Assembly: GCA_029288805.1 (NCBI GenBank)
Contig: JARIGO010000005.1
Location: 1 to 39,608 of the forward strand
Source: Candidatus Nomurabacteria bacterium
Lineage (GTDB): Bacteria > Patescibacteriota > Minisyncoccia > Phycocordibacterales > UBA9973
DNA length: 39,608 bases
Direction: 5' to 3'
The position numbers and the translations under genes are program-made. The number at the start of each line of letters is the position of its first letter. Within the stretch, counting starts at the first letter, position 1. Below, one piece after another: positions 1 to 39,608 of this stretch. The notes below the pieces were generated by a model, which did no database searches, was not told the DNA's origin, and worked only from the letters and a program-made list of their open reading frames with translations.

Positions 1-1327
1 CCCCCCCCGCTTCCTCTGCTTCCTCACTATCTATACCTACATTCTTTTCCAACACATCGTTCAGCGCCTTCTCCAAAAAATGAATCTGCTCTTTTGTTGC
101 AGCAAATCCTCCAGCCGCGGCATGTCCCCCAGAGTGAAGCAGGGTTCCCTCGGGAAGCTGCTGCATCAGTATTGCAGCATGGTGCGTAACGATCATGCGA
201 CAAGAACCCTTCAGGCTTCCGTCACCTCCCTCTCCCCAGACAAAGAAACTCTTACCATATGTTTCCTGTAATTTTCCTGCAACCAAACCAAGCACTGCCG
301 GACGCCATGACAAATCGCCAATAACTACGATATCTGGAAGTTCTCGTGCAGCAAGACGTGCATGCGCATCCTTCACAATGCGTGCCACCAATAACTTACG
401 TTCGTCATTTATTTTTGTTAGCTCTTGTACAAGTTCCAAAGCACGACGACGGTCATCAGTTGCCAACAATTCAAAAGCGAGCAATGGTGATGCCATGCGA
501 GATGCAGCGTTCAATCGTGGAGCGACAGTAAACGTCAGATCAGTTTCCGTCAGTCGCATCATATCGATACTGTTTGCGGCAAACAACGCCTGCAGTCCTA
601 CGCGACGAGTCTTTTGCATTACTTTCATACCGTAATACGTCAATATTCTATTTTCCCCAGTCAGTGAAACCATGTCTGAAAGCGTTGCAAAACCAACAAG
701 GTCAAGCAGCCACTTCTCCCACCCTTCAGGTACGGCATATTCCGCACCACATTTGTACAAAAAACCGCGAACGAGCATAAAAGCCGTGGCGGCGCCGCAT
801 AGATTCTTTTCTTTATAGTTTCCTACTGCAGGATGAATAACGGCAAACCCTGCAGGCAATATATCCAATGGTGCATGGTGGTCAGTAACAATGACATCGA
901 TACCGCGTGACTGCGCATCTGCAACTTCAGCGAGAGCAGTGATCCCAACATCCACAGTAATCATCAGTGTTACACCGAGACGCTGCAGCTCATCAATACC
1001 CTGCGTATTCACGCCGTACCCCTCATCATGACGATCAGGAATATACACATGGACTCGCTCCAGTATTTTCAATGCCTTAAACAAATCCAAAAGCACAACT
1101 GCCCCAGGAATGCCATCACAGTCATAGTCTGAGTAGATACCAATGTGTTCTCCGCCTACAATAGCAGCATGCAGTCGCTGTACTGCTTTTTCCATATCCC
1201 GAAATAAAAACGGGTCCCCAAGATTGTATTGCGGTTCAAGAAATTCTTTCTGACCTTCATCGGAGAGCTGCAGTCGTTCCAAAATAAGTGTTTTTAATTC
1301 ATCCGGAGTCGGAGCGAGAGGTTGCAT
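1..1327 (-). CDS. recJ: RecJ-like single-stranded-DNA-specific exonuclease, 3' end cut off by the window
   Basis: DHH-family 5'-3' ssDNA exonuclease used in recombination and mismatch or base-excision repair. About 442 codons are visible from the start and the gene runs off the left edge. Motifs read in order: SDYDCDGI near residues 66-73 (metal-binding DxD), PDRHDEGYG, TVDVGI, VTDHH (the DHH signature), and near the edge SGGHAAAGG, the GGH motif of the DHHA1 domain. The N-terminus is short compared with E. coli RecJ. The start is fixed by a TACAAT box ending 7 nt upstream of the ATG, implying a leaderless mRNA. It is divergent from the HIT gene. The last visible codons are acidic and include a run of eight G at the window edge. 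The family call is firm; completeness cannot be judged. Confidence 0.93.
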   Translation of the reverse strand, partial: MQPLAPTPDELKTLILERLQLSDEGQKEFLEPQYNLGDPFLFRDMEKAVQRLHAAIVGGEHIGIYSDYDCDGIPGAVVLLDLFKALKILERVHVYIPDRHDEGYGVNTQGIDELQRLGVTLMITVDVGITALAEVADAQSRGIDVIVTDHHAPLDILPAGFAVIHPAVGNYKEKNLCGAATAFMLVRGFLYKCGAEYAVPEGWEKWLLDLVGFATLSDMVSLTGENRILTYYGMKVMQKTRRVGLQALFAANSIDMMRLTETDLTFTVAPRLNAASRMASPLLAFELLATDDRRRALELVQELTKINDERKLLVARIVKDAHARLAARELPDIVVIGDLSWRPAVLGLVAGKLQETYGKSFFVWGEGGDGSLKGSCRMIVTHHAAILMQQLPEGTLLHSGGHAAAGGFAATKEQIHFLEKALNDVLEKNVGIDSEEAEEAGG

Positions 1328-1356
1328 ACCCGCGATTGTACCATATACTGACTACT
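1328..1356. promoter_or_regulatory. 29-nt divergent leaderless promoter pair
   Basis: The whole gap between recJ (minus) and the HIT gene (plus) is 29 nt. A minus-strand -10 box TACAAT (1335-1340) ends 7 nt before the recJ ATG, and a plus-strand -10 box TATACT (1344-1349) ends 7 nt before the HIT ATG. The -35 regions would lie inside the opposite gene. Transcription from either box should begin at or beside the start codon. Confidence 0.7.
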
Positions 1357-1752
1357 ATGAACGATACAATATTTGGCAAAATTATTCGCAAAGAAATACC
1401 TGCGACGACTGTTTATGAAGACGAGCAGTTTCTGGCATTTATGGACATCAACCCTGCCTCAAAAGGTCATATATTGCTTATACCAAAAGAACAATACAAG
1501 TGGATGCAAGATGTTCCCGATCAGCTTATAGCTGCAATCTTTATAAAAGCGAAAGAGTTGATGTTGATACTAAAAAAGGCGCTTGATGCCGACTATATAC
1601 AACTTGCAGTTGTCGGAAACGAAGTGCCTCATTTTCATATTCATCTTATTCCTCGTATGCTTGGCGACAATATTCACGGACCTCATGTACAGTACGCAGA
1701 AGGAGAAATGCAGCAATACGCTGACAAAGTTATTGCGGCGTTTGATCGCTAG
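1357..1752 (+). CDS. HIT-family nucleotide hydrolase/transferase
   Basis: 131-residue histidine-triad protein, probably a purine nucleoside phosphoramidase (HinT-like) or diadenosine polyphosphate hydrolase in the cytosol. It begins with the family's typical opening (DTIFGKIIRKEIPATTVYED) and has the catalytic triad H92-F-H94-I-H96 in PHFHIHLIP. An in-frame ATG 69 nt upstream lies inside recJ. The start at 1357 is preferred because it matches family N-termini and sits 7 nt after a TATACT box. Its 3' end overlaps the convergent surface-protein gene by 23 nt, with no terminator between them. Confidence 0.92.
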   Translation: MNDTIFGKIIRKEIPATTVYEDEQFLAFMDINPASKGHILLIPKEQYKWMQDVPDQLIAAIFIKAKELMLILKKALDADYIQLAVVGNEVPHFHIHLIPRMLGDNIHGPHVQYAEGEMQQYADKVIAAFDR

Positions 1753-4504
1753 CAGGGCTAGTTGTTTCAGGTGCAGCCACTTCTGGAGATTGTACTGCGG
1801 TTTGGTCATCTGAAGACTGATCATTAGTTACAGTGGTAGTCATTGGGGCGTTGGGATTGCTCTGCTGAGCCTGGTTCTGCAGTAACTGCTGCAGCTGTGC
1901 CTTTGTAAGACACACAGGATTAGTATCAGCATCACTATCAGTAACACACAAATTTTGTGTTGTAACAGTATTTATTTTAGCTATACCATGCGCAATTCCT
2001 TCAAGGAAGGTTTCAATATTTTGAGTAAGCGTCTGGTCATCAAACGTTGGCAATGCTTTCATTGTCATGTTCATTTCCTTGATTGCCTCGACGGTATACG
2101 GAACGAGACCTGTATAATTCAATGACAGAAGGTGGGTGCTTGGGTCCTGAGTCACGAGGTCAGGAAAGACTTGTCGCACCTCCTGCGCGATGAAGCCGGC
2201 ATGCTTCGGGTCAGCGCCCTGCTCTACGTTCCAGTTATAGTCTACGGGATTAAGCGCCAAGACCTTATCAAGTACAGACTGCGAAGCTGGGGTAATGTTT
2301 GTATTAAAGGACCATGCGCTGTTGTCAGAAAGGTTTGTGATGTTCTTCTTGAGGTTCATGTCAGATGAACAGGTTATGCCTCCTGACGTTGAAGGAACAA
2401 CTGAACAGGTACCTCCGGCGTTCTGGAAGGTAGCGACAGTGGTGCCAGTTGTCACAGATGAAGAGCCGACGGTCAGGAGGACTGCGGGAGAGGTATTAGC
2501 AATGCCAACATATCCCCCAGAAGTTAGTACCAACTGGTTATCATTAAATGCACCTCCATTTACAGAAGAACCGAAGCCAAGATACCCTGTAGGAACAGTA
2601 CCCTGAATAGGTGTAACGTATGCGCGAAATGATACTGCCTGAGAAGTTCCCGCCGTGGTTCCCCAGCCCTGGCCGGTCCAGCGAAGAGCCGGCGAGACCT
2701 GTTGGGCACCGAGTGCAGCGGCCGTGGTGTTGTTAACGGAGATACCAGAGGTAGTGGTGGACTGGCTGCCGCCAAGCGAAAGCGATGTGATGTCTAGGCG
2801 GGAAGATGGGGTACTGGTACCAATGCCAATAAAACCTGGAGAAACAGCGGAGCCAGAACCGCTAATACCAGTACCATATATGATGTTACCTATATCGAGT
2901 TGGTTATTGGCAGTAGCGGATGGGGCGCTGAGATTGTACCCAAGAATGATATTTCCTGCTCCAGTTGTAAGATTTGCACCAGCACTGAAACCAATGAGAG
3001 TGTTATTGTTTGCACCAGTAAGAATACCGTTTCCGGCATTAAAACCGATAAGCGTATTACTGCTTACATTGCTTCCTGTTGTAATACCCGTTCCTGCTCC
3101 GTAGCCAAGAGTAACATTATATGATCCGGTAGTATTGTACTGTAATGCTGAATTTCCCAATGCTGTATTAAATCCCCCTGTGGTATTCGAACTTGCAGCA
3201 TTTTGTCCTATGGCAATGTCTGATCCGCCACCAAGGTTTGCCTGCAACGCATTCACTCCTATAGCAGTATTACTGTTTCCAGTATTGTTAAAAAGGGCGT
3301 TTAGACCAATGGCGATGTTGTTCACACCAGCACTGTTAAGTCGCAATGCATTCGCGCCGACTGCTGTATTGTTGTAACCAGTGCTATTAGTAAGCATAGC
3401 CAAGTACCCAAGGGCAGTGTTACTGTTTCCGCTAGTATTTACATTCAAACTTCCGTAACCAACGCCAGTATTGGAACCACCAGTAGTATTGTCCAACCCA
3501 GAAGAAGCACCTAGGAACGTGTCATACATCCCATCAGTGCCTGTTGAATGAGTAAGGACACCCCCGCCATTACCAAGGAACATCGTTCCCGTATACACAG
3601 ATTGATCCGGAAGGTACAACACCTGGGTACCGCCTATATTGTACTTACCTCCTATTGCCAAATTAAGTTGCGGCATATTGGTATTATTAAAACCTGACGC
3701 ACTCGATGTCGTAAGAATCAGAGAATTTGAAGGTTCCAAGATTGAGAGCTTAGTCATAATTTCATTCGCGACGTCTCCATATCCTGCAGTATTTAAATGT
3801 TGCCAGTCATAACGAAGTGATGTTGGAATAACATCGTTATTATGGTCTGTGACATCCTGAGGACTTGCGGGGTTGTACAGTGAAACAAGATATGAGCGAA
3901 TGTCTATAAAACGATTACCGTACGTTGCGGCAAGGTACGTATTGATTTGGATAATGTTATTGTAGTCTGAGGTACCACTTGTTTCAGTATTACCATTTGT
4001 GACACCCAAAATAATGTATTTTGTATTACTATCTAAAGCGGCCACCATCGAGGCGATGTCTGCTTCAACAGTTGCAGGACTATTGTGGTTGTTTCTTCCA
4101 GCCCAAATAATGGTCGGCCAGGAGTGCTTGGCAGTGTCTGCAACCATGCGGGCTGCGATCTGGGTACTGGTCTGTCCTCCAATGCCACCGTTGTATACGT
4201 TATATCCTGTCAGCGCTGCTAGTTGAAACGGATATGGCTGCCCACCATCCTGTCCTCCAGCGGTAAGACTATCACCCCAGGTGGCGATATTGATACTGCT
4301 TGAGACATCACTAGCAGAAGCGTATTGGTTGGCAACATAACAATTGCTATCCCCCGGCGCGCACTGCGGATCAAGGGTTTGCCCTGGAGTGTACGGAGAA
4401 ACTAGTGGTGCTGCATACGAGACTCCGACAGAAAATGCCACGAGAAAACTTAGGGAAATAAAAAGCGTTTTGTGTTTTGTGATAAAGCCACGCAAGCGCA
4501 TCAT
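1730..4504 (-). CDS. Surface protein: SGNH hydrolase + head repeats + S74 intramolecular chaperone
   Basis: 924 residues. An N-terminal hydrophobic segment (about 13-31, ending SYAA) suggests export. An SGNH/GDSL-like domain follows: WGDSLTAGG (S79 as nucleophile candidate), GRNNHNS, and DWQHLNTAGYGD carrying a D..H pair. The middle (about 300-560) is a run of YadA-head-like repeats of the form NTAxGxxAL. The C-terminus is a Peptidase_S74 chaperone: S714 and K719 form the expected Ser-Lys dyad (SDMNLK), followed by HAGFIAQEV. In S74 proteins this domain trimerises the fibre and then cuts itself off, here releasing about 211 residues ending in a Q/T/S/P-rich tail. It is therefore probably a trimeric, enzyme-tipped surface fibre resembling phage tailspikes. 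A TATACT box (4514-4519) lies 9 nt before the ATG. Ligand and substrate are unknown. Confidence 0.85.
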   Translation of the reverse strand: MMRLRGFITKHKTLFISLSFLVAFSVGVSYAAPLVSPYTPGQTLDPQCAPGDSNCYVANQYASASDVSSSINIATWGDSLTAGGQDGGQPYPFQLAALTGYNVYNGGIGGQTSTQIAARMVADTAKHSWPTIIWAGRNNHNSPATVEADIASMVAALDSNTKYIILGVTNGNTETSGTSDYNNIIQINTYLAATYGNRFIDIRSYLVSLYNPASPQDVTDHNNDVIPTSLRYDWQHLNTAGYGDVANEIMTKLSILEPSNSLILTTSSASGFNNTNMPQLNLAIGGKYNIGGTQVLYLPDQSVYTGTMFLGNGGGVLTHSTGTDGMYDTFLGASSGLDNTTGGSNTGVGYGSLNVNTSGNSNTALGYLAMLTNSTGYNNTAVGANALRLNSAGVNNIAIGLNALFNNTGNSNTAIGVNALQANLGGGSDIAIGQNAASSNTTGGFNTALGNSALQYNTTGSYNVTLGYGAGTGITTGSNVSSNTLIGFNAGNGILTGANNNTLIGFSAGANLTTGAGNIILGYNLSAPSATANNQLDIGNIIYGTGISGSGSAVSPGFIGIGTSTPSSRLDITSLSLGGSQSTTTSGISVNNTTAAALGAQQVSPALRWTGQGWGTTAGTSQAVSFRAYVTPIQGTVPTGYLGFGSSVNGGAFNDNQLVLTSGGYVGIANTSPAVLLTVGSSSVTTGTTVATFQNAGGTCSVVPSTSGGITCSSDMNLKKNITNLSDNSAWSFNTNITPASQSVLDKVLALNPVDYNWNVEQGADPKHAGFIAQEVRQVFPDLVTQDPSTHLLSLNYTGLVPYTVEAIKEMNMTMKALPTFDDQTLTQNIETFLEGIAHGIAKINTVTTQNLCVTDSDADTNPVCLTKAQLQQLLQNQAQQSNPNAPMTTTVTNDQSSDDQTAVQSPEVAAPETTSPASDQTPQ

Positions 4505-4521
4505 GATGCGTTAAGTATACA

Positions 4522-5649
4522 TTATTTCAGCGCTGTAATGCCAGGCAGTGTGCCATTTGCAAGGTAATCTAATGTTGCACCACCTCCGGTAGAGACAAAA
4601 ATTTTCTTACCCTCTTTGTCTTTCAAGACTTTTTCTACTACAGCGCCAGTATCGCCCCCTCCGATCACAGTGTGAGCCTTTGAAGCTATGCATGCCTTCG
4701 CAAGTTCAGTGGTAGCTTTCACAAAACCTTTTTCATACCATCCTGTTGGACCATTCCAGACAACAAGCTTGGCCTTTGCGATCTTTTCGCTAATAAGCTG
4801 AATGCTTTGCGGGCCAATGTCCACGATCACATCTTGAGGTTCAACCTCATCCGGAGTGACTGCAACAGACTTTCCTTTTCGCAATACGAGACAGTCAGGT
4901 GGAAGCAACACTTTCGGATTTTTTAAAAGCGCAGCAATAGGCTTAGAGAAGCCGTCCTCAACAACGGATTTACCGACGGTAAATCCTGCTTCCTTATAAA
5001 AACTATTCAAAATAGCCCCAGAGATAACGACACTGTCAGCCAAGTCAGTGAAGCGCTTCAAGAGCGGGATCTTCGTTTCAAACTTTGCACCACCAAGGAT
5101 AAAGACAAAGGGATGCTTTTTGTTATCCAATACAGAAGACAAGGCAGTAATCTCCTTTTGCAACTGCACTCCGGCAAACGAAGGAAGATATTTAGGGATA
5201 CCGACAACAGAAGCATGCTTGCGATGTGACACGGAAAAAGCGTCATTTATATAGTACTGACCGAGCTTTGCCAAACTTTTTGCAAATGCTGCATCATTCT
5301 TTCCTTCCCCGGCATAGTGGCGAATATTTTCCAAAAGGATTACTGTATTCTTCGGGACCTGATCAATGATGGTTTTGATATGACTATCAGTAACGTCGTG
5401 TGTGATAAATACAATCTTATAGGTCTTTGAAAGGAACGTTGCCACGGGACGGAGCGTAGCCTTACTGTCACCCAAGTGAGCAATGAGAATTGGCGTGCCG
5501 CCTTTTTTCAAAATGGCATTGATAGTATCAAATGAGCTAGTGATGCGCCGTATATCCTTAATGCGATTGTTTGCAATCGGTACGTTATAGTCCACGCGTA
5601 CTAATATTTTTGCACCCTGTAGTTTTGGAAGTTCTTTTATTGATTTCAT
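4522..5649 (-). CDS. pgk: Phosphoglycerate kinase
   Basis: 375 residues, slightly short for the family. It interconverts 1,3-bisphosphoglycerate + ADP and 3-phosphoglycerate + ATP in glycolysis. Diagnostic motifs are RVDYNVP near residue 18 (substrate loop), GGAKFETKIPLL, VWNGPTGWYE, GGGDTGAVVEK and STGGGATLDYL (nucleotide site). Its ATG overlaps the tpiA stop codon (ATGA, 4 nt), so the two genes are co-transcribed and probably translationally coupled. The 3' end lies 17 nt from the start of the surface-protein gene. Confidence 0.97.
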   Translation of the reverse strand: MKSIKELPKLQGAKILVRVDYNVPIANNRIKDIRRITSSFDTINAILKKGGTPILIAHLGDSKATLRPVATFLSKTYKIVFITHDVTDSHIKTIIDQVPKNTVILLENIRHYAGEGKNDAAFAKSLAKLGQYYINDAFSVSHRKHASVVGIPKYLPSFAGVQLQKEITALSSVLDNKKHPFVFILGGAKFETKIPLLKRFTDLADSVVISGAILNSFYKEAGFTVGKSVVEDGFSKPIAALLKNPKVLLPPDCLVLRKGKSVAVTPDEVEPQDVIVDIGPQSIQLISEKIAKAKLVVWNGPTGWYEKGFVKATTELAKACIASKAHTVIGGGDTGAVVEKVLKDKEGKKIFVSTGGGATLDYLANGTLPGITALK

Positions 5650-6398
5650 GAAATACTCTTTGCTAATAAACCAAATCGCTTGGCATCCAGACTGACGCGG
5701 CCGACGAGGAAGCCCTGCGCTCCCCCCTCCTCAATGAAACTCTTGGCATTAAATTCGTCGGCAGATCCACCATAGACAATGACAACAGCTTTTGCGGTCT
5801 TCTCGTCATACAAGTCAGTTAAAAACTTCTTTATAAAAATAGTCATTTCGCGACATTCTGCAGGTGTTGCAGCTCGCTCAGCCTTTGCACCGATAGCCCA
5901 TACCGGCTCATACGCAATAATAACCTTCTTGGCTTGCAACGGAGTGAGGCCAGTAAAAATAGTCTCGAGCTGTTCTTTAACTTCACTGAGATACCACCCT
6001 TGGGCATCCCGACTTTTTTCACCAATACAAACAATTGGCAACAATTTCTTTTCACACAAGCGTGTTAGCTGCTCCTTAACAGTGGCATTACTATCTCCGC
6101 GAGCACGCATTTCTGAGTGGCCGATAATCACATACTGCGCTTTTGTATCCTTGAGCATTGCAGCACTCATAAGACCAGTTTGAGCCACTGCGTCCGAAGC
6201 GGCGACGCCCTGGGCACCAATTAATAATGGCACTTTTGCACCCTTTATGGCTGTAGGCAAAAAGATGGCAGGAGGACAAACAATGGTTGTCAGTGTTTTC
6301 TTGTAGAGCTTTGCAATGTCATTAGTCTTCTTTATCAAATCAGCAACCTGAGTATTCTTTTCTGGTGCCATTTTCCAATTTCCGATGAGATATATCAT
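5646..6398 (-). CDS. tpiA: Triosephosphate isomerase
   Basis: 250 residues when started at MIYLIGNWKM. It interconverts dihydroxyacetone phosphate and glyceraldehyde 3-phosphate. Visible family motifs are GNWKM (catalytic Lys), IIGHSEMR (catalytic His), AYEPVWAIG (catalytic Glu), and VYGGSADE with GFLVGRVSL (phosphate-binding loops). A longer frame with ATG at 6428 is rejected: a TATAAT box occupies 6405-6410 and ends exactly 6 nt before the ATG at 6398, giving a leaderless mRNA with the canonical N-terminus. It ends in TGA overlapping the pgk start. Grouping tpiA with pgk is a common glycolytic arrangement. Confidence 0.97.
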   Translation of the reverse strand: MIYLIGNWKMAPEKNTQVADLIKKTNDIAKLYKKTLTTIVCPPAIFLPTAIKGAKVPLLIGAQGVAASDAVAQTGLMSAAMLKDTKAQYVIIGHSEMRARGDSNATVKEQLTRLCEKKLLPIVCIGEKSRDAQGWYLSEVKEQLETIFTGLTPLQAKKVIIAYEPVWAIGAKAERAATPAECREMTIFIKKFLTDLYDEKTAKAVVIVYGGSADEFNAKSFIEEGGAQGFLVGRVSLDAKRFGLLAKSIS

Positions 6399-6404
6399 AA
6401 AAAG

Positions 6405-6410
6405 ATTATA
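6405..6410 (-). promoter_or_regulatory. -10 box of the tpiA-pgk operon (leaderless)
   Basis: TATAAT on the minus strand, 6 nt from the tpiA ATG. The predicted +1 falls at the start codon, so there is no 5' UTR. Confidence 0.7.
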
Positions 6411-6433
6411 GCATAATGACATGGACACAAAAA

Positions 6434-6460
6434 AAGCCGATAGATTTTTTCTATCGGCTT
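6434..6460 (-). terminator. Intrinsic terminator after the lipoprotein gene
   Basis: 11-bp perfect stem (6434-6444 with 6450-6460, arm AAGCCGATAGA), 5-nt loop, followed on the minus strand by a run of T. It lies 15 nt beyond the lipoprotein stop and just ahead of the tpiA promoter, separating the two units. Confidence 0.9.
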
Positions 6461-6475
6461 CTAAAAAATAAGTAG

Positions 6476-6961
6476 TTAATGAGTAAACGTTTGCTTAATG
6501 GCCTTAATGTGAGTGCTCTTTGCATCGTTCGTATCCTGAATATCTCCGCTCTGAGACCATTCAATGACCAACGTTGAGTCATCAAGTTTGTCAACAGTAA
6601 AGCTGTTATCGCCGGTATTTTTAAGGTTTACATCCAAGGTGTTGGATGTCAAGGTCCAACTGCCAGCATCTTTTGACTTATAGTATACGTCAGCAGTGGC
6701 GTTTCCACCCTGGCTAAAGGTAATAGCGGTAAAGTAAACCAATTGTTGATAATAGTCGTCGGTAGGCTTATCAACCCATGCACCGTTGTCCGTCTGAACG
6801 GAAATTGTTACCTTGTTCCAGGAAGCCTTAGTAAGAAGCTGGTCCTGAGTTTCAGAAGGCTTTGGGTCATTTTTTGAACAACCGGTTACAGCTATACAGC
6901 CTGCCAAAATTAGTACAAAAAGACCCAGTCTTTTTGTAAAGAAAGTGCTACTTTTTTTCAT
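6476..6961 (-). CDS. Small lipoprotein, lipocalin-like appearance
   Basis: 161 residues. A lipoprotein signal peptide ends in the lipobox VTGC, with Cys at about residue 28. The mature part is β-rich with alternating S/T/W/Y (SWTLTSNTLDVNL, LVIEWSQSGD), reminiscent of the lipocalin-like lipoproteins common in Bacteroidota, though I cannot assign a family. Unlike most genes here it has a full TTGACA-16-TATAAA promoter and a leader of about 50-60 nt. The ATG is preceded by A/T-rich sequence without a Shine-Dalgarno. Horizontal acquisition is possible. It is monocistronic between its own promoter and terminator. Confidence 0.75.
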   Translation of the reverse strand: MKKSSTFFTKRLGLFVLILAGCIAVTGCSKNDPKPSETQDQLLTKASWNKVTISVQTDNGAWVDKPTDDYYQQLVYFTAITFSQGGNATADVYYKSKDAGSWTLTSNTLDVNLKNTGDNSFTVDKLDDSTLVIEWSQSGDIQDTNDAKSTHIKAIKQTFTH

Positions 6962-7019
6962 TTTTTAATTTTTTAAAGAAAGTTTGATATCTGAAGAAGG
7001 TGTTATTTAATTTGTTATA

Positions 7020-7047
7020 TTTATAGCAAATTATAAGATTTTGTCAA
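7020..7047 (-). promoter_or_regulatory. Sigma70-type promoter for the lipoprotein gene
   Basis: Minus strand: TTGACA at 7042-7047, a 16-nt spacer, and TATAAA at 7020-7025. The expected start is near 7013, leaving a 5' UTR of about 50 nt. The strong -35 box contrasts with the -10-only starts seen elsewhere in the window. Confidence 0.7.
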
Positions 7048-7057
7048 GTCCCTTTAG

Positions 7058-8389
7058 TTAAGAAGCTGGCTGTTCCATAATATGAATCACAGAGCCTCCT
7101 GGATTAGCATTAGCATAATACCGGAAGTTGTCATAACTACCGCCAATACCCAGGAAGCCACCGCCATCACCAGAAACACCATAGACATATGTATAAATAT
7201 CCGCTGTATCACCTGGATTAAGAGCAAATGTCTTATCAAATGAATAACTGTATGGGAAATAGGTACTTTGTGTGCCGTTACCTTGCCCGCCAAACGCTGA
7301 GACTTCGGGATTATTAAACTGGTTTTTAGTCGGAATATCAGCCTCTGTCGGAGTGGCGCCGATAGCCTGAGGGGGGGTACCTGAAAGCTTGACCCCGCTA
7401 GCTAGATTATACCATTGATCAGAGCCACTTGTATTTACCTTGAGATAAAAAGCTACACCAACAAATTCCGTATCACTTGACCGTTTTCCTGAAATACCAA
7501 CACTGCCTCCACCAGAAACCTTGAATTCATAGGATCCCTTTTCTACAACGTTTAGCAATCGAGAAGCCGGGGCTCCGTTTCCATTTTCTGGATCATTGTT
7601 AGAATCAAACGCCGTTTGCGTGACACCTGGCACCTCATTTGTAATCCATAAATTTTGCTGATTGTTAGGAACACCTCCTATGAATGACAGCGGCATCCCC
7701 GTCGTAAGCACTCCTGGATCGAGACCATCTGTTGTCCCATTGAAAATTCCTCTTGAAGGAACATCGCCTCCTACAACATCGCCTCCGAAATTGTTATAGG
7801 TAATGGTACTTTGATTAGCGGAATAAAACTCCTTTGGAGCAGGTGTACAAGTACCATCCGTGTTGGCAACATACCCACTTGGAACAGTGGTCTGAGTACC
7901 AGTGATATTGGAACAGATATCGATGTTACAAAGCACAATTTGTCCGGCCGCATTGGCACACAAGCCATTATTACCTGAAGCGTTTTCAAGGCTGTTTGCC
8001 TGCATGGTTTCGCTAGTATTCAAGCTACCAGAAATATCAACAGAGGTTTTTTGCGTGCTGTCACCAAATGCCAACGCTCCGTCATTAGCGGCAGTACCTC
8101 CTAGCATAAGCCCGTTTATGTAGCCATTGGCACTAAGTGCGGCGTTTTGATTTGCAATAAATGATTCATCGATAGCCAAACCACCGCAAGCACCTAAACC
8201 GCAAAGACCTGTCGACTTCACCTGATCACCGGTACCAACGTTAAGTGGAGTGGCCGGATTATTGGCTGGTGGCGTGCCACTTGGATCATTGTATGTACCA
8301 GTAGCGGAAGCGAGATAACTGATACCGACAGCTAGTACAATACCTGCGATTACGTAAAGAAAATTTTTAAATACTGTTTTTTTATTCAT
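7058..8389 (-). CDS. Secreted/membrane-anchored surface protein, paralogue 3 of a triplet
   Basis: 443 residues, no recognised family. An N-terminal hydrophobic segment (about 11-29) is followed by a P/N-rich stretch and a conserved block GDQVKSTG..GGLAIDESFIANQNAALSANGYINGLMLGG. The same block occurs in the next two upstream genes (pattern QVKxGGLxVxxFxAxxNAxF..GxIxGG). Then comes a short Cys-bearing motif GLCANAAGQIVLCN, also shared (LCANKDGTITLCN; PVCADQDGEFYICG). The remaining 250 residues are unique, G/S/N-rich and β-like. It is last in the five-gene operon, 4 nt after the preceding gene. Function unknown; a cell-surface or pilus/fibre role is inferred from export and repeats. Confidence 0.75.
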   Translation of the reverse strand: MNKKTVFKNFLYVIAGIVLAVGISYLASATGTYNDPSGTPPANNPATPLNVGTGDQVKSTGLCGLGACGGLAIDESFIANQNAALSANGYINGLMLGGTAANDGALAFGDSTQKTSVDISGSLNTSETMQANSLENASGNNGLCANAAGQIVLCNIDICSNITGTQTTVPSGYVANTDGTCTPAPKEFYSANQSTITYNNFGGDVVGGDVPSRGIFNGTTDGLDPGVLTTGMPLSFIGGVPNNQQNLWITNEVPGVTQTAFDSNNDPENGNGAPASRLLNVVEKGSYEFKVSGGGSVGISGKRSSDTEFVGVAFYLKVNTSGSDQWYNLASGVKLSGTPPQAIGATPTEADIPTKNQFNNPEVSAFGGQGNGTQSTYFPYSYSFDKTFALNPGDTADIYTYVYGVSGDGGGFLGIGGSYDNFRYYANANPGGSVIHIMEQPAS

Positions 8390-8393
8390 ATTA

Positions 8394-9158
8394 CTATTGG
8401 TTTGCTGTTATAGCGGTACCGCCGGACGTTGTCGGACTATAACTTGTTATGGTGTATTGAATATCCGCAACAGGGCAGTTTGCAGGATAGGCTATTGATG
8501 AGGTACTGGTTGTGGCATATGCGGGAATAGTAAGACTTCCTACCGAGGTATAAGTAGTAGGGGCATTACAACCTGCAATTGCCGTAGTGTTCGTAGTTTT
8601 CATTGAAATATTTGCGGTAACAGGATCTACTACAGGACCTGATAGAGCGAGAGCGACGCTCGTTCCTCCCGAAGACTGAACGCTCAACGCAACAGAATGA
8701 CCTGCAGCGGTATTATTGATATTGCACAACGTAATAGTACCGTCTTTATTTGCGCACAAGTTGCTATTATTGGCATTTGCAACAGTTGAGCCGACAATGG
8801 TACCTTTTACGTTAACATCCCCTGTTACTGTAACGGGTATGGTGTGCGTATTACCTCCAGTGTCGATGCCGCCAATTTTTACAGTTGAGCCAACGTCTCC
8901 AGGTTGTCCTCCATATATAGCACCGTTAACATAGGTGTTCTGTGCAAAGAGCGCGTTCTGCTGCACGGCAAAGGTACCGACCGCCAAACCGCCGTCTTTC
9001 ACTTGAGTAGGACCAGTATGAATTGGAGCTGGGATATTGGCTGTTGGAGCCGCAGCAGTAGGATTAAGCCAGCCATCCGCATATGCAACCGTTATGCCAC
9101 CAACAATGACGACTCCTACGAGAATGAATTTTAAATTTTGCATGAGACTATGTTTCAT
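8394..9158 (-). CDS. Secreted/membrane-anchored surface protein, paralogue 2
   Basis: 254 residues from the ATG of MKHSLMQNLKF. A longer frame from 9188 would overlap the upstream gene by 23 nt and put a charged extension before the signal segment, so 9158 is preferred. Signal/TM segment FILVGVVIVGGITVAYA, then the shared block TQVKDGGLAVGTFAVQQNALFAQNTYVNGAIYGG and the LCANKDGTITLCN motif, then a Thr/Ser-rich tail. It is the middle member of a tandem family, arranged head-to-tail with short gaps (7 nt and 4 nt). Function unknown. Confidence 0.75.
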   Translation of the reverse strand: MKHSLMQNLKFILVGVVIVGGITVAYADGWLNPTAAAPTANIPAPIHTGPTQVKDGGLAVGTFAVQQNALFAQNTYVNGAIYGGQPGDVGSTVKIGGIDTGGNTHTIPVTVTGDVNVKGTIVGSTVANANNSNLCANKDGTITLCNINNTAAGHSVALSVQSSGGTSVALALSGPVVDPVTANISMKTTNTTAIAGCNAPTTYTSVGSLTIPAYATTSTSSIAYPANCPVADIQYTITSYSPTTSGGTAITANQ

Positions 9159-9165
9159 AAAGGAT

Positions 9166-9981
9166 TTAATATTGAATCTTCTGACCATCGACAGTGTCAG
9201 GACTAATGCTGCTAATACTTACCGTAACATCGGAAGGCGTACAGCTTGATCCGAGCGGTATTGTGTTCCATGATTTAAGTGTATTTGCATATATCTCCAC
9301 TGCACCAAGAGAGGTTGGGCTTGATGGCGGATAACAAACACCGCTAAATCGAGCATCGGCAGTAAATGCATCCTTCAACCGGTCAAGGAAACTTGTAGCC
9401 GATGAGCTTTGACCTGCTTCAGTGATATAGACCTCTATCGCCTGGCTAACAGGCTGACTGATCTGCGCACCAACTTCATAATTGCCACTAGCATCCAGTG
9501 TTTCAGTCAGCCATATTCGATTTGCAGACGTAGTATTGTTCGCGGGAGTAGTACCACAAATATAGAATTCTCCATCTTGATCAGCACACACTGGCTTTAT
9601 TCCGCCGCCAGTCTTGAGCGTATCAGACTGATACGTACCTACGACAGTGTCAGTACCAGCAATCGAAACATTGACTGGATTTGCTGTATCTGCCGGATTG
9701 CCGAAGTTCACCGGAGCGGTACCGTTGTTGGGTGTTCCTCCAAAAATTGATCCAGTAAAAATGGCGTTTTGATTGAAATAAGCATTGCTTGCCGCATCAA
9801 ACGTGTTAACAGAAAGTCCTCCGGTTTTTACTTGGTCAGTAGCGCTATCATTAAGAGGGCCGTCTGTATTATTTGAGGTTGGTGCGACAGTTGGACCAGT
9901 GAAACTGTACGCTGCAAACGTAATGCCGGCTACAAGCAGCAATGGCAGTAAGATCAATGATTTTTGTAGGGTGTTTTTCAT
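9166..9981 (-). CDS. Secreted/membrane-anchored surface protein, paralogue 1
   Basis: 271 residues. Signal/TM segment LILLPLLLVAGITFAAYSF, then the shared block DQVKTGGLSVNTFDAASNAYFNQN..FTGSIFGG and PVCADQDGEFYICG. The C-terminal 120 residues differ from both paralogues. So the N-terminal module is conserved while the C-terminus varies, as in proteins sharing an assembly domain and displaying different outer domains. One nt separates it from the upstream gene. The exact biochemical role is not recognisable. Confidence 0.75.
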   Translation of the reverse strand: MKNTLQKSLILLPLLLVAGITFAAYSFTGPTVAPTSNNTDGPLNDSATDQVKTGGLSVNTFDAASNAYFNQNAIFTGSIFGGTPNNGTAPVNFGNPADTANPVNVSIAGTDTVVGTYQSDTLKTGGGIKPVCADQDGEFYICGTTPANNTTSANRIWLTETLDASGNYEVGAQISQPVSQAIEVYITEAGQSSSATSFLDRLKDAFTADARFSGVCYPPSSPTSLGAVEIYANTLKSWNTIPLGSSCTPSDVTVSISSISPDTVDGQKIQY

Positions 9982-9982
9982 A

Positions 9983-10348
9983 TTATTTACTCAATTTACT
10001 AAGCATATTTAGCTGATCGTTGCGTGAAACTGGTACAGGATTGGCTTTTTGATTAAGGGTGTTTACTGTGGCGGCACGCTGAGTAGACGTACTAGTAACT
10101 GGTTTTGATGTGTCTTTCAATGCTTGCAATGTCTGAGCAGGCGTGAGCATTTTCTTAGTATGACGGATAAAGAACCACACGGCTAGCCCGACGACTGCAA
10201 GGATCACAACAGCAATAATTATCCATCCCCATTTTTTCTTGTGATGATATGAAGTTTTTTGTGAAGTAGTGTGAGGCGTAAGGGTGTCGTATGTCGGCAT
10301 ACTGTCAATCATTACTGGCTGTTGGGTTGTAGTGTTTTGTTCATCCAT
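9983..10348 (-). CDS. Single-pass membrane protein
   Basis: 121 residues. A cytoplasmic-looking polar N-terminus with HHKKK at about 36-40 precedes one strong membrane helix (WGWIIIAVVILAVVGLAVWFFI, about 41-62), then a T/S/Q-rich tail. No known domain. It lies 3 nt after the preceding gene and 1 nt before the next, so it belongs to the surface-protein operon. An anchoring or export-accessory role is possible but unproven. Confidence 0.7.
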   Translation of the reverse strand: MDEQNTTTQQPVMIDSMPTYDTLTPHTTSQKTSYHHKKKWGWIIIAVVILAVVGLAVWFFIRHTKKMLTPAQTLQALKDTSKPVTSTSTQRAATVNTLNQKANPVPVSRNDQLNMLSKLSK

Positions 10349-10351
10349 ATA

Positions 10352-11944
10352 TTAAAACTCTTGGAAAATTGGCTTAATCGGTACTGTTGCGCCTGCAGTG
10401 AGACTAGCCTGACGAGTAAATGTTCCCCCGACACCTTGTACGAGGAATGGGTAGTTCACTGTTTGCTTAACATCGCCAGCACCCACAGTAATGGTAAGCT
10501 GGGCAGTACCGTATTTGCCATTTGAGTCAGGACTGAGTGTTGTAGTGTCAAAACTAGACTGCGCGTCCTTTGGCAGACCGGTAAGAATAGTGCTGAGTGA
10601 AACCGTTGAATTAAAACCGTATTGCGGAGTGATAGATATAGTATATGTCTCAGACATTGTCTTAGCATCAGCATTTAATATAAGGCTTGCGGGACTGTTT
10701 GGCACGCCGGAAATACTGAAATCCTTCTGACAGGCATTCACCAATACTGTTACAGCCTTTGTTTGTGTGCCACCAGTACATTGCAATGTATATGTTGCAC
10801 TTGAGCCGGTAACTGGCAAGTTAACACTTGCATAATACAAACCATCTGTACCCAAAGAGCCTCCGGCCGCTTGTGAGCTGGATGCCACACCTACGCTACT
10901 GCCTCCCTGTTCGGAAATCTTGCAGCTTGTTCCGTCACTGTCCCATGAGAATTGTGGGTTATTTACCGCACAGTATCCGCCATTGCCACTACCGCCACCA
11001 GGATTTGTAGAGGGGGTTGAAATGTATGTCACGGTTACAGTAGCACTCGCCTTGGCACTCTGAATGCCTTTTGTACAAGTAATAGTGTACACAATAGTAT
11101 GAGGAGGGGTAACGCTTACTGTGCCTTTCCATGACAATGCACCGTTTTGAGTCATGGTAATAGTCGGAGCAGTACTACCATCAGACGTAGTGAACGTACA
11201 TGCATTTGTACCGTCAATGTTTGCAGCCGTAGCGGTCAGTACTGATGAATCACCATTGGTAATAGCTCCGGGATTAGCTACCAATGTCACCGCAGGGTTA
11301 TTGTTTGGAACAAATTTTGCCGTAATACTCTTAATCCAGCCGATAACTTGTGAACCCCAGGCATATCCATCAATTGTATTGTCCTTACCGATAGTAAGAC
11401 CCCATGTACCGCCTGAACCACCGGCGCTCCCGCTATCGAGGGCTACGTATCCGTCCCATTCACAAGCTGGATCTGTGTCAGACGAAGCAGTATCGCATGT
11501 TCCAAGTGAAGCAGCCGGCTTTATAGCGCCGCTACAACCATTAACATACACAGAACAAGCGCGAGCCCACCCCTTAATATTGATAGATCCGTCAGCGTTT
11601 GGATTATTCCAATCAGCATATGCGCCTGGAGTACAACCCGTTGTTGGACAGCCTACGGAAGCATCAAAGTTAATCCAGCCAATATTTGAAGACCATGCGT
11701 AGCCAGCAATAGTACCTGGAGCAACTGGCAATATGTTTACACCGTAGCTTGCAGTGGGAGTACAGGTGCTTGAATCGGAAGGATCGTCGCAGTCGTTGAG
11801 CTTAATCCAGCCAATATTTGAAGACCATGCGTAGCCAGCAGCATCACTACCAGTGTCAGCGCGCACCATTTGTACGCATACAAAAACAGCAAGCAATGCA
11901 ATGGCACCAAAGAGCACTGACAGTTTTTGTTTTGAGAATTTCAT
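10352..11944 (-). CDS. Secreted GYAW-repeat protein, first gene of the surface operon
   Basis: 530 residues. The signal peptide (about 8-29) ends at VRAD. The first third carries the motif AGYAWSSNIGWI at residues 36-47 and 80-91 and a variant DGYAWGSQVIGWI near 190, each followed by an acidic or Cys-containing stretch. The C-terminal two thirds look like Ig-like/bacterial surface β-domains (PAVTLVANPGAITNGDSSVLTATA, CTKGIQSAKASATVTV). GYAW repeats recur in the 649-residue protein at 25.6-27.6 kb. From memory such repeats are frequent in CPR secreted proteins, without assigned function. A TATACT box lies 10 nt before the ATG and is the only obvious promoter for the five-gene run. Confidence 0.8.
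   Translation of the reverse strand: MKFSKQKLSVLFGAIALLAVFVCVQMVRADTGSDAAGYAWSSNIGWIKLNDCDDPSDSSTCTPTASYGVNILPVAPGTIAGYAWSSNIGWINFDASVGCPTTGCTPGAYADWNNPNADGSINIKGWARACSVYVNGCSGAIKPAASLGTCDTASSDTDPACEWDGYVALDSGSAGGSGGTWGLTIGKDNTIDGYAWGSQVIGWIKSITAKFVPNNNPAVTLVANPGAITNGDSSVLTATAANIDGTNACTFTTSDGSTAPTITMTQNGALSWKGTVSVTPPHTIVYTITCTKGIQSAKASATVTVTYISTPSTNPGGGSGNGGYCAVNNPQFSWDSDGTSCKISEQGGSSVGVASSSQAAGGSLGTDGLYYASVNLPVTGSSATYTLQCTGGTQTKAVTVLVNACQKDFSISGVPNSPASLILNADAKTMSETYTISITPQYGFNSTVSLSTILTGLPKDAQSSFDTTTLSPDSNGKYGTAQLTITVGAGDVKQTVNYPFLVQGVGGTFTRQASLTAGATVPIKPIFQEF
11670..11840. repeat. Two identical 39-nt direct repeats inside the GYAW gene
   Basis: Copies at 11670-11708 and 11802-11840 are identical, 132 nt apart (44 codons, in frame). 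They encode the two AGYAWSSNIGWI units. Identity at DNA level, including third positions, points to recent duplication or gene conversion, and the pair could recombine to delete or add a unit. Confidence 0.85.
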
Positions 11945-12032
11945 TTACTTTTATAGTATACGGCACTATTAAAGATAAGCACAATGAATTCTTTTGCGGA
12001 GTGTGGAAAAATATGATATATAGAATGTATGT

Positions 12033-12062
12033 AAACGTCCGTCCCGAAAAGGTCGGACGTTT
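12033..12062 (+). promoter_or_regulatory. 5'-leader hairpin of nusA-ppa
   Basis: Perfect 9-bp stem AAACGTCCG (12033-12041) / CGGACGTTT (12054-12062), 12-nt loop, followed by TCGTTT. A promoter TTGCGG-17-TATATA (11994-11999, 12017-12022) would start the RNA just before the stem. This puts a terminator-like hairpin at the very 5' end of the transcript, 34 nt before the nusA ATG. It could be an attenuator responding to NusA, or simply a 5' stabiliser. Confidence 0.65.
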
Positions 12063-12096
12063 CGTTTAATAACAAAAGAATAACAACAATAAATAT

Positions 12097-13341
12097 ATGT
12101 TAGATATCAAAGCATTAAAATTAGCACTGGAACAATTGGAAAGTGAGCGCCGCATTAGCCGTGATCGATTGGTAGACGCCATCGAACAGTCTTTGGCTGC
12201 TGCGTACAAGAAGGAATATGGTAAGAAAGGTCAGGTTATCCGAGCTCATATCGATCTCGATGCCGGAACCTTTAGTTTTGAACAGGTAAAGACTGTTGTT
12301 GACGACAGTATTGTACGGTTTGAAGAAGAGCCAGCATCTGAAGAAGACGAGCGCGAACACTACAACGAAGAAAAGCACTTGTTGCTTGAAGACGCTCGTA
12401 TCATGAAGAGTGATGCGCAGGTTGGTGACGAAATCGTATTCAGCCTTGAACCAAAGGATGATTTCGGCCGCATTGCCGCACAGACAGCAAAGCAGGTTAT
12501 CATGCAGCGCATTCGTGAAGCGGAACGCGTTTCAATCATGGATGAATTTGGAAACAAGGAAGGCGACATCGTTTCAGGATACGTTCAAAAGATTGATCGT
12601 GGCAGCGTGTTCATCGATTTCAATCGTGCCACAGGCGTGCTTCCTCCTAATGAGCAAATTCCGGGAGAACGCTATGCCCGCGGTGCTCGTATTCGTGCCT
12701 ACCTCTATCATGTAGAAGAATCTCCTCGCGGCGTGACCCTTCGCCTTTCTCGCACTCATCCTAAATTCCTCGAGAAATTGTTTGCATTCGAATCTCCAGA
12801 AATCGCTTCTGGCGTTGTAGAAATCAAGTCTATTGCTCGTGAACCAGGATCTCGCTCAAAGATTGCTGTATGGACTGAAGATCAAAACATTGATCCAGTT
12901 GGTTCATGCGTGGGACAAAAAGGTGTTCGCGTTAGTACTGTTATGAACGAACTCAGTGGCGAAAAAATCGACATCATTGAATGGTCACCTGACGCGGAAG
13001 AATTTGTTCGCAAGTCTCTTTCTCCAGCAAAGGTATTGGACCTACAGCTTAATGAAGAAGAACACAAGGCTACTATTGAAGTAACTCCTGACCAGCTTTC
13101 ACTCGCTATCGGTAAGGGCGGACAGAACGTTCGTCTTGCCGCAAAGCTTACTGGTTGGAAGATCGACATCAAGGGTACGGAAGCTGAAGTAGAAACCGTT
13201 ACTGAAAACGTAGAAGGTGACGACTTCGTATCTCTTAAGGATATTGCTGCTACCGATGAAACTTCAGACAATGAAATGAATGAAGGGCCATTGATGGAAG
13301 AAGTATTACAAGACGATAACGAAGCAGTAGCTGCTGAATAA
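12097..13341 (+). CDS. nusA: Transcription termination/antitermination factor NusA
   Basis: 414 residues. It binds RNA polymerase and nascent RNA and modulates pausing, termination and antitermination. N-terminal polymerase-binding domain about 1-130; S1 domain about 154-206 (EGDIVSGYVQKIDRGSVFIDF); KH1 with GSCVGQKGVRV near 269; KH2 with AIGKGGQNVRLAAKLTGW near 337. An acidic tail follows instead of the C-terminal repeats of E. coli NusA. The gene starts a two-gene operon with ppa (3-nt gap). Neither rimP nor infB, the usual partners, is adjacent. The leader holds a strong hairpin. Confidence 0.97.
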   Translation: MLDIKALKLALEQLESERRISRDRLVDAIEQSLAAAYKKEYGKKGQVIRAHIDLDAGTFSFEQVKTVVDDSIVRFEEEPASEEDEREHYNEEKHLLLEDARIMKSDAQVGDEIVFSLEPKDDFGRIAAQTAKQVIMQRIREAERVSIMDEFGNKEGDIVSGYVQKIDRGSVFIDFNRATGVLPPNEQIPGERYARGARIRAYLYHVEESPRGVTLRLSRTHPKFLEKLFAFESPEIASGVVEIKSIAREPGSRSKIAVWTEDQNIDPVGSCVGQKGVRVSTVMNELSGEKIDIIEWSPDAEEFVRKSLSPAKVLDLQLNEEEHKATIEVTPDQLSLAIGKGGQNVRLAAKLTGWKIDIKGTEAEVETVTENVEGDDFVSLKDIAATDETSDNEMNEGPLMEEVLQDDNEAVAAE

Positions 13342-13344
13342 CAT

Positions 13345-13875
13345 ATGAATCTCTTACATGATATTACCGCCGGCAAAAATGCACCGGATGTTATAAACGT
13401 TATTATTGAAATTCCAAAAGGCTCAAAGAACAAGTACGAAATCGATAAGGAAACTGGCTTGATCATGCTCGATCGTGCATTGCACACTGCACAGGATTAT
13501 CCATTCGACTACGGTTTTATGCCTCAGTCTCACTGGGAAGATGGTGACCCATTGGATGTTGTAGTGCTTACTACATATGCATTGGCTCCAGGCATTCTTG
13601 TGAAAGTTCGCCCTATCGCTATCGTAAATATGATTGATGACGGTGAAGGTGATGCGAAAATCATCGCTGTGCCAGAAAAAGATCCACGCTGGGATGAAGT
13701 ACAAGATCTTAATGACATCAACAAGCACACCATCAAGGAAATCGAGCACTTCTTCCTTACTTACAAACAGATCCAAAAGAAGGAAGTAACCATCGATGGT
13801 ATTGGCGACAAAAAAGATGCCATTGCCGCAATCCTCAAGTCTCAAGAACTCTACAAAGAAAAGTTTCAGAAATAA
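13345..13875 (+). CDS. ppa: Inorganic pyrophosphatase (family I)
   Basis: 176 residues. It hydrolyses PPi and so drives biosynthetic reactions. The family signature DGDPLDVVV lies at about 66-74, with further metal ligands in DDGEGDAKIIAV and the YDRGF-like QDYPFDYGFMP stretch. It starts 3 nt after the nusA stop and ends before a shared bidirectional terminator. Length is normal for soluble bacterial PPases. Confidence 0.96.
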   Translation: MNLLHDITAGKNAPDVINVIIEIPKGSKNKYEIDKETGLIMLDRALHTAQDYPFDYGFMPQSHWEDGDPLDVVVLTTYALAPGILVKVRPIAIVNMIDDGEGDAKIIAVPEKDPRWDEVQDLNDINKHTIKEIEHFFLTYKQIQKKEVTIDGIGDKKDAIAAILKSQELYKEKFQK

Positions 13876-13906
13876 TTTTACAAAAATAGAGCTACTGAAA
13901 AATTAG

Positions 13907-13937
13907 AAAACACCGACCTTATCATGGTCGGTGTTTT
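13907..13937. terminator. Bidirectional terminator between ppa and a convergent unknown gene
   Basis: 12-bp perfect stem AAAACACCGACC (13907-13918) / 13926-13937 with a 7-nt loop, flanked by A on one side and T on the other. The minus-strand gene's stop codon overlaps its right arm. Confidence 0.9.
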
Positions 13938-14388
13938 AGGTAAAAATTTTTTCCAGAAGGTTGATAAGCAACCTTTGTGAATCATCAGGAAAGTCTCGTA
14001 AGGGAAAGATGCAATGTCGTGGAACTTTTGTGATCACAACAATATCGCTTGGGGCACAAGGGATGAATTCGTTATGACCGATTTCAATTATTGAAGTCAT
14101 GAAGATACTTTCATCGTCTTTATAATAATGCACTAAGACTTTCTCTCGCATTTCCAGCTTCTTCAAAAACATTCTTACTTTTCCATTGGCAAGCCCTTCA
14201 GACAGAATGAGTCCGCGTAGCGCATGGTAGTCCTTTTGTAAGACAGCTTTTTCGACTGCAGAACTTACCGTATTGCAAATGAGCTTAGGAAATAAGCTTT
14301 GCAAGATTTTCACTTTTTCTGGAATTATTAAAGAAGGAATCCCTACGCTTTTGGCATATTCCTTATCAATTAAGAACTTTTTCTGCAT
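13936..14388 (-). CDS. Hypothetical protein
   Basis: 150 residues, soluble, no recognised domain. The sequence is mixed helix/strand (EYAKSVGIPSLIIPEKVKILQSLFP; KVRMFLKKLEMREKVLVHYY) with one motif-like stretch CAPSDIVVITKVPRHCIFPL. There is no signal peptide. Its leader contains a 15-nt string (14397-14411) identical to one in front of the small ORF at 16087-16245, hinting at shared control. It ends on the ppa terminator. Confidence 0.65.
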   Translation of the reverse strand: MQKKFLIDKEYAKSVGIPSLIIPEKVKILQSLFPKLICNTVSSAVEKAVLQKDYHALRGLILSEGLANGKVRMFLKKLEMREKVLVHYYKDDESIFMTSIIEIGHNEFIPCAPSDIVVITKVPRHCIFPLRDFPDDSQRLLINLLEKIFT

Positions 14389-14488
14389 ACTCTCTATTTT
14401 TTCTTACTCTATTAGTATTTACCGACATTGTAAAGATGTAAGGAACCCTTTCCAATTTCGTCTTTTATGATATAATCATAAGATAGTT

Positions 14489-14989
14489 ATGAAAAAGATA
14501 TTTTCTTACATTCTCATAATCGCTTTGTTTTCAATGCCTGTTTTCGCGCATGCTGCTTCAGCGCCTGCAACTACTAGTCCTGCCCAGGAAACTACAGACC
14601 TAAACAGCCCTTCATTGGCAGGCAAATCTCTCGCTTCCAAGAAAGCTGAGGTACAGACAGCCCTTGATGACATCTTTAGCCGCCTTACAGGCCTTTCTAG
14701 TCAGACCCAGCTAGCAATCAACCAGCTCAACGTTAGTGGTGTTGATACTTCTGCTGCCCAAACTGATCTTATTACTGCAAATGCTAGCCTCAACAAAGCG
14801 AAGCTGGATATAGCTGCTTTCTCTGCTCTTACTATTTCTCCCAAGCTTTCAAATAGTGCAAATTTGGATATTCTTAAAACGAGTGCCAATACGGCAGAAG
14901 CCTCACTTGATGACACAAAAAGTCACCTTATTGATACCCTCAACGACCTCAAAGCCGTTGTTCCAGACATCACTACAGATTCTCAATAA
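14489..14989 (+). CDS. Secreted helical protein
   Basis: 166 residues. The signal peptide (about 1-22, cleavage after AHA) is followed by an S/T/A/Q-rich, largely α-helical mature part with regularly spaced Leu and Ala (ALDDIFSRLTGLSSQTQLAINQL), consistent with a coiled coil. No family recognised. TATAAT at 14472-14477 lies 11-12 nt before the ATG. It is followed 22 nt later by trigger factor, which has its own -10 box. Confidence 0.7.
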   Translation: MKKIFSYILIIALFSMPVFAHAASAPATTSPAQETTDLNSPSLAGKSLASKKAEVQTALDDIFSRLTGLSSQTQLAINQLNVSGVDTSAAQTDLITANASLNKAKLDIAAFSALTISPKLSNSANLDILKTSANTAEASLDDTKSHLIDTLNDLKAVVPDITTDSQ

Positions 14990-15011
14990 TCTGTGTTAGA
15001 CTCAGGTCGTT

Positions 15012-16046
15012 ATGACCAAAAAACACAATACAACAATCACTCACCTTCCCGATTCTAAGGTGGAAATCAAAGGAGAAGTGGCATGGGAGTCACTTACTCA
15101 ATATGAGAAAAAGGCGTTTGAGCACTTGGCTGGCCATTTGGAAATTGACGGTTTTCGTAAAGGAAAAGTACCGGAAAACGTTGCCAAGACTCATATCCCT
15201 GAAGAGCTTATTTTAAATGAAATGGCAGAAAATGCCCTTCAGGCTATGTACCCTGAGCTTATTAAGGAATCAGAACTTGATGTTATTGGTCGTCCTGAAC
15301 TCGCTATCACGAAGCTAGCACGTAATAATCCTGTTGCGTTTACCATCACTGCAACTGTGCTCCCTACTATCGAACTTCCTGATTACAAAAAAATCGCAAA
15401 AGGCATTAAGGAAGAGGAGCCAACCGCTGTTGAAGAGTCTGACATTGATAAAGTAGTTGAAGAACTTCGCCAGCTTCGCGCGTATGGTCACGTGCATCAT
15501 GCAGGAGAAGATCATGGTCACACTGAAGAACTTCCTGAAGTTACTGATGAATTTGCAAAATCATTTGGTGAATTTGAAAGCGTTGCCTCAATGCGAGAAA
15601 AGATCAAGGAAAACATCGCTCGTGAAAAAGTGCAGGAAGCAAAAGACAAGCGTCGCATTGGTATCATGGAAGCGATATTGGAAAAGACAGACTTCCCTGT
15701 TCCAGGCATTGTCTTGCAGTCAGAACAGGAAAAGATGTTGGCACAAATCGAAGGCGATATTACTCGTGCTGGATTTACGCTTGATGACTACTTGAAGCAG
15801 GCTCAAAAGACAAAGGAAGGTTTGCTTAAAGAATACAAGCCGGAAGCTGAAAAGCGCGCTCGCGTGCAACTCCTTCTCAACGCTATCGCTCGCAAGGAAA
15901 ACATCGTTCCTGCTGAAGCGGAAGTTGAAGCTGAAACAGACCGCCTCATGGCAATGTATCCCGGTGCTGACAAAATGCGCACTATCGCATATGTCGACAT
16001 GATGCTCACGAACGAAAAGACGCTAGCGTTGCTAGAAGAAAAATAA
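15012..16046 (+). CDS. tig: Trigger factor lacking the PPIase domain
   Basis: 344 residues against about 430 in E. coli. Ribosome-associated chaperone. The N-terminal ribosome-binding domain is intact, with the signature loop GFRKGKVP at 47-54. At about residue 135 (DYKKIAKGIKEE) the chain goes straight into the C-terminal substrate-cradle helices. Where the FKBP-type PPIase would sit there is only a short acidic, His-rich linker (HVHHAGEDHGHTEE, about 158-171). The reading frame is uninterrupted, so this is a clean domain loss. A TAGACT box lies 9 nt before the ATG, and the gene ends on a strong terminator. Confidence 0.93.
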   Translation: MTKKHNTTITHLPDSKVEIKGEVAWESLTQYEKKAFEHLAGHLEIDGFRKGKVPENVAKTHIPEELILNEMAENALQAMYPELIKESELDVIGRPELAITKLARNNPVAFTITATVLPTIELPDYKKIAKGIKEEEPTAVEESDIDKVVEELRQLRAYGHVHHAGEDHGHTEELPEVTDEFAKSFGEFESVASMREKIKENIAREKVQEAKDKRRIGIMEAILEKTDFPVPGIVLQSEQEKMLAQIEGDITRAGFTLDDYLKQAQKTKEGLLKEYKPEAEKRARVQLLLNAIARKENIVPAEAEVEAETDRLMAMYPGADKMRTIAYVDMMLTNEKTLALLEEK

Positions 16047-16055
16047 TTTATAGTA

Positions 16056-16084
16056 AAAAGGCCCGACTATACGTCGGGCCTTTT
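16056..16084 (+). terminator. Intrinsic terminator of trigger factor
   Basis: 12-bp stem AAAAGGCCCGAC / GTCGGGCCTTTT with a 5-nt loop. It is nearly symmetrical and probably also terminates the convergent small ORF. Confidence 0.93.
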
Positions 16085-16086
16085 GA

Positions 16087-16245
16087 TTAGCCAGTCCAGA
16101 TTGCTTTTAGGCGCTCGGCACCTTTCTTAACTCTGAGCAGCTCTTCCGTTGAAACTTTTTTGGTTTCTGCATCTTTCATGTTTTTATAAAACCTGACAGC
16201 GTCCGCGCCGGTCAGGATCGGTGTTTCTTTAATGGTTTTTGCCAT
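16087..16245 (-). CDS. Small hypothetical protein (52 aa)
   Basis: Starts MAKTIKETPILTGADAVRFY and ends RLKAIWTG. Charged and helical, with spacing reminiscent of small antitoxin-like or regulatory proteins (P-x-LTG-x-DA-xRF..), but I cannot assign a family. Support for being real: good codon structure, a stop directly at the shared terminator, and a leader containing the 15-nt string TTTTTTCTTACTCTA (plus-strand view, 16249-16263) also present before the gene at 13936-14388. A perfect inverted repeat lies about 33-56 nt upstream of its start. Confidence 0.6.
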   Translation of the reverse strand: MAKTIKETPILTGADAVRFYKNMKDAETKKVSTEELLRVKKGAERLKAIWTG

Positions 16246-16277
16246 GACTTTTTTCTTACTCTAGCATAAAAATTGGG

Positions 16278-16301
16278 TTCGAACATCGTCCAGTGTTCGA
16301 A
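16278..16301. repeat. Inverted repeat TTCGAACA-N8-TGTTCGAA
   Basis: Perfect 8-bp dyad upstream of the 52-aa ORF and downstream of the 43-aa ORF. It resembles an operator, but its spacing differs from the Gram-positive LexA box (CGAAC-N4-GTTCG). A degenerate relative (TTCGAA...TGTTCGGAGCAAA) lies at about 17083-17109 upstream of the GNAT gene. Confidence 0.5.
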
Positions 16302-16312
16302 GCAAATAAAAA

Positions 16313-16332
16313 AAAGACCTTTGGGGGTCTTT
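16313..16332 (-). terminator. Terminator of the 43-aa ORF
   Basis: 7-bp stem AAAGACC/GGTCTTT with a 6-nt loop; on the minus strand it is followed by nine T. It lies 6 nt beyond the small ORF. Confidence 0.75.
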
Positions 16333-16337
16333 CATAA

Positions 16338-16469
16338 TTAACATGCGAGATTTTTTATTTCTTGCAGATTTTCTCTGGTAGTAAAGATTTTTACCTTTCC
16401 CTCTTTTTTAAATTCTTTTAATACAACGTCGTACTGACTTTGATATTTAGACTTTTTACTTTTTGCCAT
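16338..16469 (-). CDS. Small basic hypothetical protein (43 aa)
   Basis: Starts MAKSKKSKYQSQYDVVLKEF and ends NLAC. Lys-rich, no known family. The leader (CTAGGAGAAAGTAGAAAAA then ATGGCAAAAAG) resembles the leader of the neighbouring 52-aa ORF (CTAGAGTAAGAAAAAAGTC then ATGGCAAAAAC), suggesting duplication or shared regulation. An AGGAG lies about 14 nt upstream of the ATG. A dedicated terminator follows, which favours a real gene. Confidence 0.55.
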   Translation of the reverse strand: MAKSKKSKYQSQYDVVLKEFKKEGKVKIFTTRENLQEIKNLAC

Positions 16470-16543
16470 TTTTTCTACTTTCTCCTAGATTAACCCATAT
16501 CGTTTATTAAGCAAGTTCGAAAATCCTCCACCATTTGGAAAAA

Positions 16544-17065
16544 TCATTTAGCCCTTAATACCATTTCTTCGTCGCGAATCATTGAGTTATGCGTTAGCCC
16601 CGGCAAAACGCTAACCTTACCAGTGAATTCAAAACCGATATTCTTATAAAATTTTATTGCAGGAAAGTTCATGTCTAACACGTTCAAATACGTATCTTTT
16701 TCACTAAGCCATCCTGCTACAGACCTCCATAATAAAGTCCCTATCCCTTTTCCTTGAAACTCTGGAAATACATACATAGCGTGCAGAGTATTTTCACTAA
16801 GACCTCTTTCGGCATAACAAAGGCCAACGATAACACCTGCCGATGTTGCAACGATATATCTTTCATTGGAAGAAAGATCCTCGATCATCTTTTTGGTTTT
16901 TTCTATTCTTTCTTGTGAATGCCTTTCTGCAAAACGGGATTCAATTTCTGATAATCCGTACCCATGCAATGTATACATTCCCACTGACGCTTGGAATATC
17001 ACTTCATTCAATTCTGCAGCTTTTTCTGAAGTAGCAGGAATAATCTCGATATCGGCAGTGCTCAT
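16544..17065 (-). CDS. GNAT-family N-acetyltransferase
   Basis: 173 residues. Transfers an acetyl group from acetyl-CoA to an unidentified amine. The acetyl-CoA loop is FQGKGIGTLL (about 103-112), preceded by the β4 segment LHAMYVFPEF and followed by NVLDMNFPAIKFYKNIGFEFTG, the usual N-x-xAIxFYxxxGF motif C/B region. TATACT (17072-17077) ends 6 nt before the ATG, predicting a leaderless mRNA. Substrate unknown. Confidence 0.88.
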   Translation of the reverse strand: MSTADIEIIPATSEKAAELNEVIFQASVGMYTLHGYGLSEIESRFAERHSQERIEKTKKMIEDLSSNERYIVATSAGVIVGLCYAERGLSENTLHAMYVFPEFQGKGIGTLLWRSVAGWLSEKDTYLNVLDMNFPAIKFYKNIGFEFTGKVSVLPGLTHNSMIRDEEMVLRAK

Positions 17066-17188
17066 AAGAAAAGTATAGCATTTCGAATATCTCTAATGTT
17101 CGGAGCAAAGTAATACATGTATATGCATGGAAAAGCCTATTATTTGACAACGCCGGTAGGTGCGGTAAGGTTATGAAAACTTTACATA

Positions 17189-17617
17189 ATGAGTACATTA
17201 ATACCGAAACCGGCTAAACAGAAGGAAGTTCCTGAAGATAAGTCTCAAGAATATCTAAAAGAATGGAAAAGACTATTCAATGCCATTGATCCTCAGTCTG
17301 TTCATGCTTTTGTAAAAGGAGAAGAAGATTTTCCTAAACAATTTCAAATGCACGAAGGGAGGCTGAATGATTGGTATGACACCCGTGCACAATTACTTAT
17401 CAAAGTGTCTAGCTATTTTTTTGATGAATATGGAGAGGAAATCTATTGTTGCTTTAACGATAGCGCTTTTGCATACGGATGGATATATACCGAGGATGTA
17501 AATTTTGACTCGCTCAGAAGAGAGCCTATAACCTGGAAAGAGCTATATGAAGAGTTAGTCTCCAAGGCATCAAACCATACCAAGCGTATTCCTATTCCGC
17601 CAAAGGCACAGAATTAA
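17189..17617 (+). CDS. Hypothetical cytosolic protein
   Basis: 142 residues, acidic and aromatic-rich (WKRLFNAIDPQSVHAFVKGEEDFP; DEYGEEIYCCFNDSAFAYGWIY), no signal peptide or membrane helix. No family recognised. A possible promoter TTGACA-16-TAAGGT precedes it (TTGACA near 17143), leaving a short leader. It is monocistronic, ending on its own terminator. Confidence 0.65.
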   Translation: MSTLIPKPAKQKEVPEDKSQEYLKEWKRLFNAIDPQSVHAFVKGEEDFPKQFQMHEGRLNDWYDTRAQLLIKVSSYFFDEYGEEIYCCFNDSAFAYGWIYTEDVNFDSLRREPITWKELYEELVSKASNHTKRIPIPPKAQN

Positions 17618-17624
17618 GACTTCC

Positions 17625-17653
17625 AATCAGCACAGCAATGTGCTGATTTTTTA
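17625..17653 (+). terminator. Intrinsic terminator
   Basis: 10-bp stem AATCAGCACA / TGTGCTGATT with GCAA tetraloop and a T run. The clpP -35 box begins 9 nt after the stem, with its first bases only 3 nt past the T run. Confidence 0.9.
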
Positions 17654-17656
17654 TTA

Positions 17657-17685
17657 TTTACAAAGTCCTTTTTCAAGGGTATAGT
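17657..17685 (+). promoter_or_regulatory. clpP-rny promoter
   Basis: TTTACA (17657-17662), 17-nt spacer, TATAGT (17680-17685). Predicted start near 17692, giving a leader of about 58 nt that contains a short upstream ORF. Confidence 0.65.
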
Positions 17686-17699
17686 TTCGATATACAGAA

Positions 17700-17756
17700 A
17701 TGCAGATACGGATGAACGCTATTATTGGTAATTTTGATTTTGAAAAAATATGTTAA
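17700..17756 (+). CDS. Possible 18-codon leader ORF overlapping the clpP start
   Basis: ATG at 17700 opens [18 protein letters not shown] and its TAA lies 4-6 nt inside clpP, so the uORF terminates across the clpP start codon. It begins about 8 nt from the predicted transcription start. Translation of it could couple to or control clpP. It may also be chance; no comparative evidence is available. Confidence 0.35.
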
Positions 17757-18340
17757 TTCCTACAGTTATTGAAAAAAGCCCGCAGGGCGAACGAGCATAT
17801 GATATTTATTCCCGTCTGCTTCGTGATCGTATTATATTCCTAGCCGGACCAATCGATGACAACGTTGCAAATATTGTTATCGCCCAATTGCTCTTTTTGG
17901 CAAATGAAGATTCTAAGAAAGATATTTACCTTTATATAAACTCTCCAGGAGGATCTGTTACGTCAGGACTAGCGATTCTTGATACAATGCAATTTATCAA
18001 ACCTGACGTTTCTACTATATGTATTGGAATGGCAGCATCGATGGGTTCTCATATTTTGGCGGCCGGTGCAAAAGGTAAGCGTTTTGCACTACCAAACGCA
18101 GAGGTCATGATTCACCAACCTCATGGTGGCTTTGAGGGACAAGTTACCGATATTGAAATCTCTGCAAGACAGATGATTAAACTTCGTCATCGCCTTAATG
18201 AAATCTTCTCAAAAAATACTGGGCAGAAACTTGCTCAGGTTGAGAAAGACATGGAGCGTGACAACTACATGGATTCATCCGAGGCCAAAAAGTACGGGAT
18301 TATTGACGATGTCATTACAAAAGCTAGCTCGGTAAAATAA
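17750..18340 (+). CDS. clpP: ATP-dependent Clp protease proteolytic subunit
   Basis: 196 residues, typical length. Forms the tetradecameric serine-protease barrel fed by ClpX/ClpC/ClpA. Catalytic triad visible: S97 in GMAASMGS, H122 in MIHQPHGG, D171 in ERDNYMD. The N-terminus [21 protein letters not shown] is canonical and fixes the start. One nucleotide separates it from rny, so protein and RNA turnover are co-transcribed. Confidence 0.98.
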
Positions 18341-18341
18341 C

Positions 18342-19808
18342 ATGCACCTCTTCATACTGTTGCTCGCTACCCTACTAATAGGCGCAGCATTCGGTTATAT
18401 CATTCGCATACTGGTCCTGCTGTCTCAGAAAAACAGCTTGGAACTTTCTATTACAGAAAGACTTTTGTCTGCGCGTCAGCAGGCCCAAGCCTTGATCGAC
18501 GAAGCGCATGCCAAAGCTGATGAATTCCATGAACGCTTGAGCAAAAAGGAAGAACTGCTTGATATTCGCCAGCGAGAACTCGATACACGGTCATCTATGT
18601 TGGAAAATAAAAAAACTGAACTCGAACGCGAGCTTGCATTGGCAACAGAGCTTCGAGAAGAACATGAGGAAGCGCTGATTGCACTCGCAGGCTTTACGCC
18701 AGAAGAAGCTCGTAACGTATTGCTTCAGGAAACGGAAGAGCAATACAAGGAAGACTTGCAGGTTCGTTCCCACAAGCTTGAGACTCAGCTTCTCGACACG
18801 TTGAATGACAAGGCAAAAAATATTTTGGTCATGGCTATTCAGCGCTTGGCGGTACCGACAGCAAATGAGCTTACGACGAGTAGTGTCACTATCCCTTCTG
18901 ATGAGATCAAAGGAAAGATCATCGGTAAAGAAGGACGTAACATTCGCACTTTTGAACGCTTCAGCGGTGTAGAACTGCTTGTTGATGAAACACCGGGAGC
19001 GATTGTTGTTTCATGCTTTGATCCCGTGCGTCGCGCTATTGCGGTACAAGCATTGCAAACATTGGTACAAGACGGGCGTATTCAGCCTGCGCGCATTGAA
19101 GAAGAGATCGAGCTGGCTCGTGAAAAAATCCATGAAACCATCAAGCAGAAAGGTGCGGATGCAGTATACGAATGTGGTATCTATAACTTTGATCCACGCT
19201 TGGTAGCGATATTGGGACGGTTGCATTTCCGTACTAGTTATGGACAAAACGTGTTGCAGCACTCCATCGAAATGGCACACGTAGCGGAAATGATTGCGGC
19301 TGAAGTTGGCGCTGATACCTATATCGCAAAGGCTGGTGCCTTGGTGCATGACATTGGTAAGGCGCTTGATCATGAGTTTGAAGGAACGCACGTTGAAATT
19401 GGCGTGAAAGTCTTGCGACGATTTAATACTGACGAGCGCATTGTAACTGCCATGAAAAGTCACCATGATGATGTTCCTCACGAAACTTTGGAGGCAGTCA
19501 TTGTACAAACTGCCGACATGATTTCAGGAGCACGTCCTGGCGCGCGACGCGATACTGCAGAAATGTATTTGAAACGCCTAGCAGATCTCGAGGGGCTTGC
19601 CTCACGATTTGAAGGTGTGGAAAAAGCATATGCACTGCAGGCAGGACGAGAGATTCGCATCTTCGTTCGCCCTGAAAATATCTCCGACTATGAAGCAAAA
19701 AACATGGCTCGTCAAATCGCTCTCGATATCGAAACCGAATTGCGCTATCCTGGCCAAATCAAGGTCACTATCATCCGTGAAACCCGCATCGTGGACTACG
19801 CTCGATAA
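18342..19808 (+). CDS. rny: Ribonuclease Y
   Basis: 488 residues. Membrane-anchored endoribonuclease that initiates mRNA decay. N-terminal TM helix (about 2-29), long coiled coil (about 35-150, E/K/R/L-rich), KH domain (GKIIGKEGRNIRTFE near 190-205), and HD domain with H307 (HSIEMAH) and the H336-D337 pair (VHDIGKALDHEFEGTH). The C-terminus ends VTIIRETRIVDYAR, as in the family. It is coupled to clpP by a 1-nt gap. There is no obvious terminator before the next small ORF, which has its own -10 box. Confidence 0.97.
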   Translation: MHLFILLLATLLIGAAFGYIIRILVLLSQKNSLELSITERLLSARQQAQALIDEAHAKADEFHERLSKKEELLDIRQRELDTRSSMLENKKTELERELALATELREEHEEALIALAGFTPEEARNVLLQETEEQYKEDLQVRSHKLETQLLDTLNDKAKNILVMAIQRLAVPTANELTTSSVTIPSDEIKGKIIGKEGRNIRTFERFSGVELLVDETPGAIVVSCFDPVRRAIAVQALQTLVQDGRIQPARIEEEIELAREKIHETIKQKGADAVYECGIYNFDPRLVAILGRLHFRTSYGQNVLQHSIEMAHVAEMIAAEVGADTYIAKAGALVHDIGKALDHEFEGTHVEIGVKVLRRFNTDERIVTAMKSHHDDVPHETLEAVIVQTADMISGARPGARRDTAEMYLKRLADLEGLASRFEGVEKAYALQAGREIRIFVRPENISDYEAKNMARQIALDIETELRYPGQIKVTIIRETRIVDYAR

Positions 19809-19873
19809 TCCGAGGAAACAATTTCATGTCGTTAGCGTATAATAAATATATTAGCAGTAATCAATAATTCAGT

Positions 19874-20044
19874 ATGCATATCGTACCCAATGAAGAACGC
19901 GAAAATGACCAAGAGCACATGAACAAGGAAGCTGTTCGTGAACACAACAAGGAAGAAGAGCGCAAGATGCATGCTCATGAAAATCAAAATCCTGGAAAGG
20001 ATCATGAGCACAATCCCCAGCATCATGCTGCAGGATCAAGATAG
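19874..20044 (+). CDS. Small His/Glu/Asn-rich protein (56 aa)
   Basis: Begins MHIVPNEERENDQEHMNKEA and ends in a His cluster (HEHNPQHHAAG); nine His among 56 residues, no hydrophobic core, so probably disordered. Reality is supported by a TATAAT box at about 19839-19844, a strong terminator 2 nt after the stop, and placement between two real genes. Metal binding is a guess from composition only. Confidence 0.55.
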   Translation: MHIVPNEERENDQEHMNKEAVREHNKEEERKMHAHENQNPGKDHEHNPQHHAAGSR

Positions 20045-20045
20045 T

Positions 20046-20076
20046 AAAAAGGTCGGCACTACATGCCGACCTTTTT
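20046..20076. terminator. Bidirectional terminator
   Basis: 12-bp stem AAAAAGGTCGGC / GCCGACCTTTTT with a 7-nt loop. It serves the 56-aa ORF on plus and the glycosyltransferase on minus, whose last codons run into it. Confidence 0.92.
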
Positions 20077-20766
20077 AACATACGAATGCATAATCTTTCC
20101 ATTGCGATGATTTTCCATATTTCGCAACAGTTCTTCTTTGAATGATAACTCCTTTGGATAATGCACCGTGTACGTTTTGTTTGTAACAACAATTTGTCCG
20201 TATTGTTGCATCAGCAACGCCAGCCAATAGTCATCCGGATTGCGAGAGAGATGCAGTTGTGCGGACAACTCAATACCCTTCTTTAATGATTCTACTATTT
20301 TTTCCTTATCCTTTGTCCAAAATGCAAAACTACCGCCCCATAACCATCGAGTAGCTTTTTCTCCTCCTGAGACACATTTATACTTATTGAAGAAATTAGA
20401 AATGGTATTAAATACTGAGCCTTTGAATTGTATCCATGATCCTGCCAAAACAGCGTTGTCTTGTAGTGTTTCTGCCATAACCTCTATCCAATTTTGCTGA
20501 GCGATAGAGTCTCCATCTATGCAACACACTACGTCTCCTTGTACTTCCTGCATACCGCGAAGACGCGCATAGGCGCTACCCGTTTCACCATTCAATATGA
20601 CTATGTTAATGGGATACTGTTTTGCAATCTCTACCGTTCGATCAGTTGAATTATGAGCAACCAAAATAACTTCATCTGGTTTTACAGTCTGAGCAAGAAC
20701 CGATTTGATGCATTGCGCTATGTGCTGCTCTTCATTGTGAGCAATGATCAATACTGACACTTTCAT
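20059..20766 (-). CDS. Family 2 glycosyltransferase
   Basis: 235 residues. GT-A fold opening VSVLIIAHNEEQHIAQCIKSVLAQT, then VAHNSTDRT, and the metal-binding DxD as CCIDGDS at about 98-100. Likely adds a sugar to a surface glycan or lipid carrier; acceptor unknown. No membrane helices, so a soluble or peripheral enzyme. A TACTAT box lies 9 nt before the ATG. It is divergent from the large ATPase gene across 48 nt. Confidence 0.9.
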   Translation of the reverse strand: MKVSVLIIAHNEEQHIAQCIKSVLAQTVKPDEVILVAHNSTDRTVEIAKQYPINIVILNGETGSAYARLRGMQEVQGDVVCCIDGDSIAQQNWIEVMAETLQDNAVLAGSWIQFKGSVFNTISNFFNKYKCVSGGEKATRWLWGGSFAFWTKDKEKIVESLKKGIELSAQLHLSRNPDDYWLALLMQQYGQIVVTNKTYTVHYPKELSFKEELLRNMENHRNGKIMHSYVKKVGM

Positions 20767-20814
20767 AATGATTTGATAGTACTATTTTCTGTCGTTCAAC
20801 GCTATACTATAGAC

Positions 20815-23529
20815 ATGCAACCTACTGAAAAGTTTAGTACTCCACAACAAGAAATCGCATGGCTTGGTGCCGAATCTCAAAAAGCATATGTCCTCCAGGA
20901 AAACGGTGAAAAGACTTTGGAGGCCGCTACCCATACAGCAGTCGAACGATATGCACGAAGCGAGGCAAAGGAATTTCTTCATGAAACAGCATTGCTTCCC
21001 AAGCATGAAACAGAAAGTTTGGTATTGAAACTCAAGCCAGAAACACATGATAAAAAAATAGAAGAGCTCTTTGCCATTATGCTTGATAAGGGCGTGAAGA
21101 ATGCATTGGACGTTGCAGCCAAAACCGGCAATGCTCACCTCGAAGATGACTTTCACCGTTTTCTTGTACAGTATCTCCACACCATTGGCGCAGTACCAGG
21201 CATGAAAACTAATTCTTCATTGGAGCGCGCCTTAAATCACACCTTGTTCGCCATTACCCTACCAAGTGTTTCTGCAAACGAAACATCTGATTTCAAGCGT
21301 TTCATTCAGGCCATGAAGCAGTTTTATGTAGGTATGTTCAGTACCGTCAATGCGGCAGAGCAGGAATACTACGTACTAGAACTTGCTGTAGAAAACGACC
21401 AACAAGGCATTACGTTGTACGCTTCAGTGCCTCGCATTCATGAAGATACATTTGAAAAACTGGTGCACGCATATTACCCAGAAGCATTTATTGAGGAAGC
21501 AGTTGATGACTACAATATCTTTTCAGATGCAGGACTTGGCATTGCCGGCAGTGTTGCCACATTGGCCGCCCCTGCCATCTTTCCACTTAAGACCGATGCA
21601 GAGTTTGACCATGATCCCTTTAACGCTCTTGTCGCAACATTGTCAAAACTTGATCGAAACACTGAAGGTGCCGCCATTCAAATCATCATCTCTTCTGATA
21701 TCGATAAGACAAACGAGCTCTACGGAAAAGTAATCACTGCTGCAGAAAAAGGCGGTTCTTCCGTTAAGGATCTCTACAAAGAAGTGACTATGTCCGTTTT
21801 TGAAGGAGTAGGAAAAGGATTGCTCGCATTTTTTGAAAAAGAAAAAAAGCCTGAGGAAAAAGAGCAAAACAAAGTCATTGATACTGTGGGTATAGAGCTC
21901 GCAAAAAAGAAAAACCAAAGTCACAGCCTCACTGCAGGTATTCGCATCCTTACAGCAGCAAACACCCTCAGTCGTGCGGAGCATATTCTCTCCAGTATCA
22001 AAGCATCCTTCAATCAATTTTCACTCGTGAACTCAAACAGTATTGAATGGAAAGACAGCAGCAAAAGAACCATTCATGACATGGCCCGCGATTTTAGTTT
22101 TCGTACGTTGAATACCTCAGAACAATTACCTCTGACCATCGATGAGCTTGCAACGATGTTTCATTTCCCTGTAGGACTCAGTACCGCCCCAGAGCTCAAA
22201 GAGTCCTCTGCTGCAAATGCGCCTGCGCCAGTATTTGATACACAGAACAAAAGCATTGTATTGGGAACAAACAACTACCGCGGACAAAGTACTGAGGTTC
22301 GCTTTGCAAAAGAAGACCGCGTTCGTCACTGTTATGTCATCGGACAAACCGGTACTGGTAAAACCGTCTTCCTAAAAAACATGATCATCCAAGATATCAA
22401 AAATGGTGAGGGTGTTTGTTTCATTGACCCTCACGGTAATGATATTCAGGATATTCTTGCCAACATTCCTCCGGAACGCCTTGATGATGTTATCTATTTT
22501 GACCCTGCATACACTGCTCGCCCAATGGGACTTAACCTTCTTGAATATGATGAACGCTATCCTGAACAGAAGATTTTCGTGATTAACGAATTGCTTGCAA
22601 TCTTCAACAAGCTTTTTGACATGAAGGTTGCAGGTGGTCCTGCCTTTGAACAGTATTTCCGTAACTCTGCAGGGCTCGTGATGGAAGATCCGAGTTCTGG
22701 CTCTACCCTTTTGGAAATTGGCCGCGTCCTTTCTGACAAGGCATTTCGCCAGATGAAACTTGAACGCTGCAAAAATCCTATTATCAAGCAGTTCTGGGAA
22801 AATGCGGAAAAGACTACCGGCGAAGCGTCACTCGCAAACTTCGTACCATATATCACCAACAAGTTTGATGTGTTTATTTCAAATGACGTCATGCGTCCGG
22901 TTATTGCGCAGCAGCACAGCGTCTTGAATTTCCGTGACATCATGGATAAGAAAAAGATCCTGTTGGTAAACCTTTCAAAGGGACGTCTGGGTGACATCAA
23001 CTCTCACCTGATTGGCTTGCTGCTTGTCGGTAAAATCACCATGGCGGCGTTGTCTCGCGTTGATATTGTCGGCAAGGAACCAGTTAATGACTTTTATCTT
23101 TACATCGATGAGTTCCAAAATGTTACTACGGATTCTATTAACACTATTTTATCTGAAGCTCGAAAATATCGTTTATCCCTAACGGTTGCTCACCAATATA
23201 TTGAACAGCTCGATGAAGGCATTAAGAATGCGGTCTTTGGTAACGTTGGCTCAATGGTAGTTCACCGTGTCAGCCCTGAAAATGCCGCAGTATTTGCAAA
23301 GCAATTTGAACCGACCTTCACTCCAGAAGATATCATTAAGCAGAAAAACCTTGAATGCTATATCAAAATGCTTGTTGGCGGAGTGCCGGTAAAACCGTTC
23401 AATTCTCATACTCCATTCCCTCCTCGTGGCAACGCTGAGGCTGCAGAAAAGATCAAAGAGCTCTCATATCTCAAATACGGACGCCCTCGAGCGGAAGTTG
23501 AAGATGAAATAATAGCACGATATAAATAG
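20815..23529 (+). CDS. Large TraD/TraG/HerA-type DNA-translocase-like ATPase
   Basis: 904 residues from the ATG at 20815, fixed by TATACT (20803-20808) ending 6 nt upstream; an earlier in-frame ATG at 20773 is rejected. The C-terminal half is a type IV secretion coupling-protein/HerA-like motor: Walker A GQTGTGKT at 510-517, DPHGND, Walker B YLYIDEF at about 761-767, LSEARKYRLSLTVAHQY (sensor region) and NVGSMVVHRV. The N-terminal 480 residues are unfamiliar, mixed α/β with a charged linker (EKEKKPEEKEQNK near 345-358), and lack obvious TM helices. It could drive DNA import or export, pilus-type machinery or chromosome handling. No other T4SS genes are in the window. Confidence 0.85.
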   Translation: MQPTEKFSTPQQEIAWLGAESQKAYVLQENGEKTLEAATHTAVERYARSEAKEFLHETALLPKHETESLVLKLKPETHDKKIEELFAIMLDKGVKNALDVAAKTGNAHLEDDFHRFLVQYLHTIGAVPGMKTNSSLERALNHTLFAITLPSVSANETSDFKRFIQAMKQFYVGMFSTVNAAEQEYYVLELAVENDQQGITLYASVPRIHEDTFEKLVHAYYPEAFIEEAVDDYNIFSDAGLGIAGSVATLAAPAIFPLKTDAEFDHDPFNALVATLSKLDRNTEGAAIQIIISSDIDKTNELYGKVITAAEKGGSSVKDLYKEVTMSVFEGVGKGLLAFFEKEKKPEEKEQNKVIDTVGIELAKKKNQSHSLTAGIRILTAANTLSRAEHILSSIKASFNQFSLVNSNSIEWKDSSKRTIHDMARDFSFRTLNTSEQLPLTIDELATMFHFPVGLSTAPELKESSAANAPAPVFDTQNKSIVLGTNNYRGQSTEVRFAKEDRVRHCYVIGQTGTGKTVFLKNMIIQDIKNGEGVCFIDPHGNDIQDILANIPPERLDDVIYFDPAYTARPMGLNLLEYDERYPEQKIFVINELLAIFNKLFDMKVAGGPAFEQYFRNSAGLVMEDPSSGSTLLEIGRVLSDKAFRQMKLERCKNPIIKQFWENAEKTTGEASLANFVPYITNKFDVFISNDVMRPVIAQQHSVLNFRDIMDKKKILLVNLSKGRLGDINSHLIGLLLVGKITMAALSRVDIVGKEPVNDFYLYIDEFQNVTTDSINTILSEARKYRLSLTVAHQYIEQLDEGIKNAVFGNVGSMVVHRVSPENAAVFAKQFEPTFTPEDIIKQKNLECYIKMLVGGVPVKPFNSHTPFPPRGNAEAAEKIKELSYLKYGRPRAEVEDEIIARYK

Positions 23530-23539
23530 TTGTCAATGT

Positions 23540-23649
23540 TTGCACTGAAAATAGCTTGCTATATAATGTCTATAAGCTTTAAGCGATACGCTTGAGCGCA
23601 CTGATGAATTTAATAGACTAGCGCTAGGGAATATTCCCACATTGATACT
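23540..23649 (+). promoter_or_regulatory. HU promoter and palindrome-rich leader
   Basis: TTGCAC (23540-23545), 16-nt spacer, TATAAT (23562-23567). The leader of about 75 nt contains AAGCG-ATA-CGCTT (23581-23593), the perfect palindrome CTAGCGCTAG (23618-23627) and, sharing one base, GGGAATATTCCC (23627-23638), ending 11 nt before the ATG. Such adjacent dyads suggest RNA hairpins or protein-binding sites controlling this gene. Confidence 0.6.
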
Positions 23650-23922
23650 ATGAACAAACAAGCACTCGTTGAACTTATCCACTCAAAAGTTGGCGGTACA
23701 AAAGTACAGGCTGAAGAAATCGTGGAAAGTATGATCGAAGAAATGATTAAGACTCTTAAGAAAGGTGATGAAGTTTCAATCGCCGGTCTTGGTATCTTTT
23801 CTGTAAAGACTCGCGCAGCTCGTACAGCTCGCAATCCTAAGACAGGTGAGCCTGTAAAGGTTGCTGCTACTCGCGTGCCAAAGTTCCGTGCTGCAAAGGC
23901 ATTGAAGGACGCTGTAAAATAA
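23650..23922 (+). CDS. HU-family DNA-binding protein
   Basis: 90 residues, the family length. Dimeric nucleoid protein that bends DNA. N-terminal helices MNKQALVELIHSKVGGTKVQAEEIVESMIEEM, then the β-saddle GDEVSIAGLGIFSVKTRAARTARNPKTGEP with the intercalating Pro at the tip (RNPKTGEP), and a C-terminal FRAAKALKDAVK. It has its own strong promoter and a structured leader, and a perfect terminator follows. HU rather than IHF is favoured by the single-copy context but not proven. Confidence 0.95.
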   Translation: MNKQALVELIHSKVGGTKVQAEEIVESMIEEMIKTLKKGDEVSIAGLGIFSVKTRAARTARNPKTGEPVKVAATRVPKFRAAKALKDAVK

Positions 23923-23940
23923 TCTCACTATCTCGAGAAC

Positions 23941-23966
23941 AAAAAGCACCCGTAGGGTGCTTTTTT
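23941..23966 (+). terminator. Intrinsic terminator of the HU gene
   Basis: 11-bp stem AAAAAGCACCC / GGGTGCTTTTT with GTA loop, ending in six T. Confidence 0.93.
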
Positions 23967-24019
23967 GTTGACTATTTACAGATTTCCGCTATAGTAAACT
24001 GAAACAAATTAAACTCTTT

Positions 24020-24409
24020 ATGAACAGAAAATCAGTTGTTGTATTCGTTACCTCATTAAACGAATCAAATTTTGCAGTAAGCGCAGCAAGTACTTTTGAA
24101 GAAGACGTAAAAAGCCTTTTTAACCCCGAAACGGCCGAGATTGTATTTGTACACGGAACCGATGCGGACACCCAGGAGCAAATAGCTTTGGCCTTAAAAG
24201 CGAAAGTTGAGGATGGGCCAGTTAAAATTGTTTTGCATGATTCATGCAAAATAAAAAAAATTGCTGAAGTAACCAGGACTGTACGATTAGAATTTCCTTA
24301 TGCCGAGGTTTATTATCGCAAGCAGCATCCTAACGAAACACTGCAGGCGTCAATGCAAAAAATTCCCTGTTTTTCAAAATTATTAGAAGAAATGGATTTT
24401 GCGGCTTAA
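24020..24409 (+). CDS. Hypothetical protein with α/β alternation
   Basis: 129 residues. Alternating β-strands and helices (SVVVFVTSLNES; TAEIVFVHGTDADTQEQIALALKAKV; VKIVLHDSCKIKKIAEV) suggest a small Rossmann- or receiver-like fold, but no catalytic motif is recognised. Promoter TTGACT-16-TATAGT (23968-23973, 23990-23995). It ends on a long two-tier terminator. It sits just before the histidine kinase/receiver pair but is separately transcribed. Confidence 0.65.
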   Translation: MNRKSVVVFVTSLNESNFAVSAASTFEEDVKSLFNPETAEIVFVHGTDADTQEQIALALKAKVEDGPVKIVLHDSCKIKKIAEVTRTVRLEFPYAEVYYRKQHPNETLQASMQKIPCFSKLLEEMDFAA

Positions 24410-24421
24410 CGCAAAACCTGG

Positions 24422-24460
24422 CAGCCGGTCGATTATCCTATAATCGTCCGGCTGTTTTTT
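24422..24460 (+). terminator. Two-tier intrinsic terminator
   Basis: Outer stem CAGCCGG/CCGGCTG and inner stem CGATTAT/ATAATCG separated by a T-T mismatch, CCT loop, then six T. Confidence 0.93.
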
Positions 24461-24495
24461 ATTTCCCCATTAAATGATATAGTTACAGTACCAAT

Positions 24496-25194
24496 ATGGA
24501 ACAGTCATCGAATACTCCTCAGGAAAAAATAGACTTTTTCCTCCTTACGGCTCACGAACTTCGTACATCTCTCTCTGCCATGAAATGGGTTTTTAAAATG
24601 CTCACCGACGGAGACTATGGCTCACTTAGTCCTGAACAGCAAAGTGTTATCGAACAGGCGGCCCAGGCAAATGACAAAATGGTGACACTCCTTAATAACA
24701 CCATGACCGCCATCAAGAACGACGGTGTCATCACATATGCGAAACTGCCCGTTCACCTTCCCTTCTTCATTGCTGAAATCATCAAGGAATTCACCAGTGA
24801 GTCTATACAGAAGCACATTACACTAACCTACCACCAATCTCCGACCCCTTTGATCGTCATGGGCGATGAGGCAAGACTTCGTATTGCCATCCATAACGTC
24901 ATTGAGAACGCCATCAAGTATAGTCCTGCAAATACCGAAGTAAATGTGGCGCTGACCTCAGACGAGCACAATGCCATTCTGACCGTACAAGACCATGGTA
25001 TCGGCATTCCAAAAGACCAATTACCTCATTTGTTTGAACGTTTTTTTCGCGCAGGCAACAGTACCGAAACTGGCACCGGCGTAGGACTGTATGCAACCAA
25101 GCTTATGGTGGAACAGCAGGGCGGCACCATTGCGATGCAGAGTCAGGAATACATAGGCAGCATTGTCACCATTACCTTGCCGTTATTTCAGTAA
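24496..25194 (+). CDS. Soluble histidine kinase core without a sensor domain
   Basis: 232 residues. The H-box TAHELRTSLS puts the phospho-accepting H20 almost at the N-terminus. N-box NVIENAIKYS, G1 DHGIGIP, F-box PHLFERFFRA and G2 GTGVGLY are all intact. There is no TM helix, PAS, HAMP or other input domain, so stimulus sensing must come from a partner or from the short N-terminus. TACAGT (24484-24489) ends 6 nt before the ATG (leaderless). It is followed 18 nt later by a stand-alone receiver protein, its probable partner. Confidence 0.93.
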   Translation: MEQSSNTPQEKIDFFLLTAHELRTSLSAMKWVFKMLTDGDYGSLSPEQQSVIEQAAQANDKMVTLLNNTMTAIKNDGVITYAKLPVHLPFFIAEIIKEFTSESIQKHITLTYHQSPTPLIVMGDEARLRIAIHNVIENAIKYSPANTEVNVALTSDEHNAILTVQDHGIGIPKDQLPHLFERFFRAGNSTETGTGVGLYATKLMVEQQGGTIAMQSQEYIGSIVTITLPLFQ

Positions 25195-25212
25195 GGGCTT
25201 ATACTGTCTAGC

Positions 25213-25581
25213 ATGAAGAAAATTCTTATTATTGAAGACGACGCATTTCTTAAAAAAATCGAAAGTTCAAAATTCACCAAAAGTGGGTATGATGTAACGA
25301 CAGCAATGACAAAGGCTGACATCGATGCAAGTCTTGCTGCCTCTACTCCGGACATTATCCTTCTGGACATGATGCTTCCTGATATTGATGGAGAGCATGT
25401 TTTGCAAAATCTCAAAGCTGATAATAAGACCAAAAACATTCCCGTTATTGTCTTCTCAAATCTTTCAAGTGACGCAGATATGAAAAAAATGACCGATGCG
25501 GGTGCTGCAGCATTCATGATTAAGTCAAACTTTACCCTTGATGAGGTTGTAGAAAAAATTCACTCTCTCATCGGAGAATAA
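25213..25581 (+). CDS. Stand-alone receiver-domain response regulator
   Basis: 122 residues, a receiver domain only. Acidic pocket IIEDD (8-10), phospho-acceptor D52 in LLDMMLPDIDG, and Lys in FMIKSNF, with Ser in VFSN at the Thr/Ser switch position. No output domain, so it probably acts by protein-protein contact like CheY or Spo0F. It carries its own TATACT box (25200-25205) ending 7 nt before the ATG, so it can be made independently of the adjacent kinase. Confidence 0.93.
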   Translation: MKKILIIEDDAFLKKIESSKFTKSGYDVTTAMTKADIDASLAASTPDIILLDMMLPDIDGEHVLQNLKADNKTKNIPVIVFSNLSSDADMKKMTDAGAAAFMIKSNFTLDEVVEKIHSLIGE

Positions 25582-25587
25582 CTACGT

Positions 25588-25620
25588 AATGAAAAATCCC
25601 TCAATGAGGGATTTTTCATT
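25588..25620. terminator. Bidirectional terminator
   Basis: 15-bp perfect stem (25588-25602 with 25606-25620) around an AAT loop, A-rich left arm and T-rich right arm. It closes the receiver gene on plus and the 649-residue membrane-protein gene on minus. Confidence 0.93.
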
Positions 25621-25621
25621 A

Positions 25622-27571
25622 TTATACTTTGAAGTTTTCCTGGAGATATCCGTCCTTTACGGTTACAGGCTGAGGAACCGGAATCTTTGTATAACTTGCA
25701 TCAGCATTCTTACGGTCAATCACGATAGTGTACGTACCGTTTGGCATCAAACCGTAGTAATTACCGAGACGGTCCGCAACCTTGTGAATGATTTCCTGAC
25801 CAGTTGCAGCAGAGAGTACGTGCACGATGGCAAATGGTAATGGCTCTCCGGTGATTGCATCAGTAACACCTCCTTTGGTTTTGAACTGAGGACTGTAGTG
25901 ACGAATGATAAACAAGATAACGTACAGCAGGAACACAATGCCGTTATATACAGTGTGTGAGGCAAGCAGCGCAATGGCCGCAATCACGAACCCAAGCCAG
26001 AAGAAGAAGTTCGAGATGTGAGCAATAGTGACATCACTACGCTTGTAGTATGAAAGACGCTTCTGTTCATTCTTGGCAAATTCATTCCAGTCAAAGTTGA
26101 GCTGATCCATCGGAATATTCTTTGCAATGATTTCCCCTTCTTCTTTGATGGTAATAATATCTCCAAAGTACAGGTTGTTGTAGAGTTCATCTCCATCACG
26201 TCCTGCAAGCTTCTGTGACGGAAATACGAAGTTTGTCTTGTTGGCAATAATTTTGTACTGCCCCGGAGCGACAGAAAATCCGTATCGTCCATCAATATCA
26301 GTAATAGAAGTGGAGACTTCATTTCCTTGCAAGTCCGTCAGCATGACATACGCTGGGTCAATCGGCTGCTTTGTAACACTATCATATACGGTTCCCCACG
26401 GACGATTGCGCTTCTTAAATCCAAATGCGATCAAGAGCAAGTTCCAGAGACGGAATGGCAATAGGAACAATTCGGTTAGTGAAACTGGATTAGCAATTGC
26501 TAGTATCGCCAATGCTCCAGCCGCGGTGGCAACAACACCGACAGCACTTGCAACCTTTGAAACAGTCGAACCAATTGGTGTTCGTGCAGCACTGAGTACT
26601 CCTGTAGCAAGCGGTACGAGTGGTCGAATAAATCCTGTAACAATTGAGCCGATTGTACCAAAAATAGTGCTAAATGCGTCTACCAAAGACGGTGGCAAGT
26701 TCATTCCATTATCAAATGGGCCTGGTTCATTTGTTGACTGTGCAGGATTTCCTTGAGGTTCGCTAGAACCAATAGGTGCTGCTGTGGGTCCTTGTCCGCT
26801 TGGCCCAGAACTGATTGGTGGTTCTTGCGGAGTTGTTGAAGTTGAAGGGCCAGTAGAGCCGCTTGAATGTGATCCGGTACCAGTAGTAGAGCCTCCTGCT
26901 GGATGGGTAGGGACAGTAGGATTGGTTGGAGTGGTAGGGCCAGTTGGAGTTACAACAGGGTTCGAAGGATTTGCAGGAGCAGACCCTCCACCACTAAGAC
27001 CACCGCCCCCCGCTGAAGCAGGGCGCCAGTCAGTATTCACGCATGTATTTGCGTTGGTACAGTCAAATACAATCCAACCGAAGTTCTGGCTCCAGGCATA
27101 GCCGGCAGTGCCTTGCGTGCCTTCGAAGTTTCCAGTTGAAGTATCGATCCTTACTGTTGAAATACTACTGTCAGTAAATGGTCCAAAGTTTATCCAGCCA
27201 GTGTTTTCTCCCCAGGCATAGCCAGATAGCACTCCGTTGTTGTTGGCAACTTTGAAGTTGCCGTTTGCACCACTACAACCACTGGTAGTATCTGCACAGT
27301 TCATGACCATCCATCCTACAGAAGAACCCCACGCATAACCACGAAGCTCCGTGTCAGAAACAGTAATATTGTATTGGGATTCTGTAGTAAATTTACCAAA
27401 GTTAATGGCAGTGTTAGACACTACGCCACTATCAAGGAATGCGGCCTTATACTGCCCTGTTCCATTTGGGTCAATGGTACCCGTTGATGCGGCAATCGCA
27501 GTGCTGACAAAAAATACTGTTACGAATAATGCAATACCAAAAAAAATCTTTGAGAGAATGTGTTTCACCAT
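25622..27571 (-). CDS. Multi-domain membrane protein: GYAW repeats, P/T-rich stalk, TM helices, two carboxypeptidase-regulatory-like domains
   Basis: 649 residues. Signal segment about 8-28. Three GYAW..GW units at 78, 117 and 157, each with nearby Cys or acidic residues. A low-complexity P/T/G/S stalk spans about 187-300, then several hydrophobic helices (about 308-392). Next, a β-sandwich like CarboxypepD_reg/CNA-B (GTVYDSVTKQPIDPAYVMLTDLQG, DGRYGFSVAPGQYKIIA; about 397-480), two more TM helices (about 515-565), and a second such domain (GGVTDAITGEPLPFAIVHV, YYGLMPNGTYTIVI). By topology the repeats are outside; the side of the β-sandwich domains is uncertain. Function unknown. GYAW repeats link it to the operon at 7-12 kb. 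Confidence 0.8.
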   Translation of the reverse strand: MVKHILSKIFFGIALFVTVFFVSTAIAASTGTIDPNGTGQYKAAFLDSGVVSNTAINFGKFTTESQYNITVSDTELRGYAWGSSVGWMVMNCADTTSGCSGANGNFKVANNNGVLSGYAWGENTGWINFGPFTDSSISTVRIDTSTGNFEGTQGTAGYAWSQNFGWIVFDCTNANTCVNTDWRPASAGGGGLSGGGSAPANPSNPVVTPTGPTTPTNPTVPTHPAGGSTTGTGSHSSGSTGPSTSTTPQEPPISSGPSGQGPTAAPIGSSEPQGNPAQSTNEPGPFDNGMNLPPSLVDAFSTIFGTIGSIVTGFIRPLVPLATGVLSAARTPIGSTVSKVASAVGVVATAAGALAILAIANPVSLTELFLLPFRLWNLLLIAFGFKKRNRPWGTVYDSVTKQPIDPAYVMLTDLQGNEVSTSITDIDGRYGFSVAPGQYKIIANKTNFVFPSQKLAGRDGDELYNNLYFGDIITIKEEGEIIAKNIPMDQLNFDWNEFAKNEQKRLSYYKRSDVTIAHISNFFFWLGFVIAAIALLASHTVYNGIVFLLYVILFIIRHYSPQFKTKGGVTDAITGEPLPFAIVHVLSAATGQEIIHKVADRLGNYYGLMPNGTYTIVIDRKNADASYTKIPVPQPVTVKDGYLQENFKV

Positions 27572-27596
27572 TCTATTTTACAACATGGAGTCGATA

Positions 27597-28103
27597 TTAC
27601 GAAGTGAATTTCGCACCTTCAAGCGTCAACAAAGTGGCTTTATTCTCCAAACCGCCTGCATAACCCGCAAGCTTGCCTGTTGAGCCGATAACACGATGAC
27701 ATGCAGCAACAATACATATAGGATTTTTACCATTTGCTGAGCCAACCGCACGAATAGCGTTAGGACTTCCCACCTTTTTTGCCACGTCAGCATAACTAAC
27801 AGTTTTTCCAAACGGGATATTCAGAAGCACTTTCCATACTTTCTTCTGGAAGTCAGTACCATTAAAGTCTAATTTGAGATCAAACTTCGTTCTTTTTTTC
27901 GCAAAATACTCCTTAAGCTGCTTTTCAGTCTCAACCAGGATCGGCAATTTCTTATTTTCCCCGACAATATTAAGCATTACACGATTTGGCTTCTCGTTCT
28001 GCCATAAAATAGCCGCCAGGCCGTCTTCACTGCCCACTAACTTTAAAACCCCCACCGGAGACTTCATTATTTTGTACACGTATTCCTTCTGAGACTTTTT
28101 CAT
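27597..28103 (-). CDS. ogt: Methylated-DNA-protein cysteine methyltransferase (Ogt/MGMT)
   Basis: 168 residues. A suicide repair enzyme removing alkyl groups from O6-alkylguanine. Active site AACHRVIG with C135; the residue before Cys is Ala where PCHRV is usual. The Arg-finger region NAIRAVGSANGKNPI (R118) and the C-terminal GYAGGLENKATLLTLEG are canonical. The longer frame from 28193 is rejected: TATACT (28110-28115) ends 6 nt before the ATG at 28103. Monocistronic and divergent from the COG4705 gene. Confidence 0.95.
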   Translation of the reverse strand: MKKSQKEYVYKIMKSPVGVLKLVGSEDGLAAILWQNEKPNRVMLNIVGENKKLPILVETEKQLKEYFAKKRTKFDLKLDFNGTDFQKKVWKVLLNIPFGKTVSYADVAKKVGSPNAIRAVGSANGKNPICIVAACHRVIGSTGKLAGYAGGLENKATLLTLEGAKFTS

Positions 28104-28226
28104 AAGGAAAGTATAGCAGAAAGTCTTTAGCGTATGCTGCCCCAATTGTATCCTATAGACCATGAACATGAGCGTTTCCACACCTGTCTTCATATTGCCT
28201 TCATCTAACTTTTATAGAGTAGGCTT

Positions 28227-29009
28227 ATGAATATAATACAGAAGGCGCGCGAGCACGCATTATTAAGTAAGGTACCTGAGATTACGCTCTATTTTTGGAT
28301 TATCAAAATACTCTGCACCACGGTTGGTGAGACCTTCTCTGATTTCCTGGGCACAACGTTAAACCTAGGTGAAGCATGGACAGGCCTAGCGATGGCAGTT
28401 GTCTTAGGCGTAGCTCTCTATTTTCAGTTCAAGGCAAAGAAGTACGTTCCAGGCATCTACTGGCTTTCAATTGTATTAATCAGCGTCGTTGGTACGCTAG
28501 TAAGCGACAACCTTACTGACAATCTCGGGGTATCACTTGTTACAACAACAATCGTGTTTGGTATCATACTGGCAATAGTATTTATTGCTTGGTATATGAA
28601 AGAAAAGACTCTTTCCATTCACAGTATATTTACCAGACGGAGAGAAATGTTTTACTGGCTAGCGATCTTGTTCACATTTGCTCTTGGTACTTCAGTGGGT
28701 GACTTATTGGCTGAAAAATTAAATCTCGGATATTTATTGTCATTGGTAATTTTTGCTGTCGCAATCGGAGTGATATACATGCTTTACAAACTGCTCAAGA
28801 TGAACGAGGTGCTGGCATTTTGGATCGCCTACATTCTCACTCGACCACTGGGTGCTTCCATTGGAGACTATCTTTCACAGGCGCGAACTGACGGCGGAGT
28901 AGGCTTGGGAACAACTATAACCAGCGCCATCTTTCTTACTGCCATTCTTGCCACCGTTGTATATCTTGCTATCACCAAAAAAGACGTGAGCCGGAATCCT
29001 GTAGCGTAA
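28227..29009 (+). CDS. COG4705-like multi-pass membrane protein
   Basis: 260 residues with about seven or eight membrane helices built from repeats, each carrying a G-(T/S)-x(3)-D-type motif at the helix border: TTVGETFSDFLG, GTLVSDNLTDNLG, GTSVGDLLAEKLNLG and RPLGASIGDYLSQ. This pattern matches the uncharacterised membrane-anchored COG4705 family; the acidic residues in the membrane suggest ion binding or transport, which is inference. TAGAGT (28215-28220) ends 6 nt before the ATG. Its 3' end overlaps the convergent EEP gene by 38 nt. Confidence 0.85.
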   Translation: MNIIQKAREHALLSKVPEITLYFWIIKILCTTVGETFSDFLGTTLNLGEAWTGLAMAVVLGVALYFQFKAKKYVPGIYWLSIVLISVVGTLVSDNLTDNLGVSLVTTTIVFGIILAIVFIAWYMKEKTLSIHSIFTRRREMFYWLAILFTFALGTSVGDLLAEKLNLGYLLSLVIFAVAIGVIYMLYKLLKMNEVLAFWIAYILTRPLGASIGDYLSQARTDGGVGLGTTITSAIFLTAILATVVYLAITKKDVSRNPVA

Positions 29010-29766
29010 GACTGACTGGGTCGTGATCAGAAAGATCAGTTGGTAAGTACAGTGGGGTGTAACTTTTTACCTTCAAACCTAGCTTGTTTATGTTCTTCGC
29101 TAAGATATAGTCATAGCGCCTTGATTCGGCAACGCGGTTGATCCAATTATTCACTAGTGGATTCTCTGCTCTATAGGTTGGGAGCAATGATTCTTCTATG
29201 CAAACAAATCCTTTCCTACTAAACAGTTGAGCAAACGGCGCTGATCGCATCATGTCGTGCTGGTTAAAATCGCCCGCAATAATAGTTGGAATGGACTCGT
29301 CATTCTTGAGTGCAGCAAACATCTTTCGCAATTGCCTAATTCTGATTTGAGAAGTTTTGAATACCTTGCTTGACTCATAATGGAGGTGAATGTTTAAGAC
29401 ACGGAGCAGCCCCTTTGGCGTCTCAATAACCGTTTCCAACACCCCTTTATTGCCAATGATTTCGCTGACAGAAAACGCCCATCGTCCAAACGGTATAAAA
29501 CGAACAGACTTGATCGGAAACTTAGAAAAGGTTAACAACCCTCCGTTATTCCTTCGTATGTCTGCTTGATATATGGCATCATGATATCCATTACTTCTCA
29601 TATGCTTGGAAAAAAGCTCTCGATGCTTCAAGCTCCATGATTCCTGTAAACAAATGATATCGGTTTTTCGATCAGTGAGAAACTGTGCGATATCAAGCAG
29701 ACGCTTGTCACGGTTTCTGACAAAGAATACTGGCAAGTCCCAAATGTTATAAGTGATGATTTCCAT
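28972..29766 (-). CDS. Endonuclease/exonuclease/phosphatase (EEP) family protein
   Basis: 264 residues. DNase I-like metal-dependent phosphodiesterase fold: TYNIWDLP at the start, ICLQES (catalytic Glu), NIHLHY, AGDFNQHD (D-x-N) and LSDHDPVSL (D-H catalytic pair) are all present. Substrate may be nucleic acid, a phospholipid headgroup or an inositol phosphate. It is third in an operon with a PAP2 phosphatase and a glycosyltransferase (1-nt gap), favouring a lipid/glycan role; this is inference. No signal peptide. Confidence 0.88.
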   Translation of the reverse strand: MEIITYNIWDLPVFFVRNRDKRLLDIAQFLTDRKTDIICLQESWSLKHRELFSKHMRSNGYHDAIYQADIRRNNGGLLTFSKFPIKSVRFIPFGRWAFSVSEIIGNKGVLETVIETPKGLLRVLNIHLHYESSKVFKTSQIRIRQLRKMFAALKNDESIPTIIAGDFNQHDMMRSAPFAQLFSRKGFVCIEESLLPTYRAENPLVNNWINRVAESRRYDYILAKNINKLGLKVKSYTPLYLPTDLSDHDPVSLTLQDSGSRLFW

Positions 29767-29767
29767 G

Positions 29768-30508
29768 TTATCGAGGATGAACGGTTTCCGTAGTTAATTT
29801 CTGATCGACCGACCGACCTCGCATCATGGTAAAAAATGCCGTATTGTATTTTTTCTGTATTGTAAAAAAGCCTTGTTGCTTGAATCGTCGAGCAGACGTT
29901 TTCACCACAAGATTGGAGAGGTACATAATTTTGCCAAACTTTGCGACTCGGCAAGCAGTATCGATATCCTCAGCATAAAATGCCAAATCAGTATTGTATC
30001 CTCCTGCCTTCCTCAAAGCTTCAGTGCGAATAAATGCATTTCCTCCAATAAGAAATGCCCCCATCTTTCTTTTTTGAATAAACCAGTTCATGAAGCCAAA
30101 AAAGAACTTTTGGTTCAAAAGCATGAAATAGCGGAAATACCATGCCGCATCAAAATAATCGTACGGCCCACTGAGCGCGACCACGTCCTGTTTCTCAAAA
30201 TACGGAGCGGCAGTAGCGAGCCAGTCATGGTCCGGAATGCAGTCAGCATCCAGCTGTGCCAACACTTCACCCGTAGCATGTGCCAAGCCAGCATTTCTAG
30301 CAAAAAGTAATCCTTGTTTTGGTTCATCAATTAAGGAAAGTCTGCTGTCAGAAAGATACTGAGATACTACCGTCTTAGTGCCATCCGTTGAATTATTGTT
30401 TACAACAATAACCTCAAAGTCTGGATATGTTTGCTTCAACGCCGCATCAACGGTTTTGGCAACGTACTTTTCTTCATTGTATGCAGGAATAATAATTGAT
30501 ATTTTCAT
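29768..30508 (-). CDS. Family 2 glycosyltransferase
   Basis: 246 residues. N-terminal ISIIIPAYNEEKYVAKTVDAALKQT, then VNNNSTDGT, then the DxD motif LDADCIP near 91-94, and the acceptor-side AEDIDTACRVAKFGK. A short hydrophobic patch near FRYFMLLNQKFFFGFMNWF may attach it to the membrane. It sits between PAP2 and EEP genes with 1-8 nt gaps. Likely transfers a sugar to an undecaprenyl- or lipid-linked acceptor; exact product unknown. Confidence 0.92.
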   Translation of the reverse strand: MKISIIIPAYNEEKYVAKTVDAALKQTYPDFEVIVVNNNSTDGTKTVVSQYLSDSRLSLIDEPKQGLLFARNAGLAHATGEVLAQLDADCIPDHDWLATAAPYFEKQDVVALSGPYDYFDAAWYFRYFMLLNQKFFFGFMNWFIQKRKMGAFLIGGNAFIRTEALRKAGGYNTDLAFYAEDIDTACRVAKFGKIMYLSNLVVKTSARRFKQQGFFTIQKKYNTAFFTMMRGRSVDQKLTTETVHPR

Positions 30509-30516
30509 GTGATTTT

Positions 30517-31047
30517 CTATTTTTTGTTACTGGCATAACGGTAATAAGATACACCCGCGCTAAGCCCGACCAAACCTACTATATATCCTGCAATGATATC
30601 TGTCAGATAATGTACGCCAAGGTACAGCCTGCTCACCCCAACCAGCAATACTATTGCTACGGTGACGCAGAGAATAATGTTTCGCATGTACGGTTTTTTA
30701 TACTGACAAAGAAGGAGAAAGGCGATAAAGCCATAGAATGCTACTACGACGGTCGCATGACCGCTGGGGAAAGAATAGTCTTTTTCCACTAGTAGAGCGT
30801 TCAAAGGTCGCGCTCTGTGAACGATGATTTTTACGAAATAAGTAATGACCTCTGCTACTCCTACGCTGATGCTCAATGCCACCAATGATTTTCTTTGTTT
30901 TTTATACAGTAAGAATATGGCGACTATAAAAAATAAAACGATTATAGTCGTTACATTTCCCAGCACGGTAACGGCATTAAAAAACGCAGTTCGGGCTGGA
31001 TCCCGCAATGGTAGAAAAAAATTTCCTGTTATAAGATCTATATTCAC
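30517..31047 (-). CDS. PAP2-family membrane phosphatase (GTG start)
   Basis: 176 residues, about five TM helices. The three PAP2 motifs are complete: K73...RARP (78-81), PSGH with S95-G96-H97, and SRLYLGVHYLTD with R140, H146 and D150. It dephosphorylates a lipid phosphate, such as undecaprenyl pyrophosphate or phosphatidic acid. The start is GTG at 31047: TATTAT ends 6 nt upstream, and the ATG three nt earlier is followed at once by a stop. First gene of the PAP2-GT2-EEP operon. Confidence 0.92.
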   Translation of the reverse strand: MNIDLITGNFFLPLRDPARTAFFNAVTVLGNVTTIIVLFFIVAIFLLYKKQRKSLVALSISVGVAEVITYFVKIIVHRARPLNALLVEKDYSFPSGHATVVVAFYGFIAFLLLCQYKKPYMRNIILCVTVAIVLLVGVSRLYLGVHYLTDIIAGYIVGLVGLSAGVSYYRYASNKK

Positions 31048-31096
31048 ATGCTCATAATAAACAACGTGAATGAAGATATCGTGAAGAATTATAAAA

Positions 31097-32110
31097 TTAC
31101 GATCGAGGCAATGTGATGGTCACATCAGTTCCCTCTCCGATAACACTATCGATAGCGATAGTTCCGTGATACTGCTCAACAATCTGCTTTGCGATAGCAA
31201 GCCCAAGACCGCTTCCGTTTTTTGTCTGAGTGCGAGCATTGTCCGCCTTATAGAAACGATCAAAAATATGAGGAAGATCTTTTTGATTAATACCAATACC
31301 ATTATCAGAAATCTTGATAAGTATGTTTTCCTTAAGACTTTCAGTTGTAATAGTTACTGTTCCATCCGCTGGAGTATACGCAATCGCATTGGCAACGATA
31401 TTTTTAAATGCCCTGCGCAAACCCTCCTTACTTCCTTTTATTGTCAGGACATCGTTAGTATTTTCAAATACTAATCTGATATTCTTTTGATCAGCCAATG
31501 TTTGCAGTTTTGCAATCTCATCTTGCAAGAGCGATCCGATTGAGACATTTTCTCCTCCTTTATACTTTCCTCTTGATAATTCCAACAAGTCGCTAGTCAT
31601 AGTAGTCAGTGTGGTTATTTCTTCGAGATTGCTTTCGAGTACGCTTGTAACGTTAGAGGAAAGCGTTTCCTTACTTCGCAGTAACACCTCGATGTCAGTC
31701 TTCATGACAGCAAGCGGAGTTCGTAACTCGTGCGATGCATCAGCACTAAAGGCCTCCTGCGCTTCGAGCGTTTTCTTAATAGGTTTCAAGGTCGCTCCGG
31801 CAAGCCAGTAGCTTCCAATCGCAGCAATAATAAAGGTAACCGCATCGATAGCAAAAATCTGCAGCTGGATATGATCAATGCCATTATCAAAGATCTGGTG
31901 ACGAAGCATTTGGTTGGCAGTATCGACAGTCTGATCTCGCAGGTTTGCCAGCAATGAAAAATACATTGCCGTACTGTAGACGGCCAATGTCGCAACAATT
32001 ATTAAAAGGTAGAGCGCGGTGAGCTTGATGCGGGCCCACGTGAAAAGGTTAGATTGTAAATCTGTAACCCATGCCACGAAGCGTTTCCAAGTTTTTTTCA
32101 TAGTGACCAA
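31097..32110 (-). CDS. Membrane sensor histidine kinase
   Basis: 337 residues. Two TM helices (about 28-52 and 84-104) bracket a short extracytoplasmic loop of some 30 residues, so a large periplasm-type sensor is absent. H-box FSADASHELRTPL with H127, N-box NIVANAIAYTP, G1 DNGIGI, F-box PHIFDRFYKAD and G2 GSGLGLAI. No clear HAMP between TM2 and the H-box. The gene starts inside the 3' end of the response-regulator gene (overlap about 53-62 nt, depending on which of two Met codons is used), so translation is coupled. Confidence 0.95.
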   Translation of the reverse strand: MVTMKKTWKRFVAWVTDLQSNLFTWARIKLTALYLLIIVATLAVYSTAMYFSLLANLRDQTVDTANQMLRHQIFDNGIDHIQLQIFAIDAVTFIIAAIGSYWLAGATLKPIKKTLEAQEAFSADASHELRTPLAVMKTDIEVLLRSKETLSSNVTSVLESNLEEITTLTTMTSDLLELSRGKYKGGENVSIGSLLQDEIAKLQTLADQKNIRLVFENTNDVLTIKGSKEGLRRAFKNIVANAIAYTPADGTVTITTESLKENILIKISDNGIGINQKDLPHIFDRFYKADNARTQTKNGSGLGLAIAKQIVEQYHGTIAIDSVIGEGTDVTITLPRS

Positions 32111-32717
32111 TCTTTCGTCTTAGGTTTTTAATATGAACGTCGACTACGTTACTGAATGAATCAAACGAATGATCCCACACGTTTGTCATGATCTGCTCTC
32201 GCGTCACAACCTGGTTAGGATGACGCATCAGGAATTCCAGTATTCCAAATTCCCGAAGCGTTAGCAATATAGGATCGCCGTTAACGGTCACGGTCTTTGT
32301 CGTAGTGTTTAGTTCCAAAGAGTCTATCTTTAACACTACCGGCAATGCTTGCTGCGGACGACGAGACAATGCGCGTATTCTTGCTACCAATTCTTCAAAA
32401 GCAAATGGTTTAATGAGATAGTCATCAGCTCCTGCATCCAAGCCCGTTATCTTGTCAGAAACAGTATCCTTTGCAGTAAGCATGATGATCGGCGTCATGA
32501 TGTTCTTCTCGCGCAAGCTCAGGCAAACAGAAACACCGTCCTTTCCCGGTAGCATGATATCAAGAATCATGAGATCGTAGTTCTTCCAATTAAGATCCAT
32601 ATGACGTTCAGATTCCAGACCGTCATGAAACACGTCCACAGCAAAACCCTCCTGTTCCAAGCCTTTTTTAATCCCCTGTGCCAACTTTTCATTATCTTCC
32701 GTAAGCAGTATTTTCAT
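32049..32717 (-). CDS. OmpR-family response regulator
   Basis: 222 residues. Receiver domain with acidic pair E7-D8, phospho-acceptor D53 (LILDIMLPGKDG), MLTAKD and the conserved Lys in LIKPF. A C-terminal winged helix (LELNTTTKTVTVNGDPILLTLREFGILEFL...VVDVHIKNLRRKIG) ends GYRFTI. Pairs with the adjacent kinase and probably autoregulates. A GGGGGTG stretch lies just before the ATG, one of the few Shine-Dalgarno-like sequences here, with TAGTAT 8 nt upstream. Confidence 0.96.
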   Translation of the reverse strand: MKILLTEDNEKLAQGIKKGLEQEGFAVDVFHDGLESERHMDLNWKNYDLMILDIMLPGKDGVSVCLSLREKNIMTPIIMLTAKDTVSDKITGLDAGADDYLIKPFAFEELVARIRALSRRPQQALPVVLKIDSLELNTTTKTVTVNGDPILLTLREFGILEFLMRHPNQVVTREQIMTNVWDHSFDSFSNVVDVHIKNLRRKIGHYEKNLETLRGMGYRFTI

Positions 32718-32766
32718 ACACCCCCATACTACCCTATTTTTAATGAAGATAACATGAAGTCTTACA

Positions 32767-33261
32767 TTATGCTTCCCAGCTCTTTTTAATCTCCAGTGCT
32801 CTCTTTATCATATGCTCGCCAACAATTCCCCAGTCAAAGTATTTTCTGTAATCCACAGGATCGATCAATTCTATTTTTGAGATTTCACCTTCATCCAGAT
32901 CTTCAATAAATTCACCGTATGGCTCGCCTATACAAACAAATCTCATAAGAGTTTTTGTTCCCTCTTCAGCAAAAATATCTTCATAGCCAATAGGAGCATG
33001 CTGAACTACTTTCATACTTGTTTCTTCGTGCACTTCCCGAATCATTGCATCAGTGACAGTCTCTCCTTCCTCAACATCTCCACCCGCCGGTTCCCACATG
33101 TCCTTTCGTTCTGAATATGTGATAACAAGCTTGTTTCCACAAAAAACGTATGCACGAACCCCCATGCAAACTCTTCCCTCTAATTCATCAACATGCTCAA
33201 TGTCTTTATAAAGTAATTCTACCTCTTTCCCTTTCCAAATTCTTGATGAAGGTATTTCCAT
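32767..33261 (-). CDS. NUDIX hydrolase
   Basis: 164 residues. The Nudix box starts at G61 and reads GDVEEGETVTDAMIREVHEETSM, matching Gx5Ex7REUxEExGU except that the final Gly is Ser. A catalytic EE pair is present (79-80). Hydrolyses a nucleoside diphosphate linked to another moiety; substrate not predictable. TATAAT (33268-33273) ends 6 nt before the ATG (leaderless). Confidence 0.9.
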   Translation of the reverse strand: MEIPSSRIWKGKEVELLYKDIEHVDELEGRVCMGVRAYVFCGNKLVITYSERKDMWEPAGGDVEEGETVTDAMIREVHEETSMKVVQHAPIGYEDIFAEEGTKTLMRFVCIGEPYGEFIEDLDEGEISKIELIDPVDYRKYFDWGIVGEHMIKRALEIKKSWEA

Positions 33262-33350
33262 ATTTTAATTATATCAGAGAGTTTATTTTCTAAGCTTCTC
33301 ATGCGTACCGAAATAGTGACAAAAGTTAGCTTTTACTATATAAACAGTTT

Positions 33351-33857
33351 ATGAATAAAAGCCAAGTTATTATTGCCAGCCTTGCAGTTATTATCATTGG
33401 ATTAATAGCATATATTTCTTTCCATCCATCTTCTTCAAATACCTCAGTAGAAAATTCACGTTCTATCTTTCAATCAATAAAGAACACTATGCATCCAGCA
33501 TATGAGCTGCCTTCAACATTCACCATTACCATGCATGGTGATTTCACTAGTTCAGGTGGAGATAGAACAAGCGTGAGTAAATTTAGTTTTGTAAACAATA
33601 ACCTAATAAGTGGATCAGCAACTTATTATGATGGTGCAGGGGGCGGCTGCACACAGAACTGTAACAATACAGAACAGTGCATTGTCACTGATAATCAATG
33701 GGTTGAGGTACAGCATTGGGTTGGTTGCCAAATGATATTTGGACCAGTACCTACAAAAGAATCTCTTGAAGCACAAATTAAATCTGGTGACCTTACTCCT
33801 AAAAACTCAACGTCCACTACTCATGTTGGATTCTATTACGAAATAACCACCCCATAG
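33351..33857 (+). CDS. Hypothetical membrane-anchored exported protein
   Basis: 168 residues. N-terminal TM anchor (about 6-25), S/N-rich linker, then a soluble extracytoplasmic domain with five Cys, mostly clustered (GGGCTQNCNNTEQC; HWVGCQM) that could form disulfides. No family recognised. TATAAA ends 6 nt before the ATG. Monocistronic with its own terminator. Confidence 0.65.
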   Translation: MNKSQVIIASLAVIIIGLIAYISFHPSSSNTSVENSRSIFQSIKNTMHPAYELPSTFTITMHGDFTSSGGDRTSVSKFSFVNNNLISGSATYYDGAGGGCTQNCNNTEQCIVTDNQWVEVQHWVGCQMIFGPVPTKESLEAQIKSGDLTPKNSTSTTHVGFYYEITTP

Positions 33858-33883
33858 AAAGTCTCCTAAATTTCTAATAATAT

Positions 33884-33912
33884 AAAAACTCCTCAGTTAC
33901 AGAGGAGTTTTT
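33884..33912 (+). terminator. Intrinsic terminator
   Basis: 11-bp stem AAAAACTCCTC / GAGGAGTTTTT with a 7-nt loop; also able to act on the convergent 292-aa gene. Confidence 0.9.
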
Positions 33913-33940
33913 ATATACTTCTCGTGCGCGCACGATTTGG

Positions 33941-34819
33941 TTATGAGGTGCCTTTTAATTTTGACTCACAATATGATCGAACCATTTTGTATGTTTCTGA
34001 ATTCTCAACATCAGAAGCATGATCTTCAATGAAACCTTCTTTTTCTTCATACACATGGTAGAAAGTTCCTAGGGTCTTTGCCAAGGCCTTAAGATACCCT
34101 GCCCCTAAACCATTACTTTGAGCATACAGGTAGTAAGTCTCAAGCTGGGTTTTTATTTGTGATAATGCATCAGCAAGATATGGGTGCTCATTAATTTTTT
34201 CTCGCTCTTTATTTTTATGCAATTTTGCTAACTCAAGAACTGTTTCCTTGGTGGTACACAAAATAGTTCTGAAAACATTCATTGAACCTTTATAGTTTTC
34301 AGTATCGACATATTTAACGAGAGATTGTTTAGCTTTTTCAATATCGTTGTTCCAAATAGAATCAAGCTTATTTTTTAGGGTTACGTAATCATTTGAAAAA
34401 GTAACATCAATACCTAAACCAAGATATTCAGGATTTTCTGCATCTTCATCTGGTAAGAACTCAATAACACAGTCAACCTTTCTCAAAAAATCATCTGGAT
34501 CTGCAGTCGGAAAAGCTTCTGCCTTATTTGCCATCCATTCACCACAAAATTGGTCAATTATAATTCCTTCGAAAATATTACTAATTTGTTTATTTTTCTT
34601 TTCGAAATCATTATTATTTTCTTCCCATTGAAACTTTAATTTTTCCGTAAGCTCTACTTCCCTTTTTATTTCTTCAGGATCAAAACCTGGTTGCTTAAGG
34701 AAGTCTTCAGCATTTGGCTGATATCGTTTCTTTTGATCTTCAAAAAATTTTTCCTGAGAATTAATAAGATAATCCTCTTGCATTGACTCAAACGATATAT
34801 TATTGCCTATTCCTTCCAT
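33941..34819 (-). CDS. Hypothetical cytosolic protein, possible restriction-nuclease-like core
   Basis: 292 residues, highly charged, helical at both ends. The centre reads GEWMANKAEAFPTADPDDFLRKVDCVIEF...LGLGIDVTFSND: an acidic residue, then β-strands with D and ID, which is suggestive of a PD-(D/E)XK fold but lacks a clear ExK. That fold is a weak inference. TATAAT ends 8 nt before the ATG. It lies beside tRNA-Gly at the left end of the accessory island. Confidence 0.6.
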   Translation of the reverse strand: MEGIGNNISFESMQEDYLINSQEKFFEDQKKRYQPNAEDFLKQPGFDPEEIKREVELTEKLKFQWEENNNDFEKKNKQISNIFEGIIIDQFCGEWMANKAEAFPTADPDDFLRKVDCVIEFLPDEDAENPEYLGLGIDVTFSNDYVTLKNKLDSIWNNDIEKAKQSLVKYVDTENYKGSMNVFRTILCTTKETVLELAKLHKNKEREKINEHPYLADALSQIKTQLETYYLYAQSNGLGAGYLKALAKTLGTFYHVYEEKEGFIEDHASDVENSETYKMVRSYCESKLKGTS

Positions 34820-34846
34820 ATATTTTTATTATATAGAAAACTCTTG

Positions 34847-34917
34847 TGCGGGTACAGGGAATCGAACCCTGGTCTACACATTGGAAGTGTGTCATTCTAC
34901 CACTAAACTATACCCGC
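34847..34917 (-). tRNA. tRNA-Gly, anticodon TCC
   Basis: Complete cloverleaf: acceptor GCGGGTA/TACCCGC, D-arm with GTTTAGTGGTAGAAT, anticodon stem ACACA/TGTGT around CTTCCAA (anticodon TCC, reads GGA), T-arm CAGGG-TTCGATT-CCCTG, discriminator A. The 3' CCA is not encoded. A TATAAT box at 34933-34938 (minus) lies 15 nt upstream. Confidence 0.96.
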
Positions 34918-34969
34918 TTTATCCCTATTTCAATTATATTATTTTCTCGGAATTTTCCGATTGTCGGGA

Positions 34970-35113
34970 CTAAGGGATCACATTAGAGCCACCAACCGTT
35001 TTAAGGGCATAATTTCCTAGTGATACCTTGGTTATGTTACAACCGGTAATGCCAATACTATATACAATGGTGAACCTAAAGGCAAATGGTGAAGCATCGA
35101 GTTTATTACTGCT
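34970..35113 (-). pseudogene. Decayed gene tail R1 (47 codons, no start)
   Basis: Minus-strand frame open from after a stop at 35114-35116 to TAG at 34970. It encodes a protein-like tail that begins SSNKLDASPFAFRFTIVYS and ends SLGNYALKTVGGSNVIP, with no ATG. It aligns at DNA level over about 110 nt with R2 (36432-36545), whose translation keeps NKL near the start and KVSL..TV.SSNV.P at the end. It is therefore the 3' remnant of a gene, not noise. Immediately after the stop comes TCCCGACAA, shared with R2 and with the 3' end of tRNA-Pro. Confidence 0.6.
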
Positions 35114-35140
35114 TTACCCAAGTCCTGGTAGAATTAAGCA

Positions 35141-35743
35141 ATGGGAGGAGAAAAGGAATTTAAGGATAAATCGACGTTCATGTTAGGCTATCTGGCTGTT
35201 ATCATTGCCCTGCTTCAGATCAAAGACAGCCTGCGGAACATAATAATAAACGTGTTCGACCTACAGTTCTCTTTGTATGTGGCACTACTGGTCTTTATAT
35301 TTTTCTTGATACTGATAATGTATCTATTCGCGCTTACCTACTTCAAGTTTTGGGAAGAGAAAACAAGACCTGTATTGAAAACAATAAAACAAACCGCGGA
35401 AATCCTATTTAATTTTTCCTTAGTATCTCCAATCCTATTTGGGTTATTAATTGTTAGCAGTTATATCATTAAGACTCTGCATAATTTTTCTCCAACAACA
35501 GCGTTTGCAGTCAACCAGGGATTCAGCTTTATTACAACTATGGTTATAGCGGTGTTCTCTATAAACACTTTTTATTCCCTGAAAAAAGCCGGGGCATCCT
35601 CCAAAAATATAAGCAATGAGGAAAAAGAGGAAATTAGGAAAAGGTTTGCCAAGCAGCAGAGCTCTGTAATAAATAGGACGGCGGTGTTATTAGGAGCTAT
35701 TACTTCAGTTCTTACCATTATTGTTGAGATATTCGCTAAATAA
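35141..35743 (+). CDS. Hypothetical multi-pass membrane protein
   Basis: 200 residues with about five TM helices (about 13-30, 42-68, 88-112, 124-145, 178-198), a charged loop (KNISNEEKEEIRKRFAKQQ) and a cytoplasmic lysine-rich N-terminus. No family recognised. TAGAAT (35129-35134) ends 6 nt before the ATG, and the ATG is followed by GGGAGGAG inside the coding sequence. It lies between decayed tails R1 and R2, so it is probably accessory DNA. Confidence 0.7.
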   Translation: MGGEKEFKDKSTFMLGYLAVIIALLQIKDSLRNIIINVFDLQFSLYVALLVFIFFLILIMYLFALTYFKFWEEKTRPVLKTIKQTAEILFNFSLVSPILFGLLIVSSYIIKTLHNFSPTTAFAVNQGFSFITTMVIAVFSINTFYSLKKAGASSKNISNEEKEEIRKRFAKQQSSVINRTAVLLGAITSVLTIIVEIFAK

Positions 35744-35806
35744 ATTATGGATGAAGCCGTTATCAGAAACATGAGGAAACGATTTTAGGCAATAGTCCCC
35801 AAACAT

Positions 35807-35833
35807 AAAAAGCCTGATCAGGGATCAGACTTT
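35807..35833 (-). terminator. Terminator of the lipoprotein gene
   Basis: Stem CTGATC/GATCAG (35814-35819, 35823-35828) extended by A-T pairs past one mismatch, followed on the minus strand by five T. Confidence 0.75.
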
Positions 35834-35848
35834 GAGTAAAGAGTGCTT

Positions 35849-36193
35849 TTATTTTAAGCGTTTTTGGTTAAAGAAATCATCGACAAGAATAGTAACTTTC
35901 TTACCGACTAAAACAGTATCGAAGACTTTCTTTTCCACATTAAATGTATCAACACATGATTCCCCTTCTGCAGAAGTACTTTTGACAACCACTGACCAGC
36001 TTTCCGGTACGGAAACCTGCATGATAACCGGTACGTAAACAATGGCTTTACCAGTTGATACTGCACCAGCACCAACCCTTTTTTCCATGTGGGCGGTGTC
36101 GTGTACCTTATTGATAACCAGGGCTGACTGAGACTGTGTACAAGATGTGAAAAACAGTGCCGAAAGAAACCCAAAAAGAAATAACTTTTTCAT
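35849..36193 (-). CDS. Small lipoprotein
   Basis: 114 residues from the ATG at 36193. Lipoprotein signal MKKLFLFGFLSALFFTSC, lipobox FTSC, Cys18. The mature part is β-like (AIVYVPVIMQVSVPESWSVVV) with no known family. A longer frame starting at 36286 is rejected: its extra N-terminus is encoded by the hairpin leader and would bury the signal peptide. Like the lipoprotein at 6476-6961 it uses a TTGACA/TATNNT promoter and a long leader, unlike its neighbours. Confidence 0.7.
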   Translation of the reverse strand: MKKLFLFGFLSALFFTSCTQSQSALVINKVHDTAHMEKRVGAGAVSTGKAIVYVPVIMQVSVPESWSVVVKSTSAEGESCVDTFNVEKKVFDTVLVGKKVTILVDDFFNQKRLK

Positions 36194-36195
36194 AT

Positions 36196-36251
36196 ATTTT
36201 ATTGGTTTACCGCAAAGCCCTATAAAAGGATTTCTGGAAAACCAATAAAAT
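36196..36251 (-). promoter_or_regulatory. Long hairpin in the lipoprotein 5' leader
   Basis: Perfect 13-bp inverted repeat: ATTTTATTGGTTT (36196-36208) and AAACCAATAAAAT (36239-36251), with a 30-nt loop. In the transcript the 3' arm ends 2 nt before the ATG, so the folded leader would cover the ribosome-binding region. It could act as a thermosensor, a protein-binding switch or a stabiliser. Confidence 0.6.
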
Positions 36252-36274
36252 GTTGTGAAGAACTTTATGTTTAT

Positions 36275-36303
36275 ATAATATAACATTTTTTATAAAATGT
36301 CAA
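36275..36303 (-). promoter_or_regulatory. Sigma70-type promoter of the lipoprotein gene
   Basis: Minus strand: TTGACA (36298-36303), 17-nt spacer, TATTAT (36275-36280). Start near 36268, leader about 75 nt. Confidence 0.75.
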
Positions 36304-36359
36304 GTTAGATTACTAGTTCCGACATTAGTATTATCCGTCTGATTTTTTAAATGTCCATG

Positions 36360-36430
36360 CAAAATAAGGCCGTAATAAGCCTTATTTTGTATAGATCAAT
36401 ATTGATTTTGAGTACTTTCTCCTTGTCGGG
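36360..36430. repeat. Copy B1 of the tRNA-Pro downstream block
   Basis: About 71 nt, roughly 93% identical by eye to 38635-38707. It includes the terminator stem (AAAATAAGGC/GCCTTATTTT), CAATATT-GATTTTGAG and CTTGTCGGGA, the last being the tail of tRNA-Pro. Here it abuts the decayed gene tail R2 instead of a tRNA. Confidence 0.85.
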
Positions 36431-36431
36431 A

Positions 36432-36545
36432 CTAAGGGAGCACATTAGAACTTTTAACCGTTGTAAGGGGGAAAATTCTTAGTGATACTTTGGTGTTATG
36501 CTGCGACCAGTAATGCCGTTACTATGTACAATAATCAATTATTTA
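36432..36545 (-). pseudogene. Decayed gene tail R2, frameshifted
   Basis: Minus-strand relative of R1. One frame reads IIVHSNGITGRSIT and a shifted one KVSLRIFPLTTVKSSNVLP then TAG at 36432-36434. The stop is followed by TCCCGACAAGGAG, as after tRNA-Pro. Upstream coding is lost. Similarity to R1 is about 80% by eye over 110 nt. Confidence 0.55.
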
Positions 36546-36559
36546 GCAATTGCAGTTTA

Positions 36560-37459
36560 TTAAATTTTAACGTTAAGCCTTTTAAATACTATCTTTCTGT
36601 AAACACTTGGAGATTTTTCAATCAAATATTTAAGTAAGTTAGGAACCCATGACTCAGTAATAGCAAAGGTCGCAACAACGAAACACAGCGACAAGAAATT
36701 GCTTTTCCCTATTTTACTTAAATAGCCATGGTGAATATTTAATATTAATAAAAGGATATATATTAATAGTATTACTATGCAATAGAATACGACTGACCAT
36801 CGTTTTGCCTTATAGCCAAAAAAGCTTATTTCATCAGGTTCATTAAAAGCAAACTTAAATAATTGCTCATTTTCTTTTTCAACTTGCTTGCTGTTAAATT
36901 TATTAACCAGAGAAAAGTTTCGGGTAGCGATATCTTCTTTTTTTGTTCTATAGCCTGAAATAATAAGTAGAAGAAGAATTAGAATACGATCTATATCTTT
37001 CACAGTAGCAGGTAGCGTCTTCCGCCAAAACCTCAGCTTTTCCCTCACAATAAACCCCCTAATTGGCTTAGTGGGTAGCCGATGCGCATTTCTTAACTTT
37101 ATAAGAATATCCTTAGGAATTATCTCTTTATCCTGATAGTAAAATTTATCTTCTCTCTCGTTGTAAGAAAAGTCTTGATGAATATCTATATCTACGGGAA
37201 CATTTATGTCATCTGTTGTTCCCAAACTTACTCCGTCCTCTACCTTTTTACCATAACTTGCACTGAGCCAAACTTTTTTTATCTCATCGCTTTGAATTGA
37301 GCCGCTACTACTCAGACCAACTTTGTACATGGAAACATACCCATCCGGATAGTCGTTATCCTCAAGCACACTAAAGCCGACTCCGTCTATGAAATCTACC
37401 GGGCTAAGGAAATTGGAAAATGGCACTTCGAATTTTCTTCTAAAATCACTGGCAGTCAT
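36560..37459 (-). CDS. Hypothetical membrane protein
   Basis: 299 residues. A soluble N-terminal 155 residues (WLSASYGKKVEDGVSLGTTDDINVPVDIDIHQDFSYNE, then IPKDILIKLRNAHRLP) precedes three membrane helices: about 162-175, 222-243 and 254-270. No family recognised. TATATT ends exactly 6 nt before the ATG. The gene is AT-rich compared with the housekeeping part of the window and sits inside the tRNA-bounded accessory island; the large cytosolic domain plus C-terminal helices is a layout seen in some defence effectors, but nothing more specific supports that. Confidence 0.65.
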   Translation of the reverse strand: MTASDFRRKFEVPFSNFLSPVDFIDGVGFSVLEDNDYPDGYVSMYKVGLSSSGSIQSDEIKKVWLSASYGKKVEDGVSLGTTDDINVPVDIDIHQDFSYNEREDKFYYQDKEIIPKDILIKLRNAHRLPTKPIRGFIVREKLRFWRKTLPATVKDIDRILILLLLIISGYRTKKEDIATRNFSLVNKFNSKQVEKENEQLFKFAFNEPDEISFFGYKAKRWSVVFYCIVILLIYILLLILNIHHGYLSKIGKSNFLSLCFVVATFAITESWVPNLLKYLIEKSPSVYRKIVFKRLNVKI

Positions 37460-37551
37460 TACCTGAATATATCATACGAATTATTAAATATTTATTAAAA
37501 GCATTTAATTAGCTGCTTGCAAATACTGTCAAATAAGGTATTGTGCGCAAC

Positions 37552-37722
37552 ATGCAGATAAAACAGGAGCGATTAGAGGCGTTCAAGGAACTGTACAAGA
37601 AACAGTTTGATGTAGAGCTCTCAAACCCGGAGGCGTACGACAAGGCGCGCAAGGTGCTTTCCTATGCAAAGCTCTGCCTGAAGCCGTTTGAGAAGGTTGG
37701 TGTCAGGGAGTTTGAGGTATAG
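37552..37722 (+). CDS. Small charged protein (56 aa), GC-richer than its surroundings
   Basis: Begins MQIKQERLEAFKELYKKQFD and ends VGVREFEV; helical, with the pattern R-L-x-F-K-x-L-Y-x-x-x-F-x-x-E-L-S-x-x-E-A. From memory, similar small proteins recur in CPR genomes beside mobile or conjugative genes; no function assigned. TTGCAA-16-TATTGT precedes it and TATTGT ends 7 nt before the ATG. Codons are clearly GC-richer than neighbouring island genes. A terminator follows. Confidence 0.65.
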   Translation: MQIKQERLEAFKELYKKQFDVELSNPEAYDKARKVLSYAKLCLKPFEKVGVREFEV

Positions 37723-37754
37723 ACTGTACGCGTAGTCAGACACAAACGGTATAT

Positions 37755-37782
37755 AAAATCCCCTCTAACAAAGGGGGTTTTA
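37755..37782 (+). terminator. Intrinsic terminator
   Basis: AAAATCCCC / GGGGGTTTT stem (one T-G pair) with a 9-nt loop, then TATATTTTT. Serves the 56-aa ORF and faces the convergent 103-aa gene. Confidence 0.8.
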
Positions 37783-37787
37783 TATTT

Positions 37788-38099
37788 TTATTGATGCCCT
37801 ATCCTAATTATTCTATACCCATCTTCTGATGCTGGGTAAATAAATTGACCTATTGCGGGCGGACTCGTTATCTCTTGATTTACACCATCAACCTCATACC
37901 CTTTAGAAATAAGGAACTGCTTAATGCTTTCCGCAAAAATAATTGCCTCTCCATCTCCGAGCGCAGCGAAAATTTTAAATTTTTCATTCTTGCTAATACT
38001 TCCTAAGAGATGTGATTTAAAGGCTTCATCCACTTCTCTTTGAGTTTTTCCAAATGAAATATTGTTGTTTCCAAAAATATTGTTTTGATTTATATCCAT
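37788..38099 (-). CDS. Hypothetical protein sharing an Asn-rich N-terminus with its upstream neighbour
   Basis: 103 residues. N-terminus MDINQNNIFGNNNISFG, then a soluble α/β part (EAFKSHLLGSISKNEKFKIFAALGDGEAIIFAESIKQFLISKGYEVDGV). No TM helix. It starts 2 nt after the stop of the 59-aa gene, whose N-terminus MNINQKNVYGSNS is clearly related, so the two products probably act together or assemble through the shared segment. No family recognised. Confidence 0.6.
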   Translation of the reverse strand: MDINQNNIFGNNNISFGKTQREVDEAFKSHLLGSISKNEKFKIFAALGDGEAIIFAESIKQFLISKGYEVDGVNQEITSPPAIGQFIYPASEDGYRIIRIGHQ

Positions 38100-38101
38100 A
38101 T

Positions 38102-38281
38102 TTATAAGTGTATGTGCATTAAAATTTTTAATAGATCATACAAGCCGGCTGCAATAATTGAGGCCAAAATCCCGCTAAAAAAACCTTGTAGTCCTTGTTT
38201 AGTAGAAAATACATTTTTTAAAATCACACTGTTGTTATGTACACTGTTTGAACCATATACATTTTTTTGATTAATATTCAT
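38102..38281 (-). CDS. Small membrane protein (59 aa), partner of the 103-aa protein
   Basis: Asn-rich N-terminus (MNINQKNVYGSNSVHNNS), then KNVFSTKQGLQGFF and one hydrophobic helix (SGILASIIAAGLYDLLKIL), so a soluble segment tethered by a C-terminal TM. First gene of a two-gene unit (2-nt gap). A GATAAT sequence ends 7 nt before the ATG. Pairing of a soluble and a membrane protein with a shared N-terminal motif suggests a small effector or toxin-type module; this is inference. Confidence 0.55.
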   Translation of the reverse strand: MNINQKNVYGSNSVHNNSVILKNVFSTKQGLQGFFSGILASIIAAGLYDLLKILMHIHL

Positions 38282-38318
38282 TATCGTAATTATCGTTACA
38301 GAATCTTTTAATAAAGAA

Positions 38319-38345
38319 CGGGGGCGCTTCAGCCCCCGCTTTTTG
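38319..38345. terminator. Strong GC-rich terminator
   Basis: 7-bp stem CGGGGGC/GCCCCCG with a 6-nt loop, then CTTTTTG on plus. On minus it follows the decayed frame at 38358-38477. There is no intact plus-strand gene just upstream, so its transcript is uncertain. Confidence 0.75.
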
Positions 38346-38357
38346 TATTCAAATGAG

Positions 38358-38477
38358 TCAGTTTATTCTTGAACTTTCAATATTTTTAGCGTAGGTCGAA
38401 GATGGTATGGTTTGAGTTGTATCAGGCTGAATCTCCGACAATAAATGTCTGATTTGAATTGTTCTAGAGCTTATTAA
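38358..38477 (-). pseudogene. Possible remnant of a gene C-terminus (39 codons, no start)
   Basis: The minus-strand frame, open after a TAG, reads about IRHLLSEIQPDTTQTIPSS... and ends ...NIESSRIN before TGA at 38358. It has protein-like composition and is followed by the terminator at 38319-38345, the order expected for a real gene's tail, but no upstream coding survives. The rest of 38478-38630 is AT-rich and I see only a short GTTCGATTCCC string at 38593-38603 resembling a tRNA T-loop. Confidence 0.3.
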
Positions 38478-38634
38478 CTATATTATACCACATTTTTTCA
38501 TTTTAAGCTATCATTCTTACCTAATTGATAGATATTCATTTACAATTAGACCTGACAAACTTTTATACCTTATATATTAAAGATATTTCCAGTTCGATTC
38601 CCTTTGTCCTACCCCTATTTTTTTGACACAAAAA

Positions 38635-38701
38635 CAAAATAAGGCCGTAATAAGCCTTATTTTGTATGAATCAATATTTGATTTTGAGCACTCTCTCCTT
38701 G
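38635..38701 (-). terminator. tRNA-Pro downstream block and terminator (copy B2)
   Basis: Read on minus after the tRNA: AAGGAGAGAGTGCTC, AT-rich spacer, then stem AAAATAAGGC / GCCTTATTTT and GTTTTTG. An intrinsic terminator for tRNA-Pro; duplicated as B1 at 36360-36430. Confidence 0.8.
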
Positions 38702-38774
38702 TCGGGATGCAGGGATTCGAACCCTGAGTCACCTCTTCCCAAAAGAGGCATGTTAGCCGTTACACCACATCCCG
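38702..38774 (-). tRNA. tRNA-Pro, anticodon TGG
   Basis: Cloverleaf: acceptor CGGGATG/CATCCCG, D-arm GTGTAACGGCTAAC, anticodon stem CCTCT/AGAGG around TTTGGGA (anticodon TGG, reads CCA), T-arm CAGGG-TTCGAAT-CCCTG, discriminator A, CCA not encoded (ACAAGG follows). Confidence 0.96.
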
Positions 38775-38854
38775 ATTTAACGCGCCGAAGCTTTAGCAAA
38801 GGCGGGTGGTACATCGTATAGTAGCAGAACAGTCTATATAAATAAAGCCCCTTC

Positions 38855-39220
38855 TTAGGTTAAATCTATAATTTCTATTTTTGCTTCCCTATCCTGATCT
38901 CCCAATAACACTATAATTCCCTGCATTTTGTAATCTTTTATGCGGTGTTTGAATATATAGTAGTCGGCGGACCGTATAAACTTCCACAACTTCTCTTTGG
39001 TGAGGTTATCAGCCGGATTGAACCAACTTCCCTGTTTTCCAGCCTTAACCTCAAAAAAGTGATATGTTTTCTTCTTTTTTGCGATTACGTCGATTTCCCC
39101 GTTTCTAGTATGAAAATTACGCTCAACTATGGAAAAACCTTGTTTCATGAGAAACAATACCGCTAAATCTTCTCCTTTTTTCCCCAATTGCTGGGTTTTT
39201 GAAGTAAATATTCGAATCAT
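38855..39220 (-). CDS. YraN/UPF0102-family endonuclease-like protein
   Basis: 121 residues, the family's usual length. Opens with QQLGKKGEDLAVLFLMKQGFSIVERNFHTRNGEIDVIA and FFEVKAG: the GExD..ExK core of a restriction-endonuclease-like fold is intact. Biological role in the family is poorly defined; links to recombination or DNA repair have been proposed. The parS palindrome lies 4 nt upstream of its ATG, within its promoter region. No TANNNT-N6 start is evident here. Confidence 0.9.
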   Translation of the reverse strand: MIRIFTSKTQQLGKKGEDLAVLFLMKQGFSIVERNFHTRNGEIDVIAKKKKTYHFFEVKAGKQGSWFNPADNLTKEKLWKFIRSADYYIFKHRIKDYKMQGIIVLLGDQDREAKIEIIDLT

Positions 39221-39224
39221 ATGA

Positions 39225-39250
39225 ATAAGTGTTTCACGTGAAACACTTAT
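39225..39250. promoter_or_regulatory. parS centromere-like site
   Basis: The core TGTTTCACGTGAAACA (39230-39245) is an exact match to the 16-bp bacterial parS consensus, embedded in a perfect 26-bp palindrome (ATAAGTGTTTCAC and its complement). ParB loads here and spreads for origin segregation. No parA or parB is in the window. Confidence 0.93.
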
Positions 39251-39440
39251 GAGGTGTTCCTTGTGTAACTACATTATACCTATATTACATAAAGGTTTTT
39301 AAAAGAAATCAATATTTACAGACAGTATAAAAGTCGTCCTTTATCCCTTTTACACACACACTTATCCACAGTTTTGTCAAAAAGTTAATAAAATTGGTCT
39401 CATCTGACACTATAAGACTGTCTTTGTCCAAGAAAATGAG
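39251..39440. other. Candidate replication origin (oriC) region
   Basis: No gene. A perfect DnaA box TTATCCACA (39362-39370) and a second match to TTWTNCACA, TTTTACACA (39348-39356), lie 5 nt apart in the same orientation, flanked by AT-rich DNA on both sides (39263-39330 and 39371-39395). The parS site lies just to the left. This combination is typical of a chromosomal origin. dnaA/dnaN are not visible and may lie to the right. Confidence 0.65.
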
Positions 39441-39608
39441 GTATTGGTATTAAACAAACAGGGAATTAGAGCTGTTTTCACTCGGAGGTATTATCATTCC
39501 AAGGACGGGTACCCTTCCCAATCCTTTCCATGACAATACCTCCTCTTTTAACAGCCGGAGCTCTCCGCACAAAACAAAAGACCCGTTACATGTGTAACGG
39601 GTCTTTTG
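39440..39608 (+). ncRNA. Candidate structured RNA ending in a terminator
   Basis: No plausible plus-strand ORF. A long imperfect hairpin: GCTGTT (39471-39476)/AACAGC (39550-39555), symmetrical bubble, GGAGGTATT (39484-39492)/AATACCTCC (39535-39543), 8/8 internal loop, AAGGA (39501-39505)/TCCTT (39522-39526). An intrinsic terminator follows at 39575-39608. The rod with symmetrical bubbles recalls 6S RNA, but no conserved motif is recognised. On the minus strand the same DNA could encode a 17-codon peptide (39478-39531) behind GGAGGT, with that site paired in the hairpin. Confidence 0.4.
39575..39608. terminator. 34-nt perfect palindromic terminator at the window edge
   Basis: 16-bp stem, arm CAAAAGACCCGTTACA, TG loop, right arm ending GGGTCTTTTG. 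Functional in either direction. Confidence 0.9.

Follow-up and report, generated by a model that had tools for sequence, protein, structure and literature searches.

Two stacked integrase-less inserts at a tRNA-Pro insertion hotspot in a Nomurabacteria genome, and an apparently undescribed structured element at tRNA ends of its relatives

Patescibacteria are tiny bacteria of the symbiont type with very small genomes, and the ways in which they gain genes are poorly understood. In the genome of one Candidatus Nomurabacteria bacterium (G000, 680 kb in 26 contigs), two tRNA genes that are close neighbors in relatives lie 3783 bp apart (tRNA coordinates). The sequence analyzed, here called the window, is contig C8 of this genome, a stretch of 39,608 nucleotides. 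Its tRNA-Pro (TGG) gene (38701..38774, minus strand; identified by ARAGORN and Rfam) is intact, and the 3' end of this gene is the insertion target. The tRNA-Gly (TCC) gene, also on the minus strand (34846..34917), is the ancestral neighbor of tRNA-Pro, based on ARAGORN and on the loci of relatives.

The locus was located in 60 relatives by using a 121-aa gene upstream of tRNA-Pro. In eight relatives, a same-strand tRNA-Gly(tcc) lies 21, 27, 39, 50, 53, 63, 68 or 181 bp downstream of tRNA-Pro. The relative with the 181-bp gap carries a small element, and the remaining seven gaps, of 21-68 bp, correspond to the empty sites that the original prediction had proposed to look for. In one distant relative, the two tRNAs are 590 bp apart. 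Joining the flanks in the window at the core sequence described below, with both inserts taken out, yields a spacer of 45 bp (34918..34962, minus strand), which we presume to be the original one. The gaps of the two nearest sisters measure 1170 bp (G003) and 1057 bp (G001), and cassette turnover, a second check proposed originally, is evident from their genes: G003 carries an unknown 244-aa protein and G001 an APH/kinase-like protein, each unrelated to the cargo in the window, and neither insert has ends of the type found there. Given the short gaps in relatives and the differing content in sisters, we conclude that this is a site of recurrent gain. The tRNA-Pro end is a genuine insertion hotspot, occupied in the window by a stack of two units without integrases, an arrangement that varies a known type.

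Some further observations concern the sisters. In both G003 (L007:2000) and G001 (L008:1333), an ATG codon directly follows the tRNA-Pro 3' end (CCCGAC, then ATG), and the genes that begin there are unrelated; an mRNA freed by tRNA 3' processing in these organisms would be leaderless. Homologues of the G003 cassette gene occur in 7 of 397 genomes, with a tRNA nearby at just one of the seven loci, which does not support placement of cassette genes behind tRNAs as a general rule. On the far side of tRNA-Gly(TCC), a 292-aa ORF in the window (33941-34819, minus strand) begins 26 nt past the tRNA, and its position is occupied by other genes in G001 and G003.

The boundaries of the inserts are marked by a sequence shared with the tRNA. 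The window has exactly three copies of the pattern TCCCT-N3-TCCCGACAA (34961, 36423 and 38699); by simple arithmetic, about 0.0003 occurrences of 14 fixed bases would be expected by chance in a sequence of this size. The copy at 38699 is the 3' end of tRNA-Pro and corresponds to core 1 (TCCCTGCATCCCGACAA, 38699..38715), which is attL-like. Core 2 (TCCCTTAGTCCCGACAA, 36423..36439) and core 3 (TCCCTTAGTCCCGACAA, 34961..34977), the latter forming the junction with the original spacer, are likewise on the minus strand. On that strand, insert E1 (36423..38698, about 2.3 kb), which relatives lack, lies between cores 1 and 2, and insert E2 (34961..36422, about 1.5 kb) lies between cores 2 and 3. Their GC contents, 34.6% for E1 and 36.8% for E2, are below that of the surroundings (42.9 +/- 2.5% in 2-kb windows over the first 34 kb).

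E1 and E2 have common ends, of about 80 bp on the left and about 110 bp on the right, all read on the minus strand. The right end of E1, called R2 (36423..36532), terminates in core 2, and that of E2, called R1 (34961..35068), terminates in core 3. R1 and R2 agree at about 80% of some 110 aligned nucleotides; their local alignment score is 108, and 300 shuffles reached no more than 30. In the ungapped block, 63 of 79 nucleotides are identical. The left end of E1 (38635..38700) is the tRNA downstream block, with a terminator-like hairpin, and the left end of E2 (36360..36439) is a near-copy of the tRNA-Pro 3' flank that also has such a hairpin; 36360-36439 and 38635-38715 are 90% identical (score 119, shuffle maximum 31). 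The original prediction was therefore correct that R1 and R2 resemble each other, that both share a pattern with the tRNA-Pro 3' end, and that R2 runs on into the tRNA-Pro downstream block. What R1 and R2 have in common with the tRNA amounts to only nine contiguous bases plus TCCCT. Aligned with the tRNA alone, R1 scores 21, which is within the shuffle range and not significant; the match gains weight because R1 is identical with R2 there. Shuffled sequences fold as well as R1 and R2, which show no attC-like structure. The interiors of E1 and E2 have no further long repeat in common.

E1 contains ORFs of 59 aa (38102..38281, minus strand; no confident Pfam match), 103 aa (37788..38099, minus; no family match), 59 aa (37543..37722, plus; no confident match) and 299 aa (36560..37459, minus), the last with hydrophobic segments near its C-terminus. 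E2 contains a 115-aa ORF with a lipoprotein-type N-terminus (MKKLFLFGFLSALFFTSC; 35849..36196, minus; no confident family) and a 200-aa membrane protein (35141..35743, plus). No cargo protein tested has a confident family match, and defence family models matched none of the window proteins tested. Of 247 genomes in the order, 4 have a homologue of the 299-aa protein, none of these genomes being from its own family in that sample, and 2 have distant homologues of the 200-aa protein. Neither protein has viral relatives, and the 299-aa protein has no relative in plasmids. One of the 200-aa homologues (L092) begins 11 nt past tRNA-Gln, and the other is in a tRNA-Ala locus beside an AAA ATPase. By locus, the homologue at L090 sits downstream of tRNA-Glu; that at L095 neighbors a BglII-type enzyme, a LexA-fused methylase and AbiTii; that at L096 neighbors a recombinase zinc-ribbon protein; and that at L099 neighbors an AAA ATPase adjoining a HEPN protein. 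The neighbors at L095, L096 and L099 look like defence or mobile genes. The membrane proteins and lipoproteins carried by E1 and E2 may be accessory and possibly defence-related, the latter being a guess from the neighbors.

Several smaller features of the cargo and its surroundings are recorded here. At L096:9208-10154, the recombinase zinc-ribbon gene, which adjoins the 299-aa homologue, has a 3' coding end that overlaps an opposite-strand tRNA-Glu. The 103-aa and 59-aa ORFs at 37788-38099 and 38102-38281 have similar N-termini (M-x-INQ-x-N-x-x-G-x-N), and their starts, MDINQNNIFGNNN and MNINQKNVYGSNS, look as if paralogous N-termini had been placed on different bodies. The promoter and hairpin leader upstream of the lipoprotein gene (36182-36310, minus strand) have a 74% copy at G000:C22:93614-93745, and contig C18 of the same genome has a short promoter-like match to this leader (G000:C18:16882-16911); a shared regulatory leader is possible. 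At 38576-38625 on the plus strand, TTCCAGTTCGATTCCCTTTGTCCTACC resembles a plus-strand tRNA 3' end. It is identical at 11 of 12 positions to the inverted tRNA-Pro T-arm, about 100 nt behind tRNA-Pro, and its acceptor part matches neither tRNA-Pro nor any other tRNA compared.

We consider it probable that two small non-autonomous integrative units entered the tRNA-Pro 3' end, one after the other. Each unit would combine the copied tRNA 3' end (core TCCCGACAA) with a terminator-like block on the left and a conserved 110-bp arm on the right. Two successive recombinations at core TCCCGACAA would have installed them. Each left block would restore the tRNA-Pro end and leave the tRNA intact, while the arm plus core would stay behind as the far boundary, giving the order tRNA-Pro, E1, R2, E2, R1, original spacer, tRNA-Gly. 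Support comes from the common ends, the unrelated interiors, the intact tRNA, the short spacer in insert-free relatives, the differing sister content and the low GC. The proposal that cassette-like units were inserted repeatedly at a tRNA 3' end thus holds up, given the relatives without inserts and the other genes in sisters.

We infer that the recombinase acts in trans and, by analogy with other tRNA islands, is of the tyrosine type. The integrase sought under the original prediction did not turn up: no recombinase is encoded among the ORFs of E1 and E2, and the incomplete assembly of this genome has no match to PF00589 or PF00239. Absence from the assembly carries little weight, because the Xer-type recombinase of the sisters is also unmatched there. 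This recombinase, recognized by a Pfam match, is encoded in G001 a few genes beyond the tRNA-Pro locus, and the equivalent neighborhood of G003 contains a similar gene. The window contig stops short of the corresponding position, and the assembly may therefore simply lack Xer. With different cargo in each of three sister species and two stacked integrase-less units in one of them, the locus offers a concrete place to search for the recombinase.

The main rival explanation invokes a single ancestral insertion at tRNA-Pro: homologous recombination would have duplicated it, and one of the two interiors would later have been replaced, so that the ends are common by descent. This would fit the broadly similar divergence of both ends (90% identity on the left, 80% on the right), as expected from one old duplication, as well as the failure to find a recombinase in the units or the assembly. 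However, E1 and E2 retain no other long common stretch in their interiors, and the gap content differs in two sister species, from which it follows that acquisition at the tRNA-Pro site is recurrent. We regard this explanation as unlikely.

The original prediction took R1 and R2 to be decayed relatives of one gene tail with the same C-terminal pattern, that is, what is left of the 3' end of a single protein gene overlapping a tRNA-like site. R1 does contain an open frame of 47 codons, and the stop at CCTTAG is common to both copies. In the frame encoding KVSL..TV..SNV.P, however, differences between R1 and R2 are distributed 5/4/4 over codon positions 1/2/3, the nine changed codons comprise eight non-synonymous and one synonymous, and R2 has a 2-nt insertion upstream relative to R1. 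The shared pattern is thus mere DNA similarity in one frame, which shows no sign of selection. The search for an intact parent gene likewise yielded no homologue: 147 family genomes gave only two marginal matches to the R1 tail (E about 0.04-0.05), and a phage collection gave no credible match. This reading is very unlikely, and we regard both R1 and R2 as noncoding ends of elements.

Searches for the same ends elsewhere were negative. An order-wide search with the R2 junction DNA produced only short, weak matches outside the genome itself. Ends like those of E1 and E2 were found in no other genome, whether among 397 genomes of the order, in two viral pattern scans or in one pattern scan of genome contigs. 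The core pattern gave no match in the two viral scans; its 19 matches in the genome-contig scan are unrelated, and none is at a tRNA end. Mobility of the units is accordingly putative.

Islander-type islands are genomic islands integrated in tRNA or tmRNA genes (PMC4383910). As in such islands, the tRNA is regenerated at one end of the inserts, a displaced tRNA 3' fragment lies at the other, insert-free relatives exist, and cargo is horizontally distributed. Of the features by which these islands are recognized, E1 and E2 have the intact tRNA, the displaced 3' copy (9 nt plus TCCCT) and an uninterrupted site in relatives, but no integrase; they also differ in being only 1.5-2.3 kb long, in being stacked as two units, and in the short, imperfect displaced fragment. 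Tandem integration is known for the integrative mobilizable element SGI1 (PMC2297512). SGI1 tandems also place successive units at one target with a common core, whereas the interiors of E1 and E2 differ and mobility genes are absent. Integron cassette arrays are similar in having small gene-bearing units in a row, a fixed acceptor site and a common end sequence; unlike in such arrays, an attC-like fold is absent from R1 and R2, and no integrase of the integron type turned up (no PF00589 match in the incomplete assembly). Tycheposons and other tRNA-targeted satellites likewise use tRNA 3' ends as targets and exchange cargo; a recombinase or replication genes of their own distinguish them from E1 and E2.

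The more surprising result is a structured tRNA-end element, apparently undescribed, in relatives. A search for duplicated tRNA 3' ends revealed units 100-200 bp long and devoid of genes, located behind tRNA genes of relatives (in L117-L216; for example, L120:1420-1870, L194:1116-1600 and L208:1330-1580). A first covariance model, built from three units with loops shortened, gave 78 matches in 29 of 60 relatives. Of 67 matches examined, 52 lie at most 250 nt downstream of a same-strand tRNA, and five more apparently follow tmRNA (two ARAGORN calls, three by eye). The arms of the units match the tRNA that they follow: the inverted T-arm match to the adjacent tRNA is 10.5, against 6.5 with shuffled tRNAs (maximum 7.3), the inverted acceptor match is 7.2 against 4.6, and the direct 3' copy is 12.5 against 5.4; among 52 copies, 39 reach a score of at least 9. 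The core stems (P2/P3) are paired in 98.2% of cells, compared with 17-47% in slid controls, and both-side changes occur at 12 of 12 core pairs, figures that are favored by an alignment fitted to the structure. A second model detected the family in at least 35 of 380 genomes across the phylum (E <= 1e-4), a lower bound because ten candidates per genome were scored. No Rfam family matches the units, and a limited search of the open-access literature found no description of them. A pattern match to the element core on viral contig L217 gave no model match and is attributed to chance.

The element looks as if it is mobile or spreading with tailored arms. Units are repeated in tandem at L194 (three), L208 (two, near-exact) and L191 (two). 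The cores behind tRNA-Lys and tRNA-Leu in G021 are 99% identical, and the arms of each follow its own tRNA. Of 56 units, 17 have their nearest neighbor within their own genome, where 3.4 would be expected (maximum 13). Co-evolution with the tRNA plus gene conversion is an alternative. Near-identical cores with arms matched to each tRNA demand either a target-copying mechanism or strong co-evolution with tRNAs, and a structured tRNA-end element would be a new kind of sequence.

It is very unlikely that E1 and E2 belong to this family as degenerate members that carry cargo: the parts come in the same overall order (tRNA end, terminator hairpin, insert, tRNA-end copy), about 100 nt behind tRNA-Pro there is an inverted stretch resembling a T-arm (11/12), and in G010 a family unit fills the tRNA-Pro/tRNA-Gly gap, but the covariance model is negative in the window, at the own-genome tRNA loci examined and in G000, folding of R1 and R2 does not exceed that of shuffles, and the acceptor part beside the T-arm-like stretch mismatches tRNA-Pro. 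R1 and R2 are not members of the family. A broader proposal, that tRNA and tmRNA 3' ends throughout the phylum accept undescribed small structured mobile units that gain, at every new site, arms copied from the recipient tRNA (inverted acceptor and T-arm, direct 3' copy), in tandem arrays and sometimes with genes, and that E1 and E2 are gene-bearing derivatives, seems to us decidedly doubtful.

Elsewhere in the same genome, the tRNA-Asn gene at L040 (G000:C7, 29421-29492, minus strand) is followed by a terminator and then, about 70 nt downstream of the gene, by a 13-nt repeat of the tRNA 3' end, possibly a remnant of a tRNA-end unit.

Follow-up and report, generated by a model that had tools for sequence, protein, structure and literature searches.

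A conserved parS site with a neighbouring predicted DnaA-box module upstream of yraN in Candidatus Nomurabacteria, near but probably not at the replication origin

The parS locus in the window

The window analysed here, 39,608 bp in length, is a complete contig (C8) of a draft genome of 680,668 bp that comprises 26 contigs and is 96% complete. Near its right end lies yraN (UPF0102), encoding a 121-aa protein on the minus strand (38855–39220), with its start codon 9 nt from parS, a presumed ParB loading site. This site matches the 16-bp parS consensus TGTTTCACGTGAAACA exactly (39230–39245) and is enclosed by a perfect 26-bp palindrome, identical to its own reverse complement (39225–39250); neither feature is assigned a strand. 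An exact parS is expected by chance only 0.00025 times in 680,668 bp at 42% GC, and the site is the only one genome-wide with at most one mismatch. Allowing two mismatches adds a single further site in the whole genome, at 39141–39156 within yraN, and a similar site occurs at the same place in many relatives, a recurrence that conserved coding sequence may explain. A more degenerate, strandless parS-like palindrome with three mismatches lies 25 bp from parS (39255–39270), and another with three mismatches (39584–39599) forms part of the stem of a hairpin resembling a terminator, where the contig ends (39575–39608). The latter is the window's variant of a second palindrome type, TGTTACAYRTGTAACA, which recurs around parS in relatives (L007, L008, L017, L030 and L033), often 24–26 bp away. 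To the left of yraN, five open reading frames without a Pfam match (33944–38099) occupy a stretch of 35–37% GC, compared with 42% overall, and this GC-poor stretch beside the window's two tRNA genes is a possible island.

To the right of parS, two DnaA-box-like 9-mers, TTTTACACA at 39348–39356 and TTATCCACA at 39362–39370, are separated by 5 nt and belong to a predicted DnaA-box module on the plus strand, CTTTATCCC-TTTTACACA-CACAC-TTATCCACA (39339–39370), in which the second of the two is the main box, 132 bp from parS. The flanks are AT-rich, at 72% (39246–39345) and 69% (39371–39440) against 58% for the window, with 76% AT in the strandless stretch between parS and the boxes (39270–39345). 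Each of the sequence elements reported in the initial annotation, namely the exact parS within a 26-bp palindrome, the two boxes 5 nt apart and the AT-rich flanks, was found again at these positions. The number of boxes was discarded as evidence, as the window holds six DnaA-box matches where 5.4 are expected by chance; the significance of the boxes comes instead from their conservation across relatives.

Because the window is a whole contig, the sequence to the right of position 39608 is absent. Neither dnaA nor dnaN nor cca was found in the assembly, the cca search having used a single query protein and no positive control, and since all three are missing together, the simplest reading is that the bin lacks the sequence beyond the contig's right end. 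We rejected a real loss of dnaA, given that dnaN and cca are also missing and that DnaA is present in 128 of the 147 family genomes.

Conservation and spacing among relatives

In 87 of the 147 family genomes, a parS was found with no more than one mismatch; 55 of those 87 were listed, and the locus was surveyed in 51 of these (G059, G086, G089 and G092 were left out). In 50 of the 51, yraN lies within ∼1.3 kb of parS, the sole exception being G064, where yraN was undetectable. The position of parS just ahead of the yraN start codon, which had been regarded as unusual, is therefore a trait of the family. Among 22 loci from 22 phylum genomes outside the family, yraN adjoins parS only in G264, which belongs to the same class. 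The G264 locus (L106) carries five exact parS sites at a regular 48-bp spacing.

On the side of parS away from yraN, a DnaA-box module of the form CTTTATnnACA-nTACACACA-nAG-TTATCC(A/C)CA was present in all 50 of 50 genomes, with 12 to 22 of 23 context positions matching and 15 of 23 in the window. Across nine genomes (2.41 million strand-bases), modules with at least 13 matches occur 11 times, and nine of these are each genome's parS locus, a count that is descriptive since the consensus was derived from those same loci. In G043, a single-contig relative, the only place in the whole genome with at least 14 matches (21 there) is 154 bp from parS, and every site with at most two mismatches to parS lies within 1.1 kb at the parS locus.

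The distance from parS to the main box is 124–167 bp in 37 of 41 genomes. Within two genera it varies with standard deviations of only 3.0 and 5.9 bp, while the distance from yraN to parS in the same genomes varies with standard deviations of 50.9 and 36.0. This steadiness suggests that parS and the predicted boxes form a joint unit, though the genomes are not independent and share their spacing by descent. For seven of the 50 genomes, the 420 bp to the left of the box contain no parS with one mismatch or fewer; these seven stand outside the statistics, as do G044 and G045, where the nearest such parS is 385 bp from the box and a parS-like site with two mismatches is 166 bp from it.

In many relatives, the module is followed on its right by cca, encoding the tRNA nucleotidyltransferase, then by an exonuclease-III-like gene (identified by eye) and, in G043, by a XerC-like recombinase, and parS and the boxes occupy the spacer between yraN and cca. 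The boxes of this spacer could act as a site of DnaA titration or reactivation, as datA and DARS do in Escherichia coli, or could control transcription of yraN and the adjacent tRNA or cca genes, with their closeness to parS being incidental. Three box-like repeats within ∼30 nt and no unwinding motif would suit such a role, as would two features noted by eye in many relatives, an inverted TGTCCTTTAT/ATAAAGGACA pair flanking the repeats and, on the right, tRNA-like sequence. However, a parS–box distance constant to a few bp in two genera, while yraN and parS drift relative to each other, argues against an incidental association, even if common descent weakens the argument, and we regard titration or local regulation as quite improbable.

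The position of the replication origin

In the nine family genomes found with parS and dnaA on one contig, the two are 24.6–46.2 kb apart; among 22 further phylum genomes, 16 show a distance of 10.7–41.9 kb. As the assembly itself lacks dnaA, it is from these distances in relatives that the site is placed near the origin, as expected of a centromere. Since the pairing of parS and DnaA boxes is conserved and dnaA lies 25–46 kb away in relatives, the locus is origin-proximal, in agreement with the initial annotation. That annotation went further and took the locus for the likely chromosome origin, naming a skew switch elsewhere and a far-off dnaA as evidence to the contrary, and dnaA does lie ∼40 kb away in relatives.

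Raw GC skew favoured parS. In G043, it places the origin at 512–518 kb (495–527 kb scores almost equally well), in accord with parS at 511.7 kb but not with dnaA at 552.7 kb, and in seven of seven genomes the stretch from parS to dnaA has positive raw skew. An eighth genome, G019, whose parS contig lacks dnaA and which was therefore not used in the corrected fits described below, is the sole one of the eight in which the skew rightward of parS is negative. These data could be explained if the parS/DnaA-box module were itself the replication origin, in which case the boxes would recruit DnaA, the AT-rich flank would open and parS would mark the newly copied origin. In E. coli, dnaA lies ∼40 kb from the origin. 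The module is moreover unique and conserved, and gene orientation points in the same direction: between parS and dnaA, 80–87% of coding bases are on one strand in seven genomes and would run head-on to replication from an origin at dnaA. When gene orientation alone was fitted, parS was preferred over dnaA in six of six genomes, with the best position in G043 at 518 kb (a drop of 19.5 at dnaA) and those in the five others to the left of parS.

The stretch at 520–552 kb of G043 (L049 and L050) forms a block of ∼40 kb in which ∼86% of coding bases are directed towards dnaA and which encodes PrgI and TraG/VirB4-like P-loop proteins. An origin at dnaA would set the genes of the parS–dnaA block head-on to replication, and the same bias is seen in G325, which lies outside the family.

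Because the stretch between parS and dnaA is strongly one-stranded and genes have a skew of their own, we estimated the origin position in nine genomes from third-codon and intergenic bases while controlling for gene orientation. In G043, the best position moved to 553.0 kb, in the region of the dnaA–dnaN spacer, and the log-likelihood dropped by 51.9 at parS. The peaks of G001, G057 and G027 are within 1.6 kb of dnaA, and in G001, with more sequence, the drop at parS was 28.9; outside the family, the peaks of G325 and G163 are 4.3 kb and 1.4 kb from dnaA. G045 remains near parS even after correction (peak at 532.0 kb, parS at 534.1 kb, drop of 14.5 at dnaA), G055 agrees with neither place and G087 is undecided. 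Overall, six of the nine genomes, including the only single-contig genome of the family, favour dnaA, one favours parS and two favour neither or are undecided. In the GC-skew analysis called for in the initial annotation, the raw skew of G043 does switch beside parS, but the orientation-corrected optimum is at dnaA–dnaN.

The dnaA–dnaN spacer is 71–83% AT in ten family genomes, and in several genomes it contains tandem boxes (for example TAATCCACATATCCACA) and, after them, triplets resembling TAATAGTAGTAATAG, a pattern that is weaker in the genus of the window. We take this to be the arrangement of boxes and DnaA-trios of the bacterial unwinding element, and the spacer of G043 looks like a standard one. 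In the Bacillus subtilis oriC, the unwinding region is likewise in the dnaA–dnaN spacer, with boxes and DnaA-trios. At the parS module, in contrast, inspection by eye revealed no DnaA-trio-like repeats; there are only two or three boxes, and the module is not the place densest in DnaA boxes in G043. The module had been our lead candidate for oriC on the strength of raw skew and linkage and was dropped after the trio-like repeats at dnaA–dnaN and the corrected fit, both of which make it unlikely that the module is the origin and leave that part of the initial annotation without good support. The locus is probably near the replication origin but not itself the origin, and replication most likely starts in the dnaA–dnaN spacer, in sequence that lies ∼40 kb rightward and is absent from the assembly.

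ParB, SMC and a predicted centromere

The genome encodes a single ParB (C12:7324–8361), on a different contig from parS. The protein has the features expected of a cognate ParB, with a ParB_N domain (C12:7369–7674, E 3.7e-29), a GERR CTP motif and a helix-turn-helix, and its residues 14–218, spanning the N-terminal and helix-turn-helix parts, align with Spo0J/ParB structures. Its gene is preceded by miaA, assigned by eye, and by a tRNA-like element, and no ParA is visible on this 8.4-kb contig. The ParA-type ATPase (PF13614) that would complete a ParABS system was not found in the genome. Within the family, ParB is present in 130 of 147 genomes and a ParA-type ATPase in 15 of 147 at E ≤0.001, seven of them above the curated cut-off, and a motif scan of G043 found no KGGxGKT-type protein. 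In G043, parB is 148 kb from parS.

G043 does encode an SMC_N protein (L181:7110–9461). At 784 aa it is short, as is the 733-aa protein of G325 (L123:7194–9392), given that ordinary SMC proteins have ∼1,150–1,200 aa. Both are matched end to end by SMC_N, and neither is matched by the Pfam family of the SMC hinge.

Judged by its sequence, the locus is a real, conserved centromere locus with predicted DnaA boxes. From the observed sequence, conservation, spacing, linkage and gene content, we infer DnaA binding, ParB loading, SMC recruitment and a coupling between them, and consider it probable that the locus is a centromere at which ParB loads and which includes its own DnaA-box module, with the origin at dnaA–dnaN and ParB acting via a short SMC protein. 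The single ParB would load as clamps at the parS upstream of yraN and then spread over the region, while DnaA would bind the conserved module ∼130–165 bp from parS, such that the proteins of initiation and segregation would meet at one spot near, and not at, the origin. Since a recognisable ParA is almost absent from the family, ParB would probably rely on a short SMC protein, and by binding the module DnaA may help to set when sister origins separate.

Parts of this arrangement are seen in known systems. In Caulobacter crescentus, DnaA binds boxes at parS and starts segregation, and parS is ∼8 kb from the origin (Mera et al. 2014, as described in PMC6399470). The two systems are alike in that parS lies close to the origin without coinciding with it and is accompanied by DnaA boxes, here recognised from box sequence and spacing; unlike in Caulobacter, the site is ∼25–46 kb from dnaA in relatives with boxes at a near-fixed distance, and ParA, on which the fast movement of parS depends in that organism, is mostly missing. 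Streptococcus pneumoniae also has an orphan ParB without ParA and origin-near parS, and its ParB serves SMC loading (PMC7022226, in part); however, four parS are given for it in the review's table, compared with one strong site here, and a DnaA-box module is not described for it in the available text. With B. subtilis Spo0J/parS, the locus shares the parS consensus, and the relatives' dnaA–dnaN spacer shares its boxes and trios. B. subtilis differs in having ten parS and a ParA, whose control of initiation is independent of where parS is placed (PMC7614844, in part), and parB is distant from parS here, as in G043.

Little work seems to exist on how Patescibacteria segregate their chromosomes. 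For Peregrinibacteria, GC skew was used to place the origin, and sequences resembling DnaA boxes lay near it (PMC4736985); according to another paper, the inflection of the skew often falls near dnaA (PMC7111523). The main text of a Saccharibacteria genetics paper mentions none of parB, SMC, dnaA and oriC (PMC10633639). In the accessible literature on segregation and origins in Patescibacteria and the candidate phyla radiation, we found no description of this parS/yraN/DnaA-box locus, and we found no paper joining parS, ParB and Parcubacteria, or oriC, DnaA and Nomurabacteria.

These results bear on both replication and segregation in the family. In these genomes, an origin called from raw GC skew can be off by ∼40 kb, and this matters for growth-rate estimates from read depth. 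More tentatively, and as a possibility we would not put foremost, this may be a family of Patescibacteria that segregates its chromosomes without ParA by means of a compact composite centromere, parS plus a DnaA-box module at a near-fixed distance, in which DnaA rather than ParA would couple initiation to the loading and release of ParB and SMC. In some members at least, this module may additionally serve as a second origin. A conserved DnaA-box centromere in a nearly ParA-free family is a concrete target for studying how replication and segregation are coupled in minimal cells.
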